Source: Gammaproteobacteria bacterium (GTDB lineage: Bacteria > Pseudomonadota > Gammaproteobacteria > Steroidobacterales > GCA-2729495). From it: 64,000 nt of DNA. Location: assembly GCA_030426355.1 (NCBI GenBank), contig JAUHYQ010000005.1:124001-188000 (forward strand), read 5' to 3'. How positions within the stretch are numbered: the stretch's first letter is position 1; each line of letters opens with the position of its first letter. Below, in pieces: positions 1 through 64,000 of the stretch. The position numbers were made by a program, and so were the translations under genes. The notes under the pieces were generated by a model, which saw only the letters and a program-made list of their open reading frames with translations, was not told the origin of the DNA and did no database searches.

Positions 1-1358
1 GGGATTGCGATTCGATCGCTGTTCAACACCTGGCCATTGGGATTGATTGCCGGTCCGCCCATGTTCTTCCGCGTCATCGGATAGGTGCGGGCGGCATAGA
101 AGGGCGGATTAACGATGGGCCGGATCGAACGATCCGGCGGCGAGCCTTTCTTGAAGCGCTGAAACATGTAGTCCTCGCCGACCGAAACCATACGGTTCCA
201 TGTTTCTATAGTGGTCCGTAATCCATGTTCCGGAAGGCCGGCGCGTCGCGCGAGTTCGCTTACGGAGTCGGCCTTGCTGACCAATTGCGGGTTGTTCAGC
301 ACCTCCGCATCAATTGTATCGCGCGATATCCACGGTGCGCCGCGCAGGCCGAAGCGACGCGCGCCATCGGCATCAAAAATCATCCAGTAACCGGGGTTCT
401 CAGTGCCGCTAACCGCATCCGTTACCACGCGGATGTTGGCGGATTCATCGACAAAGCGACGGCCACTCGCATTTACCCAGATTGCCATGGGGTTCTGGGC
501 AAGCAGTCCCGACTGGTCACGGGTGTCTCTGGGGTTCGGTATGCCGTTGTAAAAAATAACCTGGCGATCCATGTTCCGGATATCGGCACCCGCCCACTCG
601 GCCAGACGGTAGCCGTCGCCGGTCGCAAATTCTCCGGCGCCGCGGAGCAGCCGCGTTGGTTCGGCCAGCCCGTCCGCCCAGTTTGCGCGTACTTGTTCGA
701 GGTTGTTCTGCAGGCCGCCGGTGGCAAGTATTACCGCGCCGGAGCGAAAAAGTTGCTCTTTGCCGGTGCGTTCATTGCGCGTTAACACGCCGTTGATCCG
801 GCCGCCGGATTTAAGCAACGCAATCGCGCGCGTGTTCCACCGAAAATCGATATTGGTGTCATAAAGCATCCGGCGCAGCAGCGGAACTACGGCATTAACT
901 GCAGTGCCGCGCGTAAAGTGAAAGCGCGGCACGCTGTCTTCATTGGTTGGCAGGATCATGTGAAACACGACTCCCTGTTCTACCAGCCAGTCGTAAACTT
1001 CGGTGGCCGAATTCTCGGCATAACGGTAGGCCCAGAACCCATCGGGGTCTTTACCGCGCAGGGCCCAGTCGCCAAAAGCTAGGCTTGGGGAGTCGCTGAT
1101 GCCCTTGCTGCGCTGTAGTTCAGTGTCCACCAGCGCGAACCCACCGGCTTTGACTGCGTGCCCGCCGCCCATGGAATTGGCATCCAGCAGCAGTACCTTG
1201 GCGCCTGCAGCCGAGGCTTCCAGCGCAGCGGAAAGCCCGGCAATGCCGGTACCGACAACGATGACGTCGGCATCACGTGCAACGGGGGACGAGGTGCAGG
1301 AACCCAGCAGCCCGGCCAGCAGCATCAGCGCGAGGTGTTGCGCGTATGGGCTCAGCAT
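1..1358 (-). CDS. FAD-dependent dehydrogenase lipoprotein (3' end cut by window)
   Basis: Reading the minus strand from ATG at 1358 gives about 452 residues before the window edge, so the C-terminus is missing. A short hydrophobic N-terminus ends in a lipobox (LLGSC, lipid Cys at residue 21), which suggests membrane anchoring outside the cytoplasm. A dinucleotide-binding motif GTGIAG lies near residues 36-41, followed by a Gly-rich stretch (SMGGGH...AGG) typical of the fumarate reductase / 3-ketosteroid-delta1-dehydrogenase flavoprotein superfamily. The likely role is FAD-linked dehydrogenation or reduction of an organic substrate; the substrate cannot be read. It follows the gene ending at 1377 by 18 bp, so the two probably share an operon. 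The family call is firm, the exact enzyme is not. Confidence 0.8.
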   Translation of the reverse strand, partial: MLSPYAQHLALMLLAGLLGSCTSSPVARDADVIVVGTGIAGLSAALEASAAGAKVLLLDANSMGGGHAVKAGGFALVDTELQRSKGISDSPSLAFGDWALRGKDPDGFWAYRYAENSATEVYDWLVEQGVVFHMILPTNEDSVPRFHFTRGTAVNAVVPLLRRMLYDTNIDFRWNTRAIALLKSGGRINGVLTRNERTGKEQLFRSGAVILATGGLQNNLEQVRANWADGLAEPTRLLRGAGEFATGDGYRLAEWAGADIRNMDRQVIFYNGIPNPRDTRDQSGLLAQNPMAIWVNASGRRFVDESANIRVVTDAVSGTENPGYWMIFDADGARRFGLRGAPWISRDTIDAEVLNNPQLVSKADSVSELARRAGLPEHGLRTTIETWNRMVSVGEDYMFQRFKKGSPPDRSIRPIVNPPFYAARTYPMTRKNMGGPAINPNGQVLNSDRIAI

Positions 1359-1376
1359 TCCGGTAAGAGCAATGAG

Positions 1377-1979
1377 CTAATCGGCTAACGATATTTCAAT
1401 GATGCCGTCGTCGTTCCACTCGGAAATCTTGATGTTCACACCCATGTCTTTGGCGTAGCCAAGCGTGCGCGGCACGAACCAGGTTTCATGGATCTCCTGT
1501 TCCGTCAGGTCGAACATATTTAGCCTTTTACAGGCTTTGAGTACGTGGCCCCAAGGTGACTTCCAGCGGCGCTTGCCGGGCTCCGCCTCGGTTTCCAGAA
1601 CCAGATGATAGTGACAGGCTGTGCGTTCAGTCAGTCCAACGAGGGCCGATTCTTTGTCGCCCGATTTTTTTATAATTTGAGCAACCCGGGTATTGATCGG
1701 TGCCATGGTCTTGATGTCGTGAGCGACATACACTTCCATCAGGCCCTGATCTTTAGCGAATTGCATTGCCTGCAGACGGGCTTTTACCAGCGCATCGTTC
1801 ATTTCATGCTGATAACCGGCGCTGTTGGCCATAGTTTTGAGAGCAAGTTGCACGGCCTTGCCAATCTGAACCTCTTTGCCTTCGAATCCGGTCTTTGCTG
1901 CCTTGAAGGTTCCGGTTCCGGGTTGTTTTGCGACTTCAGTGATTTGTTGCGAGTCGTCCAGATGTACTGCTCTAACCAT
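1377..1979 (-). CDS. Conserved-looking protein of unknown family, 200 aa
   Basis: ATG at 1979 is preceded on the coding strand by AGAGGTG, a reasonable ribosome-binding site. The product is soluble: no signal peptide or membrane segment. It is rich in Lys and acidic residues, has a central CHYH motif (TACHYHLVLE) and ends in an acidic strand-rich tail (ISEWNDDGIIEIS). I do not recognise the family. The Cys/His cluster could bind a metal or be catalytic, but that is a guess. It is 18 bp upstream of the flavoprotein lipoprotein gene in the same direction and so may act in the same pathway. Confidence 0.75.
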   Translation of the reverse strand: MVRAVHLDDSQQITEVAKQPGTGTFKAAKTGFEGKEVQIGKAVQLALKTMANSAGYQHEMNDALVKARLQAMQFAKDQGLMEVYVAHDIKTMAPINTRVAQIIKKSGDKESALVGLTERTACHYHLVLETEAEPGKRRWKSPWGHVLKACKRLNMFDLTEQEIHETWFVPRTLGYAKDMGVNIKISEWNDDGIIEISLAD

Positions 1980-2100
1980 GCTGCACCTCTTGTTTGCTTG
2001 CCGTCAGGTGTTAGTTGCGCACTTTACAGTGCCAATTGATTAGAGGATAGTACGCGCCTTTCTCAGGGGCTGACAGCAGTTAGTCGTAATAGTCCGCGCC

Positions 2101-3327
2101 ATGGCCATCCTCTTTTTTGTCATAATTTTCAGTAGCATGGGCTTCGGCATCGTGCTGCCACCGTTTATTTTTGTGGCCCAGAATTTTGGGGCAACGCCGA
2201 TGCTCGCGGCATTCATCGTCTCCACGTTCGCGATGGGGCAGTTTCTGGCGACACCGATCTGGGGCCGGTTAAGTGACCAGCATGGCCGCAAACCCATTTT
2301 GATTTTGACCATGCTTGGCTCTGCCGCGGCCTATGCGTTAATGGCGGTGGCGGACCGATCGGGCAATGTCTGGTTACTGCTGGCGTCGCGGTTTCTCACA
2401 GGCTTGATGGCGGGCAACTTCGCAGCAGCCACTGCCTATGTTGCCGATATCACGCCGCCGGATAAACGTGCACAAGGCATGGGCATGGTCGGCGGTGCGG
2501 TGAGCCTTGGTTTCATGGCCGGGCCGGCACTCGGCGGTCTGATGTCGGGCACTACAGCCGAAACCGCATCGCTATTCTGGCCCGCAATTTCGGCGACGGT
2601 TGCTTCCCTGCTCACGATGCTTGCAATCGCGCTTTTTTTGAAAGAAAGCCTGACACCGGAGCAGCGCGCCGGCGCGAAACAGCATGCCGCTGACAAGTCG
2701 GCTGATAAAACCAGTTGGATGATGCAAATCCGTGCGCGGCCCATTTTGGCGCTGATGGTGTTGATGGGCTTCCTGGTGTTTTTCGCCATGACCAACTTTG
2801 AAACAACGTTCCCGCTATGGGCGGACGCAAGCTTTGCCTGGGGTCCGCAGCAGGTCGGTTTCATCTTTATGTATCTGGGCTTCGTGGTCATGGTTACGCA
2901 GATGTTTATCGTCGGTCGGCTGGCGCCGATCTTTGGCGAAGGTCGTTTGCTGCAGTTTGCAGTGTGTTCGTACATGTTCGGGCTGCTGTTTATGGCCACC
3001 ATGCCATTCACCAGCGAGCCAGCCAGCTGGAAACTGATGCTGTTTGGCATCACCTTTACCGCGCTCGGTGGCGCTATGTTCAATACCGCATCGACCAGCT
3101 GGGTTTCAAAGCAGGCCGGTGAACAAGAGCGCGGAGCGGTGCTGGGATTGTTTCAGTCGGCCGGCTGGCTGGGGCGATCGGTCGGACCAACGATATCGGG
3201 CCTGCTGTTTCAGACTCTCGGGCCCAATTCGCCGTTGTTTGCCGGCGCAATGCTGATGATGCCGGTCTTCATTATCGTGACCCTTATACGTCGCCGCCAC
3301 GCAGCGAGCGAAAGTACGGCTGGCTAG
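2101..3327 (+). CDS. MFS drug/metabolite permease
   Basis: A 408-residue, very hydrophobic protein consistent with 12 membrane segments. The loop after segment 2 carries MFS motif A (GRLSDQHGRKP), typical of proton-coupled exporters of the TetA/Bcr type. An in-frame stop lies at 2071-2073 and no other start codon falls between it and ATG 2101, so this start is forced although its ribosome-binding site is poor. The substrate cannot be told. It sits between the divergent unknown/flavoprotein pair and a Rieske oxygenase, so it might move a substrate or product of the local catabolic genes. The family is certain; the direction of transport is inferred. Confidence 0.88.
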   Translation: MAILFFVIIFSSMGFGIVLPPFIFVAQNFGATPMLAAFIVSTFAMGQFLATPIWGRLSDQHGRKPILILTMLGSAAAYALMAVADRSGNVWLLLASRFLTGLMAGNFAAATAYVADITPPDKRAQGMGMVGGAVSLGFMAGPALGGLMSGTTAETASLFWPAISATVASLLTMLAIALFLKESLTPEQRAGAKQHAADKSADKTSWMMQIRARPILALMVLMGFLVFFAMTNFETTFPLWADASFAWGPQQVGFIFMYLGFVVMVTQMFIVGRLAPIFGEGRLLQFAVCSYMFGLLFMATMPFTSEPASWKLMLFGITFTALGGAMFNTASTSWVSKQAGEQERGAVLGLFQSAGWLGRSVGPTISGLLFQTLGPNSPLFAGAMLMMPVFIIVTLIRRRHAASESTAG

Positions 3328-3463
3328 CTCGGATTGAGACAAGGGCTGGGCCCCCTGAGTGCTATTATTTCGGCATCAAAGGGGTGGTTCATGAATCTGA
3401 TCCGGCCCCGCCAACGATTAGTTGACTGCCCGGGCAATTGCGGGCTGTGTAACGGAGAGAAGC

Positions 3464-4603
3464 ATGTATATTAATTTCTGGTATCCGATGACGACCTCTG
3501 ACGGCCTGACCGACAAGCCGCTCAAGGTTAAGGCGCTGGGTCAGGATTTCGTGGTGTTTCGCGGCGAAGACGGCGAAGCAAAATGCGTGAGCAACACATG
3601 CACCCACCGCGGTGGTTCCTTGTCAGACGGCAAAGTTGCCGGCAACTGCATACAGTGCCCATATCACGGCTGGGAGTTCGATGCTGACGGTCATTGCAAG
3701 CGCATTCCGTCGCTGGGGCCGAACCCCAAGATACCATCTCGCACCCGCATCGATGCTTACCCGGTTAAAGAACAGCACGGTATCGTTTTTGCGTTTCTGG
3801 GAGATTTACCTGAAGCAGAACGGCCGCCCATTATTGACGTCAAGGAATGGGGTCAGGAAGGCTGGACCAGCACCCTGCAGACCTATACCGTGAAGTGCAA
3901 TTATGAGCGCTCAATTGAGAATGGCATTGATCCTGCGCACAACGAATTTGTGCACGATACCCACGGTTACAAGGGCGAAGATCAAGAATACAAAATCGGC
4001 GATATGCGTATCGTTAAAAGCAGCGATTGGGGTCAGGGTTTCTGGCATACCTTCAACGCGCCCACGCTGCCTGATGAAGCCAAATTTAAGGAGGCTCGCA
4101 AACAAGCGGGTGATTTGGAAGTGGGGACCGGCTACCACGGCCCAAGCCATGTCTGGACTTATATTCATCTCTCCGAAGAGAACTGGATGCATCAATATCT
4201 GATTGAGCGTCCTATTGACGAAATGAATTCGGAGATTTTCCTGCTGTGCATGCGCAATTGTTATACCGACGAGAAGTTCGATCAGAACGTGATGGACCGG
4301 AACCAGTATGTTGCAGAACAGGACGTGACCATTGTTGAGAACCTGCATCCAATGATCACCCCCGACACCAACACCAAGGAATTCATGTTGCCGGCGGACA
4401 AATGCATATTGCTGTATCGCGAATCTCTGAAAGAGTGGGAGCAGAACGGTTGGAAGATAGACAGCGATGCTGTTGCTGCTACTGCGCATAAGGTGGCTTA
4501 CGCGATCCCGTCGCCGGCGCGGCGAGAGCAGAAGGGGTGGGTATTGGATACTATTCCGCTCACCAGGCCTCGAGCGGCGGCGGACGATCTCGCAGCCGGT
4601 TGA
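3464..4603 (+). CDS. Rieske non-haem iron oxygenase, alpha subunit
   Basis: The start at 3464 (MYINFWYP) is preferred over an in-frame ATG 42 nt upstream because GGAGAGAA sits just before it; this gives 379 aa. The N-terminal Rieske [2Fe-2S] domain shows C46-x-H48 and C65-x2-H68. The catalytic domain has DPAHNEFVH at residues 156-164, the D-x2-H-x4-H mononuclear iron site. Such proteins use O2 and electrons from a reductase to hydroxylate or O-demethylate aromatic or steroid-like compounds; no reductase or ferredoxin gene is adjacent. An intrinsic terminator follows directly. The oxygenase class is well supported, the substrate unknown. Confidence 0.9.
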   Translation: MYINFWYPMTTSDGLTDKPLKVKALGQDFVVFRGEDGEAKCVSNTCTHRGGSLSDGKVAGNCIQCPYHGWEFDADGHCKRIPSLGPNPKIPSRTRIDAYPVKEQHGIVFAFLGDLPEAERPPIIDVKEWGQEGWTSTLQTYTVKCNYERSIENGIDPAHNEFVHDTHGYKGEDQEYKIGDMRIVKSSDWGQGFWHTFNAPTLPDEAKFKEARKQAGDLEVGTGYHGPSHVWTYIHLSEENWMHQYLIERPIDEMNSEIFLLCMRNCYTDEKFDQNVMDRNQYVAEQDVTIVENLHPMITPDTNTKEFMLPADKCILLYRESLKEWEQNGWKIDSDAVAATAHKVAYAIPSPARREQKGWVLDTIPLTRPRAAADDLAAG

Positions 4604-4623
4604 GCAATGCTATCGACACAAAG

Positions 4624-4646
4624 GCCCCGCTCTGGCGGGGCTTTTT
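4624..4646 (+). terminator. Intrinsic terminator after the Rieske oxygenase
   Basis: GCCCCGC / TCTG loop / GCGGGGC followed by TTTTT: a 7-bp GC stem with U-tract, 20 bp past the oxygenase stop. It separates that gene from the downstream hydrolase-dehydrogenase pair. Confidence 0.9.
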
Positions 4647-4674
4647 GTCTCGGTCAATGCGCTAGCATGAGTTC

Positions 4675-6390
4675 ATGGCAGACATAGAAATACAGCGCCA
4701 TTTCGCCACGGTCGATACCCGCTGGGGTGCAAAGCAAATTCATTATCGGCTCTGCGGGGCCGGGCCAGTAGTGTTGCTATTGCATCAGTCACCGCAGTCG
4801 TCGGCCGAGTACGAAGCGCTGATGCGTGACTGGGCAGATCGATTTACTGTGATCGCGCCCGACTATCCCGGTTTCGGGATGTCCGACCCTCTGGGCGATG
4901 ACGGTGAGCTTGAGCTCGGGCTGCCGGATTTCGCAGCGGTGCTGGTGGCTTTCCTCGATGAAATCGGTGTCACCTCCGCCGCTGCCTACGGGTTTCATAC
5001 CGGCGCGGGCATGGCGGTTGCGATGGCCGATTATTCCCCCGAACATATTAGTGCGGTTTATGCGAACGGCTATGTCATTCTCAATGAGCAGGAGCTTGCT
5101 GATATTCTTAGCGGCTACCTGCCTCGTTTTGAGCCGCAGTGGGACGGAAGTCACCTGCTTTGGATGTGGACGCGCAATCGCGATCAGTTGATTTTTTTTC
5201 CATGGTTTGATCGGCGCGAAGCCGCGCGCATCGGCCGAACAGTGCCGTCACCCGAAGTATTGCAGCAATGGTCAATGGAGTTTTTGCGGGCCGGCGATCA
5301 TTACCGTGTTGGTTATCGTGCCGCATTTTGTTATCCGGGTGATGCACCGCTTCGACGCTTGCAGGTACCTGCGATTATCACTGCTACGGAAAACGATGTA
5401 CTGGGCGCCTTCCTTACTCGCGTAACCGACCCCGCACCGTCGGTGGTGGCGAGGGTGGGTGGCAGCATGGACGACAATCTTGCCGAGGCGGCGGATTTTT
5501 TTGCACGGCATCCGGGCATGGATAAGCCGGTATTACCGGCCGTCGGTTTAACGCGAGCCGTTGCTGGCAGTGCATGGAATAAAACAGTGCAATATCAGCA
5601 CGGCTTTATCCGTGTGCGGGCTGATCTGGAAGTTCATGGCCGGCCGCTCTTATTGGTACACGGCGCCGGCGGTTCCTGCGCAACAGTAGAGACCTTGTTT
5701 CAGGCATTGCGGGGGCATCGGCCCGTGCTGGCACTGGATCTGCCGGGCCATGGTGAGTCGGATGCCCTGCCGCTCGGGGCGGCATTCCTGTCTTCCAGTA
5801 GTGCGGCGATCGCGGCTGTTCTGGATGCCGGTGGCATCGATGCGATTGACGCGTGGGGTCAGGGAGAGGGCGCGACGGTGCTGGTGGAGTTCTCGCAATC
5901 AAATCCGCGCCGCGTCAATCGCATGGTATTGAACGGACTGCAGCATTTATCCGCCGCCATGTGCACAGAATTGGCCGAGCGTTTCGCGCCCCGCATAAAG
6001 CCGCTGTGGTACGGCGGGCACCTGCTTGAATACTGGAATGTTGCCCGGAATCAGCATCTGTTCTGGCCGTGGTACGAGCAGACCGATACGGCCGCATTGA
6101 GCGGTGATCCGCATGTGGAAGTGCATGATCTGCATGCGCGGACGCTGGCATTGATGCAAAGTCACGCCGTATTACCGGCGGCTGCGCGCGAGTTATTTGC
6201 GTATCCGCTGGTTGGCACGCTGAGGGAATTACAGACACCCGTGCTGCTTACTGCGGCACCATCGGATCCCTATAGAACGCACGCGCAGGCTGCTGCTGCC
6301 GAACTGCGCGATACCGAGTTCTGTGAATTGCCGGAAGAGACGTCAGCCTGGGTTGACGTGATGCTGAAATTTCTTGATGGAGCTAGCTAA
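4675..6390 (+). CDS. Tandem alpha/beta-hydrolase-fold protein lacking both nucleophile serines
   Basis: 571 residues made of two alpha/beta-hydrolase domains (about 1-285 and 300-571). The duplication is plain: both halves have an oxyanion-type strand (VVLLLHQSP; LLLVHGAGG), a PDYPGFG / LDLPGHG turn, and a cap segment with HLLwmW..R....FFPW in the first and HLLeyW..R....FWPW in the second. At the nucleophile elbow, where GxSxG is expected, domain 1 has GFHTG (His108) and domain 2 has GQGEG (Gly397), so neither can use the usual serine. It may be a non-hydrolytic enzyme, a lyase, or a binding protein. Its stop codon overlaps the next gene's start (TAATG), so the two are coupled. Confidence 0.85.
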   Translation: MADIEIQRHFATVDTRWGAKQIHYRLCGAGPVVLLLHQSPQSSAEYEALMRDWADRFTVIAPDYPGFGMSDPLGDDGELELGLPDFAAVLVAFLDEIGVTSAAAYGFHTGAGMAVAMADYSPEHISAVYANGYVILNEQELADILSGYLPRFEPQWDGSHLLWMWTRNRDQLIFFPWFDRREAARIGRTVPSPEVLQQWSMEFLRAGDHYRVGYRAAFCYPGDAPLRRLQVPAIITATENDVLGAFLTRVTDPAPSVVARVGGSMDDNLAEAADFFARHPGMDKPVLPAVGLTRAVAGSAWNKTVQYQHGFIRVRADLEVHGRPLLLVHGAGGSCATVETLFQALRGHRPVLALDLPGHGESDALPLGAAFLSSSSAAIAAVLDAGGIDAIDAWGQGEGATVLVEFSQSNPRRVNRMVLNGLQHLSAAMCTELAERFAPRIKPLWYGGHLLEYWNVARNQHLFWPWYEQTDTAALSGDPHVEVHDLHARTLALMQSHAVLPAAARELFAYPLVGTLRELQTPVLLTAAPSDPYRTHAQAAAAELRDTEFCELPEETSAWVDVMLKFLDGAS

Positions 6391-7316
6391 TGAGTCGTAA
6401 GCCTACAGATAACAGGAACCCGATAGCCGAACTGCTGCAGAATAATCTCGACCGGCGTGACTTGCTCACCGGCGCAGCGGGCTTAGCCGCAACCGTATTC
6501 GGTGCGGGTCAGGCATCGGCTATGGGGCATGAGCGTCCGAAAGTGGAGTTCGCACCTGAAGACAAAATCGGCCGGGCGGTCGGCGAAGGTGCGCAGATAC
6601 TCATTACGGGCGCTAATAGAGGCCTCGGGTTGGAGTTTGCGAGGCAGTACGCGGCGCGCGGGGCGAAGATTATCGCGACCGCACGCAGCCCCAAGTCGGC
6701 TGATGAACTCAATGAACTGGCTGCCAACAACAGCAACATTGTTGTCGAGCAACTGGACGTTACCGATCACGCCCGAATTGATGAGTTGGCGGCCCGCTAT
6801 CAGGACACGCCAATTGATCTGCTGCTTAACAATGCGGGCATCAGTGGCGATATCAATGCACAGGTATTTGGCCGCTTCGGTTATGACGTTTTTGATCAGG
6901 TTATGGCGGTGAACGTCAAGGGCCCGGTCAAGATGTGCGAGGCTTTTTACAAACAGGTGCGTGCCAGCGAATTGAAAAAGATGGTGACTGTGTCAAGCAG
7001 CCAGGGCTCCATTGCCAGCGTCAACTCGCCCATGTCTTACTGGTATCGGGCAAGCAAGTCTGCGGTCAATATGCTTATGGTCAATATAGCGTTGGCAGTG
7101 CAACGCAAGAAAGTTATCGTCGGTATGGTAACCCCGGGCATTACGGCGACGGATTTTATACCGCAGAACGTGCAGGAGTTTCTGAACAAGCAGCGTCCGG
7201 GTCTTATGCAGACGCCGGAGGGTGCAGCGGCAGACATGATCCGCAATATCGATCGCTTCTCGCTGGAGAACAGCGGGACGTTCTTTGACTACACGGGTGA
7301 CATTGTTCCCTGGTAG
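6390..7316 (+). CDS. Short-chain dehydrogenase/reductase with Tat signal
   Basis: 308 residues. The classical SDR core is intact: cofactor motif TGANRGLG (73-80), NNAG (147-150), catalytic Ser at 203-204, and Y219-x3-K223. Before it lies an unusual N-terminal extension with twin arginines (DRRDLLTG, R22-R23), a hydrophobic stretch and an ASA cleavage-like site, as in Tat-exported proteins. A periplasmic SDR would have to carry its nicotinamide cofactor out in the folded state, which Tat allows. It overlaps the tandem hydrolase gene by one base and probably acts in the same pathway. The SDR call is firm; export is inferred from the motif. Confidence 0.85.
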   Translation: MSRKPTDNRNPIAELLQNNLDRRDLLTGAAGLAATVFGAGQASAMGHERPKVEFAPEDKIGRAVGEGAQILITGANRGLGLEFARQYAARGAKIIATARSPKSADELNELAANNSNIVVEQLDVTDHARIDELAARYQDTPIDLLLNNAGISGDINAQVFGRFGYDVFDQVMAVNVKGPVKMCEAFYKQVRASELKKMVTVSSSQGSIASVNSPMSYWYRASKSAVNMLMVNIALAVQRKKVIVGMVTPGITATDFIPQNVQEFLNKQRPGLMQTPEGAAADMIRNIDRFSLENSGTFFDYTGDIVPW

Positions 7317-7326
7317 TTAAGTCGAC

Positions 7327-7401
7327 GGCCTGAGCGCGCCAGAATGCCGTCTTGCTCCGAACCCCGAAGTCGCTGCGACGACACTCTGGCTCGCTCAGGC
7401 C
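7327..7401. repeat. Long imperfect inverted repeat between convergent genes
   Basis: GGCCTGAGCGCGCCAGA (7327-7343) faces TCTGGCTCGCTCAGGCC (7385-7401): 16 of 17 positions pair, with a 41-nt spacer that itself contains a small palindrome (GTCGCTGCGAC). It fills the 97-bp gap between convergent genes. There is no U-tract on either side, so it is not a classical terminator, though it may stop transcription or stabilise 3' ends. Confidence 0.8.
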
Positions 7402-7413
7402 CTGCTATCTAAA

Positions 7414-8364
7414 CTAGCCGGGGAACTGAGCGATGCCGGCCAGCGAACGTTTCACGCCAGTTTCGGCCTGCGCGATGATTTCACCGCTGGCAAGATCAAA
7501 CTTGGCTACTGCACCGGTAAAGAAATTGCCCAGCAGGGCCACACCGGACGTCGCCGAATTGCCAAGGCAGGCCCAGCCGGGCCCCGGCAACGCATACTCG
7601 CGTTTGCGGCTGCCGTCTTCGTTAAGCAGGTCCAGAAAGAATCCCACCCGAAAATTGGCGCGAATATGCAGCAGTTCGCCATCGGCCCCGCGGTTCAGGC
7701 TCATTGCCATTTCGCCGCTGTCTTTGGGGTAGTTCAGCAGGTCGTCGAGTTGTTTATCACTTTCAATATCGTATTGGTAAACGCCATCGCTGAGCTCTGA
7801 CAAATACTGCAAGGTCTTTCCATCGGGAGCCATGACGGTGTTGTTAATGCCCAGAAAGGCCGGCATGCCGCCGTGCGCCTTGGTGGCGTACTCTTTAATA
7901 ACTTCACCATCGGGTTTGCAACGAAACACGTGACCGTCACCGAAACGTTCTGTGCCAGGCATAAACGGCAGAGTGGTGCCCAGCGGGCGGTCGGGCGGCA
8001 GGCGTACTTCCGCGCCTACCAGGTGTTCACCGACCAGCACTGATCCGTCAGCCAGAAAAACGACGTTGGAAAACGACCGTTGCGGGAATTTCGGGTTAGG
8101 TAATTGTTTGCCATCGGTACTGATGTTCAGGACCGAAAAGGTCGCGCTGTCGAAACCCCAGAGCGTGCCGTCCGGCGCAAACTTCAGGCCCGTAATCAGG
8201 TGTGTTGTGCCTTCAAGCCAGAGTACGCCTTTTTCATTCAGGTCGCTGTCGTACTGAATGATGCGACCGTCACCGGCATGGTCATCATCAGGATTGTTGA
8301 GCAGCGTGGCGCCGACCAGAATATCGCCGGGCGCAAAAGGCTGAATGGTGGATTCCTTTGTCAT
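7414..8364 (-). CDS. Six-bladed beta-propeller protein (SMP-30/NHL-like)
   Basis: 316 residues with no signal peptide, starting at ATG 8364 behind a GGAGAA ribosome-binding site. Repeating strand units such as ITGLKFAPDGTLWG, NTVMAPDGKTLQYLS and GVALLGNFFTGAVAKFD are typical of SMP-30/gluconolactonase or NHL propellers, which include lactonases and sugar-acid hydrolases as well as binding proteins. No clear catalytic metal site can be assigned by eye. It is convergent with the Tat dehydrogenase gene. The propeller fold is likely; function is unassigned. Confidence 0.75.
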   Translation of the reverse strand: MTKESTIQPFAPGDILVGATLLNNPDDDHAGDGRIIQYDSDLNEKGVLWLEGTTHLITGLKFAPDGTLWGFDSATFSVLNISTDGKQLPNPKFPQRSFSNVVFLADGSVLVGEHLVGAEVRLPPDRPLGTTLPFMPGTERFGDGHVFRCKPDGEVIKEYATKAHGGMPAFLGINNTVMAPDGKTLQYLSELSDGVYQYDIESDKQLDDLLNYPKDSGEMAMSLNRGADGELLHIRANFRVGFFLDLLNEDGSRKREYALPGPGWACLGNSATSGVALLGNFFTGAVAKFDLASGEIIAQAETGVKRSLAGIAQFPG

Positions 8365-8480
8365 TCTCGTTCTCCGGAATTGAGGGCAAAATAGATACAG
8401 CTAAGTGTCGGTAAGACAGGAACGGCCATTCTACTCAGGCCGCTCGCCGCCACAAGTCAGCAGCAACGTCGATGTTCGGA

Positions 8481-9368
8481 CTAACCGCTGCTTGGTGAGG
8501 TGTTGCTGGTGGCACCAGGCCGCAGCAGTATAGCGCTGAAGTCGTCCGGTTTGCTGGGCATATCTTTGTGTGCACCTGCCATGCGTTGTGATGTCAGGTG
8601 CCAGAGTTGTGCAAGGCTGTCAGCCACGCTGCCTGTGCGAATAATTTCCACTATCTCGCTCTCGAGCACATTGTCGAATAAGCCATCGCTTGCAATAAGC
8701 AGAGTGTCCTTAGGTGCCAGCGGCAGCCTCGAACCGATTTCGATACGCATATCCGTACTGCCAACGACGTTAGAAATGAGGTTTCTGTCCTCATGATGCA
8801 AAGCTTCTTTTTCGTCCACAAAGCCGGCTTCGAGAGCGAAGCCGACCGGCGAATGCGGGGTGGTTTGCAGTTTCACCAGGCCGCGCTGCCCGCAAAGCCA
8901 GGCTGAAGAGTCACCGATGTGAAAGGTACGTACCTGCTGATCGCGGATTTCTGCGACGACCAGCGTCGTGGAGGTTCCGGTGCCCAGTTCCAGCAATGCT
9001 TTGTTGGCTTTATCAATGCCGTTTAGTATTGCATTGCGCAAAGATGCATCGTCATTTCCGGCCGTTTTCAATTCTGCGCAAACGCTTTCCAGCGCGATTG
9101 CGGATGCTTTCCAGCCGGTAGGCAGACCGCCAACGCCATCTGCCACCATGAGCACCAGTCCGTCGTCTTTCAAAGGTACAAGTGCCGCGGAATCTTCTAC
9201 CGGACTGGTTTTGGTAGGGTCAAGGGCGACGCCTAGTGCAATGTCGCCGGTGGCCGAGCTATAACGGTGAAGTATTAATCTGGTTTCAGCATCGAAACTA
9301 TTGCCGTAGAGCTGCGCCTTCTTGAGGACGCCCCGATCAATAACCGCAGGTTGCTCTTCGTCAGTCAA
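8481..9368 (-). CDS. PP2C-type Ser/Thr protein phosphatase
   Basis: 295 residues. PP2C metal-site motifs occur in order: PVEDSA (57-62), ADGVGG (76-81, Asp77), FHIGDSS (about 153), ASDGLFDN (about 223) and a C-terminal DDFSAI. The enzyme would remove phosphate from Ser/Thr using Mn/Mg. The start is TTG at 9368, because an in-frame stop lies four codons upstream and no ATG follows before conserved sequence. It lies 15 bp after the kinase gene on the same strand, so the pair forms a reversible phosphorylation switch. No FHA-domain or type VI secretion gene is nearby, so its targets are unknown. Confidence 0.9.
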   Translation of the reverse strand: MTDEEQPAVIDRGVLKKAQLYGNSFDAETRLILHRYSSATGDIALGVALDPTKTSPVEDSAALVPLKDDGLVLMVADGVGGLPTGWKASAIALESVCAELKTAGNDDASLRNAILNGIDKANKALLELGTGTSTTLVVAEIRDQQVRTFHIGDSSAWLCGQRGLVKLQTTPHSPVGFALEAGFVDEKEALHHEDRNLISNVVGSTDMRIEIGSRLPLAPKDTLLIASDGLFDNVLESEIVEIIRTGSVADSLAQLWHLTSQRMAGAHKDMPSKPDDFSAILLRPGATSNTSPSSG

Positions 9369-9383
9369 TCTACACTCTCACAC

Positions 9384-10172
9384 CTATAGCAGTTTCGGCT
9401 TGATGGCCTTGAATTCGCGTTCCATCGAGACCGCATTGCGATAGCGATCCTGCGGTCGAAATTCCAGCGCCTTGCGGAGCCAGACGATAGTCCGTCGTCG
9501 CAGCTTACTACGAATTCGCTGATAGCCAGGCATTGGCCATTCGTAAGGGTATTCGGGTAACTCCTTACTGAACAGCTGGTAAATGACCAGTCCCAAAGCA
9601 AAGACGTCGGATTGAAACATAGGCCTGCCCAGCGCCTGTTCCGGTGCCAGATAACCAAGCGTTCCGGAACCTGATGCCCTCACACTGCGCAATGCGATCT
9701 TCGAAAATCCAAAGTCTGTCAGGCGCAATTGATTGCCCGGAAAAATAATAAAGTTTTCCGGCTTTACATCGCAGTGAATAATTTTGTTAGCGTGCGCATG
9801 TGCAATGCCGGCAAGCGCCTGACTGGCAAAGTTCATCGCTGTTTCAGAAGACATGCGCCGCATCATCCTGTCGCCCAGCGTCTCAATGCCGAGTCGCATT
9901 GCAATGACAAAGTGGCCATCAATGAAGCTCGCATTTTGCACCGGCAAAATATTGGGATGTTCCATCTTGGAAGACAGCCTTGCTTCGTGACGAAATTCAT
10001 CCAGAAAGTCGTCTTCCATGATCTCGGGATTGGCGATCTTGAGCGCTACCTTCGTGCCGTGGATGGTGTCATAGGCTTGATAGACATCCGCGCGCGTGCC
10101 GCTGGAGAGGCGCTTCTCGATGCGGTACTTGCCGAGCATCTGGCGGGCTCGAAATTTCTTGGCTGCAGGCAA
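9384..10172 (-). CDS. Hanks-type Ser/Thr protein kinase (catalytic domain only)
   Basis: 262 residues, kinase domain only, with no sensor or membrane segment. Lys45 (VALKIA), the catalytic loop HCDVKPEN (Asp135, Lys137, Asn140), DFG (153-155) and YLAPE are present, so it should be active. Two oddities: the Gly-rich loop is degenerate (LSSGTRADVY keeps only the middle Gly of GxGxxG), and Cys replaces Arg of HRD, making it a non-RD kinase not expected to depend on activation-loop phosphorylation. The start is TTG at 10172, supported by GGAAG upstream; an ATG 11 codons later has no ribosome-binding site. It is first gene of the kinase-phosphatase pair. Confidence 0.9.
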   Translation of the reverse strand: MPAAKKFRARQMLGKYRIEKRLSSGTRADVYQAYDTIHGTKVALKIANPEIMEDDFLDEFRHEARLSSKMEHPNILPVQNASFIDGHFVIAMRLGIETLGDRMMRRMSSETAMNFASQALAGIAHAHANKIIHCDVKPENFIIFPGNQLRLTDFGFSKIALRSVRASGSGTLGYLAPEQALGRPMFQSDVFALGLVIYQLFSKELPEYPYEWPMPGYQRIRSKLRRRTIVWLRKALEFRPQDRYRNAVSMEREFKAIKPKLL

Positions 10173-10333
10173 CGGTGGCTTCCGGCTGACGGTTGTCTTA
10201 TGGGGCGCTGATTCTACGTCAGAGTGGCAGTTTACGTAATAGTCGGGCGGCCCGTTTGGCAGCTTTTTTCCGGCGTTGCATGGAGGATTTTGCCGAAGCT
10301 GGTATTATCCCCGACCCTGATAAACAAGACGCT

Positions 10334-10351
10334 CCAGACGGCATCGTCTGG
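10334..10351. promoter_or_regulatory. Perfect 7-bp inverted repeat in the DAHP synthase leader
   Basis: CCAGACG-GCAT-CGTCTGG lies 27 bp before the DAHP synthase start. It could be an RNA hairpin near the ribosome-binding region or an operator half-site pair. No U-tract follows and I recognise no known operator (it is not a TyrR or TrpR box). Confidence 0.4.
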
Positions 10352-10377
10352 CGGCGAGGCCGGCAGGCATAAAATAA

Positions 10378-11451
10378 ATGAACAGCCAGGTACATAACGT
10401 AAACGTGCTTTCCAAGACAGAATTGCCCACTCCCGATGAAGTGAAGGCCGCTCTGCCGCTGGACGAAGTCACCGAGAAAGCCGTCATAGCGCATCGGCAG
10501 CTTATGAGGGATATTCATGACGGCCGGGATCCGCGCCTTTTTGCGGTGGTGGGGCCATGCTCCATCCACGATATTGACGCCGCGCTCGAGTACGCTGGCC
10601 GGCTGAAAAAACTGGCCGATGAAATCGCCGACACCATTGTGGTGGTGATGCGAGTCTACTTCGAGAAGCCGCGCACAACCGTTGGCTGGAAAGGGTTGAT
10701 TAACGACCCTGATATGGATGACTCCTTCAATGTCGAGCGTGGCATCTATCAGGCGCGCGAATTATTGCTCAAGCTGGCGAAAATGGGGCTGCCGACGGCA
10801 ACAGAGGCGCTGGATCCGATCATGCCGCAATACATTGGCGAGCTGATTTCGTGGACGGCCATCGGCGCCCGCACCACAGAGTCGCAGACCCATCGCGAGA
10901 TGGCGAGCGGGTTGTCAACGCCGGTCGGATTCAAGAACGGTACGGACGGTTCGCTGGATGTGGCAATCAATGCCTTAAAGTCGGCGCAGCAACCGCACCA
11001 TTTTCTGGGCATTAATCAGGAAGGCCGCATTGCCGTATTTCAGACTCGCGGTAACGCTCACGGCCACGTGGTATTGCGCGGTGGCGGCGGGCGGCCGAAT
11101 TACGATTCGGTAAGTATCGCGTTGTGTGAAAAGGAACTTGAAAAGGCCGGGTTACCTAAACGAATTGTGGTGGATTGCAGCCATGCCAACTCGAATAAAG
11201 ATCACAATCTGCAGCCTCTGGTGGCGCGCGATTGTGTGGACCAGATCGTAAATGGCAACCACTCAATCATCGGGTTAATGCTCGAAAGTAATCTGCACGC
11301 GGGCAACCAGAAAATTACCGAGGATCGGTCGCAGATGCAGTATGGCGTGTCGGTGACCGATGCCTGCATAGACTGGGAGACCACCGAGGCCACGCTGCGC
11401 GAGGCTCACCAGCATTTGTTGCCGGTCATTCAGGGGCGTAAGTCGGCCTGA
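10378..11451 (+). CDS. aroG: 3-deoxy-7-phosphoheptulonate (DAHP) synthase, type I
   Basis: 357 residues, the usual length for AroF/AroG/AroH. It condenses phosphoenolpyruvate with erythrose 4-phosphate, the first step to aromatic amino acids. Family signatures include VVGPCSIHD, MRVYFEKPRTTVGWKG, GARTTESQTHRE and VDCSHANSNKDH, which hold substrate- and metal-binding residues (the Cys of GPCSIHD among them). The N-terminal extension that carries feedback regulation in this subfamily is present, but which amino acid inhibits it cannot be told, so the symbol is generic. It diverges from the kinase gene with about 200 bp between them. The enzyme call is very secure. Confidence 0.95.
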   Translation: MNSQVHNVNVLSKTELPTPDEVKAALPLDEVTEKAVIAHRQLMRDIHDGRDPRLFAVVGPCSIHDIDAALEYAGRLKKLADEIADTIVVVMRVYFEKPRTTVGWKGLINDPDMDDSFNVERGIYQARELLLKLAKMGLPTATEALDPIMPQYIGELISWTAIGARTTESQTHREMASGLSTPVGFKNGTDGSLDVAINALKSAQQPHHFLGINQEGRIAVFQTRGNAHGHVVLRGGGGRPNYDSVSIALCEKELEKAGLPKRIVVDCSHANSNKDHNLQPLVARDCVDQIVNGNHSIIGLMLESNLHAGNQKITEDRSQMQYGVSVTDACIDWETTEATLREAHQHLLPVIQGRKSA

Positions 11452-11513
11452 GTTCAGCTGGTGCGACCATCGGTGGTACCCTGTTACCAGACTTGTTTGG
11501 AGGGGGTTAAATC

Positions 11514-12668
11514 ATGAGTTGTATTTCCGAAAATCGCATTCCTGCGTTACTGGCCTGTTCCATGCTGATTGCCCTGTCCGGCTGCGAGCAGCCGACGTCG
11601 GACACTGAAGTGGACGTGGTCTCTGGAGCCAGCCCGATGCTGGAGATGCTGGGCGAGGAACTTCCGGTTCGACAGGTACCTAACGTGCCGCCCTCGGCCG
11701 AAGCCTACTACGCCCCCGACAACTATCACTTTATTGTGCAAACCATGGATCCTGATGCGCAGCATCCTGAGGATCGCGACGCCGGACCCCTGACATACAT
11801 TTACACTGACGATGGCACAGTTGCGCGCCGTATCAATGATCGAGGTCAGGATGCCTGTTCATGGGTCTTCCCCGATCAGAAACGCATACTCTGGACGTCA
11901 ACGCGCGACAACATGGACATGCCGTTAGGCGATTGGTCCGACCCGAATAATTATCCTCAGGGCGCCGAGCTATACACGTCTGATCTTTACGGCAAAGACA
12001 TCAAGCGCCTTACCAATAACGAGTATTATGAAGCCGAAGTGTCCATTTCTCCGGACGGGCAGTGGATCGTTTTTGTGCGCGAGATTAACGGCAACATAGA
12101 CTTGTGGCGCATGCGCACCGATGGCAGCGACGAGCAGCAAATTACGTACACCACTGACTGGCAGCCCGGCGCCCCCATTTACATGGCCGATAGCCAGACC
12201 ATCATGTTCCAGGCCTGGCGACGTGAGTCGGTCGGTAAGGACGAACCGACACCAATGACTGTCTTTACCATCAACCACGACGGCACCAATCTGAAGCAGC
12301 GTACCTTTGATAACGGCATGTATTGGGGGCCGGCGCCCATTGCGGATGGTCGCCACTATCTCTACACATCTATCATCGAGGGTGGCAACCATGAGCTGTT
12401 TGTCGGCGATCTCGCCGGTGACGAGCCCATACGCCTGACCTGGCGCACCGGCTTCGACGGCATGAAGTCTATCTCGCATGACGGCCAGAAAATGCTGTTC
12501 TCACGCGCCACCGACGAAGGTCCGGAGCTTTATGTGCACGTGATGGATTTGTCGTCGCTCAACATGGGGCCCGAAAACTATAAGGGTATCCCCGAAACTC
12601 CCGTGCCGGACGATGCAGTGATCGTGGATAACTTCACGACCTTCGCATGCAAATGGTCGCAGTGCTGA
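11514..12668 (+). CDS. TolB-like beta-propeller lipoprotein
   Basis: 384 residues, starting at ATG 11514 behind a strong GGAGGGGG site. A signal peptide ends in the lipobox ALSGC, so the mature protein is lipid-anchored. The rest consists of PD40/TolB-type propeller repeats: VSISPDGQWIVFVREINGN, SISHDGQKMLFSRATDEG, and similar units with the SPDG..I.F pattern. Proteins of this fold often act as periplasmic scaffolds; no enzymatic site is visible. It has no clear operon partner. A related propeller occurs inside the di-haem lipoprotein at 54400. Confidence 0.8.
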   Translation: MSCISENRIPALLACSMLIALSGCEQPTSDTEVDVVSGASPMLEMLGEELPVRQVPNVPPSAEAYYAPDNYHFIVQTMDPDAQHPEDRDAGPLTYIYTDDGTVARRINDRGQDACSWVFPDQKRILWTSTRDNMDMPLGDWSDPNNYPQGAELYTSDLYGKDIKRLTNNEYYEAEVSISPDGQWIVFVREINGNIDLWRMRTDGSDEQQITYTTDWQPGAPIYMADSQTIMFQAWRRESVGKDEPTPMTVFTINHDGTNLKQRTFDNGMYWGPAPIADGRHYLYTSIIEGGNHELFVGDLAGDEPIRLTWRTGFDGMKSISHDGQKMLFSRATDEGPELYVHVMDLSSLNMGPENYKGIPETPVPDDAVIVDNFTTFACKWSQC

Positions 12669-12692
12669 TAAATTCCTTTTGATGAAGAACGC

Positions 12693-13601
12693 CTAGGCGT
12701 TCCGAAACAACAGCAGGATCAGAATGCCGGCTACGATTACGGTTATGCCGACAAATTCCATGCGTGTGGTCTTTTCGTTGAATATCAGTGCCGAGGCGAT
12801 TAAGGAAAACACCAGTTCGATTTGCCCAAGCGCTCTCACGTACCCTGCGTTTTGCAGGGTCATGGCGGTAAACCAGCCGACTGACGCAATCATGCCGGCC
12901 AGGCCGACGAGAGCCGCTATCCGCCAGTTAGCCATCAGCATTTTCATCTGGCCCGGTTCTTTTACACGGAGATAGGCCGCTACTACCAGAGTTTGCAGCG
13001 TGAGCACCGCCAGCAAGGTGAAGGCCGCCTGAATCGCATAGCCACCTTGGAGCGACAGGCTGGCGCCGCGAAAACAGATGGCGGACACGCCGAAGCCCAA
13101 TCCCGCGCAGATGCCAAGCAATGCCGGCCGGGTGGTTAGCGAGCCCAGTATTTTCAGCACCCCGGCCTCGTGTCTTGCGCCGGAGATAATGACCATGCCG
13201 ACCAGGCCCATACATATCCCGATCATCGCCCCGGCCGACACACTGTCTCCCAGTATTACAAGACCCAGGACCGCCGCCTGAATGCTTTCGGTTTTCGAGA
13301 AGGCGGTGCCGACAAAAAAATTGCGGTGCGAGTAGAGTGCCACCAGCGTTGCGGCACCGAACACCTGCGCCAGAGCGCCGCTTGCAGCGAACAAAATAAA
13401 TTTGAGATTAGGTTCAGGCAGTGTGTAACCAAAGCCGTAGCGCAATGCGATTACGTACACCAGTGCGAAGGGCAGTGCATAAAAAAAGCGCGCTTGAGTC
13501 GCACCACCGGTGCTCAGCTTGCCCGTCAGGTGTTTTTGCAGCGCGCCCCGAATGTTTTGACTGAAAGCCGCAACGAGCGTTATGGGGATCCAGAGTTCCA
13601 A
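12693..13601 (-). CDS. DMT-superfamily (EamA-like) permease
   Basis: 302 residues with about ten hydrophobic segments, the drug/metabolite transporter layout; two similar halves can be seen. The only plausible start is TTG at 13601, four bases past the purU stop, with no Shine-Dalgarno sequence, so translation probably depends on coupling to purU. The substrate is unknown. Export or uptake of an amino acid or metabolite linked to one-carbon metabolism is possible but is only context. Confidence 0.8.
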   Translation of the reverse strand: MELWIPITLVAAFSQNIRGALQKHLTGKLSTGGATQARFFYALPFALVYVIALRYGFGYTLPEPNLKFILFAASGALAQVFGAATLVALYSHRNFFVGTAFSKTESIQAAVLGLVILGDSVSAGAMIGICMGLVGMVIISGARHEAGVLKILGSLTTRPALLGICAGLGFGVSAICFRGASLSLQGGYAIQAAFTLLAVLTLQTLVVAAYLRVKEPGQMKMLMANWRIAALVGLAGMIASVGWFTAMTLQNAGYVRALGQIELVFSLIASALIFNEKTTRMEFVGITVIVAGILILLLFRNA

Positions 13602-13605
13602 GCGT

Positions 13606-14469
13606 TCAACGGAACACGACGGTGCGTGAGCCGTTCAGAAAAACCCGGTGCTCAATGTGATATTTGACTGCACGAGCCAGCGTAATGGCTTCGACATCGC
13701 GACCCACGGCCGCGAGGTCTGACGGCAAGTAGGTGTGATCAACGCGTTCCACGGTCTGCTCGATAATCGGCCCCTCGTCCAGATCGCAGTTCACGTAATG
13801 TGCCGTGGCGCCGATGAGCTTGACGCCGCGTTCATGCGCCTTGTGATACGGGCGTGCCCCTTTAAAGCCGGGCAGAAACGAGTGATGGATATTAATCGCA
13901 CGGCCGCTGAGATCGTCGCAAAGTTTTTCTGACAGTATCTGCATATAACGCGCAAGTACCAGCAGGTCTGCGCCGGTATCGGCCAGAATCTCCAGCAAAC
14001 GATCCTCGGCTGCGGGTTTGGTCTTTGGCGTGACGGGCACATAATGGAACGGAACTTTGTGCCACTCGGACAATGAGCGCAGGTCTTCGTGATTGGACAC
14101 TATTGCCGGAATTTCCATTGCCAGCCCGCCGGTGCGGTAACGATAGAGCAGGTCATTGAGGCAATGGTCGTGTTTTGAAACCATGATGACGACGCGGGGT
14201 TTTCGCCCGGCATCGTGCACGTCCCATTGCATCTGGAATTTTTCACTGATGCGCCTGAACCCTTGCCGGAAAACGTCCTCCGACCAGCTACCCCCGTTCA
14301 GGCTAAAGCGCGTGCGGGAAAAAAACATGCCCGTATCGCGGTCGCCGAAATGCGCGGACTCCTCTACAAAGAAGTTCTGATCACGCAAATAACCCGCTAC
14401 CGCAGCCACAATGCCGACCGTGTCAGGGCACGTGATGGTGAGGATATAGCTGTTGTCGGTCGGGCTCAT
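13606..14469 (-). CDS. purU: Formyltetrahydrofolate deformylase PurU
   Basis: 287 residues, the normal length. It hydrolyses 10-formyl-THF to formate and THF, balancing one-carbon pools. An N-terminal ACT domain (ITCPDTVGIVAAVAGYL, about 12-28) precedes a formyltransferase-fold domain with HHSFLPGFKGARPYHKA and the catalytic-type Asn-His-Asp set (INIHHSFLPG; ATAHYVNCDLDEGPII). It is followed four bases later by the DMT permease and preceded by the kamA-like gene on the same strand. Confidence 0.95.
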   Translation of the reverse strand: MSPTDNSYILTITCPDTVGIVAAVAGYLRDQNFFVEESAHFGDRDTGMFFSRTRFSLNGGSWSEDVFRQGFRRISEKFQMQWDVHDAGRKPRVVIMVSKHDHCLNDLLYRYRTGGLAMEIPAIVSNHEDLRSLSEWHKVPFHYVPVTPKTKPAAEDRLLEILADTGADLLVLARYMQILSEKLCDDLSGRAINIHHSFLPGFKGARPYHKAHERGVKLIGATAHYVNCDLDEGPIIEQTVERVDHTYLPSDLAAVGRDVEAITLARAVKYHIEHRVFLNGSRTVVFR

Positions 14470-14572
14470 GCGGGGTGCCTCAATCTGTCAGATTTGAGCG
14501 TGATTATAGTTTGAATGAATGCCCTGCGTATTGCCTCTACGCGTATCAGTTTTTATCAGAGGATGCGCGTTC

Positions 14573-15664
14573 CTACTCGAAATACGGGTGCCTGACGCCG
14601 GACGGATCAGTAATTACCACACCGCTGTCGTCATTGATAACCGATGCCGCATTAACGGGTACTTTCCCGAACCCGCCCGGTATATCCAGCACGTATTCCG
14701 GCAGGCACAGTCCTGAAAGTCGACCTCGTAGTTCACGCATCAGCGCCTGACCGGTGGCTATGCTAGTGCGAAAATGAGCCGTGCCGGCGGCGCGATCACA
14801 ATGATGCAGATAGTAGGGTTTGATGCGATTTTCGACCAGTTTGCGGAATAGCTGCTCCAGCGTGTCGGCATTGTCGTTGACACCTTTTAGCAGCACCGAT
14901 TGACTCAGCACGGTAATGCCGCTGTCAATCATCAATGCGCAGGCATTGAGGCAGTCGGCCGTTAGTTCGCGCGGGTGATTGGTGTGCATCAATACATAAA
15001 CGGGTTTTGCCAGGCTCAGGCTATTAACCAGCGTTGCATTGATTCGTGCAGGATCCGCAATCGGCAAGCGAGTGTGAATACGTATGACGCGTACATGCTC
15101 TATGCGCTCTAATTCGCGCAGCAGCTCGCTCATCCGGCGCGGAGATAACAAAAATGGGTCGCCACCCGACAGGATCACTTCCCATATTTCCTTGTGGTTT
15201 CGTATATATGCCAGCGCCGCATCCAGTTCGGCCTGACTGAGTGCGGCGGCTTCGTTTGAGCCCACTGTTTCACGCCGGAAACAAAATCGACAGTAGACCG
15301 CGCAAACGCGCACGGGCAGTAACAGCAGTCGATCTGGATAGCGATGGATGATCCCCTTGACGGGCGAGTGCGCCGCATCCCCGATGGGGTCGGGCACAGC
15401 CAGAGGGTCAGCTGACAGTTCACGCACATCCGGAACGAATTGCAGTGCCAACGGATCATTGGCATCGTGCCGATCAATCAGGTCCGCCAGCGGCCGCGTT
15501 ATCGATACGCTGAAGCGCTCGGCGACCGGGCGCAACTCATCGGCCATTGCTGCATCGATCAGTCGCTCGTTCGCCAGAGCTTCCAGGTCCATTAGCGGCT
15601 TAGGCCGGGGGATAATTCGAGCCCCCTTCCTGCGCGTCAGTGTCGCGTTGTTGCGTGGTGCCAT
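14573..15664 (-). CDS. KamA-family radical SAM lysine 2,3-aminomutase-like enzyme
   Basis: The start chosen is ATG 15664, after AGGAGA; a longer frame upstream lacks a ribosome-binding site. The product is 363 aa. The radical SAM cluster is C121-x3-C125-x2-C128 (CAVYCRFC). The PLP lysine is Lys334 in PGGFGK, and Asp290 and Asp327 have the same spacing to it as the lysine-binding Asp293 and Asp330 to Lys337 in clostridial lysine 2,3-aminomutase. It could therefore isomerise L-lysine to beta-lysine. EpmB, which makes beta-lysine for EF-P, belongs to the same family, but no epmA or efp gene is adjacent. The family is secure; free-lysine versus EF-P role is open. Confidence 0.88.
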   Translation of the reverse strand: MAPRNNATLTRRKGARIIPRPKPLMDLEALANERLIDAAMADELRPVAERFSVSITRPLADLIDRHDANDPLALQFVPDVRELSADPLAVPDPIGDAAHSPVKGIIHRYPDRLLLLPVRVCAVYCRFCFRRETVGSNEAAALSQAELDAALAYIRNHKEIWEVILSGGDPFLLSPRRMSELLRELERIEHVRVIRIHTRLPIADPARINATLVNSLSLAKPVYVLMHTNHPRELTADCLNACALMIDSGITVLSQSVLLKGVNDNADTLEQLFRKLVENRIKPYYLHHCDRAAGTAHFRTSIATGQALMRELRGRLSGLCLPEYVLDIPGGFGKVPVNAASVINDDSGVVITDPSGVRHPYFE

Positions 15665-15803
15665 CAGTTGTCTCCTGAGCCTATGTTGGGGCGTAACCTC
15701 AGGTGGAGCAAGGTCTGTAGCGCGATCTGTTGGCGCAACCCTTAACCGGGGTACATACCGGGTCGAGATAGGCATGCCATTGGTTTCTGGTAGGATTTTG
15801 TTC

Positions 15804-16202
15804 ATGAGTAGCCATTTCGGACACGTGCGAAAAATCGCCCTGCGGCTGGCCGCTGCTGCGCTTTTGTTCAATGCGCTGGTTCCGGCAGGCTTTATGCTGC
15901 ACCCGACCGGTGGTGCAGGCCTGACCGTTGTGCTGTGCCCCGATCAGGGCGCGTTGCCAGGATATTCAGCAGAACAACGACACTCGTCCGGCATCCTGGA
16001 TCATTTATCCGTGCTGAGTCAGATCGGCGATGAAAGTACCTGTTCGTTCTCTCTGGTTGCTGGTCCGTTGCTCGGCACGACAGTGCAGAATGTACAGCGG
16101 CGGGATCTCGTGTCTGCCGCGGTTCCGGCTATTCAAATTGCCTTTCGTCCGCAAATCCGCCGCAGTTTGTTCCCGGTTCGTGGTCCGCCGGGCATCTCCT
16201 GA
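15804..16202 (+). CDS. Small secreted DUF2946-like protein of the copper locus
   Basis: 132 residues starting at ATG 15804, with TAGGA eight bases upstream; a longer reading frame in this phase is only the antisense of the kamA-like gene. It has an N-terminal hydrophobic signal (LRLAAAALLFNALVPAGFM) and two cysteines in a VVLCPDQG and STCSF setting. This resembles small DUF2946 proteins found next to TonB receptors and copper genes. It lies 64 bp upstream of a TonB receptor in the same direction. Metal binding is inferred from context, and the DUF assignment is from memory of the pattern. Confidence 0.65.
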   Translation: MSSHFGHVRKIALRLAAAALLFNALVPAGFMLHPTGGAGLTVVLCPDQGALPGYSAEQRHSSGILDHLSVLSQIGDESTCSFSLVAGPLLGTTVQNVQRRDLVSAAVPAIQIAFRPQIRRSLFPVRGPPGIS

Positions 16203-16266
16203 AATCAATATTCCTTATTTTTGATTTGGGTGCCTGCCATCGTGCAGGCGTCTTGGAGACAAGTTA

Positions 16267-18372
16267 ATGAGCAGTCAAATTACCTCTTGCAGGTACACAA
16301 AACTATTTTTGGCGGGATTGGTTAGCAGTGCGTTGATGGCTTCAGCCAGCGCCGATGATCAGATCCCGAATATCATGGTGATTGGCACGACCGACAACAA
16401 AGAGCGAGTCTCTCTGGTGCCTGTTGAGTCACCGATTACCCAGCCTTCCACCGGCGAGTTGCTAAAGCGCAGCCCCGGCGGCAGCCTCAATTTCAACGGC
16501 CCCACTAGTGGCATCGGCCAATACCGTGGCATGTTTGGTTACCGACTTAAAACCAAAGTGAACGGGGTCAGTGTCGTTAGCGGCGGCCCGAACTGGATGG
16601 ATGCCCCCTTGCATTACGCACCTATGCCTCTGGTGAAGTCGGTGCGTATTCAGCGGGGCGTGGCGCCCGTAAGCGTTGGCCCTGAATCCATCGGGGGATT
16701 TGTCGAGTCCAGCACTTACAAGAGCGAGTTCTCGGCAGGATCGGATTTTGCCTTTCAGGGCATTTTGAACGCCTCGGCGCAGACCGTCGATTCGGGTTAT
16801 GGCATCGGTACGGTGCTGGGCGGAGCTAATGATACGCACCGCGCGCATTTTCTCGGCGTTATAGAGAAGGGCGACGACACGGAGTTTGATGGTGGCGACA
16901 TTGTCCCCACCGAATACGACCGCAAGGCAGCAGGAGTCGGCTACGGCTATACCAGCGGCGACCAGACTTTCTCCTTTGACTACATGCGCAATGAAACCGA
17001 CAAGGCCGGCACGCCCGCGCTGCCGATGGATATTATTTATATCGATGCGGACGTGGCGAGCTTTGCCTACAACGGCGTGTTGGGTGGCGTCAATGTGGAT
17101 GCCAAGGTGCATTACAACGACGTCGAGCACTTGATGAATAATTACAGTCTGCGCGCCGATCCGATGATGCCCTCCATGTTTCGCGCCAATCTGGCCGACG
17201 GTGAAGCCATGTCATTCGACTTGCAGGCCGAATTTGATTTCGGCCCGGGTGATCTGGCTGTCGGTATCGACGGGGAATTTGCCGAACACAACGCAAACAT
17301 TTCTAATCCGAACGCTGCCATGTTTTTTGTCGAGAACTTTGACAATGTGACGCGCGATCGCATGGGCATTTTTGGCGAATGGACCAGCCCGGAAGATGAA
17401 GACTTTGAATACGAGTTTGGCCTGCGCTTTACCCGGGTGGACGCCAATGCGGATACGGTGGACGGTACCCCGGCCATCATGATGCCGCCCGCGGGAGCGC
17501 TGCGCGATACTTTTAATGCAGCGAATCGCGACCTTGACTGGGATCTTTATGACATCGTGCTAAAGAACACGTTCTTTACCACCGAGATTGTAAGCTTTGA
17601 TTTCACGCTGGCCCACAAAGAGCGCGCCCCGGCCTATCAGGAGTTGTATTTGTGGTTGCCGCTGCAGGCGACTGCGGGGCTGGCCGATGGCAAGAACTAT
17701 GTCGGCAATCTGGACCTCAAAAAGGAGAAGGCCAACATCATCGAGTTGGGCATGAAGTTTGAAGCTGACTCAACTTACATTGGCCCGCGCGTGTTTTATC
17801 AAAAGGTGGACAACTACATTCAGGGCACCCCTGTCGCGGCCGGATCGCCGGCGGAGATGTTCTGCACGATGGCGGGGCCGCCTATGTGCTCCAACCCGGT
17901 GCTGCAATTTACGAATGTGGACGCCCGGCTCTACGGTATTGATACCGACTTCGGTTCGCAGCTTTCGGACAATCTGCGTATCGACGGTGTCGTCAGTTAT
18001 GTGCGCGGCGAACGTCGCGATATAGATGACAATCTTTATCGCATATCGCCCCTGAGTTCGATTGTGGGCTTGAGCTATATCGCTGAAGACTGGAAGGCAA
18101 CGGTCGAGGGCGTGTTTGCCGCAGCACAGAACGATATCTCCGTGACTAACGAAGAGAGCAAGTCCCCGGGTTATGGCTATATGAACATTTACGGTACCTA
18201 CACGCTCGATGAGGGGCTCAAGCTAACGGGCGGCATGAACAATGTGTTCGATAAGGTATATGCCGATCACACCAATGGCATCAATCGCGCGGGTGGCAGC
18301 GATGTGCCGGTAGGTGACCGGATACCGGGGCCGGGGCGCAGCTTCTTCATGCGTCTTAGCTATATCTGGTAG
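16267..18372 (+). CDS. TonB-dependent outer-membrane receptor (copper locus)
   Basis: 701 residues: a signal peptide ending SASA, a TonB-box-like IMVIGT, a plug domain and a 22-strand-type barrel ending in the aromatic RLSYIW. Receptors of this type import chelated metals or large solutes with energy from TonB. Its neighbours are a DUF2946-like protein upstream and a His/Cys-rich protein, copA and copB downstream, so I infer copper or copper-complex transport, as for OprC-like receptors. An intrinsic terminator follows at 18411. The receptor class is certain; the ligand is inferred. Confidence 0.88.
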   Translation: MSSQITSCRYTKLFLAGLVSSALMASASADDQIPNIMVIGTTDNKERVSLVPVESPITQPSTGELLKRSPGGSLNFNGPTSGIGQYRGMFGYRLKTKVNGVSVVSGGPNWMDAPLHYAPMPLVKSVRIQRGVAPVSVGPESIGGFVESSTYKSEFSAGSDFAFQGILNASAQTVDSGYGIGTVLGGANDTHRAHFLGVIEKGDDTEFDGGDIVPTEYDRKAAGVGYGYTSGDQTFSFDYMRNETDKAGTPALPMDIIYIDADVASFAYNGVLGGVNVDAKVHYNDVEHLMNNYSLRADPMMPSMFRANLADGEAMSFDLQAEFDFGPGDLAVGIDGEFAEHNANISNPNAAMFFVENFDNVTRDRMGIFGEWTSPEDEDFEYEFGLRFTRVDANADTVDGTPAIMMPPAGALRDTFNAANRDLDWDLYDIVLKNTFFTTEIVSFDFTLAHKERAPAYQELYLWLPLQATAGLADGKNYVGNLDLKKEKANIIELGMKFEADSTYIGPRVFYQKVDNYIQGTPVAAGSPAEMFCTMAGPPMCSNPVLQFTNVDARLYGIDTDFGSQLSDNLRIDGVVSYVRGERRDIDDNLYRISPLSSIVGLSYIAEDWKATVEGVFAAAQNDISVTNEESKSPGYGYMNIYGTYTLDEGLKLTGGMNNVFDKVYADHTNGINRAGGSDVPVGDRIPGPGRSFFMRLSYIW

Positions 18373-18410
18373 TACTGCAGCGTAGACAGAACATTCTACG
18401 GATTCGTTCA

Positions 18411-18444
18411 AGGGCCGCCCCTTCGCGGGGCGGCCCTTTTATTA
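18411..18444 (+). terminator. Strong intrinsic terminator after the copper-locus receptor
   Basis: AGGGCCGCCCC-TTCG-CGGGGCGGCCCT then TTTTATT: an extended GC stem closed by a UUCG tetraloop with a U-rich tail. It ends the DUF2946-receptor unit before the copA unit. Confidence 0.95.
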
Positions 18445-18525
18445 TGGCGAATGGCAGTTGTTTATTGTTTGCTTCCCTGAACTATCCGCTTGTTTGCTGG
18501 TCTCGGTAAGGGTAGGGTCTTGTTT

Positions 18526-18870
18526 ATGCTGCTTCGTCTATCCATCGCTGCCGTATTCCTGTTTGCCCAGCTGTCGTTGAGCTGGGCGTCCGGTGTGCCC
18601 ATGACGGCTGCCGCTCATGGCGAGCATTCTGGCGAGGCTGCGCATGCCACCGGGCATTTTCACCCCGACAGCGCTGCAGAAGATGATGCCGCCCACGACT
18701 CTCATGACGACTGCGACTGCAGTCTCGAGTGCCATGTGTGTGCAATGACCTTGCCGTCGATGGTCTATGTGCCGTTGCGTATTGCATCGTTTTACGAACC
18801 TGCCGAGCCGCCACAGTCTGTTCCGCCCGGCACGACCGCCCATCCTTACAGGCCGCCGGCCAACTCCTGA
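18526..18870 (+). CDS. His/Cys-rich small secreted protein, copper locus
   Basis: 114 residues. ATG 18526 lies eight bases after GGTAGGG and is preferred to upstream TTG codons. After a signal peptide (LSIAAVFLFAQLSLSWASG) comes a metal-binding stretch with many His and Asp residues and a C-x-C-x3-C-x2-C cluster (CDCSLECHVC). It precedes copA by 84 bp on the same strand. This composition suits periplasmic copper binding; the family looks DUF2946-like, related to the product at 15804. No enzymatic motif. Confidence 0.7.
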   Translation: MLLRLSIAAVFLFAQLSLSWASGVPMTAAAHGEHSGEAAHATGHFHPDSAAEDDAAHDSHDDCDCSLECHVCAMTLPSMVYVPLRIASFYEPAEPPQSVPPGTTAHPYRPPANS

Positions 18871-18954
18871 CAATCGCAGTTTCGGGCGGCAACGAGGCCG
18901 TGCCCGCAGCGCCCTTTGTTTGCCAGGGCGTGCGCTTGTTAAGGAGTTCATGAG

Positions 18955-20727
18955 TTGAAACACAGATCAGTGCATGCCGCCCGGGTGGGCGGCTCTGTCC
19001 ATATTTCGCGTCGCCGGTTTGTGACCGGCGCCGCTGCCGGGCTGGGTTTGGCGGTTACCGGCGCACGCGCCGCAGCCGGCACGACGCCCGCTGACGTCGC
19101 CCGGGGCTCGAAGCTGAATCTCGCCATTGGTTACCGCGAGGTTAATTTCACCGGCAAACCGCGGTTGGCGACCGTCGTCAATGGCGGCCTGCCGGGACCG
19201 GTGCTGCGCTGGCGCGAGGGTGACGAAGCCGTCCTAACGGTGCGGAATGATCTGGCGGTGGACAGCTCCATCCACTGGCACGGGTTGATTTTGCCGCCCG
19301 GTATGGACGGCGTCCCCGGGATCAGTTTCGACGGTATCCGACCAGGGGAATCGTTTACCTATCGCTTCCCAATTCACCAAAGCGGCACCTACTGGTACCA
19401 CAGTCATTCAGGCTTTCAGGAGCAAACCGGCCTGTATGGCGCGATCGTGATCGATCCGCGCGAGTCCGAACCGTTTTCCTGTGATCGCGAGCATGTCGTG
19501 CTGTTGTCCGACTGGAGTGACGAGAAACCGGAGCGCATTCTTGCGAACCTCCGCAAAGAAGGTCACTACTACAATGCGAATCCGCGCACGCTGGCCGATC
19601 TTGGCAGCGAACTGCGCGGCAACGGCGTGGGTGCGACCTGGTCGGCCCGTGCGATGTGGAACCGCATGCGCATGAACGATCGCGATATTGCCGACGTAAC
19701 GGGAATGACTTACACCTTTTTAGTCAACGGACATACTCCCGATACGAACTGGACGGGGATGTTCAAGCCGGGTGAGCGCGTTCGGCTGCGGTTCGTGAAT
19801 GCAGCGGCCATGACGTTGTTTGACGTGCGCATACCGGGATTGAAAATGACCGTGGTTGCCGCGGACGGGCAATATATCGAACCGGTTACGGTTGATGAAT
19901 TCCGCATGGGCACGGCGGAAACGTACGACGTGATCGTCGAGCCGAAGGAAGGGGCCTACACATTGTTTGCGCAGGCCATCGACCGGTCCGGTTATGCGCG
20001 CGGCACGCTCGCCGAGGCGCCGGGTTTGCGGGCTGCGGTACCGGTAATGGACCCACCGCCCGTGCTGACGCACCTTGATATGGGTATGCAGCACACGGGG
20101 ATGGACCATGCGATGACGGATCATGCCGCGATGAATCACTCACAGCACGCGGCACATAGCCCGAAAGGGCCGGCCCCGGCGGGCTTCGGCAGCAAAGCAG
20201 CGATCATCCACAGCCCGGATGAGTTTGGTTACAACACGGACATGCGCGCCGAGATGCCACAGCGCCGGCTGGACGATCCCGGCCTCGGCTTGCGGGACAA
20301 CGGTCGCCGTGTGCTGACCTACGCGGATTTGCGCAGCCTGCGCCGGACGCAGGACGAGCGCGATCCGGAGCGCGAAATCCAGCTGCACCTCACCGGCAAC
20401 ATGCAGCGGTACTTGTGGTCGATGAACGGTTTGCCCTTTGCCGATGCTGAACCGTTGCGCATGCGGCTCGGCGAGCGGCTGCGTATCACGCTGGTGAACG
20501 ACACAATGATGAACCATCCCATCCATCTGCATGGCATGTGGAGCGAACTGGAAACAGACGATCCGGATCACATTCCGCGCAAGCATACGGTCATTGTGCA
20601 ACCGGGCGCGCAGCTCAGCTATCTGGTTACACCCGAGATCGCCGGTGACTGGGCATACCACTGTCATTTGCTGTATCACATGATGGGCATGTTTCGTCGC
20701 GTTGAAGTTCGGGGAGGTGCGGCATGA
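18955..20727 (+). CDS. copA: Copper-resistance multicopper oxidase CopA
   Basis: 590 residues. A Tat signal (SRRRFVTGAAAG) sends the folded, copper-loaded enzyme to the periplasm, where it oxidises or sequesters Cu(I). Copper ligand motifs are complete: HWHG, HSHSG, HPIHLHG and HCHLLYHMMGM. A Met/His-rich insert (about 370-400, with MGMQHTGMDHAM) is the copper-binding region typical of CopA. The start is TTG at 18955, eight bases after AAGGAG; the nearer ATG at 18950 reads Met-Ser-stop. The gene overlaps copB by four bases. Copper-responsive control is expected, but I see no operator I can name. Confidence 0.95.
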   Translation: MKHRSVHAARVGGSVHISRRRFVTGAAAGLGLAVTGARAAAGTTPADVARGSKLNLAIGYREVNFTGKPRLATVVNGGLPGPVLRWREGDEAVLTVRNDLAVDSSIHWHGLILPPGMDGVPGISFDGIRPGESFTYRFPIHQSGTYWYHSHSGFQEQTGLYGAIVIDPRESEPFSCDREHVVLLSDWSDEKPERILANLRKEGHYYNANPRTLADLGSELRGNGVGATWSARAMWNRMRMNDRDIADVTGMTYTFLVNGHTPDTNWTGMFKPGERVRLRFVNAAAMTLFDVRIPGLKMTVVAADGQYIEPVTVDEFRMGTAETYDVIVEPKEGAYTLFAQAIDRSGYARGTLAEAPGLRAAVPVMDPPPVLTHLDMGMQHTGMDHAMTDHAAMNHSQHAAHSPKGPAPAGFGSKAAIIHSPDEFGYNTDMRAEMPQRRLDDPGLGLRDNGRRVLTYADLRSLRRTQDERDPEREIQLHLTGNMQRYLWSMNGLPFADAEPLRMRLGERLRITLVNDTMMNHPIHLHGMWSELETDDPDHIPRKHTVIVQPGAQLSYLVTPEIAGDWAYHCHLLYHMMGMFRRVEVRGGAA

Positions 20728-21437
20728 CGCGACTTGGTAACAGCCTGATGGCGGTGCTCTTTTTTGCAGTGTTCCTGCCTGCGACTGCGTCGGCCGAAAT
20801 GACGGACGAACCGCTGTTGTTGTTTGTCGGTGCCGATGAATTCGAATGGCGCGGCGGTGATGCCAATGACGTGCTCGCCTGGGATATTGATGCGTGGTAC
20901 GGCACCTCGCGTGACCGGTTGATACTGCGCGCTGAAGGTGAAGTGGAGCACGGCGATACCGAGGAATTCGAAACGGTCATCGGTTATTCCCGTGCAATGA
21001 CCGCTTACTGGAACGCAAACGTTGGTTGGCATGCCGACTGGCAGTTGAACGAGCCGCGCCACTGGGCGACCGTCGAGTGGGAGGGACTGGCACCCGGTTT
21101 TGTCGACACACGTTTTCAGCTGCTGGCGGCTGAAGGCGGGCGCTACTCGGCGCGCGTCAAGCTCGAAACGGAGTGGTTCCTGAGTCCTTCATGGATATTG
21201 AAACCGTCTCTTAAATCCGACTGGTATAGTGATGACGACCCGCAGAATCTCTTGGGCTCGGGCTGGGCGGGGTTCGACGCAGGTTTGCGGCTAAAGTATC
21301 GCTGGCATCCACGCTCGATGCCCTATGTCGGTGTCCAGTTGACGCGGCTTGCGGGCGACACGGCGCGCCTGGCCGATGCAAACGGCCGGAAGACCCGTGT
21401 GCTAAGCGTTGTGGCCGGCCTCAGCTTCTGGTTCTGA
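20724..21437 (+). CDS. copB: Copper-resistance outer-membrane protein CopB
   Basis: 237 residues, overlapping copA by ATGA. A signal peptide ending ASA precedes an outer-membrane barrel with aromatic strand ends and a C-terminal SFWF. The core matches CopB (WDIDAWYGTSRDRLILRAEGE; GLRLKYRW). It lacks the long Met/His-rich N-terminal insert of some plasmid CopB proteins. It works with CopA in copper resistance. Confidence 0.92.
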   Translation: MTRLGNSLMAVLFFAVFLPATASAEMTDEPLLLFVGADEFEWRGGDANDVLAWDIDAWYGTSRDRLILRAEGEVEHGDTEEFETVIGYSRAMTAYWNANVGWHADWQLNEPRHWATVEWEGLAPGFVDTRFQLLAAEGGRYSARVKLETEWFLSPSWILKPSLKSDWYSDDDPQNLLGSGWAGFDAGLRLKYRWHPRSMPYVGVQLTRLAGDTARLADANGRKTRVLSVVAGLSFWF

Positions 21438-21452
21438 CCCGCTTAAAGCGTT

Positions 21453-21495
21453 AAAATCGCCGACCCGCTGGGCCCGCCCCGGCGATTTTATTAAT
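21453..21495 (+). terminator. Intrinsic terminator after copB
   Basis: AAAATCGCCG, a 17-nt loop, then CGGCGATTTTATTAATTT: a 10-bp stem with a U-rich tail, just before the acyl-CoA dehydrogenase gene. Confidence 0.8.
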
Positions 21496-21512
21496 TTCCG
21501 GAGCGAACGCCC

Positions 21513-23297
21513 ATGGCAGAGTACCGCGCACCCGTTAAAGAGATGCGCTTTGTCATCAATGAATTGGCCGGCCTTGAACAGCTGTCCAAATTGCCTGGCT
21601 TTGAGGAAGCCACGCCCGATCTGGTTGAAGCCGTGCTTGAAGAAGCCGCGGCCCTTGCCGTGCAGGTTATCTCGCCAACCAACGAACTTGGTGATGCGCG
21701 GGGCGCAACGGTGGCAGACGGGCAGGTGAACGTGCCGCCGGAATTGATCGCTGCCTATCACCAATATGTTGAGGGCGGCTGGCCAAGTATTGTGATGAAT
21801 CCAGACTTCGGCGGGCAGGGGTTGCCCCTGGCCGTTGGTGTGGCGGTGGAGGAAATGTTGCATGCGGCCAATATGGCTTGGTCGCTATGTCCATTGCTCA
21901 CGCAGGGAGCCATCCACGCGCTGGAATCGCATGGCTCGGACGAACTGAAAACAGCGTACCTGGAAAAACTCATCGCCGGCCAGTGGACGGGTACGATGAA
22001 CCTTACCGAGCCACAGGCGGGTTCCGATTTGTCGCTGGTGCGGTCCACGGCGACCCCGGATGGTGACGCCTGGCGCGTGAGCGGTACAAAAATATTTATC
22101 ACCTGGGGCGACCATGACATGACGGATAACATCATCCATCTTGTTTTGGCCCGCACGCCGGATGCGCCGGCCGGTGTCAAAGGCCTGTCATTATTTATTG
22201 TTCCCAAGTACACCCTGGATGCGGACGGTAAACCGGGTGAACGCAATGCTGTGCAGACGGTGTCGATTGAACACAAGCTGGGCATCCATGCGAGCCCTAC
22301 CTGTGTGCTGGAATTTTCAAATTCGCGCGGTTACATGGTCGGAAAGGAAGGCGACGGGCTTGCCTGCATGTTTACCATGATGAACAGTGCGCGTCTGAAT
22401 GTCGGGTTACAGGCGGTTGCGATATCGGATCGCGCATACCAGCATGCGCTGGCCTATGCCTTGGAACGCAAACAGGGCAGAGCGGAGGGTATTGAAGGCG
22501 TGGCCGCAATTCTGGCGCATCCCGACGTACGCCGTATGCTGCTGACCGTGAAGGCCGAGACCGAGGCCATGCGCGCGCTAACCTATATTGCCATGGCACA
22601 TATGGATCGGGCCAAACACAGCAGCGATCCGGCGGAGCGTTCGCATCATCAGGCGCGTGTGGATTTTCTTACGCCGCTGGTAAAGGGCTGGGGCACAGAG
22701 TCGGCCCAGGTGCTGACTTCGCTTGCTTTGCAAGTTCACGGTGGCATGGGCTACGTGGAAGAGACGGGTGCCGCGCAATTCATGCGTGACGCACGTATCC
22801 TGACTATCTATGAAGGTACCACCGGCATACAGGCAGGTGACCTGGTCGGCCGCAAAATATTGCGGGACGGTGGTGCGGTGCTAGCAACGGTACTGGACGA
22901 AATGAGTGAGTTGGTTAAAGAACTGGAGGCAGGTGACGAGTCGCTGCAAGGCATTGCTAAGGCGCTGGCGAATGCCGTTACCGCAATTCAGTCTGCGTCG
23001 CAGTGGTTGCTGGCCAACTACAGCAAGGATGCCAGCGTAGCGGGGGCGGTGTCGTACCATTTTCTGATGATGCTTGGCACCGCATGCGGCGGTTGGCAGA
23101 TGGCCCGTGCGGCGCTGATTGCCCGTCATAAGCTTGATGAAAGCACGGCGGACACGGATTTTTATACCGCCAAGCTGAATACCGCCAGGTTTTACGCGGA
23201 GCAATGTATGCCCCGTATAGCAGCGCATGCGGCCAGCATTGAACAGGGTAGCAATACCATGATGACGTTTACGCCCGAACAATTCGAAAGCCAGTAA
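21513..23297 (+). CDS. Acyl-CoA dehydrogenase, long form (DmdC-like)
   Basis: 594 residues, longer than ordinary acyl-CoA dehydrogenases because of an extra C-terminal domain, as in the 3-methylmercaptopropionyl-CoA dehydrogenase (DmdC) / phenylacyl type. FAD-binding and active-site motifs are present: MNLTEPQAGSDL, KIFITWGDHD, VHGGMGYVEE and the region YEGTTGIQAGDLVGRK that holds the catalytic glutamate. It introduces a double bond into an acyl-CoA, passing electrons to ETF. No dmdA, dmdB or dmdD is nearby, so the substrate cannot be set; fatty acid oxidation is equally possible. A monocistronic unit is likely, since a terminator precedes it. Confidence 0.9.
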   Translation: MAEYRAPVKEMRFVINELAGLEQLSKLPGFEEATPDLVEAVLEEAAALAVQVISPTNELGDARGATVADGQVNVPPELIAAYHQYVEGGWPSIVMNPDFGGQGLPLAVGVAVEEMLHAANMAWSLCPLLTQGAIHALESHGSDELKTAYLEKLIAGQWTGTMNLTEPQAGSDLSLVRSTATPDGDAWRVSGTKIFITWGDHDMTDNIIHLVLARTPDAPAGVKGLSLFIVPKYTLDADGKPGERNAVQTVSIEHKLGIHASPTCVLEFSNSRGYMVGKEGDGLACMFTMMNSARLNVGLQAVAISDRAYQHALAYALERKQGRAEGIEGVAAILAHPDVRRMLLTVKAETEAMRALTYIAMAHMDRAKHSSDPAERSHHQARVDFLTPLVKGWGTESAQVLTSLALQVHGGMGYVEETGAAQFMRDARILTIYEGTTGIQAGDLVGRKILRDGGAVLATVLDEMSELVKELEAGDESLQGIAKALANAVTAIQSASQWLLANYSKDASVAGAVSYHFLMMLGTACGGWQMARAALIARHKLDESTADTDFYTAKLNTARFYAEQCMPRIAAHAASIEQGSNTMMTFTPEQFESQ

Positions 23298-23374
23298 CCA
23301 GCAGTTTATACATTTATAGCTGCGGGACTGGTACTGCATTCGCGTATGATGCTCAGTCCGGCAGGAGCGGGAAC

Positions 23375-24526
23375 ATGGGATTTAAGACCAAACAAATACA
23401 TGCTGGCGTGACACCGGATCCGGTAACCGGATCCATACTGACGCCGATCTATCAGACCACGACCTACGTGCAGGATTCCGTGGATGAATACCTGGCGAAG
23501 GGTTACTCCTATTCGCGTTCGGCGAATCCGACCGTGCGCGCGCTTGAGAACAAGCTGACCGCGCTCGAAGGTGCTGCGGATACCACCTGTTTCGGTACCG
23601 GAATGGCGGCTATCAACGCCGTATTTATGGCTTTTTTGAACGCGGGCGATCACTGCATTATTTCTGACGTGGTTTACGGTGGCACTTATCGTCTGGCGAC
23701 CAAAATCTACAGCCGTTTTGGCGTGGAGTTTTCTTTTGTCGATACATCGGACGCGGAGAATGTTCGCAAGGCATTGCGCGATAACACGCGACTGATACTG
23801 ACCGAAACGCCCGCCAACCCGACGCTGAAGCTGACCGACATCGCTGCAGTCTCAGCGATAGCGCGTGAAGCCAACGTGCCGCATGCGGTGGACAATACCT
23901 TTTTGACGCCGTATTACCAGCGCCCGCTGGATCTGGGCGCCGACATGAGCATTCACAGCACTACAAAATATTTTGACGGCCATAACGCGACTGTCGGTGG
24001 AGCCGTAATGGCGGCAACCGCAGAACTTGATGCGAAACTTCGCTTTGTGCTGAACGCCACCGGATCGATCATGTCACCGCAGGTCGCGTGGCTGACGCTG
24101 CAAGGGATTAAAACTCTCTCGGTTCGCGTTGACGGGCAGTCGGCCAATGCGCAGCAAATAGCGGAGTTTCTGCAAGAACATCCCATGGTGGAGCGTGTTT
24201 GCTACCCCGGTCTAGCTTCCTTCCCGCAGCATCAGCTTGCCAAATCGCAAGCAAGCGGCTTCGGAGCGATGCTCTGGTTTGAGGTAAAGGGTGGTCTGGC
24301 AGCCGGCAAAAAACTCATGGATACGGTTGAACTGTTCAGCCTGGCCGAGAACCTCGGTTCAATTGAATCGCTAATCACCCATCCGGTGACGATGACGCAT
24401 GCTGATGTGGAACCTGCTGAGCGGGCACGGATCGGATTGTCAGACTCGCTGGTGCGCGTTTCAGTTGGGCTCGAAGACGTCGAAGACCTTATTGCGGCGC
24501 TGGACAAGGCGCTCAACGCTCTCTGA
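23375..24526 (+). CDS. Cys/Met-metabolism PLP enzyme (cystathionine gamma-synthase/lyase type)
   Basis: 383 residues with the type-I fold family signatures: YSRSANPTVRALE, the PLP lysine in HSTTKYFDGHN, and the C-terminal SLGSIESLITHP (here LGSIESL). Members make or break cystathionine or cleave methionine. The active-site pattern does not let me separate synthase (metB) from gamma-lyase by eye, so no symbol is given. No met genes are adjacent. A pyridoxal enzyme of sulphur amino acid metabolism is certain. Confidence 0.92.
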   Translation: MGFKTKQIHAGVTPDPVTGSILTPIYQTTTYVQDSVDEYLAKGYSYSRSANPTVRALENKLTALEGAADTTCFGTGMAAINAVFMAFLNAGDHCIISDVVYGGTYRLATKIYSRFGVEFSFVDTSDAENVRKALRDNTRLILTETPANPTLKLTDIAAVSAIAREANVPHAVDNTFLTPYYQRPLDLGADMSIHSTTKYFDGHNATVGGAVMAATAELDAKLRFVLNATGSIMSPQVAWLTLQGIKTLSVRVDGQSANAQQIAEFLQEHPMVERVCYPGLASFPQHQLAKSQASGFGAMLWFEVKGGLAAGKKLMDTVELFSLAENLGSIESLITHPVTMTHADVEPAERARIGLSDSLVRVSVGLEDVEDLIAALDKALNAL

Positions 24527-24592
24527 TCTAAGCTATGTGGAGTTAGTCGACCGGACAGGCTGCTCCCTCCAAACGGCGCCAGGGAGGGTTAG

Positions 24593-26950
24593 CTATCTTT
24601 CGTAAATGGTGCCTGTTGCCAGCCCTTCATCGGCATTAACGACATTATTGCTTTGGGCAGCCACTCTAAGCGTAAATTTCTCGGTACCTTCGTTTAACCC
24701 ATCTTCGTGCAGTTTCACAAAAATCGTCTTCTGCGTACTTCCTGCGGGGATGATCCGGATTCCACGCTTGCTCTCGAAGTCCTGATCTTCTGTGGCGCTA
24801 CCATTAATTGTCGTAATGTTAATTCTGACGTCGTTTTGTGTGGGGCTCGACAGCTTGACCTTGAATCTTGCATACCCGCCCTCAACGCCAGCCGCGTTCC
24901 CTATTGTGAGCCGCGCCTTATTGTCCAGATCATCGTTGTCAACAATTATGCCCAGGGCTTCGGATTTTCCATCAGTGAGCTTTGCGTTGGTGGGGTTTGA
25001 CAATCTAAGCCGTAGCTTTTCATTGAGTTCGATCGTTTCGTCATCAACAGTTTGTACCCAGATGGTTCTTTCAGTTTGGCCAGCAGCCAGCATGCGAGGA
25101 CCACCTTTCGGCAAGTAATCATCTGGCGAATTAGCCGTGCCATCAATTGTCTGGACATTAAAGGTAACATTATCGGGCGTTGGCTTAGACAGCTTCACTT
25201 TGAACTTTAGGTAGTTCCCCTCCTTGGCGGACGGTCGGTTGTCAATGCTCAATAGTGCTGGCTGCGTATCGGCTCGGCGCAATACAAATATACTGAAGCT
25301 GTTTTCAGGCCGGTCATATAAACGCAGCAAAATGTCACCGCGATTGTTAATCGCCGTGACCTCGGGTAGTTCGTAACCACCAAGGTCGACCAAATCATCG
25401 ATAAATAATGTAGGGCCATTTGCCGGCTTAACAAAGGCCCTCCCAAGGTAGTGGCCAGTCATGTCCCCCGCATCATTCAATCCGATTATGCGTTCAGTGG
25501 CGTAAATTCTTGATTCTGTGCCTTCCGATGTGCGGGTCAATCCATAGCTGACACGTGGCTGGCACTCAGGGTTGCACTCGATACGATGAAAATTTCCAAA
25601 GGCGCCATAGATGCTGTGTAGTCCATACCATTGATAGCCAACTTCGATTTCGTTGATATCGAAGTTGGACCAGCTGCCACTGGTAAACGCGCGCGGCTCG
25701 CCGTCAATCACCAGATCAGTGGCCCAGTCCGAAGTGACGTCTCCAGGCCCAAACCATGTATAGGCCAGCCAGTTCCCGTTCTGTGCGAGGCCCGTTGGAA
25801 TGGGGGAAGTCAGCTCATCACCGTCTATAGTTTCCGCAGCCCCTTCGGCAGTTAGTAATCCTGCGCCTGGAAAGTGACGGATCGCCGATGTTGGGTCGAG
25901 CCAGCCGGTATACAAAACCGTAATATCTCCGGCATCGTTAATATGGTGGCCAGAGCCGATACGCGAACCTTCCTTACCCGCAGTGCCGGTTGGAAACTCG
26001 AGTTCATGCATTATGTTGTTATTGTACAAAAAGCCAAACCAGCTGCCTCGCTGACTTTGCCTGCTGCCTTCACCCATTGACGTTCCAGCAATATCCCCGG
26101 CATTGTTGATCGAAAATGCGCATGATTCGCCGCTGTTATCGGAATTCAATGTGCCTAGCGAGTGCAAACCAGCGTCGTCAAATAAGAATGCTTTCTGCTC
26201 GCCGCCAAACAGAGTGCAGCCGACAACCTGCCCGAGGTCATTGATATCATTTGCTTCGACCTTAGGCCTTTCATTGCCAGCGCGGACGTGGGTTGCGATG
26301 CGTTCTAGTGTATAAACCGGTGCCGATTGCATTTGCGATATCACATCACCATCAGCAACCGGCCATACTTTCGGATTCGACTGCGGATCCAGGTACGGGG
26401 AATAAAACTCGAACTCGCATTTTTCACCCTCAAACTGATAACTGTTAAATGAGTAGGATGGGCCGAGGGCATTGTCGTAATTTCTGACAACCGGGCCTTC
26501 ATATACGTAGCAGTTTCGGCCAACATTGTGGAAGGGTCCCGTATTCGTAAGGCTGCCTCCATGAGCAACCGATGTATTCCCAAGTGTTTGAGTATAAAGA
26601 TGTTCAAGCTCGCCGCTTGTGCTTCCCAGATTGGGGTTCGACTGATCAGGCAGTCGCCACGACGAAACGCCTAAATGATGCGTGCCACGCAGAAAGTTGA
26701 TTACTTCGAGTTGAGCTTCAGGCGGTCTTAACGCGCTCAAGTAGGCCTGCTTTTCGCCGGTATACAGGTAGTCGGCATTCGCGAGCCAGGTAATATCCAG
26801 CTGAGTATCGTAGTAGGCATCTGCCACTCCGTCGTTATTCAGGTCGCGCGGCTTGAGCGTCGTCTCCCACGTTCCCTGGCCGGGTATCCCGTCTGCAAGC
26901 GCAAGGCTGGACAGGACAAACAGAGCAGCAATTTGTATTGCGGATTTCAC
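24593..26950 (-). CDS. Large secreted protein with DUF1566-like, HAF-repeat and two Calx-beta domains
   Basis: GTG at 26950 is preferred: AGGTGG lies just upstream and it gives a normal signal peptide (MKSAIQIAALFVLSSLALADG); two GTG codons further upstream would add a polar tail. The product has 785 residues. An N-terminal region (D..LDITWLANADY ... SWRLPDQ) resembles Lcl/DUF1566 modules. A middle section has HAF-type repeats (FLFDDAGLHSLGTL ... SINNAGDIAG). Two tandem Calx-beta domains of about 105 residues form the C-terminus (INGSATEDQDFE... / IDGTANSPDDYL...), likely binding calcium. No membrane anchor is visible at the C-terminus. It is probably an extracellular or surface protein; function unknown. 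Confidence 0.8.
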   Translation of the reverse strand: MKSAIQIAALFVLSSLALADGIPGQGTWETTLKPRDLNNDGVADAYYDTQLDITWLANADYLYTGEKQAYLSALRPPEAQLEVINFLRGTHHLGVSSWRLPDQSNPNLGSTSGELEHLYTQTLGNTSVAHGGSLTNTGPFHNVGRNCYVYEGPVVRNYDNALGPSYSFNSYQFEGEKCEFEFYSPYLDPQSNPKVWPVADGDVISQMQSAPVYTLERIATHVRAGNERPKVEANDINDLGQVVGCTLFGGEQKAFLFDDAGLHSLGTLNSDNSGESCAFSINNAGDIAGTSMGEGSRQSQRGSWFGFLYNNNIMHELEFPTGTAGKEGSRIGSGHHINDAGDITVLYTGWLDPTSAIRHFPGAGLLTAEGAAETIDGDELTSPIPTGLAQNGNWLAYTWFGPGDVTSDWATDLVIDGEPRAFTSGSWSNFDINEIEVGYQWYGLHSIYGAFGNFHRIECNPECQPRVSYGLTRTSEGTESRIYATERIIGLNDAGDMTGHYLGRAFVKPANGPTLFIDDLVDLGGYELPEVTAINNRGDILLRLYDRPENSFSIFVLRRADTQPALLSIDNRPSAKEGNYLKFKVKLSKPTPDNVTFNVQTIDGTANSPDDYLPKGGPRMLAAGQTERTIWVQTVDDETIELNEKLRLRLSNPTNAKLTDGKSEALGIIVDNDDLDNKARLTIGNAAGVEGGYARFKVKLSSPTQNDVRINITTINGSATEDQDFESKRGIRIIPAGSTQKTIFVKLHEDGLNEGTEKFTLRVAAQSNNVVNADEGLATGTIYER

Positions 26951-27040
26951 TGGCGCCACCTGTGGCACAGGACAAGTCGATTGTCACTATACCCTTTCAT
27001 CGCCAAAGGAAGTAGGCGACATAATCTGCCGCTTGATTGC

Positions 27041-27601
27041 TTAAAGCATGTCAGCCAGATAGTCGCGCGTGATCCGCTCCCATTCCAGCTTCAACCAAGG
27101 CGTATAGATTTCACCGTTGGTTTCGATCTCGCGCGTCAGTTCCGCCGGACTGATAAATCTCCAGTCAGCAATTTCGTCGGGATTGATATCGAGCATCCCG
27201 TCAAAGTGCCCGGCGAAGACCCAGCAGTTCTCGTGTTCCGAACCGACATCACCAAACCGGGCCTGATAAACAAACTTGTACAAATAGCGCAACTCGCATG
27301 TAACGCCGAGTTCTTCGCGAATCCGCCGGTGCGCCGCATCCAGCGTGTCTTCGCCAAGGCGTGGGTGGCTGCAGCAACTGTTAGCCCAGTACCCACCCCA
27401 AAGCATTTTATTCGCGCTGCGTTGCTGAATCAGCAGTTCGCCAGCAGGATTAAACAAAAAAACCGAGAACGCCCGGTGCAGCAGTCCGTCACCGAGATGA
27501 CAATCGACTTTTTCCTCTGCGCCAATTTCATTGTCGTCCGCATCGACCAGTATCAAAGTGTCGGGTATGTTCTTGCGCGCGGCAGCATTGACGATGCTCA
27601 A
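27041..27601 (-). CDS. idi: Isopentenyl-diphosphate delta-isomerase, type I
   Basis: 186 residues of the Nudix-fold type I enzyme, converting IPP to DMAPP. Signature SCCSHPR holds the catalytic Cys and a metal-binding His; the Nudix-like helix has IREELG, and a later EHENCW carries the second glutamate pair. The start is TTG at 27601, overlapping the TGA of the upstream HMG-CoA reductase-mevalonate kinase gene (TTGA), with GGAGG nine bases before it. This coupling places it in a mevalonate-pathway operon, where an isomerase is essential because that route yields only IPP. Confidence 0.95.
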   Translation of the reverse strand: MSIVNAAARKNIPDTLILVDADDNEIGAEEKVDCHLGDGLLHRAFSVFLFNPAGELLIQQRSANKMLWGGYWANSCCSHPRLGEDTLDAAHRRIREELGVTCELRYLYKFVYQARFGDVGSEHENCWVFAGHFDGMLDINPDEIADWRFISPAELTREIETNGEIYTPWLKLEWERITRDYLADML

Positions 27602-29862
27602 GTCAGCGAACCTCCGACGGTAAAGGCCAGCGCTTCATAGCCGCGTGCTTCCAGCGCCTTGCGAATATTCTGGCTGGCAGTCTCGTCACTTGCTAGTGCA
27701 AGCATGGCTCCGCCGCCGCCACCGCCGGTCAGTTTCGCACCCAGTGCGCCGGCTGCACGTGCTATTTCAATCAGCTTCTCGAGTTCCGGTGTGGATACCT
27801 GCAAGGCATTCAGCAACCCCTGATTAATATTCATCAACTCGCCCAGATCACGCAGACGGCCTTCCTGTATGGCTGATACAGCCTGCAGAGCGAGGCTGTC
27901 AATGTCATCAAACATCTTGTCGTAAACTTTTGGCAGCCGTTCATAGGCGGAACGCACATTACCCACCGTTTTGGCGGTAAGTCCCTGTGTATGTGTCATG
28001 CCGACCACCACTGAAAGCGGCTCAGGAACATTCAGCAGTTCGATCAGCGGTGGCACACCGGTGCGATACACCAGGGGTTTGCCGTAAGTGGCCAAAGTGT
28101 TGTCGATCCCGCTCGGTTGACCGTGGGCAATCTGTTCAGATTTGAACGCGAGTTTGTTGACGGCATCGTCGTCAAGGCCGAGCTTGAAATGAATATTCAG
28201 GGCGCGAACAATGGCCACTGCCAGCGCGGCCGAGCCGCCCAGCCCCATGCCACGCGGCACATCGGGGAATACCTCGATGCGCATACCGCGCTTGGCCAGG
28301 CCCAGCTCATCCAGAATGGTGCCCGCAGCTTTTTCAAACGAACGCCGCTGTTCCGGTGGTTTGGCGAGTTCGTACTCAACACCCCAACGAGGGATCAGTA
28401 ATTGCACCCCGCGGTCGGTGTCTTCAATAAGCGCCCGCATAGTCAGTGGTAAAGGGCAGGCTATGGCATGCCGTCCGTAAACCACTGAGTGCTCACCCAG
28501 CAGGATGACTTTGCCATACCCGACACCCAGTTCCGCATCGGTTTTTTGCAGGATTTTTGATGAGGCACCCGGCGCCGATTCCTGCAGTTCCTCAAGAATT
28601 TGTTTGGCACGCCATACTTTGATGTCGCCACTGCGCAGCAGCCGCTCGAGCACTTTTTCAAACATCTGCGGCGGCGTGCCCGCGGCTTTCACCACGGTAC
28701 GCGCATGCAGGGTCATATGGCCCTGTTGTATGCCGTCGGTAGCCAGCGCGCGAAGTGCCGAAAAGTTCTGGGCCAGCCCCGCCGCAGCCATAACTTCGGC
28801 CAGTTCGGTGGCCGACTGCACGCCCAGCAAGCGCAAATTAACCGCGACACTGGGATTTGATTCCAGCGGACCGCCGACCGTGCCTACTTTAAGCGGCAGC
28901 TCAATCTCCCCGTGCAGGTTGCCGTCCTCATCCTGCTGCCAACGGGACAGCGCTGTGTACCGACCGCTGGAACTGGCCCATGCATGCGCGCCGGCTTCGA
29001 GTGCACGCCAGTCATTGCCTGTCGCCAAAGCTATAGCATCAATGCCATTCATGATCCCCTTGTTGTGCGTGGCAGCCCGGTACGGGTCCACCTGGGCAAA
29101 ATCCGAGGCGATGATGATGCCATCCCGAACCTGTTCGCCTGTGTAGCCGCGCCCTTCGAGCACCTCCACCGGTAAGGTCACTTCGGCGCGCGCTACGGCG
29201 CGATCGGTAAGGTTAGAAAGAATGCGCAGAAACACTTTCCCTTCGGTCAGGGATTCAATCAGTGAAGCGACACCTTCGCACATGCCGTTGACCAGATTTG
29301 CGCCCATCGCGTCACGAGTGTCGACGTGCAGATGGATTACCAGCATTTCGCCATCAAAGGACGGCAGGGGATACGTGCGCATGTCGAGGCCGACAGCCCC
29401 GCCACCTCGCGCCACCATGCGCGGGTGAAAACTGTTGGCGAGGTCTATTACCTTTTGTTTGGCAGATTCGACGGCATTAATCGCGGCATCCATGTCAGGG
29501 ATTTCCACCACCTGGATCTGACCGGTTAGAACGGGGTCGGTGGAGGAGGTGCGATAGCCGCCGGTGGCGCGCGCCATTTTTGCGGCCGAACTGATAGCGG
29601 CAACAATGGAGGGTTCTTCCACAACCATCGGAATGACATAGTCTTTCGAGTTGATCAGGAAATTGAGGCCGAGGCCGATCGGCAGACCCATTACGCCGAT
29701 CACATTCTCAATCATTTTGTCGGCGGCGTTCAGTCCCAGCGTGTGCTTTCCACTCAGCAGGGTCTGATAGTCTGCGTCGCTTAGCAGACCGCGTTCATGC
29801 ACGGCCGCAACGCGTTCATCGACTGACATCTTGTAAAAGTGCGGAATCCTTGATCGATCCAC
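27598..29862 (-). CDS. Fused class II HMG-CoA reductase and mevalonate kinase
   Basis: GTG 29862 has GGAG seven bases upstream and gives 754 aa (another GTG lies 18 nt further up). Residues 1-420 are a class II HMG-CoA reductase: ENVIG (52-56), EEPS with Glu83, DAMGAN (184-189), Lys268 in HNKGIMNGID, Asp284, and His382 in GHM; these align within one residue of Glu83, Lys267, Asp283 and His381 of the Pseudomonas mevalonii enzyme. After a short helical linker, residues 446-754 form a GHMP mevalonate kinase: GKVILLGEHSVVYG (450-463), PRGMGLGGSAA (536-546), catalytic Asp587 in PSGID, and a six-Gly loop (713-718). Both active sites look complete, so HMG-CoA would go to 5-phosphomevalonate on one chain. 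The pathway's other genes are not in the window. Confidence 0.95.
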   Translation of the reverse strand: MDRSRIPHFYKMSVDERVAAVHERGLLSDADYQTLLSGKHTLGLNAADKMIENVIGVMGLPIGLGLNFLINSKDYVIPMVVEEPSIVAAISSAAKMARATGGYRTSSTDPVLTGQIQVVEIPDMDAAINAVESAKQKVIDLANSFHPRMVARGGGAVGLDMRTYPLPSFDGEMLVIHLHVDTRDAMGANLVNGMCEGVASLIESLTEGKVFLRILSNLTDRAVARAEVTLPVEVLEGRGYTGEQVRDGIIIASDFAQVDPYRAATHNKGIMNGIDAIALATGNDWRALEAGAHAWASSSGRYTALSRWQQDEDGNLHGEIELPLKVGTVGGPLESNPSVAVNLRLLGVQSATELAEVMAAAGLAQNFSALRALATDGIQQGHMTLHARTVVKAAGTPPQMFEKVLERLLRSGDIKVWRAKQILEELQESAPGASSKILQKTDAELGVGYGKVILLGEHSVVYGRHAIACPLPLTMRALIEDTDRGVQLLIPRWGVEYELAKPPEQRRSFEKAAGTILDELGLAKRGMRIEVFPDVPRGMGLGGSAALAVAIVRALNIHFKLGLDDDAVNKLAFKSEQIAHGQPSGIDNTLATYGKPLVYRTGVPPLIELLNVPEPLSVVVGMTHTQGLTAKTVGNVRSAYERLPKVYDKMFDDIDSLALQAVSAIQEGRLRDLGELMNINQGLLNALQVSTPELEKLIEIARAAGALGAKLTGGGGGGAMLALASDETASQNIRKALEARGYEALAFTVGGSLT

Positions 29863-29994
29863 GGGATGGCTCCATGCCACTGGTTAACAGCGCAATTGTC
29901 CCTGCTGCAAGCGGACTCTGCAAATGGGATGCAATCGGGCCGGTCGGATGCCACAATCGGCGCCATACAAGGTTTGCAGGCACTCTCCTGACCT

Positions 29995-31704
29995 ATGGAA
30001 GCTTTCTGGTTAAAGCACTACCCCGACGGGGTACCGCATAAATTGGAGCTGGATCCGGCGCGCACGCTGATTGACTGGATTGAGACAGCGCTGGCGCGCT
30101 GGCACGATCGTCCGGCGTTCACCAATATGGGGCATAACCTGAGCTTTGGTGAGGTCGACGAGCTCAGTCAGCGATTCGCGGCGTATCTGCAAACCGAGGC
30201 AGGCTTGCAGCAGGGTGATCGTGTGGCCCTGATGTTACCGAATCTGCTGCAGTATCCAATCGCGCTACTGGGGTGTCTGCGGGCCGGCATGGTTGTGGTC
30301 AACGTCAATCCGCTCTACACCGCTCGGGAGCTTAAGCACCAACTGCAGGACTCGGGCGCAAAAGCCATTGTCATTTTTGCCGGCAGCGCCCATGTGCTCA
30401 CTAAAGTCATCGCAGAAACGAACGTCGAACATACGGTGATTACAAACGTAGGCGACATGCTGCCAGCACCTAAACGACAGTTGGTGAACCTCTATGTGCG
30501 CTACATTCGGCGCGGCATCCGCTCGTATCGTCTGCCAAAGGCGAGACCCTTCGACGCCATTATGGCGTGTGCGGCCAATGGCTACGTGCGTCCACGGGAG
30601 ATGCGCGGCAGCGATCTGGCGGCACTGCAATACACCGGTGGTACTACCGGGATAGCAAAAGGTGCCATGCTGAGTCACGGTAATTTGCTGGCGAATGTCG
30701 CACAGGTGAATAGCTGGTTTGGCCGCAATGATGTACCCGGCGCGGAGATCATTATCACAGCCTTGCCTCTGTATCACGTCTATGCACTGACCGTGAATTG
30801 TCTGGCATTTTTTGAGAAGGGCGGTCTCAACGTGCTCATAACGGATCCGCGCGATACGGCGGGCATGATCAAAGAGATGTCGCGCTGGCCCTTTACCGCC
30901 ATTACCGGGGTCAATACCTTGTTTCAGAGCCTGGTGCATCACCCCGATTTTTCGCGCCTCAATTTTTCCACGCTCAAAGTCGTTTCGGCGGGCGGCATGG
31001 CGATGCAAAAGGCAACGGCGCTGATATGGACCGAAATCACCGGTACCTGCGTGATTGAGGGTTACGGCTTGTCCGAAACATCGCCGGTGGTGTCATCAAA
31101 CCCCCTGGATTTGGGCGAGTTCAACGGCAGCGTCGGGTTGCCCTTGCCGAACACGGAAGTTTCCGTGCGTGACGATGATGGTAATGAAGTGCCGGTGGGT
31201 GAGGCGGGCGAATTATTCGTGCGTGGGCCGCAGGTCATGTTGGGGTATTGGAATAAGCCGGATGCAACAGCAGCGGTATTGTCCGCCGACGGGTTTCTTG
31301 AAACCGGTGATATGGCGACCATTGATGAACGCGGCTACATACGCATCGTGGATCGCAAGAAAGACATCATCATAGTATCGGGCTTTAATGTGTATCCGAA
31401 TGAAATTGAAGACGTGGTGACCACCCACCCCGATGTGATGGAAGCCGCCGTCATTGGTGTATCGGGTGACGACTCTGGTGAGGCCGTAAAGTTGTTTGCA
31501 GTAAAACGCGCCGGCGCCGATTTAAGCCCCAAGCGCTTGCGCCGCTGGTGCAAGCAGAACATGACCCCGTACAAAGTGCCTACCTACGTTGAGTTTGTCA
31601 GCTCGCTGCCGAAATCCAACGTTGGCAAAGTCTTGCGGCGTGAGCTACGTCAGAAGGACGAGCAAGCGTGGGCAGGCAAAACGCGGGAACCCACGGGCTC
31701 CTAG
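29995..31704 (+). CDS. fadD: Long-chain fatty acid-CoA ligase FadD
   Basis: 569 residues. It activates fatty acids with ATP to acyl-adenylate and then acyl-CoA. The adenylate-forming motifs are present: YTGGTTGIAKG (from residue 213), EGYGLSETSPV, and the hinge DRKKDIIIVSGFNVYPNEIE, followed by the C-terminal lysine in PKSNVGKVLRREL. It is divergent from the HMG-CoA reductase fusion, 132 bp away, and near crotonase and MaoC genes, so fatty acid breakdown is a fair guess. Confidence 0.93.
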   Translation: MEAFWLKHYPDGVPHKLELDPARTLIDWIETALARWHDRPAFTNMGHNLSFGEVDELSQRFAAYLQTEAGLQQGDRVALMLPNLLQYPIALLGCLRAGMVVVNVNPLYTARELKHQLQDSGAKAIVIFAGSAHVLTKVIAETNVEHTVITNVGDMLPAPKRQLVNLYVRYIRRGIRSYRLPKARPFDAIMACAANGYVRPREMRGSDLAALQYTGGTTGIAKGAMLSHGNLLANVAQVNSWFGRNDVPGAEIIITALPLYHVYALTVNCLAFFEKGGLNVLITDPRDTAGMIKEMSRWPFTAITGVNTLFQSLVHHPDFSRLNFSTLKVVSAGGMAMQKATALIWTEITGTCVIEGYGLSETSPVVSSNPLDLGEFNGSVGLPLPNTEVSVRDDDGNEVPVGEAGELFVRGPQVMLGYWNKPDATAAVLSADGFLETGDMATIDERGYIRIVDRKKDIIIVSGFNVYPNEIEDVVTTHPDVMEAAVIGVSGDDSGEAVKLFAVKRAGADLSPKRLRRWCKQNMTPYKVPTYVEFVSSLPKSNVGKVLRRELRQKDEQAWAGKTREPTGS

Positions 31705-31724
31705 CGCGTTGTGCGCGCTGCCAG

Positions 31725-32489
31725 CTATTTTTTGAGTGCGCCGGCCGCTGCTTCCCAGTGGTCGTCATCCACCCACGCAGTAACAAATCCGTCGCGCGCG
31801 ATATCCGTCAGTTCTTCATGCAATTGCCGTCGCCGTGAGGCGGCGGTCGCCTTGTAGCCGCGCAATACATTAATACTTTTATTGCTGTAGTTCGCGATAA
31901 AGGTATCGGTAAATGCGGTGAAGTCGTCACCGGCCGGGCAGACCGCCTCATACAACCTCATGTTGAGGGCTTCTTCTGCGGACAAGCGTTTTCCTGCGCA
32001 CAGAATTCCCAGAGCCGCGCTGTTGCCGATGGCATTGATCAAATCAATGCCGCCACCCCATGCCGTGGTCACTGCCAGGCGTGATTGAATCAGGCCAAGG
32101 TCGGCATGCGCCGCGCCGATGCGCAAGTCACAAGCCATGGCAAGCTCCGCGCCGCCACCGAGCGCGACGCCATTCATTGCGCCGATTACGGGGACCGGAA
32201 AATAGCGGATTTCATCCAGCACCTCATGCACGCGCGATGACATGGCACGTGCCTCTGCTTTACTGCGCAGCGCATCGAGTTCTTTGAGATCACCGCCCGC
32301 TGCGAAGGCTTTTTCGCCAGCTCCGGTGATTAGCGCGCATTTAACAGAGCTGCTGCGGTGAGCGCGGAAACTTGCACCTATTTCATCCATCAGGCCGAGG
32401 CTGAGCGCATTGCGTTTCTCGGGGCGGTTGATGGTGACACGCAGTACCTCGCCCTCGACCTTTACAATTAGTTGATTGCTCGCTGTCAC
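31725..32489 (-). CDS. Crotonase-fold enzyme (enoyl-CoA hydratase/isomerase family)
   Basis: 254 residues starting with GTG at 32489. The oxyanion loop (KAFAAGGDLKE, about 60-70) and GGGAELAMACDLRIG with Glu115 (the equivalent of Glu144 of rat hydratase) are present. The second acid (rat Glu164, in a PE pair) is replaced by Gln135 in LGLIQSRLAV, followed by AWGGG. It therefore may not be a hydratase; isomerase or acyl-CoA decarboxylase activity is possible. It lies 14 bp downstream of the MaoC gene in the same direction. Confidence 0.85.
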   Translation of the reverse strand: MTASNQLIVKVEGEVLRVTINRPEKRNALSLGLMDEIGASFRAHRSSSVKCALITGAGEKAFAAGGDLKELDALRSKAEARAMSSRVHEVLDEIRYFPVPVIGAMNGVALGGGAELAMACDLRIGAAHADLGLIQSRLAVTTAWGGGIDLINAIGNSAALGILCAGKRLSAEEALNMRLYEAVCPAGDDFTAFTDTFIANYSNKSINVLRGYKATAASRRRQLHEELTDIARDGFVTAWVDDDHWEAAAGALKK

Positions 32490-32503
32490 GGCAGTAATCC
32501 GGT

Positions 32504-32971
32504 CTAAAAGTACAGTCGCATGATGGCTTCAGCTATGCAGGCGGGGCGATCCTGACCTTCGACCTCGACCGTGTATTTTTCCACCAGTTCGATGCTGCCT
32601 TTAACTTCCTCGGCAGATAACAGCTCGCAACGTGCGCGGATGCGGCTGCCGGCGCGCACTGCGGCTGGAAAGCGCAACTTGTTCAGGCCGTAGTTAATGA
32701 CATTCTTGGCGCCCGGAAAAAGTGGCCTGGATTCATCTACAAGACCCCGCAAATACGGATACAGCGACAACGTAAAGTAGCCATGCGCAATGGTGCCCCC
32801 GTAAGGCGATTCTTTTGCAGCACGTGCTACGTCAATATGGATCCATTGCTTGTCAAAAGTGGCGGCGCCAAAGGCGTTGATCATTTCCTGAGTCATGTCC
32901 AGCCAGTCGCTGACATGGGTTTCCTGACCGACTTGTTGCTGCAATTCATCGAGTGCGTTGGCGAGGCTCAT
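32504..32971 (-). CDS. MaoC-family (R)-specific enoyl-CoA hydratase-like protein
   Basis: 155 residues from ATG 32971, behind AGGAGAAC; an upstream in-frame ATG lacks such a site. It is a single hot-dog domain. The hydratase-2 motif is seen as FDKQWIHIDVARA (Asp and His of the catalytic D-x4-H type) plus the Gly-rich IAHGYFTLSL. It would hydrate trans-2-enoyl-CoA to the R-3-hydroxyacyl form, or serve a related thioester. It is paired with the crotonase gene. Confidence 0.9.
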   Translation of the reverse strand: MSLANALDELQQQVGQETHVSDWLDMTQEMINAFGAATFDKQWIHIDVARAAKESPYGGTIAHGYFTLSLYPYLRGLVDESRPLFPGAKNVINYGLNKLRFPAAVRAGSRIRARCELLSAEEVKGSIELVEKYTVEVEGQDRPACIAEAIMRLYF

Positions 32972-33064
32972 GTTGTTCTCCTGCTTGCTGAGCATCTGTA
33001 GAGGACGCAGATGCTAGCAGATTGGCGCACGCGGTTGTTGCGGACCCTATGCGCCCTCAGCTGC

Positions 33065-34384
33065 TCAGGCGGTTGCCAGTTTGGTGACCCCGTGGCGCAG
33101 CCGCACGTAGATCGCGAACAGCAGGATGGCGCTACTGCCAATACCCATCATCAAAAAGGGGCCGCCGTTGGTCCAGATATCAAACAGATAGCCGCCGAGT
33201 ACCGTGCTAACAAGGGTTCCTACCGAGCCGAAAAAATTGAAGGCCCCGAGCGTGGAGCCGGTAATGCGCGGATCGGCTTCCTGGCCAATGAGCGTTTGTC
33301 CGGAAATGACCGACGTCACCATGCCACAGCCGAGCACTATGCCAACCGGGACGGCCATCCCCAGCAACGGATTTGCCAGGCTGCCAAACCCAAGATAGCC
33401 GACTGCACCTAATGCCGACGCGATGATGAGCCCGGTTACGCGGTCGATCCGATCACTGAGCACGCCAAAAAGTGCCGCAACGGGCAGCGGTGCGACGAAT
33501 ATCATGGCCAGTAATATGCCGGCATCGGCTTGCGCCTCGCCTGCCGACATGCCCAGTGCGATGCCGGCCTGCTGTGCCCAAAGCGACAGATAGGCGCCCA
33601 CCACCACGTTGTCGCCCCGGGCGATAAATGCGCTGGCATAGGCGAGTGCAACGCGCGGGTTGCGCGCGGCACCAAACCCTTCCTTCATCAGCGTTGTCAG
33701 CGGAATCTTCTGATGTTCCAGTTTTAACTGTTCGCCACGCAGCCCCAGAATTACAACCGTGGCTGAGAGCAGGCTGACCATGCCAACGCCGGTAATGGCC
33801 ATCCGGCCGGCAACCACAGGGTCGAACCCGGCTGAGGTCAGCCAGTTAATGGCTTGTCCGCCGACACCTGACAGTATGGCAAGGCCAAGTGCATTCAGTA
33901 CCGAGCCCAGTGCCACGAGTTTGCCGCGTGAAATTTCCTGCGGATAATCGGTCAGCACAGTCGTGAATGTGCAGATCACGGCAGCCGCACCGACGGCGAA
34001 AATCGCGCGAAAGGCGGTGAGCATCATCACCGAGGTGGCGAAGGGGTAGGCCATATAACCTGCCGCGATCATCACGTATCCAATAACGAGTACCGGGCGT
34101 CTGCCGATCCGATCTGCCAGCGCACCGAAGGGCCCCACCAGGCTGATCAGCACCACTTCATGCACCAGCCCCATTTTGGCGACTACTCTGCCGTGCTCAT
34201 CCGCCGGAATGCCCAGCATGACTTCAAGCACATAGGGCTGCTGAAAATTCAGAAAAACCAGCAGGCCAATGCTGATGAACAACACGTAGAGCAGCGTCCA
34301 GCCGTTGAGCCGGGTGACACCGGGTTGCAGCCAGATATAGCCTAAGCGCGTACCGCGCGGGTCAGGCCCGGTCAGTGAGTTCAT
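33065..34384 (-). CDS. MFS permease
   Basis: 439 residues if started at ATG 34384 (MNSLTGPD); the frame is open for 33 codons more, but that stretch looks unlike a transporter N-terminus. Twelve hydrophobic segments and motif A (GALADRIGRRPVL) place it in the major facilitator superfamily. It is the unit upstream of the MaoC/crotonase pair on the same strand (93 bp gap) and diverges from the pterin dehydratase gene. Substrate unknown. Confidence 0.85.
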   Translation of the reverse strand: MNSLTGPDPRGTRLGYIWLQPGVTRLNGWTLLYVLFISIGLLVFLNFQQPYVLEVMLGIPADEHGRVVAKMGLVHEVVLISLVGPFGALADRIGRRPVLVIGYVMIAAGYMAYPFATSVMMLTAFRAIFAVGAAAVICTFTTVLTDYPQEISRGKLVALGSVLNALGLAILSGVGGQAINWLTSAGFDPVVAGRMAITGVGMVSLLSATVVILGLRGEQLKLEHQKIPLTTLMKEGFGAARNPRVALAYASAFIARGDNVVVGAYLSLWAQQAGIALGMSAGEAQADAGILLAMIFVAPLPVAALFGVLSDRIDRVTGLIIASALGAVGYLGFGSLANPLLGMAVPVGIVLGCGMVTSVISGQTLIGQEADPRITGSTLGAFNFFGSVGTLVSTVLGGYLFDIWTNGGPFLMMGIGSSAILLFAIYVRLRHGVTKLATA

Positions 34385-34497
34385 AGTCTGCTTCTTGTTT
34401 AGTATTAGGTAGGATTCGACGAAAGTCGCCAAGGCGATGCAGCAAAGGAACGAATTCCAGCATGGGTTATGCTGCGTCCACAAGTGAGGAAAAAATC

Positions 34498-34839
34498 ATG
34501 AGCGACCAGCGGCTAAGTAATCAGAAATGCAAACCCTGTGAGGGTGGTGTGCCGCCCCTTGGTGCATCCGCGGCAGGCGAGCTGCTGCAGGCGCTGCATC
34601 CCGATTGGCAGAAAAGCGACGACGGCAAGTGGATTAGCCGGCGTTTCGAATTCACGCAGTTCACCGCCACCATGGGCTTTGTAAACGCAGTGGCATGGAT
34701 TGCCGAAAGCGAGGGGCATCACCCCGATATGGAGGTGTCGTACCGGTATTGCGTGGTCAGGTGGACCACCCACGCCATTGATGGCTTGTCCGAAAACGAT
34801 TTTATCTGCGCAGCAAAAGTCGACCGGTTGATCGACTGA
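34498..34839 (+). CDS. phhB: 4a-hydroxytetrahydrobiopterin dehydratase
   Basis: 113 residues from ATG 34498 behind GAGGAAA. The family signature EGHHPDMEVSYRYCVVRWTT carries the catalytic histidines, and GLSENDFICAAKVD closes the domain. It regenerates pterin cofactor after aromatic amino acid hydroxylation and can also be a dimerisation or moonlighting factor. No phenylalanine hydroxylase gene is nearby. It is convergent with the acetolactate synthase gene (4 bp between stops). Confidence 0.93.
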   Translation: MSDQRLSNQKCKPCEGGVPPLGASAAGELLQALHPDWQKSDDGKWISRRFEFTQFTATMGFVNAVAWIAESEGHHPDMEVSYRYCVVRWTTHAIDGLSENDFICAAKVDRLID

Positions 34840-34843
34840 CAGT

Positions 34844-36697
34844 TCAAAACATTGAGCTGCCGTCGATTTCCTCATCGGCATTTCGTGGAGTACGACGCGG
34901 AATAAAATCACCAGTGATCATTGAGTCATAGGCGAGGCCGGGCCCGACCATGGGGTACACGCCTGCATCCGTATCAATGATGACTTCAAGAAAGGCCGGA
35001 CCGGGGAAATTGATCCAGTCCTGAACCACCGATTCCATGTCTTCCTCGTTTTCGAGCCGCACCGCGAAATGGAACCCGTCGGCCTGCGCGGCCTTAACGA
35101 AATCTTTGCGACGCAACGATTTATCGCTTGCCGACAAGCGCCCCTGATAGAAGAGTTTTTGCCACTGTTTAACCATGCCGTCGCCGTAGTTGTTCAGCAC
35201 CAGAACTTTTACCGGCAAGTCGTAGGTGGTCACGGTTTCCAGCTCACCAAGGTTCATGCGGATGCTGGCATCACCGTCCACATCAATAACCAGCTTGTCG
35301 GGGTGCGCAAACTGCGCACCGATGGCTGCAGGCAACCCGAAGCCCATCGTGCCCATGCTGCCCGAAGTCAGCCAAAGCCGTGGATCGCAAAAATCAAAAT
35401 ATTGCGCCGCCCACATCTGGTGCTGCCCTACACCTGTCGTAATGATGGCCTTGCCGCCGGCATGGCGGTTTATCGCCTCAATTACTGCGTAAGGCTGGAT
35501 CAGTTCGCTGTTGCGATCGTAGTTGAGCGCATAGGTGCGTTTAAGCGCTGCAACTTCCTGTTGCCAGTTGCCGAGCTCAAGCCGAATCCCGTGCTCATTG
35601 CCGTAGTCGATCACCTTTCGCAAATCGCGATCCAGGATGCCCACGTGCGACCATGCTACGGGCTTCACTTTGCCGATTTCACTCGGATCTACATCAAACT
35701 GAGCGATGCACTTGGCATTGGGAGCCCATTGTTCGGGCACGCCGGCCACGCGGTCGTCAAACCGCGCACCCACCGCGATCACCATGTCGCAATCCTCGAC
35801 CGCATAGTTGGCGAAAGCAGTGCCGTGCATGCCCAGCATGCGCAGCGAGAGATCATCAGTGGTGTCATAAGCACCAATGCCCATAAGTGTCGTCGTAACG
35901 GGGATGCCGTGTGTTTGCGCAAACTCCCGCAGCGATACCGATGCTTCGCCATTAATGACGCCGCCGCCCGCGTATATCAGCGGGCGCTCTGCAGCCGTTA
36001 GCAGCGCATAGAATTCTTCGCAATGCGCATCGGTCATCACGTTATTCTCGATGGCGTGCATGCGATGTCGATAGCCAGGCACGGCTAGCAATCCGCTACC
36101 CTGAAAAACTCCGTCCCAGTTCTGAATGTTCTTTGGTACGTCGATAACCACCGGGCCGGGCCGCCCGGTCTTGGCGATCTCGAACGCCGTCCGCACGGTA
36201 GCTTCCAGTTTTTCCGGGTCGGTCACCAGAAAGCAATGTTTGGCCAGAGGTCCCAGTGCAGCCGCTACGGGCGCTTCCTGAAAGGCATCCGTACCGATCA
36301 TGTTGGTTGGAACCTGGCCGCAAATAACGACAATGGGCACCGAATCGGCGAGGCAGTCGCGCACCGGTGTAGCCGTATTGGTCGCGCCCGGGCCCGATGT
36401 CACCATGACCACGCCCACTTTGCCCGTGGCCTTGGCATAGCCCGCAGCCATAAAACCAGCGCCCTGCTCGTTCGCGGGCACAATCAGTGGCATCGGGGCA
36501 TCGTCGCTACCGGTGCTGTGTTCATCGTTGTAACGGAACACTGCGTCATAGGTTGGCAGAATTGCACCACCGCTATAGCCGAAAATGGTGTCCACGCCCT
36601 CGTCGGCAAGGACCTGCACAATAATCTCGGCGCCCGTCATGGGTGTTCCGGCAAGCGGATGGTGGTCGGCTGCAGCAGGTCTTGGGTTCGGGTTCAT
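34844..36697 (-). CDS. ilvI: Acetolactate synthase, large (catalytic) subunit
   Basis: 617 residues. It is a thiamine-diphosphate enzyme that joins two pyruvates, or pyruvate and 2-oxobutyrate, in branched-chain amino acid synthesis. Motifs: catalytic Glu region NEQGAGFMAAGYAK, the FAD/central domain (GARFDDRVAG), and the ThDP-Mg site GDASIRMNLGE...NNYGDGM. Length is slightly above the usual 570-590, owing to a polar N-terminal 19 residues; ATG at codon 20 (MTGAEIIVQVL) is an alternative start. Unlike most genomes, the small-subunit gene is not downstream but divergent, 172 bp away. Symbol ilvI versus ilvB is a convention. Confidence 0.93.
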   Translation of the reverse strand: MNPNPRPAAADHHPLAGTPMTGAEIIVQVLADEGVDTIFGYSGGAILPTYDAVFRYNDEHSTGSDDAPMPLIVPANEQGAGFMAAGYAKATGKVGVVMVTSGPGATNTATPVRDCLADSVPIVVICGQVPTNMIGTDAFQEAPVAAALGPLAKHCFLVTDPEKLEATVRTAFEIAKTGRPGPVVIDVPKNIQNWDGVFQGSGLLAVPGYRHRMHAIENNVMTDAHCEEFYALLTAAERPLIYAGGGVINGEASVSLREFAQTHGIPVTTTLMGIGAYDTTDDLSLRMLGMHGTAFANYAVEDCDMVIAVGARFDDRVAGVPEQWAPNAKCIAQFDVDPSEIGKVKPVAWSHVGILDRDLRKVIDYGNEHGIRLELGNWQQEVAALKRTYALNYDRNSELIQPYAVIEAINRHAGGKAIITTGVGQHQMWAAQYFDFCDPRLWLTSGSMGTMGFGLPAAIGAQFAHPDKLVIDVDGDASIRMNLGELETVTTYDLPVKVLVLNNYGDGMVKQWQKLFYQGRLSASDKSLRRKDFVKAAQADGFHFAVRLENEEDMESVVQDWINFPGPAFLEVIIDTDAGVYPMVGPGLAYDSMITGDFIPRRTPRNADEEIDGSSMF

Positions 36698-36745
36698 CTG
36701 GGGTGAAAGCTTTTGGTGGCCTGGTTTATTTATTTTCGGCGCACA

Positions 36746-36855
36746 TTTTCAGGACGCACTATCTCGGCAAGTGTCTGCCAAAGCCCGGCGCATTGCAATA
36801 GCCTGAAAACTGCGCCACCATTGCCAGTTCAATTGTTTTCGACGCGTTTCGACGC
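36746..36855. promoter_or_regulatory. Divergent ilv control region with inverted and direct repeats
   Basis: Between the two acetolactate synthase genes, TTTTCAGG (36746-36753) faces CCTGAAAA (36802-36809), an exact 8-bp inverted pair 48 nt apart. TTTCGACGC is then repeated at 36837 and 36847 with a 10-base period, one helical turn, just before the small-subunit start. They could be operator sites serving both promoters; no known regulator box is recognised. Confidence 0.35.
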
Positions 36856-36869
36856 CGAGTTAAGGTTCC

Positions 36870-37364
36870 ATGCGACACATTATTTCCATATTGATGCAGA
36901 ACGAGGCGGGCGCGTTAACCCGGGTTACCTCTATGTTCTCCTCGCGTGGCTACAACATTGAATCGCTCAGTGTGGCACCTACGGAGAACCCCCAGGTGTC
37001 GCGCCTCACAATGGTGACAGCCGGTTCTGATGGGGTTATCGACCAGATTAACAAGCAGCTCTTTAAGCTGGTAGACGTTGTGAAGATAACGGACATGACC
37101 ATGAATCCGCATATCGAACGCGAGTTGCTGTTGATGAAGGTCAGTTTGCATAACGGCGCGAACATCTCCGACATTGTGTCGGCAGCGGGCGCCAGTGTGC
37201 TCGATGCTTCGCCCGAAACCTATACGGTTCAGCTCACGGGCACAGGCGTGCAGATCGACGACTTCATGAAAACACTCGGCTCGCGATCGGAGGTTCTGGC
37301 CGTTGTTCGCAGCGGTTCCATGGCTATTGGTCGCGGTGCCAATATTCTGAGTGCGGAGCTCTAG
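36870..37364 (+). CDS. ilvH: Acetolactate synthase, small (regulatory) subunit
   Basis: 164 residues, the length of IlvH. The N-terminal ACT domain (ISILMQNEAGALTRVTSMFSSRGYNIESL trimmed here to its core NEAGALTRV and RGYNIESL) binds valine for feedback control and activates the large subunit. The C-terminal domain is present in full. It is the first gene of a plus-strand run ilvH-proB-proA with an 18-bp gap to proB, and is divergent from the large subunit, so the two chains are not co-transcribed. Confidence 0.93.
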   Translation: MRHIISILMQNEAGALTRVTSMFSSRGYNIESLSVAPTENPQVSRLTMVTAGSDGVIDQINKQLFKLVDVVKITDMTMNPHIERELLLMKVSLHNGANISDIVSAAGASVLDASPETYTVQLTGTGVQIDDFMKTLGSRSEVLAVVRSGSMAIGRGANILSAEL

Positions 37365-37382
37365 GCACCCGAGGCAAATGTC

Positions 37383-38543
37383 ATGAACTCGGGGGTTCGC
37401 TTGGTCGCAAACGCGGCACCGCTGATTGGCGCTGACAAGGTCGTCATCAAGATCGGTTCATCGCTGCTCATAGACAAGAGCAGTGGCAGCCTTAATCGTG
37501 TCTGGCTGGAATCCCTTGCTGGTGAAATAAAGCAGCTGCTGAATGAAGGTAAGCAGGTCGTGCTGGTGTCCTCTGGTGCCATTGCGCTTGGACGCGCTTA
37601 TCTCGAAATGAGTCCCGCACAGAACCGCCTTGAGGAGCATCAGGCCGCTGCCGCTGCCGGGCAGGTGTTGCTGGCGCACGGTTATCAGGAGCTGATGGCG
37701 GCCCACGACGTCAAGGTCGCACAGGTTTTGCTGACTCTGGGTGATACCGAAGATCGCCGGCGTTACCTGAATGCCCGCAACACGCTGGGAACGTTGCTCG
37801 ATCTGGGCGTGTTGCCGGTGGTAAATGAGAACGATACCGTGGCGACCCAGGAGATACGCTACGGCGACAATGACCGCCTGGCCGCCCGCGTTGCAGAGAT
37901 GATCAGCGCCGACTGCCTGGTGCTGTTATCGGACGTTGACGGTTTGTACGATGCCGACCCGACGGCTACCGCTAATGCCAGGCTCATTCCGGTGGTAACC
38001 GAGATTACGCCTGAGATTGAAGCGATGGCAGGATCCTCGCGAACCGCATACGGTTCTGGCGGCATGGCCACTAAAGTGGTGGCGGCGCGAATTTGCATGT
38101 CGGCGGGCTGCGCCACCGTGGTCGCCGCCGGGCATTATGAACGGCCGCTTGCGCGCATTCATGCGGGCGCAGACTGTACGTGGTTCATGCCTTCCAGCAC
38201 ACCACTGGCGGCCCGCAAGCAATGGATTGCGGGTGCGCTGACTGCCAGTGGAAAACTGCACGTTGATGCCGGTGCCGAGCAGGCTCTCCGCGATGGCAGC
38301 AGTCTGCTGCCGGTGGGCGTGCTGCAAATTGAGGGCAACTTTGCGCGCGGTGACGCGGTCGATGTGCTGGTCGACGGGCATCGCATTGCGCGCGGTCTGG
38401 TGGGGTACAACAGTAGTGAGGCAGCGCGCATTAAAGGTCGCAGAAGCAGTTCTATAGAAACCGAGCTGGGGTATGCGGGCCGCAAGGAACTTATTCACCG
38501 CGACGATTTGGTGATGCTGGACTTAAACGGTAAGAAATCATGA
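37383..38543 (+). CDS. proB: Glutamate 5-kinase
   Basis: 386 residues: an amino-acid-kinase domain ([38 protein letters not shown]) and a C-terminal PUA domain (about 290-380). It phosphorylates glutamate, the first committed step to proline. The GSGGMATKV segment near residue 222 is the usual substrate loop. Its stop overlaps the proA start (ATGA), giving tight coupling, and it follows ilvH by 18 bp. Confidence 0.95.
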
Positions 38544-39808
38544 GTACTCAAAATATTCCCGAGTTGATGGACGATCTTGGTCGACGGGCGCGCGCCGCCG
38601 CCGCCCAACTGGCTCGATCGTCGGCTGAGCAGCGCGTCGCTGCGCTGGGCGCAGCCGCGGATGCCATTATGAAACGCAGTGACGAGATCCTGGCTGCGAA
38701 TGCCAAAGATATGAAGTTGGCAGAACAGAAAGGCTTATCCGGCTCCATGCTGGATCGCTTGTTGCTGGATCAGGGGCGCATTGCGGCGATGGCCGATGGT
38801 ATTCGGCAAATTGCCAAACTGCCTGATCCGCTGGGCAAAGTCACTGCGGAGTGGGAGAGGCCCAACGGTTTAAGAATTCAGCGCGTGGCCGTTCCGCTGG
38901 GTGTGATCGGCATCATTTACGAGAGTCGTCCCAACGTCACTGCCGATGCGGGCGGGCTGTGTCTTAAATCGGGGAACGCGGTCATCTTGCGTGGCGGATC
39001 AGAAAGCTTTAACAGCAGCTCGGTGATTCGCTCCTGCATGGTTGAGGGGTTGCAGGCTGCGGGCCTCAGCATGGATGCGATCCAGATGGTGCCCACGACG
39101 GATCGTGATGCTGTGGGTTATCTGCTGTCGTCCATGCAATCCAGTGTTGACGTGATCGTGCCACGCGGCGGTAAGAATCTGATCGCACGGGTGCAGGCCG
39201 ATGCACGGGTGCCAGTCATTGGCCATCTTGAGGGCATCTGTCATGTCTACGTGCATGCGTCAGCGGATGTAGATACGGCACGAGACGTGGTGCTGAACGC
39301 AAAAATGCGCCGCACCGGCATATGCGGCGCGGCCGAGACCCTGCTGATTGATGAGTCCTGTCTGGCAACTCACTGGTCAGCGATTGCCGACGCGCTTGTT
39401 GACGCAGGCTGCGAAATTCGCGGCGACCGGCGCATATGCGCACAAGATTCTAGAGCAGTGCCGGCGAGCGCGGCCGATTGGGATACCGAGTATCTGGACG
39501 CCATTATCTCAGCGCGTGCGGTATCCGGGGTGGACGAAGCCATTGAACACATCGCAACCCACGGTTCAGGCCATACTGAAGCCATCATTGCGGAAGACGA
39601 AATCGCTGTGGAAAAGTTTTTTCGCGATTTGGACAGCGCAATTCTTCTGCACAACGCCTCCACCCAGTTTGCCGACGGTGGCGAATTTGGCATGGGCGCA
39701 GAAATTGGTATCGCGACGGGAAAGATTCACGCGCGCGGTCCGGTTGGTGCAGAGCAGCTTACCAGCTATAAATACGTGGTTCGCGGCAACGGGCAAACAC
39801 GGCCCTGA
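38540..39808 (+). CDS. proA: Glutamate-5-semialdehyde dehydrogenase
   Basis: 422 residues, normal length. It reduces glutamyl 5-phosphate to the semialdehyde using NADPH. The aldehyde-dehydrogenase-like catalytic cysteine lies in [26 protein letters not shown] and the RGGSES loop are typical. An intrinsic terminator 110 bp downstream ends the ilvH-proB-proA unit. Confidence 0.96.
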
Positions 39809-39917
39809 GCGTATTGCACTGCGGCTGTGCACGGGGGTGCATGCCGAGGTAATTTAGGTATACTCATGCCTAATCATTTTTTGATCGGGCAATGCGGAGG
39901 AAGCCGCATTCGCATCA

Positions 39918-39943
39918 AACGCGGCTTAGGCCGCGTTTTTTTT
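39918..39943 (+). terminator. Intrinsic terminator downstream of proA
   Basis: AACGCGGC-TTAG-GCCGCGTT followed by six further T: a perfect 8-bp stem with a U-tract. A second hairpin, AATGCGG/CCGCATT, sits just before it at 39891-39910. A TATACT hexamer near 39858 could also make this the end of a short separate RNA. Confidence 0.92.
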
Positions 39944-39971
39944 GCGCGGGGTTTCTGATCCGTTTCGGGTA

Positions 39972-42083
39972 CTAATTTCGCCAGCTGATGCTGGCATAAA
40001 ATTCTCGCTGATGGCCCGGGAAGTAGCGGTATTCGGGTGGCGTGTTGACTGCCAGCAAATCCGCGCGGTCGGCATATTTCGCGTCGGTCAGATTATTCAG
40101 CCGCAACCCGACCGTCCAGTTCTCGCCCGTTTGCATAATAAACCGGAGGTTTAATAGCCGGTGCCCGCCATAGTCGGCCGTGTTGGCGGCATCCAGAAAA
40201 TAGCGATCAGTGTATGCCCATTCCAGCTCGGCACGGCCGAGGTCATTGGCCCAGCCCAGCCGTGCGCTGGCGAGTGCCTTGGGTGCTGTGTCGATCTGGT
40301 TTCCCTTGACGATGGTTTCGCCAAGATCCGCGTCGCGGCTAAAGCGATACTCCTGATTGGCATAGCTGCCGGTTACCGCCAGGTATAAGACGTCACTCAA
40401 TTGCCAGTCGGCATTGATTTCGATCCCGGTGTGCGAAGTTTTGCCGTTGCTTACGTTGAAGTCGCTGGCGTCACGAAAAATGAAGTTCCGTTTGCGCATG
40501 TGGTAGATAACGCTTTCGATATTCATTCGCTCGCCCTGGTGTCGAAGGCCTAGCTCAACTGAATCGGCTGTTACCGAGTCTATATCGGCAACGCTTTGGC
40601 TGCTTTGCAGGCGGTAAAGTTCGGTTGCCTGAGGTGCCCTGAACCCGCGCGTCAGATTTGCGAACGCAACCGTGCGATCGCTGAATCGGTAAAGCACGCC
40701 GAGATTGGGCGCCAGATTCAGGAATGCATCGTTGCGATCGGCAGGCCGGTTGTACTGGCAACCACCGAAGCCACAAGCGGTGCCGTCATCGCGCGTATTG
40801 CCGCTAAGCATCTTATTGTCATAGCTGTATCGCAGGTATTCGATGCGCGCGCCTGCAACGAGTTCCCAACGATCGGTAAGGGGCCAGTTCAGGTTGACAA
40901 AGCCCGCGCCCTGGTAGCTGACCACGGAATAATCATAGTGTTTGCCGACCGGTCGCGTTTCCTGAATGAAAGCACTGCCATCAGCAGGGAGAGCCTGAGT
41001 CTCTTTAAGAAATCCCCGACTGATTTCGCCGTCCAGGCCCACCGTAAGGCGCCCCGTGTCGGCGACCCCCCGCCACGCCGACAACATCAGCCCACCGCTT
41101 GTTTGACCGTTCTCCTCCAGCGGCTGGCCGGGCAGAAAATGTTGCAGAAACTCCATTTCAGAATTGCGTATATAGGCGCGGTAAGTCGGCTGCCAGTTGT
41201 CATTTGCGCTGGCGGCCTGTGAGTGCGGTTCCCAGCTGACGGCCAGACGCTGGCTGCTGGCATCGCGGAAGGCCTCCGGATTGGGGTTGGTGAACCGTAC
41301 CGCCTCATCTTTGTAAGCTTCGAAGCCGGTGATAAATCCCGCCGTCTCCTGATCCAGCGCCGAAACAGTCAGGGTCACGCCCAGGTTGCCACCCGATTTT
41401 TCGTGACTACTTTTTACAAACGCTTTAATTTGCTCGTAGCCTGACTCATCGCGATAACCGCCGTCGTGGTCGAGCATAAGTCCGGCGCTGACGGCATTGC
41501 GATCGCCACCTGAATCCCACCGAAACTTGCCACGGGCAAATGCATTGGAGCCGCCTTCGATGGTAACCGCAGTGAGTCGGTCGCTACCGGGTTCGGGTAG
41601 CAAGGTGTTGACCGTGCCGTGCAGTCCGTTTGAACCGTAGTAGGCATTGCTCGGCCCGCGAATGACCTCGACGGCAGCGGCGAGTTCGATGGGCACTTCG
41701 AATAATTGATTGACGTTGCAGAAGCCGGCGGGTCGCGTCGGGATGCCGTCTTCCAGAATCAGAAACGCGCCACACGAACCGGCGCCGGTAAGTACCGGTG
41801 AGCGGATGGCTGTGAGTTGTTCCTGCCCGCTGTTGCGGTTAATCCAGACGCCTGGCAATTGCACACCAAGTTCATAGGCGTGATTGGCGGCCAGAACTGT
41901 CAGGTCATCGGATCCTGCGCGCGCGATATTACCGGCAACATTTAGCGTTGGCTGATAGTCGCGACTGGCAGTGACGACCAGATTGTCGGGAGCCCGCTGC
42001 GCGACTTCCGCTGCTACCGCGGCCGGCGAAATCAGCCAAACGGCCGCAGATAAACCCACCGTCAGGGCATTTGTGAGAGTCAT
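39972..42083 (-). CDS. TonB-dependent outer-membrane receptor
   Basis: 703 residues: signal peptide ending AVAA, TonB-box-like NLVVTAS, plug (LEDGIPTRPAGFCN... ; VEVIRGPSNAYYGSNGLHGTVN), then a barrel ending in the aromatic FYASISWRN. Two plug cysteines (SCGAF and GFCNV) and two in an extracellular loop (CGFGGC) may form disulphides. The ligand is unknown; no siderophore or metal genes are adjacent. Its start is only 38 bp from the divergent ATPase-propeller gene. Confidence 0.9.
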   Translation of the reverse strand: MTLTNALTVGLSAAVWLISPAAVAAEVAQRAPDNLVVTASRDYQPTLNVAGNIARAGSDDLTVLAANHAYELGVQLPGVWINRNSGQEQLTAIRSPVLTGAGSCGAFLILEDGIPTRPAGFCNVNQLFEVPIELAAAVEVIRGPSNAYYGSNGLHGTVNTLLPEPGSDRLTAVTIEGGSNAFARGKFRWDSGGDRNAVSAGLMLDHDGGYRDESGYEQIKAFVKSSHEKSGGNLGVTLTVSALDQETAGFITGFEAYKDEAVRFTNPNPEAFRDASSQRLAVSWEPHSQAASANDNWQPTYRAYIRNSEMEFLQHFLPGQPLEENGQTSGGLMLSAWRGVADTGRLTVGLDGEISRGFLKETQALPADGSAFIQETRPVGKHYDYSVVSYQGAGFVNLNWPLTDRWELVAGARIEYLRYSYDNKMLSGNTRDDGTACGFGGCQYNRPADRNDAFLNLAPNLGVLYRFSDRTVAFANLTRGFRAPQATELYRLQSSQSVADIDSVTADSVELGLRHQGERMNIESVIYHMRKRNFIFRDASDFNVSNGKTSHTGIEINADWQLSDVLYLAVTGSYANQEYRFSRDADLGETIVKGNQIDTAPKALASARLGWANDLGRAELEWAYTDRYFLDAANTADYGGHRLLNLRFIMQTGENWTVGLRLNNLTDAKYADRADLLAVNTPPEYRYFPGHQREFYASISWRN

Positions 42084-42121
42084 GGAGAAAAAATCGTTAT
42101 TTAGTCACACTATCGCCCATC

Positions 42122-45100
42122 ATGACTGAGCAGCAGCGAGATCCCAAGTTTTACGTAGTCGGCGGCGCCATCCAGCCGGGACGGAACTGCTATTTGCAGC
42201 GCATCGCAGATGCAGAACTCTACAGCAGGACGATTGACGGCGAATATTGCCACGTCCTGGCGCAACCGCAGGCTGGTAAAACCAGTCTGGCCGCCTCAAC
42301 GGCAGCGCGCCTGCGGGCTCAGGATATCGGTGTGGCGGTGGTCGATCTGACGCGGATCAGCGCCGAAGACCTGTCGGAGAATGCCGGCCGTTGGTACTAC
42401 AGCATTGTTTATAGAATTGCCCGCGACCTGCGGCTAAAAGCCGATTTGCAAAGCTGGTGGGGCGAGCGCGGCGGGTTGACCAACCTGCAGCGATTGCGCG
42501 AGTTCTTTCACGAGATCGTGTTACAGGAAAGCGATCAGCCGGTCGTGATTTTTATTGATCGACTGGAAGCCACGCGAGGCGAACCGCTCGCGCAAGACCT
42601 GTTTGCCGCCATTCGCGCTTGCTATGACGCGCGCGCGACAGCCACCGAATTTAACCGCCTTACCTTTGTCATGCTTGCGGCTGCTTCGGCCGATGAGTTG
42701 GTTGGCAAACTGCAGGGCTCGCCCTTCGAAATATCCGTGGCCGTTAATCTGGAAGATTTCAGCCCGCAGGAACTGTCAGGTCTGCTAAACGGGCTGGGTG
42801 AATTGCAGGCCGACCCTGAGGCCATTATCGGGCGCGTCTGGAACTGGACACGCGGGCATCCCTATCTGAGCCAGAAAGTGTTTCGCGGGCTGGCGCGTCG
42901 CAGCGATGCCGAAATCAGTGTTGGTGCCGTAGATGAACTCGTGCGGCGTCAGTTCACGGCGCAAATGACGTTGCACGAAGAGCCGCATATTTCGGCGGTA
43001 GCCGCGCGAATGTTGCGCGAGGGAGCCGGGCGGTCAGCGCGGCTCAACCTCTATGGCAGGGTTCGCAAAGGCGTCGAAGTGGCCTTTGATCCGGTATCGG
43101 AAACTCAGCATGAGTTGTTGATGACCGGCATTGTCCGCGTAGGCCCGGCCGGCGAACTACAGGTGCGTAACGAAATCTACGGGATGGTTTTTAGCACCCG
43201 CTGGGTCAATCAGAGCCTGCCGTTTGGTAGCCGCGGCATCGCGGCTGGAGTGGCTGTGCTGGCCATCCTTGTCGCTCTGCCGGTTTGGTATACAGAGTAC
43301 CTGCCGCGTCCTTATATACGCGCGCTAAACACGGTGAATCAGGATTATCAACTCGCCGAGGATGCTTACAGCAATTTACATGCCTTGCCCGGCTTCGGCA
43401 CTACCGCTGAACGGCTGTTCGGGGATTTTCTGATTCGCAGCAGTCGCAGCGCGACCACCCTGTCCGAAGTCCTGCGCATTAATAGTCGTTTGGAATTGCT
43501 GGCTGATGGCGCGCAACAGGGTGCCGGTCTGCTGGCTGAATATTGGGAGCGACAAGCGCAGTCACACATGCATGCGGGTGATCGTGATGCTGCTTTGATT
43601 GCCGCGCTGGAGGCGATTCAGGTGCCGACGGAGCGCCGTCGGCGGCTGGCGGCCGAACTTATCGGCACGGATTACCCAAATCTGAGGGCGTCGCTGCACG
43701 TCCGTGCGCCGATCAGTGATGTCCGGGTCGATTCGCAGAACAACCTGATTACGGTTCTGGACAAGCAAAATAACGTTGATATCTGGCGACTGAGTCCGGA
43801 GTCGCCGGAACACCTTCGAACCTTGCGGCTGATCGCGGAAGAGCGATTGCAGCTGGAGCAGCGGCGCGCCTATGAGCGTTTCCCTGCGGCACCCCGTTTA
43901 TTGATTGAGTTGTCGCATGAACAGCCCGAGCATGTGCAGGTTGTGTTGCGTTCGCCGGGCGGGCAGGAGGCGACGCTGACGCTGGATCAGGCCGTGGTTG
44001 TCGGCACCGATTATTTCGCCTTTGATTTTAGTCAGCACCCCCAGCTAATGCAGTTGCAACGCGGTGAGTTGACGGGCAACTGGACACTGACCCTGACCGA
44101 CCTTGAACGCGGTGCAGTGGGTGAGTTTAGCGGCTGGACAATTGGCGACAGAAGCGTGCGTGCTCTCGCCAGCAACGAGCGGGCGCCACAACCCATTCCC
44201 GCGCCGCGCACCTCCGTGAATGCTATGTCGCGACTCAGTGATGACGGTCGTCTGGCAATGACCTGGCCCGCCAACCCGGATACCGAAGGGCCAATCTTAA
44301 TATGGGATCTGGTTGACGATGCGGTTGTAGCCCGCATCCCGCGCGGGCCGGGTATGCGCACCGCGCAGTTTGCATTGCAGGGCCGCAGAGCAGTGACCGT
44401 GGGGGCTCAGGTTGCGGAAGTCTGGGACGCGGCCAGCGGGCGCAAGCTGGGACAATTCGCACCGGCGGCACCCGGGCAGCCTCGCTTTCAGTTGTCGCCC
44501 AACGGCCGCTATGCGTCGCTGATCGCGCAGCAGCGCGAACAGCCATCGGTTGCAGTGTGGGATTTGGAAGAGCTGCGCCGCACCCGGGTGGTGCCGGTAG
44601 CCGATGTCAGCATAACAGCGGTTGACTCGGCGGGACGATATCTGGCTACAGGCGGCCGCGATAACTGGGTGCGTGTTTGGTCGCTGGTTGATGGCAGTCT
44701 GCTGCATGAGTTTGCGCACAGCGCGCCGGTGCGCTCGCTGCAATTTGATCCGCAGGGTGACTGGTTGGCCAGCGATGATCTCAGCAATACGTTCCGGCTT
44801 TGGAATATTTCCGTTGGCGGCAAAGCGGTGATAGAACGCCCGGGCAGTAGCGAATGGAGTAGCGCTTTTGCGGCTGACTCAAGCCGACTGATTGTCGGCT
44901 CCCTTGATCGTAGCTACCAGGTGTTTGAATTGCCGGCCGGTCGCAAGAACGCCACAGGGCTGCGACATACTGCCGGCGGCGAGCGGCGCAAGGAGCCGGG
45001 CGCGCTGCTGTTGGCAGGATTGAATATGGCGGTTACCACGGTCGGCGACAGCACCGTCAAGCTATGGCAGCTAAGCGGCAGTCTTGCCGCAAAGGTGCCG

Positions 45101-46087
45101 GCGCGAACCTTGACGGGAGACATGCGCACCGCCTTAAGTCCCGATGGCTATCTGATAGCAGCCGGCAGCAACAGTCGTGATTTGCGCATTCACGTTGCAG
45201 GTGCGCCGGGCGGAATGCTTTTGCAGCAGCCGGAAGGTGATGTGAACGGAGCTCGGTTATCGAGCATGGAGTTTTCGCCAGATCAGCGCTTGCTGGCCGT
45301 CGGCGATATAGAAGGCGGTATTCGTGTCTGGGAAAGTGAGCGCGGTCGTCTGCTGATTTCCGGGCTGACGCATGCCGACGGGGCGGTGCATGATTTATTG
45401 ATCGATCCGGACGGCAATTGGCTGTTTTCAGCCAGCCGCCGCGAGATTCAGGTGACGGATTTAGAAACCGGCAAGACGCTAGCAAGGCTCGGCGTGCAAG
45501 CCAATAACCCGCAACTTGCCTATGCAAGCGTGTCAGGCGAACTGTTTGTGGCCGGCGATGAGTCCGGTGTCACGCGCTGGCGCTGGCGCAACGGGATCAG
45601 TGAGATGGTGGTTCCGGGCGATTACGACGTTACGCGGGTGGCTGCATCGGCCAGCGGTCGCCGATTGGTAACCGCGAGCAGTCTGGGGCGGCTGGTAGCG
45701 TGGGATATCGATACCCGCAGACCGCTGGAGCAGACGCTGCAGGCAGCCGCGCGGGTCGATGATTTATGGCTGGCGGAGGAGGGTAATCGTCTGACGGTGC
45801 AGGCCGGTCACTGGATGCATACGGTAGCCTTGCTGCCCGGCGGGCTGGCCTCGCGGTTTACTCGGTTGCTTAGCGACACGCCGGCTGCAGCCCAACCGGA
45901 TGACGGCGGCAGGATCGTTTCCTTGTTGTTACCCACGTCGTCCCGTCCGCAATTAATGCGTGTTGCCCTGGCAGAGCCGCCGGTTGGTTTGTTTGTCGAC
46001 GATCCCGCGGTCGCGCGCGAGGCATGGCAGCGGCGCTTGTCCATGATGCCTGATGACGTCGGCCAGCCCGCAGCATTGTTGCCTTAG
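42122..46087 (+). CDS. ATPase-TM-WD40 propeller protein with inserted P-domain
   Basis: 1321 residues in unusual order. Residues 1-360 are a STAND-like P-loop NTPase of the AAA_35 type: Walker A AQPQAGKTS (47-55; Lys53), Walker B VVIFID (141-146). One membrane segment follows (about 371-390), then a helical region (400-520). A propeller begins near 525, is interrupted by a module resembling the proprotein-convertase P-domain (593-676; LLIELSHEQPEHVQVVL ... GNWTLTLTD), and continues with WD40 repeats to the end (GRYLATGGRDNWVRVWSL). It has no signal peptide, so the ATPase should be cytoplasmic and the propeller periplasmic. It looks like a signalling or assembly platform; partners are unknown. 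Confidence 0.82.
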   Translation: MTEQQRDPKFYVVGGAIQPGRNCYLQRIADAELYSRTIDGEYCHVLAQPQAGKTSLAASTAARLRAQDIGVAVVDLTRISAEDLSENAGRWYYSIVYRIARDLRLKADLQSWWGERGGLTNLQRLREFFHEIVLQESDQPVVIFIDRLEATRGEPLAQDLFAAIRACYDARATATEFNRLTFVMLAAASADELVGKLQGSPFEISVAVNLEDFSPQELSGLLNGLGELQADPEAIIGRVWNWTRGHPYLSQKVFRGLARRSDAEISVGAVDELVRRQFTAQMTLHEEPHISAVAARMLREGAGRSARLNLYGRVRKGVEVAFDPVSETQHELLMTGIVRVGPAGELQVRNEIYGMVFSTRWVNQSLPFGSRGIAAGVAVLAILVALPVWYTEYLPRPYIRALNTVNQDYQLAEDAYSNLHALPGFGTTAERLFGDFLIRSSRSATTLSEVLRINSRLELLADGAQQGAGLLAEYWERQAQSHMHAGDRDAALIAALEAIQVPTERRRRLAAELIGTDYPNLRASLHVRAPISDVRVDSQNNLITVLDKQNNVDIWRLSPESPEHLRTLRLIAEERLQLEQRRAYERFPAAPRLLIELSHEQPEHVQVVLRSPGGQEATLTLDQAVVVGTDYFAFDFSQHPQLMQLQRGELTGNWTLTLTDLERGAVGEFSGWTIGDRSVRALASNERAPQPIPAPRTSVNAMSRLSDDGRLAMTWPANPDTEGPILIWDLVDDAVVARIPRGPGMRTAQFALQGRRAVTVGAQVAEVWDAASGRKLGQFAPAAPGQPRFQLSPNGRYASLIAQQREQPSVAVWDLEELRRTRVVPVADVSITAVDSAGRYLATGGRDNWVRVWSLVDGSLLHEFAHSAPVRSLQFDPQGDWLASDDLSNTFRLWNISVGGKAVIERPGSSEWSSAFAADSSRLIVGSLDRSYQVFELPAGRKNATGLRHTAGGERRKEPGALLLAGLNMAVTTVGDSTVKLWQLSGSLAAKVPARTLTGDMRTALSPDGYLIAAGSNSRDLRIHVAGAPGGMLLQQPEGDVNGARLSSMEFSPDQRLLAVGDIEGGIRVWESERGRLLISGLTHADGAVHDLLIDPDGNWLFSASRREIQVTDLETGKTLARLGVQANNPQLAYASVSGELFVAGDESGVTRWRWRNGISEMVVPGDYDVTRVAASASGRRLVTASSLGRLVAWDIDTRRPLEQTLQAAARVDDLWLAEEGNRLTVQAGHWMHTVALLPGGLASRFTRLLSDTPAAAQPDDGGRIVSLLLPTSSRPQLMRVALAEPPVGLFVDDPAVAREAWQRRLSMMPDDVGQPAALLP

Positions 46088-46146
46088 TGGCAAAAAGCCT
46101 GATCCCAAATTAAGTCCCCAAAACAAGACGCGACAACCAGCGCCAC

Positions 46147-46177
46147 AAAAAAAAGCGGCCCTCACTAGTAGGGCCGC
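46147..46177 (-). terminator. Intrinsic terminator of the SYLF gene (minus strand)
   Basis: GCGGCCCT / 7-nt loop / AGGGCCGC with eight T after it when read on the minus strand. A second GC hairpin, CCGGGGCC/GGCCCCGG (46202-46227), lies between it and the stop codon at 46245. Confidence 0.88.
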
Positions 46178-46244
46178 AATGCGGAGGAAGTCTGTTTGGG
46201 CCCGGGGCCTTTGTTGCGGGGCCCCGGTGCGCCTGTAGTTTGGA

Positions 46245-47111
46245 TCAGAACATGGTTTCGTCACCCGCTCTTTGCGCCGGGGCGGTTTCCACCGGGTCAA
46301 GGGCGTAAGTGCGAACTTCGGTATCCATGCTGTCTTGTGCCTGCTTGTCCCGCGAACCGGCTGCCGGCATAACCGTCGCTGCCGACTTTGCTGCTGGCGA
46401 CATGTTCAGGCGCGGCGTATTAGCTGCCATTGTTCTTACAAACTGCTGCGCGCTGATCGGTGCGGGGATGTTGCGCGCACTCAGTATCTGTGTCGGCGAC
46501 AGGCCGTTGCCGTAGTACTCTTCATTCGACTTGCGATCCATGCCGATCCAGGTGCCGTCCAGCGCGATGCCGGCGAACAGCCCGCGGCTGCGGGAGTACG
46601 AATATATCTCGGCGGTCAGTCGCTGATCCGTGGCAGCCGAAGTGCTGCGTCCCATCGGACCCGCGGCAATAGAGGCGTCGCCGCCCAGGGCCAGCTTGCC
46701 CTCGGCTATGTGTTGAATACTGCGGTCGTCTTTAAACACCAGCAGTAAATCCGTGGATTGGGCACCCAGTTGCCAGCCAAAGCTCGCGCCGCCCAGCGTT
46801 ACAAAGGCCGGGTTACTCCAAGCGCCGTCATCTTGCCGCACTATTAATATGCCCTTGCCGTAGCGCCCGCCCAGCCCAAAGCCGGCCTTGATAACCCCGG
46901 GAATCACCGCAACGGCGTGGGCATTGGCCAGCAGATTCGGCGGAATGCCCTGTTCCGGAATAGCGGTGAAATCCTGCAATACATCGATTGCGTCGGTGAC
47001 GCGTTTTTCGGTGCGGGAAGCGGCTTGTGCGCCGGTGGTAATGGCCAGCGCCATTATGGCGGCAGTCCATACAATGATTAGCCTTCCCAGCCTGTTTTCT
47101 AGCCCTGTCAT
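46245..47111 (-). CDS. SYLF-domain (Ysc84/DUF500) lipid-binding protein
   Basis: 288 residues with a signal peptide (MALAITTGAQAAS). The SYLF domain spans about 45-220: AHAVAVIPGVIKAGFGLGGRYGKGIL, GGASFGWQLGAQSTDLLLVF and SYSRSRGLFAGIALDGT. In other organisms this domain binds phosphoinositides or membranes; in bacteria it is usually periplasmic with unknown role. A C-terminal Ala/Thr/Gln-rich tail of about 60 residues is low-complexity. It ends at a strong terminator. Confidence 0.88.
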   Translation of the reverse strand: MTGLENRLGRLIIVWTAAIMALAITTGAQAASRTEKRVTDAIDVLQDFTAIPEQGIPPNLLANAHAVAVIPGVIKAGFGLGGRYGKGILIVRQDDGAWSNPAFVTLGGASFGWQLGAQSTDLLLVFKDDRSIQHIAEGKLALGGDASIAAGPMGRSTSAATDQRLTAEIYSYSRSRGLFAGIALDGTWIGMDRKSNEEYYGNGLSPTQILSARNIPAPISAQQFVRTMAANTPRLNMSPAAKSAATVMPAAGSRDKQAQDSMDTEVRTYALDPVETAPAQRAGDETMF

Positions 47112-47345
47112 GACTCAGTCCTCGCAAACATCCTTGTCACGCGGGTCTTCTTGGGCGAGACCTTTAATCGCGGCCAGCCCGGTTGAGTTCCATCCAATGG
47201 ATCACTGCGGGCTTGATGGGGAATCTAACTTAATTCATAACCTTATGGAAGACTTTTTTAAAAAAAATGTAAAAGACCTGTAAATATATGAATTTAATTA
47301 ATTTCCTATTATCAATGCCGTTTCGTGCGCAGCTGAGTGCTCGAA
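47112..47345. other. AT-rich intergenic region
   Basis: 234 bp between two minus-strand genes. A markedly AT-rich tract (about 47220-47320) contains A/T runs (TTTTTTAAAAAAAA near 47254) that probably hold the SYLF promoter. No gene is supported. Confidence 0.6.
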
Positions 47346-47714
47346 CTACTTCGCGGTTAGATCGTCGTAAAACTCATGTGTATGAGCCGGTAGCAGGTGC
47401 GGGAAGAGCTCACGGTCGGCCGTTTTATCCCGCGCCATTGACCACGCCATGCGATCTTCAGCGCTGTCCCACTGCTCGATCACGACAAAATGAGCGCCCT
47501 GCGACCCCGCCGGCGGTTCAGGGTGTTTCGCCATTTCCTCGGGTGTCATGTGCTGGCGCAGGATATCGGCCATGGTGCCGGGTCGCGACATCAGTACCTG
47601 GCGCCCGCGAAACCCTTTGGCTGCCTCGTATTGGGACTGTTGTTTGAGGTAAAAATCGGCCACTTTGGCATCGCTGCCGGGCTTGGCCGTCATCGTGACC
47701 ACGAAGGTGTCCAT
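47346..47714 (-). CDS. Small dimeric alpha/beta-barrel protein (antibiotic-monooxygenase-like)
   Basis: 122 residues, cytosolic. The opening strand FVVTMTAKPGSDAKVADFYLK and later HFVVIEQWDSAEDRMAW match the ABM/dimeric alpha-beta barrel pattern, where small monooxygenases and stress proteins occur. No cofactor motif exists in this family. It stands alone between intergenic regions. Function cannot be given more exactly. Confidence 0.7.
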   Translation of the reverse strand: MDTFVVTMTAKPGSDAKVADFYLKQQSQYEAAKGFRGRQVLMSRPGTMADILRQHMTPEEMAKHPEPPAGSQGAHFVVIEQWDSAEDRMAWSMARDKTADRELFPHLLPAHTHEFYDDLTAK

Positions 47715-48089
47715 GTCGCGTCATTCTCCGAGAAATAATGTTAAGTCTTGGCCGATAGTTCTACCACAAAATGGCCAATATGGATCTGCTGAGGCCTATG
47801 CCAAGCTGAATTTCAGGGCATGGCTGCGACACACTGAATTTGTCGGCATTATTGTTAAATCTTCATTGATTTCTAAGGTGCGTATACCGATACTGATTTT
47901 TATCAAAAACGGCTGCCGAGAGGAACGGTGGCCAGAGTTAGCGCAAAAATCCGGGTTCTGAATAAGCCTTAAAAATATTTCGCTGACCAAATAAGTCAAT
48001 TTGAACATTATCCGAAACATGTGAAGGAAAGCAGAGTTACCGCCTGCGTAAAACTCCGACAAATTTTCACGGATAAACGGGGGATGGCC
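47715..48089. other. Intergenic region without a supported gene
   Basis: 375 bp, lower in GC than its neighbours. Short frames here have no ribosome-binding site and no family resemblance. It should contain the promoter of the PEP-CTERM-like gene and the upstream region of the small barrel gene; I identify no specific motif. Confidence 0.6.
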
Positions 48090-48716
48090 ATGTGCAGTTT
48101 TCGTAAAGTCGGCAGCTTGATAATGCTATTGATACCGTTGCTATTGGCCAATGCGGCCGGTGCAGCATCGATCTCTTACTATATTGATCAGTCCAATGAT
48201 CTTCCGGACGATGTCAATTATCTGCAAGTTACGATTTCCGACGGTGTTGGCGGGAATATCGACTTTCAGGTTGATGTGCTAACCGCGGCTTATCCCGCGC
48301 CGTTATCCAACTTCGGCATGCAAGAATTCTATTTTAATTACGATCAGGCGCTTGATGTGGATATGGGTGACATCACGAACCTGGATCCGGCCTCGTGGGA
48401 TATTAATGAAGATAAGAATGCTGGCGGCGGATTCGGCAAGTTCAATCTTCAGGCTAAGGGATCGGGCAGCAGTCGAACCCAATTACTGACTTTTTCGATC
48501 GCCGGTGTTATTGGCGACACCATTTATTCCTATGCTCTCGGTAATGCCGATGACACGGGCGAGTTCTTCGCTGCTCATGTTGCGGGTTATGACGACGGTG
48601 TTTCTGGAAATACGAGCGGCAAATTTGCCGGTTCTTCAGTGGTTCCGATTCCCGCAGCGGCATGGATGTTTGGTTCGGCGCTAGGCCTACTGGGCTGGGT
48701 GCGTCGACAGAAATAG
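48090..48716 (+). CDS. PEP-CTERM-like sorted secreted protein
   Basis: 208 residues starting at ATG 48090 (GGGGGA five bases upstream; ATG 48084 is possible). A signal peptide (LIMLLIPLLLANAAGA) is followed by a beta-rich, cysteine-poor body, and a C-terminal tripartite tail: VPIPAAAWMFGSALGLLGWVRRQK trimmed to VPIPAAAWMF, a hydrophobic segment, and RRQK. This is the proteobacterial PEP-CTERM form (VPxPAAxWLFGSG type), recognised by an exosortase, linked to exopolysaccharide-producing bacteria. No exosortase gene is in the window. A bidirectional hairpin terminator follows. Confidence 0.82.
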   Translation: MCSFRKVGSLIMLLIPLLLANAAGAASISYYIDQSNDLPDDVNYLQVTISDGVGGNIDFQVDVLTAAYPAPLSNFGMQEFYFNYDQALDVDMGDITNLDPASWDINEDKNAGGGFGKFNLQAKGSGSSRTQLLTFSIAGVIGDTIYSYALGNADDTGEFFAAHVAGYDDGVSGNTSGKFAGSSVVPIPAAAWMFGSALGLLGWVRRQK

Positions 48717-48736
48717 TTGCGCATTATGGATTTAGC

Positions 48737-48764
48737 AAAAAGCCCTGCCATGCAGGGTTTTTTT
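48737..48764. terminator. Bidirectional intrinsic terminator
   Basis: AAAAAGCCCTGC-CAT-GCAGGGTTTTTTT: a CCCTGC/GCAGGG stem flanked by A and T runs, so it can serve both the PEP-CTERM-like gene and the convergent DUF1501 gene. Confidence 0.9.
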
Positions 48765-48781
48765 GTTGTAGAAAGCTTCTT

Positions 48782-50431
48782 TTAAGGTACGGGACAAGAA
48801 TTAGGCGGCGCAGGATTGATCTGTCCGCCCGGCGCAATTGCTTCAAACGCGATCAGGCTGTCCATCAACGCTGCGTTGCCCAGACCGTTCGTCGGGAAGA
48901 AACCCGGCTGGCCAAACAGATTTTGCTGTCCGTGCAGGGCCATGTAGTTCAGCACCACCGTTTCAACAAGCAGGTTAACGTTATTGGCCGCCGGTGTACC
49001 CGCGGTTTCGACCGACGCATCCGAGCGCATCCAGCCAATTTGCTGGTGTTGCTCGGCGGAGTTGCCGTCACTGCCGCTGGTGTATAGCTGCGGCGCGCCG
49101 CCCGGGTTATAGACCAGCATATAACTCGCCGCGGTGGACGAGTTGTCGCCGGTCCACACGCCTTTGCCGCCGCCATTCGGGGAGTTGTCGATGGCGCCAT
49201 TACTGAAGACGGAGCCATCGCTGAACACGTAAACCATCAGTGGCACGCCCACTTTCGCCGCGTATTCCAGACACGCCCCGATGCAGCGGCCGGCCCTTAA
49301 GTCACGCAGCTCACCCGTGGCGCGGTCACCAGTGTGGTAATCATAGCCGCCCATGGTGATCGTGCCGGCACCGGCATAACCGTTTACCACCAGCTTCATG
49401 ACCGAGGCCGCTTTGCGGAACTCGCTGTCGCTGTCAAACTCTATCTGGCTGAATACCCCGGTCGGGCCGACTATGTTGCAGTCCAATGCGGGGTTAACGT
49501 CGCCCGGGTTGCCGTAACGATCGGCCAGATCCGCTGCTTTGACGTAGCCGCAGCTCACCAGATCCTTGAGCACGTCATCGGCGGTAACCAGGGTGTTCAC
49601 GCGGTTCAGTTTCATATCACTGATGCGTTGAATTGATTCCATCACCGCAACGGCATCTGCCTGATCCAGCAGTCCGACAAGTTGGCCGGTGTCGACCAGG
49701 CCCGTAACATCACTCACCTGATCAACTTTGGTCGGCCGCACTGACAGGTCAATCATGCCATCGGGTGCCATGGAGTTCCCGCCCGAGTCCGAACTGCGCG
49801 AGCCGATCAAAGTTAGCAACTCACCGTCGGCCCCCGCTTTAAAAATACCGTACATTGGGTTGTGCGGGTTGTTGCCGGTATCGTTATCCGAGCGTGCCGG
49901 GATCACGGCGCCGTTGATAAAGCCGGATGCCATGTTCAGCTTTTCGCTGATGCCCGCCAGCATGGCGCTTTCGGCATGGAAGGCGAGGCCGAGATCGCGG
50001 TTTATGAAATCGCTAAGACCGTTATTCGGGTTCAATATTGAAGGAATGCGGTCGCCCGGCAGCCCCAGCTTGTTGTAACCGGCGGTGCTCAAAAAATCTT
50101 CCTGGCCGCCCGGGCCGCCTACCAGCACGTTGGAGCCCGAGATGTTCGCGCCGCCTGCCAGATCAAAACAGATAAAGGGTATTTTGCCCGCACCTTGTGT
50201 GACGATGCCGCAGCTGTCGCGCAGTGTGGCGATATCACTGGACAGCGCCGCGTACGCGGCGCGCGGATTGGCAAACAGGCTCAGCACGCTGCCGCTCATA
50301 ATGCTGGCTGCGCCGGTCATGAACCCTTGCGCAATAAACTCACGGCGCGTGCGAGGCCGCGCGTGGTTGTTTAGCCGCAATGGTTCGTCGGGTCGTAGCC
50401 CACGGTTACCGTATTTTGCTTTCCTGAACAT
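48782..50431 (-). CDS. Tat-exported DUF1501-family protein
   Basis: 549 residues. A Tat signal (RTRREFIAQGFMTGAASIM) starts the protein, as in the DUF1501 family, whose members have a sulphatase/phosphatase-like fold and are often paired with c-type cytochromes, notably in planctomycetes. Recognisable parts: FICFDLAGGANISGSN near residue 88 and GYDYHTGDRATGE near 365. No CxxCH haem site. It is third in the minus-strand operon, 12 bp after the di-haem lipoprotein. Its function is unknown in the family; export as a folded protein hints at a bound cofactor or metal. Confidence 0.8.
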   Translation of the reverse strand: MFRKAKYGNRGLRPDEPLRLNNHARPRTRREFIAQGFMTGAASIMSGSVLSLFANPRAAYAALSSDIATLRDSCGIVTQGAGKIPFICFDLAGGANISGSNVLVGGPGGQEDFLSTAGYNKLGLPGDRIPSILNPNNGLSDFINRDLGLAFHAESAMLAGISEKLNMASGFINGAVIPARSDNDTGNNPHNPMYGIFKAGADGELLTLIGSRSSDSGGNSMAPDGMIDLSVRPTKVDQVSDVTGLVDTGQLVGLLDQADAVAVMESIQRISDMKLNRVNTLVTADDVLKDLVSCGYVKAADLADRYGNPGDVNPALDCNIVGPTGVFSQIEFDSDSEFRKAASVMKLVVNGYAGAGTITMGGYDYHTGDRATGELRDLRAGRCIGACLEYAAKVGVPLMVYVFSDGSVFSNGAIDNSPNGGGKGVWTGDNSSTAASYMLVYNPGGAPQLYTSGSDGNSAEQHQQIGWMRSDASVETAGTPAANNVNLLVETVVLNYMALHGQQNLFGQPGFFPTNGLGNAALMDSLIAFEAIAPGGQINPAPPNSCPVP

Positions 50432-50443
50432 TCCTTGGCCTCG

Positions 50444-52981
50444 CTACTGCATCAGCATCGCGGCGTTGCCGAGCGCTGCTGCGCACACCGCTTTAACTAT
50501 TGTGTCTGTCCGGCCCGGCTCGCAATTGTCCGTGTCGGTGTTGAAGTCATAACAAGCCGCCAACCTGTCAGTGAGCGCGCTCATCTCGCCTTTCATTGCC
50601 GCAATGTCCGGCTGGCTAGACAGTCCTGCACCAAAGGTGTCCGGCAAAGTGATACGTTCGACGATCGGGCCATACACGTCATCGCGGTCAGCTGCCGGTC
50701 CGAATGCCGCACCCAGGCTGGCCGGGAAGCTGAAGTCCGGCCAGTACGCGGCGCGCTTGGTTGTGTCGTTGACCAGCGCATTGCAATATTCGATGCTCAT
50801 TTGCGCAACGGCCATCTGGTGCGCAGCCAGAAAGCCACCCATATTCTCGGACGTCGGCAATTGCTGTTTGACGCGCGTGTAAGTATCAAGCACGTTGGGT
50901 TCCTGAGTACTCACCGTGGTGATCGCCGCCATGGTGGCGTTAATCTCTTCAAAGGTGCGCAGACCGATGTCCGGCACCGGGGCACCGTCTGCCGGTGCCG
51001 AGGGTGGATTGGGAACCGGCTCTATGAATACGTTAGTGCTGTTCCCCAAAACCTCAAAGCTGACAAAAAACTCGTCCTGATCGGGGCTCTTCATCACCGG
51101 CACGATGGTGCCCTGACTTGACAGCAACATGCCGTCCGCTGTGTATGGAGCGTTAAAGCCCGCAGCGCGCGTATCTATAAACTGAAACGCCTGGCCGGCA
51201 TCCACGACCACGCCGTTGATGCCAATGCGCAATCCCGCAATATCCAATGCGCCGGGGTCTGTGACGCCTGCGTCCAGACTGATAAAGCGCGGTTGATTGA
51301 ACAGGTAGCTGTAGCTGTCAAACTGACTGACCTCAAATACCAGATAGGGTTCGGGCACCGTCGTGATGTGATCACCCAGATAGAACAGCAGGAAGAATTT
51401 TTGTCCCACGCCAACATCAAAGTTTTGCGTGATTTGCTCAGGCGTTAGTACTCGGTTGTGTATTGCAACCATGCGAATAATGCCCTGCCATTGACGATTA
51501 CCGGAAGTCTCATTACCGAGTACAAGTGCGAAATTGTCGCGCCAGCTTGAAATATTGCCGCCCGCGCTGGCATCCAGATCATCGGTAAACACGCCGTTGA
51601 CATAGATGCTGCGGCCGCCAACCGGGTCAAAATTCACCACCACGTGTTGCAAGGTGGCTTGGAGGTCTTCGTCGGCATCCGCGGTGCTGAGTGCCGGTGC
51701 GCCGTTCTGATCGGTCGTGCTGCTGCGATTGAATGCATCGTAGTTATAAAGGGTCTGGCCAAGCGTAAAATTGCGCGTGGCATCACTGCCCGAATAACTG
51801 ACGATGTAGGCATCTTCCTGTGTAACGTTAGCCGGGGCAACCCAGGCCTCGATCGCGTATTCGCCGGTCGGTGTAATGGCATCGTGCAGTTTCTTGCTGG
51901 TTACGGTTGAGCCCTGCGCTTTGCCGGACAGAATATTGATGCCGTAACCGCCCACCCATTCGATGTTACCCGTCAGGGTCAGATCAATTGCGGGGTCTAC
52001 GCCGCTGGTGTCAAAGGCCGTTGATCCTTGCCCGCTCTTGAACTCCCATAACGCAATCTGGTTGCTTTCGTGCCGGTTGCCACCGCTGGCCACGATGCCA
52101 TCCAGAATGGTCATGGCCTTGCTGGTGACCAGTGTCGGATCGATCGGATTGAGCGGTATCGCGTTGGCAAAGGTTTGAATGGCTGACAACATCTCTGCAG
52201 CATCCGATGCGCACGAACTCCAGCAATTGTGAAACTCGTCGCGCAGCCGAACAACCAGCCGCGAGTCTGCCGGTGTATCAAGGTTGATTTTCGCTTTTGC
52301 CGCCTCATAAGCAATGTCCCTGTCGCCATCAGCAAAGTAAGGCGATTGTGGTGTCAGGGATTCAGGCGTATGACATTCCGCGCAGTGCGTCGTTAACAAC
52401 TGGTGAATCGGATCAAAACTTGCAGAGCTGCCCGGGAAGGCCTTGCTCGCACCAGGATCGTCGAGGCTTTGCGGGGCAGTCAGAATAATCTGGCGACCGC
52501 CACCGGCGCCTGAACTGCCGGCCCAGTTTTCTATCCACGTGGTCATGATGTCGCCGCATGCCTGATTGCTTGCCGCGTCAGTTCCCAGCCAGCAGTTGTG
52601 ACCACCGCTGACCTTGGTTACCAGACGCGAGTCGGACGGCAGGGTGAGATCAACCAGCAGCTGCGCTTCGGCATACGCCAGATTGATGTCGTCGCTGCGC
52701 GCAAATTCGGGGGCCTGTCCGCCTTCATTGTGGCAGGCGCCGCAACGGTCATTACCGCGGATGTTTTCCCACAAGCTGACTCTGAAAGCCTGCACATCCG
52801 GAAAACTCGGTGCCGGGCCGCTGTAGCTCGTGGTCTGGATGACACCGGGGGGTGCCGCGTTGCTCTCGGTGCTGGCACCACCTCCGCAGGCACTCAGTAA
52901 TACCGCGCTGAGTGCGACTATAAGTGCAGAGCGCAATCCGCTACTTGCCGGGCGAAGGGTTCTGGTAAACAAACTATTCAT
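50444..52981 (-). CDS. Di-haem c-type lipoprotein with LamG-like domain
   Basis: 845 residues behind a strong AGGAGGG site. The lipobox LLSAC (Cys32) anchors it. Two cytochrome-c-like units follow, each with a haem site (C80-GA-CH and C200-AE-CH) and a downstream SRLV ... HNCW ... C motif (about 119-142 and 241-257), a clear internal repeat. Residues about 305-500 form a LamG/concanavalin-like domain (YAIEAWVAPANVTQEDAYIVSY; IYVNGVF). The C-terminal 330 residues are unassigned, with a cadherin-like strand pattern. It is middle gene of the operon; with the c-type protein and DUF1501 it should form an envelope redox complex. Confidence 0.85.
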   Translation of the reverse strand: MNSLFTRTLRPASSGLRSALIVALSAVLLSACGGGASTESNAAPPGVIQTTSYSGPAPSFPDVQAFRVSLWENIRGNDRCGACHNEGGQAPEFARSDDINLAYAEAQLLVDLTLPSDSRLVTKVSGGHNCWLGTDAASNQACGDIMTTWIENWAGSSGAGGGRQIILTAPQSLDDPGASKAFPGSSASFDPIHQLLTTHCAECHTPESLTPQSPYFADGDRDIAYEAAKAKINLDTPADSRLVVRLRDEFHNCWSSCASDAAEMLSAIQTFANAIPLNPIDPTLVTSKAMTILDGIVASGGNRHESNQIALWEFKSGQGSTAFDTSGVDPAIDLTLTGNIEWVGGYGINILSGKAQGSTVTSKKLHDAITPTGEYAIEAWVAPANVTQEDAYIVSYSGSDATRNFTLGQTLYNYDAFNRSSTTDQNGAPALSTADADEDLQATLQHVVVNFDPVGGRSIYVNGVFTDDLDASAGGNISSWRDNFALVLGNETSGNRQWQGIIRMVAIHNRVLTPEQITQNFDVGVGQKFFLLFYLGDHITTVPEPYLVFEVSQFDSYSYLFNQPRFISLDAGVTDPGALDIAGLRIGINGVVVDAGQAFQFIDTRAAGFNAPYTADGMLLSSQGTIVPVMKSPDQDEFFVSFEVLGNSTNVFIEPVPNPPSAPADGAPVPDIGLRTFEEINATMAAITTVSTQEPNVLDTYTRVKQQLPTSENMGGFLAAHQMAVAQMSIEYCNALVNDTTKRAAYWPDFSFPASLGAAFGPAADRDDVYGPIVERITLPDTFGAGLSSQPDIAAMKGEMSALTDRLAACYDFNTDTDNCEPGRTDTIVKAVCAAALGNAAMLMQ

Positions 52982-52995
52982 GTTAACCCTCCTGG

Positions 52996-54216
52996 TTATG
53001 TGCCCATGCAGTAAGCAGCTGCTTCTGCAAAAACCGGTTTCATCTGGTAAGCGCCGCTGGTTTTGAACACCGCGGTCATGTCATTAACTTTTTGCCGATC
53101 GGCAGCATCCACAGGGTCGCGCAGGCAAGCGAGCTTGAATGCTTTTTTAACCTGACAGGATGCGAAGGCCTGGCTGTGCGCCAATTCCTCACCCATCGAT
53201 TTGGCACCGCTGCCTGAGCCTGGCAAACCGCTGTCCCAGCCCAGTAGCTGGTTTTGTCCGGTGCGCCAGTAATTGTCCCAGCCGTCATCGGGGGTGACGT
53301 AACCAGGCGAAAAGGTTTCGCCATTAATAAAGTATTTTGGCTGCACCGTGCCCGGTGTATAGACCAGCTGCCCGGATGCTTCGTCAAAATTGTAGTAGGC
53401 AAAGGCCTGAGCCAGCGGATCCATTCCGCTGTGACAGCCGGCGCAGTTGTTCATAAAAATGCGACTGTCTCCGCCGGGGCTGCGTGACACATCCTGCCTA
53501 ATCCGGTCCGGCGAGCGCGTGATGTCTTTCACTTGCTCCAGATCGGTACACATGTGATTCAGCAGCGTGAAACGGAACATGGCACGGTTGGTGCCGGCCA
53601 CAAAGAATGCCTCGGCTGCCGCGCGTGTAGTCATCACGCCGGCCGTGGCTGCATCCGGTAAACCGCTTACGTTGGTTTGCGTGTCGCTTACCAGCTCAGC
53701 CATCAGGTCGACGCCGTTATCTTCCAGAAATTGATAGTGCGCGTTGTTTGCGGTTGAATAATTTGGCGCCATCTGGCTGTTCGCTACCACGCCGTTCGCG
53801 TGGTACACCAGATTTGCACTCAGCAGCTGATCGAAGCCAATGTTGTCGCGCACCATGCCTATGACAGTGGCCGTGTAGTCATTGAGGGGGGCGAAGACTG
53901 TTTGGTCGCGGTTGGTCCAGGGCGTTGCCCAGTTTTTGAGCGTAACGTTATAGAACGAGGGGTTATTCATGGCCCGCATCGCAGCGGCCTGCGGGCCGCC
54001 GCTGCCGTTAATGTCGTTGACCATCTCATTAAGCACAGTTTCGCTCGGCATTACACCGGCGAGACGGTCATGTATTCGTTTTGCCTGGTCGCGTGCGTCA
54101 GCCAGCGCGCTGTTCGCAAGTAATACACAGCTAATCGTAATGATCAGCGTGGCTACAATTTTCGAATGCGCCCTTACTGAAACCGCGTCACAGGTTAGTG
54201 GATGCTTATTGCCCAT
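52996..54216 (-). CDS. Mono-haem c-type exported protein, DUF1588/1592-like
   Basis: 406 residues with a hydrophobic N-terminal signal (VATLIITISCVLLANSALA). One haem c site, C258-AG-CH262, in NCAGCHSGMDPLAQAFAYYNFDE, whose HSGMDPLA part and C-terminal FASCQVKKAFKLACLRDP recall the DUF1592/DUF1588 planctomycete-type cytochromes. It starts at ATG 54216 behind GGAAGG and is the first gene of the minus-strand operon (14 bp before the lipoprotein). Electron transfer or a haem-dependent enzyme role is inferred. Confidence 0.8.
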   Translation of the reverse strand: MGNKHPLTCDAVSVRAHSKIVATLIITISCVLLANSALADARDQAKRIHDRLAGVMPSETVLNEMVNDINGSGGPQAAAMRAMNNPSFYNVTLKNWATPWTNRDQTVFAPLNDYTATVIGMVRDNIGFDQLLSANLVYHANGVVANSQMAPNYSTANNAHYQFLEDNGVDLMAELVSDTQTNVSGLPDAATAGVMTTRAAAEAFFVAGTNRAMFRFTLLNHMCTDLEQVKDITRSPDRIRQDVSRSPGGDSRIFMNNCAGCHSGMDPLAQAFAYYNFDEASGQLVYTPGTVQPKYFINGETFSPGYVTPDDGWDNYWRTGQNQLLGWDSGLPGSGSGAKSMGEELAHSQAFASCQVKKAFKLACLRDPVDAADRQKVNDMTAVFKTSGAYQMKPVFAEAAAYCMGT

Positions 54217-54399
54217 TAAGCCCTTCCTGCTTCAATCTGGTTTCCGCACGCTCAGTAAACCTGTCGCGCCTCGGGCCATCTGTGACGCGGTTCGCGGTTT
54301 AATGAATTTCATTTGTATTACGTTAGATCGGTATCGGTATTCACCTCACTCGCAGGGCATGCTTCGTATTAGCGATGGATGGGCCTGCGGAGGCTTCGG
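54217..54399. promoter_or_regulatory. Divergent promoter region of the two redox operons
   Basis: 183 bp between outward-reading operons. It must hold both promoters. GGAGG at 54389-54393 is the ribosome-binding site for the plus-strand gene. I recognise no operator. Confidence 0.5.
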
Positions 54400-57108
54400 A
54401 TGGAAATCTGCGCGCGGAATAAATTGGGTGTTGGCAGGGCGGCCAGCAAGAACGCAACTGCCAAGACCATGGTCACAACCACGGTTCGCGGCTTGCTGCT
54501 TGCGGTTGCTGCTTGCATATTGGGTAGTTGCGGCGGCAGCGACAGCACAATCGGTATAGGCGGTGGTCAGAACCCCGATCCTGTGCTGGTCGATTACCCG
54601 TTGCTCTATGTGCGCAAGCCCTTCCCGGTGGATGCTCAAGGTACCTTTGTAAATACTGACATCCGGGAGATGCTCGCGGTTGAATTCGGTGCAGACCTTT
54701 ACATGCGTGATCGCGCATCCGTTAGCGCGCCGGAAATCAATATTACCGGGGCAATTACAAATGGCTTTGGTGATGTGCGCGACGTGTCAGTCTCGGCGGA
54801 CGGCACCCGCGTTTTGTTCTCGATGCGCACGCCTATAGATCCGAATGCAAACGATGAGGATCAGCCCAGCTGGAATATCTGGGAATACAATCTGCAGACC
54901 TCAACTTTACGACGAATTTTTCAGGATGACATTACCGCGGAAGAGGGTCATGACCTGGGCGCGCAGTATCTTCCTGACGGCCGGATCATTTTCACATCAA
55001 CGCGGCAGAATCGTTCAGTGGCGAAGCTGCTTGATGACGGCAAGCCGCAGTTCGCCGCGCTTGATGAAGATCAGGCGGAGCCGGCCTTTGTATTGCACGT
55101 TATGGATGAAGACGGCGCCAATCTTAAGCAGATTTCCTTTAATCAAAGTCATGATCTTTACCCGACCGTTTTGGCGAATGGACGGATAATGTTCAGTCGC
55201 TGGGACGGCATTCTGGGCAATAACCAGATGTCACTCTATAGCGCCAATCCGGACGGCATGGACTTGCAACTACTTTACGGCGCCGACAGTCATGCCACCG
55301 GCACGGGCGGTGCTACCGTGCAGTTCGTAAAAATGCAGGAAATGATTGACGGTAGCGTGCTCAGCCTATTGATGCCATTTGACAGCACCAATTTGGGCGG
55401 CGACCTGATGCTGATTGACGTCGTCAATTACATCAACAATACGCAAACCAATGTGGCTAATCAGGGCGTGTTAAATGGCCCCGCACAAGTGCCTGCCACG
55501 GTAAACAATGTACTGACGATTCCGGGCCCGTCACCCGGCGGTCGCTTCACCTCCGCATGGCCATTGCGCGATGGCACCAATCGCTTGATTGTCAGCTGGA
55601 GTTTGTGTCGGGTGGAAGTGCCGGATCCGGACAATTTGGCAGGCCCGCCTTTGCTGATGCCCTGCACCGACGCTAACTTGCAGAACCCTTTGGCTGTGGA
55701 GGCGGATCCGGTTTACGGCATCTGGCTTTACGACCTTAATGGCGATGTCACGCTGCCGATCGTGACTGCCGAACAGGGGTTCATGTATACGGACGCTGTT
55801 GTGGCGCGACCTCTGGATATCAACCCGGGCATCATTCCGGATGGTGTAAGCACGGGGCTGCTTGATCCGGGCCTGCTGGCCGAGGACGCGGGCATACTCG
55901 ATATACGCAGTGTCTATGACCGCGACGGGGTGGATATCGCGCAGCCCGATATTGTGTCGCTGGCAGATCCTGCGTTGACGGCCGCTGATCAGCGGGCGGC
56001 GCGCTTTATACGCGTATACAAAGCCGTGGGTATACCCGACGACGACACATACGACTTCAATTTTTCCGCATTTGGCTTGAGCACCAATTTTGGTATGCGT
56101 GAGCTGGTGGGTTATGCGCCAATAGAGCCGGACGGTTCCGTGCGTATTAAGGTTCCGGCGGACACGCCGCTCACTCTGGATATTACCGATCGGCAGGGTC
56201 ATCGAATATACCAGCGCCACAGCAATTGGCTGCAGGTCAGGCCCGGTGAGGAGGTGTCGTGCGGTGGCTGCCATGAGCGTAATTCCGGCTTGTCCCATGG
56301 GCGGGCCGATGCATTTGCCTCCGTGTACGCGGGTGCTGCCGGCAATGGCGTTGCGTTTCCGAATACGGATCCGTTAGTGGTGCCCACCGTCAACATGGGT
56401 GAAACCATGGCGCAAGCGCGCACGACCGCAGACGCTTCCGCATTGGAGTTATCGGTGGATTTGCATTATGCAGACGTGTGGACCTACCCGCCCGATGCCG
56501 GACGCGCGCCGGACGCGCCTTTTGATGTCGAGTACGCCAGCCTGATTACACCGCCCCCGGAGATGACGAACTGCATGCCTTGGACCGTGAGTTGCCGGGT
56601 GCTGATTAACTATGAGACCCATATTCAGCCGTTGTGGGATGTCTCGCGGCCGGTCATTGATCCAATGACGATGCTGGAAATCGATAATCACCGTTGCATT
56701 GATTGTCATGCGCTGCGGGATGCGGGCGGCATGTTTATCGATCCAGACGCGCGCGGTCAGCTGGAACTTACGAGTGACCCCTCCGCTGCACAGCCATTGC
56801 ATTTTGTATCCTACCGTGAGTTACTGGTCGGCGATTTCCTGGAAGAAATTCGCGACGGTACAGTGCAGGACGTGCTGGTGGACAACGGTCTCACAGATAT
56901 TAATGGTGATCCGGTTCTTGAACCGGTGCCGATACCCTCGCCACTGTCGGTGGGCGGAGCAAATGCGAGCACGTCGTTCTTCGCCCAGTTCGCCGCAACC
57001 GGCGGACATCCGGGCTGGTTAAACGATGCCGAGCTGAAGCTTGTCGCCGAGTGGCTGGACATGGGCGCGCAGTACTTCAATAACCCGTTCGAGGCCCCGG
57101 AGAATTAG
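54400..57108 (+). CDS. Di-haem propeller lipoprotein resembling the hydrazine-synthase-alpha family
   Basis: ATG 54400, six bases after GGAGG, gives 902 aa. A long polar N-terminus leads to the lipobox ILGSC (Cys44). A TolB-like propeller (for example VSVSADGTRVLFSMRT, LGAQYLPDGRIIFTSTRQN) occupies about 70-460. Then comes a middle domain (GYAPIEPDGSVRIKVPADTP) and haem sites C621-GG-CH625 and C766-ID-CH770. This order is that of HzsA-related proteins widespread outside anammox bacteria; I assign the family from memory. Hydrazine synthesis is not implied: no beta/gamma subunits are here. It leads a seven-gene plus-strand run, 3 bp before the next start. Confidence 0.8.
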   Translation: MEICARNKLGVGRAASKNATAKTMVTTTVRGLLLAVAACILGSCGGSDSTIGIGGGQNPDPVLVDYPLLYVRKPFPVDAQGTFVNTDIREMLAVEFGADLYMRDRASVSAPEINITGAITNGFGDVRDVSVSADGTRVLFSMRTPIDPNANDEDQPSWNIWEYNLQTSTLRRIFQDDITAEEGHDLGAQYLPDGRIIFTSTRQNRSVAKLLDDGKPQFAALDEDQAEPAFVLHVMDEDGANLKQISFNQSHDLYPTVLANGRIMFSRWDGILGNNQMSLYSANPDGMDLQLLYGADSHATGTGGATVQFVKMQEMIDGSVLSLLMPFDSTNLGGDLMLIDVVNYINNTQTNVANQGVLNGPAQVPATVNNVLTIPGPSPGGRFTSAWPLRDGTNRLIVSWSLCRVEVPDPDNLAGPPLLMPCTDANLQNPLAVEADPVYGIWLYDLNGDVTLPIVTAEQGFMYTDAVVARPLDINPGIIPDGVSTGLLDPGLLAEDAGILDIRSVYDRDGVDIAQPDIVSLADPALTAADQRAARFIRVYKAVGIPDDDTYDFNFSAFGLSTNFGMRELVGYAPIEPDGSVRIKVPADTPLTLDITDRQGHRIYQRHSNWLQVRPGEEVSCGGCHERNSGLSHGRADAFASVYAGAAGNGVAFPNTDPLVVPTVNMGETMAQARTTADASALELSVDLHYADVWTYPPDAGRAPDAPFDVEYASLITPPPEMTNCMPWTVSCRVLINYETHIQPLWDVSRPVIDPMTMLEIDNHRCIDCHALRDAGGMFIDPDARGQLELTSDPSAAQPLHFVSYRELLVGDFLEEIRDGTVQDVLVDNGLTDINGDPVLEPVPIPSPLSVGGANASTSFFAQFAATGGHPGWLNDAELKLVAEWLDMGAQYFNNPFEAPEN

Positions 57109-57111
57109 TGC

Positions 57112-57858
57112 ATGCGTGGTATTCGGGCGGGCCTTATTCGATGTTCAGTCTGGCTATGCCTGATGATGGCCGGTAGTGCGTTGGCCGACGAGCAGCGCGT
57201 GGTTATCGCCGATCCGTTTATTGAAATGCGCACCGGCCCCGGCAGCGGTTACCCCATCACGCAAATTGTTGAGCGTGGCGCTGAAGCCATCATTCTCAAG
57301 CGTCGCACCGAATGGTTCAAGATACGCGGTCCCCGTGGCGATGAAGGCTGGGCCCACCGTGATCAAATGCAACGCACCTTGCAGCCTTCGGGTGAGCGTG
57401 TGGATTTTCCAGACGTTGATGAGGCCGCATGGAAAGACTCGCGTTGGTCGGCCGGACTGATGGCAGGGGATTTTGGCGGCGCGACTGTATACACGGTTAC
57501 GGGAGGGTATCGGTTTTCGAAGCACCTCACCGCGGAGTTGAATGCGTCCCAGATACTGGGGAATTTTTCGGACGGTTGGTCTGCCAGCGTAAACGTGGTG
57601 CACAGCTTTTTTCCGGACTGGCGCGCTTCGCCGTTTTTTTCTATCGGTACGGGTGTTGTTCGTATTGAGCCCAAATCAACCCTGGCTCAGCCCGAAGACC
57701 GCACTGATCAGATGGCAGTTGTGGGCGCGGGAGTCAATGCCTACGTATCGAGACGCTTTGTGTTGCGGGCGGAATACAAGGGTTACGTAGTGCTCAGCAG
57801 TAGAAACGACAACGAGGATCTAGACGAATGGAAAGCCGGATTCACAGTATTTTTCTGA
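57112..57858 (+). CDS. SH3 domain plus outer-membrane beta-barrel protein
   Basis: 248 residues with signal peptide (LMMAGSALA). Residues 28-90 are a bacterial SH3 domain (MRTGPGSGYPITQIVERG ... EGWAHRDQM), which often binds peptidoglycan or peptides. Residues 108-248 have alternating strands ending in AGFTVFF, a small outer-membrane barrel. It may link the cell wall to the outer membrane. Its 3' end overlaps the next gene by 31 bp in another frame. Confidence 0.82.
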   Translation: MRGIRAGLIRCSVWLCLMMAGSALADEQRVVIADPFIEMRTGPGSGYPITQIVERGAEAIILKRRTEWFKIRGPRGDEGWAHRDQMQRTLQPSGERVDFPDVDEAAWKDSRWSAGLMAGDFGGATVYTVTGGYRFSKHLTAELNASQILGNFSDGWSASVNVVHSFFPDWRASPFFSIGTGVVRIEPKSTLAQPEDRTDQMAVVGAGVNAYVSRRFVLRAEYKGYVVLSSRNDNEDLDEWKAGFTVFF

Positions 57859-58493
57859 CGGGCTTGCGCAGTATTGCGATTGGCATATTGGCGTCCTCAT
57901 CGTTGGGCATCAGTGTCGCCATTGCGCAGGACGCTGACGACGCGCCACAGGTTATTGAGCCCAAGGTCGAACGTCGCGACATCGACGTGGCTGCAATTGA
58001 TACCGAAGACTTCGAGCTTACTGCCTTTGTCGGGCTGATGGGCGTGGAAGATTTTGAATCCAATGCCGTTTACGGCGCTCGTCTCGCCTATCACATCAGT
58101 GAATGGCTGTTTGCAGAGGCAACTTACGGTATGACCGAGGTGGGAACCTCCAGTTTTGAAAAGCTGGGCGGCGGGGCCGTATTGTTGGCCGATCGTGATC
58201 TGACTTACTACGATTTGTCGGTGGGCTACAACTTGTTTCCCGGCGAGGTTTTTTTTGGTACCAAGCGTGCATGGAACAGCTCGGTCTACCTGCTCGGTGG
58301 CATGGGCAGCACCGATTTTGCGGGCGATAACCAGTTTACCGTCACGTTTGGGTTTGGAATAAAAGTACTGCCAACCGATTACATAGCGGTGCGACTGGAG
58401 GCGCGTGATTACATGTTTGATACCGAAGTCACGGGCGAGAAAAAAACCACTCACAACCTGCAGACCACACTAAACCTTAGCTGGTTCTTTTAG
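57828..58493 (+). CDS. Outer-membrane beta-barrel protein
   Basis: 221 residues. A signal peptide ending SVAIAQ precedes an acidic linker (about 30-60) and an eight-strand-type barrel ending NLSWFF. The start lies inside the preceding gene (31-bp overlap) with GAGG ten bases upstream, so the two barrels are probably made together. No enzymatic motif. It resembles outer-membrane barrel domains in similar ApbE-linked gene sets. Confidence 0.82.
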   Translation: MESRIHSIFLTGLRSIAIGILASSSLGISVAIAQDADDAPQVIEPKVERRDIDVAAIDTEDFELTAFVGLMGVEDFESNAVYGARLAYHISEWLFAEATYGMTEVGTSSFEKLGGGAVLLADRDLTYYDLSVGYNLFPGEVFFGTKRAWNSSVYLLGGMGSTDFAGDNQFTVTFGFGIKVLPTDYIAVRLEARDYMFDTEVTGEKKTTHNLQTTLNLSWFF

Positions 58494-58505
58494 GGCGCGC
58501 TTTCA

Positions 58506-59000
58506 ATGAATAGAAAATTTGGAAAACTGATTATTGTTTGTTGCCTGCTGATGCTGGGTCTTGGTGCGCAGGCAGATATCGGCCAACCTGCGCCGCCCTT
58601 CACATTGCCTGATGGCGCGGGTCAGACAGTGTCATTAACCGACTATTCCGGACAAGTGGTGCTGATTAATTTTTGGGCGAGCTGGTGCGGGCCTTGTCGG
58701 GAAGAAATGCCGTTGCTAGACCAGTTGAGTGATCGTTATGGCCCGCTGGGATTCACCATGTTGGGTGTCAATGTTGAAGAAGACTCTTCGCTGGCCGATC
58801 GTTTTCTGGACGGCACGCCGGTAGGGTTCCCCATACTGTATGACCGCGAGAACAAGGTCAGTAAGTTATACGACGTGATCGCCATGCCTACCACGGTCAT
58901 CGTTGATCGACAGGGACAGATCCGCTTCGTGCATCACGGTTACGAAGCCGGTAACGAGAATGAATATCAGGATCAGATTCGTGCTCTGATTCGGGAGTAG
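58506..59000 (+). CDS. TlpA-like periplasmic thioredoxin
   Basis: 164 residues with a signal peptide (IIVCCLLMLGLGAQA). Thioredoxin fold with WASWCGPCREEMP; the CGPC active site and cis-Pro (AMPTTVIVD) are present, as in TlpA/ResA. It reduces disulphides in the periplasm, for instance to prepare CxxCH cysteines for haem attachment in the neighbouring cytochromes. 12 bp after the barrel gene, 6 bp before the DUF4266 gene. Confidence 0.92.
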   Translation: MNRKFGKLIIVCCLLMLGLGAQADIGQPAPPFTLPDGAGQTVSLTDYSGQVVLINFWASWCGPCREEMPLLDQLSDRYGPLGFTMLGVNVEEDSSLADRFLDGTPVGFPILYDRENKVSKLYDVIAMPTTVIVDRQGQIRFVHHGYEAGNENEYQDQIRALIRE

Positions 59001-59006
59001 CAGACT

Positions 59007-59240
59007 ATGTTCACAGTGTTATTCCGGATTATTCTGCTGGTTGTCACGGTCGGTGCGCTTGCCGGTTGTGCAGGGCTCGAGCCGTGGGTAAAACCTTACG
59101 AACGCGCCAACCTGGCTACCGAGGTGATGAAGTTTGATCGCAATCCCGTTTCCGATGCTTATCTCAACCACGTGTACGAAGCTCGTGAAGGCGCGCGGGG
59201 CGCGTCCGGCAGCTCGGGCGGTGGTTGCGGGTGTAATTAG
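59007..59240 (+). CDS. Small DUF4266 lipoprotein
   Basis: 77 residues. Lipobox LAGC (Cys22) after a short signal. The mature part carries the DUF4266 pattern (WVKPYERANLA, DAYLNHVYEAREGARG) and ends in a Gly-rich GGGCGCN tail with two cysteines. It is regularly seen beside DUF3570 and ApbE genes. Role unknown; the conserved length argues for a structural part of the same complex. Confidence 0.85.
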   Translation: MFTVLFRIILLVVTVGALAGCAGLEPWVKPYERANLATEVMKFDRNPVSDAYLNHVYEAREGARGASGSSGGGCGCN

Positions 59241-59249
59241 CGGAGAGCA

Positions 59250-60389
59250 ATGATGCGTCCTGGCTATTTGACATCCCTGCTGTTGCTGACCGGTTTAGCG
59301 GCCGGAAGCTTGCATGCGCAGGTCCTTCCGGAGGAGCGTGCCGATATTTTGTATCACTCCTACGATGGCGGTGGAGTAAAAATTACCGGCCCGTCTTTCC
59401 TGGCGCGGGCGAATGTCGGCGACAAGGTTTCGCTGTCATCCAATTACTACGTAGACTCAATCAGCAGCGCCTCCATCGACGTGCTGAGTTACGCGAGTCC
59501 GTACGACGAAGAGCGTAAAGAGTTGTCGCTTGGCGCGGATTTCATTGTTGGCGAGGCGGTCGTTTCCGCGGGTTATACCAACAGTGACGAGAATGATTTC
59601 GAAGCGCGGACAGCCTATCTGGGGATCAGTCAGGAAATATTTGGCGGACTTACCACCGTAAAGCTGGGCTTTGCCAAAGGTAAAGACACAGTCGGGCAGG
59701 TGACCGACCCGCTGTTCTCAGAAGATGCAGATCGCCGTATCTACCGTCTTGGTGTGTCACAGGTGATGACCAAAAATCTGGTTGTGAACTTCGATTTTGA
59801 GGGCGTTAGTGACGAGGGCTATTTGAACAACCCTTATCGTCAGGTGCGTTTCCTGGACCCTATGGATGCACGGGGGTATCGTTTTCAGCAGGAGGTTTAT
59901 CCCAATACTCGCTCCAGCAGCGCCCTTGCGGTAACCGGGCGTTATTTTGTGGATATCAATTCGGCCGTCTACGGGGGTGCGCGCGTCTATGACGATACCT
60001 GGGGAATCAACGCATGGAACGCGCAGGCCGGCTATACCTATCGTTGGCGAGATCGCTGGCTGTTTGATTTGAGCTTCCGCCACTACGATCAGTCGGCTGC
60101 CGATTTCTACAGTGATTTGTTCCCGTTCCAGGACGCGCAGAACTTTCTCGGCCGCGACAAGGAAATCAGTACCTACACCACCCAGACCGTCAAGCTGGAT
60201 ATTACCTATGAACTCCTGCCCAACGGGTGGGGGATTGCAGAGCGGGGTACCGCTAACCTCTCTCTGGCGCGTATCATGTTCGACTATGACGATTTCAGGG
60301 ATATTCTTACAGGCGGTGCCGTCGGTGATGAGCCTCTCTACAGCTTCGACGCGGACGTGCTGCAATTCTATCTGTCATTCTGGTTCTAA
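59250..60389 (+). CDS. DUF3570 outer-membrane protein
   Basis: 379 residues with a signal peptide (LLLLTGLAAGSLHAQ). The whole mature chain is alternating beta strands ending in YLSFWF, a large outer-membrane barrel of the DUF3570 family. Typical early segment: VLPEERADILYHSYDGGGVKITGPS (trimmed: ERADILYHSYDGGG). It starts after CGGAGAG and is followed by apbE, whose start lies inside its 3' end. It is a candidate pore or sheath of the redox system. Confidence 0.88.
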   Translation: MMRPGYLTSLLLLTGLAAGSLHAQVLPEERADILYHSYDGGGVKITGPSFLARANVGDKVSLSSNYYVDSISSASIDVLSYASPYDEERKELSLGADFIVGEAVVSAGYTNSDENDFEARTAYLGISQEIFGGLTTVKLGFAKGKDTVGQVTDPLFSEDADRRIYRLGVSQVMTKNLVVNFDFEGVSDEGYLNNPYRQVRFLDPMDARGYRFQQEVYPNTRSSSALAVTGRYFVDINSAVYGGARVYDDTWGINAWNAQAGYTYRWRDRWLFDLSFRHYDQSAADFYSDLFPFQDAQNFLGRDKEISTYTTQTVKLDITYELLPNGWGIAERGTANLSLARIMFDYDDFRDILTGGAVGDEPLYSFDADVLQFYLSFWF

Positions 60390-61377
60390 TAGCCGCAGTT
60401 TTTCGTCGGCAATAATCTCGGCCTGTGTTGCGCTGCTGTTGAGCACTTCGTTTGCACCGTCGGCGGTTGCCGAGTGGTATGGCGATGCCCAGGAGAAAAT
60501 GGGCACCCGCGTCGAGATCCAGCTTTGGGCGGACGACCCGGCTGAGGCAGAGCGATTGCTGGCGGCTGGTATGGCCGAGTTTGATCGCATCGAAGCTCTG
60601 ATGAGTACCTACATACCCGATTCCGAAATGTCGCGTGTCAATCGCCTGGCTGCCGATGAGCCGCAGCCGGTTACGGCGGAGTTGTTCGAGTTGCTGCAAA
60701 AGTCCCAGGAGATCTCTGAGCTGACCGACGGGGCATTCGATATCACCTTTGACAGCGTAGGGCAGTATTACGATTTTCGGCGGCGGCAGCGCCCGGATGC
60801 GCTGCAGATATCGGAGCACCTCGAGAATATTAATTACCGTCAGGTCGTGCTGAACGTTGCGGATCGAACCGTTGCTTTTAGTGCCGAAGGGGTACGCATC
60901 AACCTGGGCGGTATCGCCAAGGGGCATGCGGTAGAAAAAGTCATCGCCTTGCTTGCGGAAGCTGGCGTTTCACAGGGGCTGGCAACGGCGGGCGGCGATA
61001 CCCGGCTGCTGGGAAAGCGCGGCGACAAGCCCTGGGTCGTGGGCATACGTGACCCGAATGATGAGCAGGCAGTCTTTACCCGTGTGGCCCTGGATGACGA
61101 GGCTATCTCAACATCTGGCGATTACGAGCGTTTTTTTGATGAAGACGGTGTTCGTTATCACCACATACTTAGCCCTTCGAGCGGTCGGCCTGCGACAGGC
61201 GTTCGCAGCGTTAGCGTAATCGGGCCGAGCGCGACGGTAACGGACGGGTTGTCTACCAGCCTGTTCGTTATGGGCCCCGAGAAGGCCATGGAGCTTATCG
61301 GCCGGCTCACCGACTACGAAGCGCTGATCATCACTGACGACGAATATTTTTTCTCTCCCGGACTGTCGCCCGACTGA
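60328..61377 (+). CDS. apbE: FAD:protein FMN transferase (ApbE family)
   Basis: 349 residues if started at ATG 60328, inside the DUF3570 gene (62-bp overlap); the frame has no other usual start before the signal-like SAIISACVALLLSTSFAPSAVA, so the start is uncertain. ApbE motifs are complete: GGIAKGHAVEK, AGGDTRLLG...WVVGI, STSGDYERFF...HHILSPSSGRPA and TDGLSTSLFVMG. It attaches FMN by phosphoester to a Thr/Ser in exported proteins, using FAD and Mg. No clear DxxSGAT target occurs in the neighbouring proteins. Unlike many ApbE proteins it has no lipobox. Confidence 0.88.
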   Translation: MSLSTASTRTCCNSICHSGSNSRSFSSAIISACVALLLSTSFAPSAVAEWYGDAQEKMGTRVEIQLWADDPAEAERLLAAGMAEFDRIEALMSTYIPDSEMSRVNRLAADEPQPVTAELFELLQKSQEISELTDGAFDITFDSVGQYYDFRRRQRPDALQISEHLENINYRQVVLNVADRTVAFSAEGVRINLGGIAKGHAVEKVIALLAEAGVSQGLATAGGDTRLLGKRGDKPWVVGIRDPNDEQAVFTRVALDDEAISTSGDYERFFDEDGVRYHHILSPSSGRPATGVRSVSVIGPSATVTDGLSTSLFVMGPEKAMELIGRLTDYEALIITDDEYFFSPGLSPD

Positions 61378-61414
61378 CCACGGTTGCGGCTCAACAAGGT
61401 TTGACGTAGAGTCG

Positions 61415-61640
61415 CATTCAGCCTCGACTGGTGAACGCCTGCAGTCATGCAGGAGTTAAACGGGAAGACGGTGCGCTGCAAAGCAATCCCGTCACTGCCC
61501 CCGCAACGGTAAATGAGTCAGGCGGTTACGAAGCCACTGCGTCTTTAGGCGTGGGAAGGCAACCGCCAATAGCACGGCAGTTATGCGTGCTGCTCATGAG
61601 TCCGGAGACCGGCCCGTCGAGTATTCCACCATTCAGTCGC
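61415..61640 (+). ncRNA. Cobalamin (AdoCbl) riboswitch controlling btuB
   Basis: All landmarks of the class occur in order: GGTGAACGCC-type start (61430), TTAAACGGGAA (61456-61466), GGTGCG, AATCCCGTCACTGCCCCCGC (61485-61504), GCCACTG (61533), GGGAAGGC (61553-61560) and the B12 box GAGTCCGGAGACCGGCC (61598-61614). The RNA folds on adenosylcobalamin and would shut off the B12 receptor gene starting at 61723. It fills the 345-bp gap after apbE. Confidence 0.96.
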
Positions 61641-61722
61641 GGCGGGCGATCTGTGGAGATTCAGTTCTCTCCCTCCCCGATTGATTTGTACGCAGTTGCG
61701 GGGTGATCTGCGGGAGAACAAC

Positions 61723-63663
61723 ATGTCCGATAAAACCTTAGTTAGCTTTAGAGCGCTCACGTTGATGGGAGCGTTAATCGGCTGTCCGCAGCTTTGGGCA
61801 GCGGAAAGTCTGGATGACGATCTGCGCGGTACCGATCAGTTAATTGTCTCCGCATCGCGGGCAGCGTTGCAGCTTAATCGTGTCGGTAACGCAGTGACGG
61901 TTATCGACCATGAGCAAATTGAACGTCGCCAGGCGCGTTACGTCACCGATTTGCTGCGCTCGGTGCCCGGCTTTGCCATCAGTCGCAGCGGTGTGGAGGG
62001 CACGCAAACCCAGGTTCGAGTGCGCGGTTCGGAAGCCAACCACATCCTCGTTTTGATCGATGGGGTGCGCGCAAACGATCCCGCTACCAGCGATGAATTT
62101 CGTTGGGAACAGCTGACCACCGCGAATATAGAACGTATTGAAATCGTCCGGGGCCCGCAAAGCGCACTTTGGGGCAGCGACGCGATCGCGGGCGTAGTGA
62201 ATATCATCACCACTGATGGTGCGGACACATCCGCCATGAGTGCCTACACTGATGCAGGATCCAATAGTGCGCTGAATGCAGGGCTAAGCGGTGTCCTGAG
62301 TGAAGCAGACTGGCGCTTTAACGCAGGTGTCGAGCGGTTGAAAACCGATGGCGAAAATATTTCCCGCGTGGGCGACGAGAGAGACGATTCCGAAACCACA
62401 ACCGCAAATTTCGGCGCAAGGTTCGCCGCGGATAACGGGCTGAATCTGAATTTCGGGCTGCGTGCTGTTGATTCCCGCACGCAAACAGACCCGGTGGATT
62501 TTGGCACCGGATTACCCGCCGATGCTGATCGCGTCACCGATGCCAAAACGCTCGCGGCCAATGTTGGTGTGCGTCTTAAGAGCGCATCGGGCAAGGTGGC
62601 GAATCAGGTGTCATTGCGCTGGTTTGATTCAGATAACCGCTTTCTGGTTGAAGGCGCGGAAGACGCCGCGACGCTGTCGGATCGCCTGACCGTTGCCTGG
62701 CAGTCCGATTTCGCTTTAGACGCGGATGCACTATCGCTGGCCGTCGAACATGAAGTAACGCGCTACGAACAGCGCGGTGCGGTCGGATTCGGTGACCCCA
62801 ATCAAAAACAGAAGATCGATGTGACCAGTTTCGTGGTGGATTATCAGGGTCGTATCGGCGAACAGCTGAGCTGGTTGTTGGGCGGCCGCTACGACGACAA
62901 CAGTGATTTCGATGATTCCCTGAATGGCCGTCTGGCTTTGGCGTGGGATACCGATGAATCGCTGACTTTGCGCGGAAGCGTTGGCACCGGGCAGAAGAAC
63001 CCCACTTTTACCGAGCGCTTTGGCTTTTTCCCCGCGATGTTTATCGGCAATCCTGATTTGCAGCCCGAGAAGTCCACCTCTTACGAACTCGGTTTTGACA
63101 AACGATTCCTTGGCGGTGATCTGGAGACACAGGTTTCGGTTTTTCGACAAAATCTGAAAGATGAGATCAATGGCTTTGTTGCGGTTCCGGGAGGATTTAC
63201 CGCCCTGAATGTCGCCGGCAAAAGTCGGCGCAGCGGGGCAGAGCTTTCAGCCAGTTGGCAATTGCACAGCAGGGTTGAGCTAGGTGGCAATTACACTTAC
63301 ATAGATTCCGAGCAAAAAGACGCTGCGGGTGTGAAACAAGCGGAGATTCGACGGCCCAGACACAGTGGATCGTTATGGACGCGCTACGATTCCGAGGATG
63401 AGCGATTCAGCGCAACCCTGAACGTAGATTACAGCGGCGCACAGACGGATACGTTTTTCCCGCCGTTTCCGGCGCCATCTGAGGTTGTGTCCCTGGGCCA
63501 GCGTTGGCTGGTCGATCTGACTGCCCAGTACGCCGTAACCAAGGAGTTAACCGTGTTTGTGCGCGGTACCAATTTACTCGACGAAGACTACGAAGAGGTC
63601 TATGGCTACAACACGCTGGGACGCGCAGCGTACCTGGGGCTACGGGCAAATTTCGGAGATTAG
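61723..63663 (+). CDS. btuB: TonB-dependent cobalamin receptor BtuB
   Basis: 646 residues from ATG 61723 behind GGGAGAA. Signal peptide, TonB box DQLIVSAS, plug with IDGVRANDPAT and EIVRGPQSALWGSDAIAGVVNI, and a barrel ending in LRANF. The length, the plug and the cobalamin riboswitch directly upstream identify it as the B12 receptor. No btuCDF or cob genes are in view, so inner-membrane uptake lies elsewhere. Confidence 0.95.
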   Translation: MSDKTLVSFRALTLMGALIGCPQLWAAESLDDDLRGTDQLIVSASRAALQLNRVGNAVTVIDHEQIERRQARYVTDLLRSVPGFAISRSGVEGTQTQVRVRGSEANHILVLIDGVRANDPATSDEFRWEQLTTANIERIEIVRGPQSALWGSDAIAGVVNIITTDGADTSAMSAYTDAGSNSALNAGLSGVLSEADWRFNAGVERLKTDGENISRVGDERDDSETTTANFGARFAADNGLNLNFGLRAVDSRTQTDPVDFGTGLPADADRVTDAKTLAANVGVRLKSASGKVANQVSLRWFDSDNRFLVEGAEDAATLSDRLTVAWQSDFALDADALSLAVEHEVTRYEQRGAVGFGDPNQKQKIDVTSFVVDYQGRIGEQLSWLLGGRYDDNSDFDDSLNGRLALAWDTDESLTLRGSVGTGQKNPTFTERFGFFPAMFIGNPDLQPEKSTSYELGFDKRFLGGDLETQVSVFRQNLKDEINGFVAVPGGFTALNVAGKSRRSGAELSASWQLHSRVELGGNYTYIDSEQKDAAGVKQAEIRRPRHSGSLWTRYDSEDERFSATLNVDYSGAQTDTFFPPFPAPSEVVSLGQRWLVDLTAQYAVTKELTVFVRGTNLLDEDYEEVYGYNTLGRAAYLGLRANFGD

Positions 63664-63707
63664 GCGGAATAATTAGTCCCGATTCCTTTCCATAACTCCT
63701 GCCGAAG

Positions 63708-63723
63708 CGTGACCCGTGTCACA
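63708..63723. promoter_or_regulatory. Candidate CRP/Clp-type operator
   Basis: CGTGA-CCCGTG-TCACA matches the TGTGA-N6-TCACA consensus at nine of ten positions. It lies about 70 bp before the c-di-GMP riboswitch, so it could set transcription of the same unseen gene. A single site seen by eye, so modest weight. Confidence 0.45.
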
Positions 63724-63789
63724 GGATTGGCCGGGTATCCCTGCGACCATATGCAAGTGCTCCGCTCGCCGCCCATTGCGGTTAGCGGG

Positions 63790-63875
63790 GCATAAAACAG
63801 GGCAAACCCGTCGAAAGGCGGGGACGCAAAGCCACCGGTCTAAAGTTTAGGTAGCAAAGACAGCGGGGCTGCATA
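63790..63875 (+). ncRNA. Cyclic-di-GMP class I riboswitch (GEMM-I)
   Basis: Landmarks: CAGGGCAAACCC (63799-63810), tetraloop CGAAAG, the invariant GGGACGCAAAGCC (63821-63833), ACCGGTCTAA (63834-63843), and a terminal GTAGC...AGCGGGGCTGC (63852-63872). This is the GEMM-I aptamer, which binds c-di-GMP. On plus strand; its target starts beyond 64000. Confidence 0.9.
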
Positions 63876-64000
63876 CGTTTGCGTGCGCCGTTTGGCCGTG
63901 CCCTGTGACATTTGAACAGTCACACGAGTGGGTACGATGGTGCAAGGTCGAAACAGGCGAGACCCGGACAAACCAGCGAAGCTTCGCTTCGCTAAAGGCA

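Follow-up and report, generated by a model that had tools for sequence, protein, structure and literature searches.

The window, a 64,000-nucleotide stretch of gammaproteobacterial DNA, possesses a gene in which a class II HMG-CoA reductase (HMGR) is fused to a mevalonate kinase (MVK). As judged from the sequence, the product is in all likelihood a bifunctional biosynthetic enzyme, which together with phosphomevalonate kinase (PMK), mevalonate diphosphate decarboxylase (MVD), Idi and IspA would lead to farnesyl diphosphate; this reading includes one origin of the fusion and a relocation of the fusion-idi pair. The N-terminal class II HMGR, probably NADPH-using, would make mevalonate, the C-terminal GHMP kinase, held on a flexible linker at the end of the reductase, would phosphorylate it, and PMK and MVD (contig 3), Idi and IspA would finish the route. 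We infer both activities, the cofactor, the direction of flow, the single origin and the relocation from sequence comparison.

The fusion gene and its neighbours

The features of the region are given in Table 1. The frame of the fusion is uninterrupted between 27598 and 29880 (-), and its farthest GTG, at 29880, gives 760 aa; residue numbers of the fusion follow this 760-aa numbering. The GTG at 29862 is a plausible start because GGAG lies 7 nt upstream and the N-termini of relatives lie near the same residue.

Table 1. Features of the HMGR-MVK region of the window.
Feature	Position	Strand	Description and evidence
HMGR-MVK fusion gene	27598..29862	-	754 aa from GTG 29862; open frame, Pfam, NCBIfam
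Class II HMG-CoA reductase domain	28582..29862	-	residues 7-433; Pfam, NCBIfam, alignments
Interdomain linker	28516..28581	-	about residues 434-455; alignment, model
Mevalonate kinase (GHMP) domain	27598..28515	-	K457, S550, E582, D593, KLTGGGGGG (716-724)
idi, type I isopentenyl-diphosphate isomerase	27041..27601	-	TTG start overlapping the fusion TGA stop (TTGA)
Long-chain acyl-CoA ligase, fadD-like	29995..31704	+	divergent from the fusion; not a mevalonate gene

In Pfam, HMG-CoA_red matches residues 20-393 with 360.3 bits (cut-off 27), and the kinase half matches GHMP_kinases_N (67 bits) and GHMP_kinases_C (66.5 bits); these are the only Pfam domains of the chain, a thiolase domain being absent. 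Both halves exceed curated equivalog cut-offs of NCBIfam, with 413.8 bits for TIGR00532 (cut-off 259.95) and 243.9 bits for the mevalonate kinase TIGR00549 (cut-off 163.05). The downstream idi matches TIGR02150 (144.1 bits, cut-off 105.8) and NF002995 (165.3, cut-off 127) of NCBIfam. A fusion stop usable as idi start (ATGA, GTGA or TTGA) occurs in 36 of 81 loci, window included, and Idi is probably co-translated with the fusion. A promoter and terminator scan yielded no more than in shuffles.

The reductase residues E89, K274, D290 and H388 are invariant in 91 of 91 fusions and align with E83, K267, D283 and H381 of Pseudomonas mevalonii, which we take to be the catalytic residues of that HMGR. 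In the kinase, none of the 81 fusions compared departs from K457, S550, E582, D593 or the G719-G724 run, the catalytic roles of these residues presumably being those of rat MVK; residue 549 in the second kinase motif is Gly in 76 and Ser in 5 of the 81. The original prediction of a single 754-residue frame with complete class II HMGR and mevalonate kinase, followed by an idi starting on its stop codon, agrees with the open frame, the Pfam and NCBIfam matches and the TTG/TGA overlap. Its proposal of a bifunctional chain is likewise supported at the sequence level, both halves having retained their catalytic residues, with none of those checked mutated.

Linker and predicted structure

The linker is 14-30 residues long across 81 fusions and poorly conserved, with a mean identity to that of the window of 25%, as against 69% for the HMGR and 62% for the MVK domain. 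An AlphaFold model built with 65 sequences has a mean pLDDT of 84.4 and a pTM of 0.56, and falls below a pLDDT of 50 at residues 1-6, 53-66, 384-388 and 436-447. The last of these segments lies within the linker, and segment 384-388 ends at the catalytic His. With this model, Foldseek finds HMGR structures first (6DIO, 48%), then mevalonate kinases (2HFS, 34%).

The linker fits a flexible tether, predicted to be disordered, and a search for conserved docking features in the linkers of the fusions found none. It is thus rather likely that the two domains are tethered for equal dosage, with neither channelling nor mutual regulation: the linker is variable in length and sequence, and its pLDDT below 50 together with the pTM predicts no fixed arrangement, so that the sequence gives no preference to channelling, as proposed in the original prediction, over a mere tether. 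Against this, none of 80 relatives is split, hinting at a benefit beyond co-expression, although it was a fused query that retrieved and ranked them, and the monomer model is blind to interfaces in the HMGR oligomer. Channelling may occur, as may a coupling to motions of the C-terminal domain of HMGR. The fusion offers a test case for whether a fused kinase makes the reversible reductase step effectively one-way, and could serve terpenoid engineering as a naturally occurring enzyme for two steps.

Cofactor helix

A preprint (PMC13370337) distinguishes two types of cofactor helix in class II HMGR, Dx(V/L)xxxL for NADH and (H/Y)xSxxxR for NADPH, and for the Ruegeria HMGR the decision on cofactor use is assigned to the Asp at residue 154 (PMC12292504). 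The helix of the window is HPRMVAR, in which positions 152 (H) and 154 (R) align with D146 and L148 of P. mevalonii. It does not match the NADH motif; of the NADPH motif, the first and last positions match and the third is R, with S at this site in 0 of 91 fusions. H stands at position 152 in 89 of these fusions, with Q in the other two (L124, L128), position 154 is R in 43, N in 24, K in 23 and Q in one, and position 158 is R in all 91.

D occupies the first site in the P. mevalonii, Delftia and Burkholderia HMGRs and in 9V7Y, as well as in standalone HMGRs of the IspG-bearing genomes G190, G202 and G365 and in that of G295, the IspG match of which is partial. R occupies the last site in each of the 12 standalone HMGRs analysed from genomes without IspG; G065 possesses IspG, yet its standalone HMGR has Arg at the last site. 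From H152, R158 and this pattern among the standalone HMGRs, NADPH use is predicted as probable for the fusion reductase. A D at residue 129 of the window's fusion was considered as the NADH-determining Asp and ruled out, since the 1QAX alignment puts the site at H152.

Mevalonate pathway genes in the genome

The genome to which the window belongs (2.82 Mb, 11 contigs, 99.69% complete) carries fadE, HMG-CoA synthase (HMGS), PMK, MVD and ispA side by side on contig 3 (L086 3674-11116). With the mevalonate genes at L086 6734-10287 and the idi of the window, HMGS, PMK, MVD and Idi are all encoded. MVD scores 251.6 in NCBIfam (cut-off 171.35). HMGS has 177.7 bits, under the NCBIfam equivalog cut-off of 360.35, but passes both Pfam HMGS cut-offs, and its nearest solved relatives are HMG-CoA synthases. 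PMK has 92.0 bits, under the NCBIfam equivalog cut-off of 165.7, but passes that of GHMP_kinases_N in Pfam; its nearest solved relatives are the 'Lin0012 protein', mevalonate kinases and phosphomevalonate kinases. With both under their equivalog cut-offs, these two steps are therefore supported by weaker homology, by position and by Pfam matches.

IspG, IspH and Dxr have no match in this genome; in control genomes they match in 9, 10 and 12 of 14 cases, and over cut-off in 9, 9 and 10. An IspE-like GHMP gene, searched by PF00288 only, was not found, the matches to this model being confined to the fusion, PMK and MVD. One DXS_N match of 22.3 bits belongs to a TPP enzyme of another family. The downstream genes that the original prediction proposed to look for (HMGS, PMK and MVD) are thus present, and the complete MEP pathway that it set against its own reading was not recovered, as far as IspG, IspH, Dxr, an IspE-like gene and DXS were searched. 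Its view of the reductase as biosynthetic rather than degradative is sustained by the mevalonate genes, by the lack of matches to the MEP genes searched and by the NADPH-type helix residues.

A degradative enzyme, with the HMGR oxidising mevalonate as in P. mevalonii and the kinase incidental, is suggested by the name 'degradative' of the matching NCBIfam equivalog, by the nearest solved structures, i.e. the Delftia, Burkholderia and P. mevalonii enzymes with NAD-type helices, and by the fadD and enoyl-CoA hydratase genes adjoining the fusion. It is nevertheless very improbable and was ruled out by gene context and cofactor helix, since PMK, MVD, idi, ispA and HMGS accompany the fusion in the genome, PMK lies upstream of the fusion in many loci (see below), IspG, IspH and Dxr were not found, and the helix is of the form H...R, as against D at the first site in the standalone HMGRs of G190, G202 and G365.

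Relation to known enzymes

The fusion is real and widespread, is very probably a biosynthetic bifunctional enzyme, and combines known enzymes in a new order of domains. The partner of the reductase in MvaE of Enterococcus faecalis is acetoacetyl-CoA thiolase, which is N-terminal, whereas the partner in the window is the next enzyme of the pathway, mevalonate kinase, and is C-terminal. MvaE is likewise a class II HMGR fused to another enzyme of the mevalonate steps, according to a review (PMC13001223), the fusion passages of which name MvaE of E. faecalis and IspDF fusions and do not mention an HMGR-MVK fusion. Searches of the openly licensed literature found no description of such a fusion, and one may exist elsewhere.

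The closest solved relatives of the reductase by sequence are the NADH-type standalone HMGRs of P. mevalonii (1QAX), Delftia (6DIO) and Burkholderia (6P7K), with 47-50% identity (Foldseek) and identical catalytic residues. These are standalone and have a D...L helix, whereas the fusion has the kinase attached, an H...R helix and mevalonate genes in its genome. The closest solved mevalonate kinases, Leishmania major 2HFS (2.2e-44; Foldseek 34%) and Methanosarcina mazei 6MDE (4.2e-40; 32%), are standalone chains, unlike the fused kinase. The standalone HMGRs from genomes of the class that have no IspG match (e.g. L100, L101) are class II like the fusion HMGR, but fall into another clade of the tree (support 88/45), share 35-43% identity with the HMGR domain of the window and are not joined to an MVK.

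The C-terminal helical domain of HMGR moves over the active site. A more far-reaching reading, which we regard as doubtful, is that one fusion event created an enzyme making and trapping mevalonate at once, with an NADPH-type site on an HMGR whose closest solved relatives are of NADH type, and that the cassette, often near hopanoid genes, later replaced or joined MEP in several gammaproteobacterial lineages; release and capture of mevalonate would be coupled because the kinase hangs on the mobile C-terminal domain.

Distribution and origin of the fusion

A scan of genome contigs gave 357 candidate stretches, 338 of which encode a relative, and the best 80 of these 338 were examined. In all 80, HMGR and MVK share a single frame that runs from stop to stop, and idi lies 3' of the fusion. 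The 80 include isolates of Wenzhouxiangella, Marinobacter and Litchfieldella. That two genes were joined by misassembly or by a frameshift, the latter named beforehand as what could undo the finding, is therefore rejected as having practically no chance; nothing was found in its favour, and the same fusion is present in 80 contigs from other genomes, isolates included, and the fusion is genuine and common to many gammaproteobacteria.

The fusion query finds a match in 33 of 369 genomes of the class; nine matches cover the whole fusion, and a tenth fusion (G181) is cut by a contig end. For IspG, 34 selected genomes of the class were searched. Nine of the ten fusion genomes lack it, and G040 has both fusion and IspG. 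For the order, where IspG was searched in all 396 genomes, 199 genomes match the fusion query at 1e-20 (counted as matches, not as whole fusions) and 185 have IspG; among the matches listed, most span about residues 8-755. A query match without IspG is present in 195 genomes, IspG without a match in 181, both in four and neither in 16. The four with both (G584, G706, G710, G756) all belong to family f2, which holds 164 of the 185 IspG genomes. Across the phylum, 16 of 398 genomes match, i.e. the own genome, the whole fusion in G1123 (same class) and 14 of HMGR type only, so that this sample shows no fusion beyond the class. The fusion marks, with a single gene, a gammaproteobacterial group in which mevalonate is apparently used, in an order where other families keep IspG. 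Most members of this group are uncultured, and the bacterium of the window itself appears to rely on the mevalonate route in place of the one usual in bacteria.

The HMGR tree comprises 64 domains, including a thinned set of 42 of the 91 fused ones, and has long branches and an arbitrary root. All 42 fused domains form one clade (97/97). An unresolved fork connects this clade with that of the NADH-type enzymes and with the S. pneumoniae HMGR, which sits on a long branch. Distances of HMGR and MVK correlate with r = 0.90 over the 91 fusions (best of 500 permutations 0.15), as expected if both halves travelled together. The fusion probably arose once, as read from the HMGR side. G016 and G100, with matches continuing past a stop, were considered as a split HMGR/MVK precursor and discarded; their HMGR is unfused, and the GHMP-like frame behind it has no MVK match.

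Gene order and hopanoid neighbours

Two arrangements recur among the 81 loci, two of which (L005, L073) have upstream DNA too short for a neighbour call. A divergent fadD lies beside the fusion in 37 loci, window included (36 of the 80 relatives), and PMK lies upstream in 42, usually in the order MVD-PMK-fusion-idi; no locus has both. Loci L102 and L103, from the same order as the window, read ispA, MVD, PMK, fusion, idi, HMGS, fadE. Contig 3 of the own genome (L086) keeps this gene order minus the fusion and idi between PMK and HMGS, and the simplest reading is therefore a relocation: in the family of the window, fusion and idi would together have been lost from an ancestral cluster ordered ispA-MVD-PMK-fusion-idi-HMGS and would have settled next to fadD.

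Hopanoid-type frames are absent from the window. Within the fetched DNA, BLAST finds an HpnH-like frame near the fusion in 16 of the 80 relatives, and at least one frame similar to HpnA, HpnG, HpnH, HpnN, squalene synthase or hopene cyclase near the fusion in 19 of 80, none of these loci being among those with a fadD neighbour. Such frequent neighbours suggest a testable reason for a mevalonate pathway beside MEP in some lineages. In L060, HpnH, HpnN and squalene-hopene cyclase are over curated cut-offs and HpnA is below. In L104, which comes from G040, the genome with both fusion and IspG, HpnA, HpnG, HpnH and squalene-hopene cyclase are over the cut-offs, and squalene synthase is below.

Hopanoid genes and the fusion operon

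HpnH-like frames lie near the fusion operon in 16 of 80 relatives (the best 80 of 338 stretches encoding a fusion relative), and the fusion cassette may travel jointly with hopanoid synthesis in some lineages. In genome G040 (locus L104) the operon sits within a hopanoid cluster. G040 also possesses a full-length IspG, a marker of the MEP pathway, besides the fusion operon, and is likely a dual-pathway organism. HpnH-like and other hopanoid-type genes near the MVD-PMK-fusion-idi operon occur in L060, L104, L070, L074 and other loci.

Loci L058 and L060, which also have the operon, come from isolates assigned to Marinobacter gelidimuriae and Litchfieldella qijiaojingensis; its presence there could be explained by horizontal transfer.

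Affinities of the mevalonate enzymes

The best solved match of the kinase domain is the mevalonate kinase of Leishmania major (2HFS, 2.2e-44), with archaeal mevalonate kinases and 2X7I ranking below it; judged by this similarity, the trypanosomatid enzyme possibly has a bacterial link. HMGS and PMK of the window's own lineage, encoded on contig 3 of its genome (L086), both score far under the NCBIfam equivalog cut-offs and may represent divergent subfamilies outside the coverage of current models. An HMGR-type match lies in a genome (G909) of a different class of the same phylum, within a 1107-aa open frame that may be a further fusion.

Coordinates of the features discussed
Feature	Sequence	Position	Strand	Source
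Kinase domain of the fusion	window	27598-28515	-	
Protein with several Calx-beta domains and one HAF repeat, 791 aa	window	24593-26968	-	
MFS transporter	window	33065-34483	-	NCBIfam
HMGS and PMK	L086	6734-8191 and 8213-9256		
HMGR-type match within 1107-aa open frame	G909:C126	72033-73292		

Other genes in the window

No counterpart of the Calx-beta/HAF-repeat protein was seen in the fetched DNA around the fusion of the 80 relatives. Among NCBIfam models the MFS transporter matches MamH and MamZ best, two transporters of magnetosomes, with both scores under cut-off.
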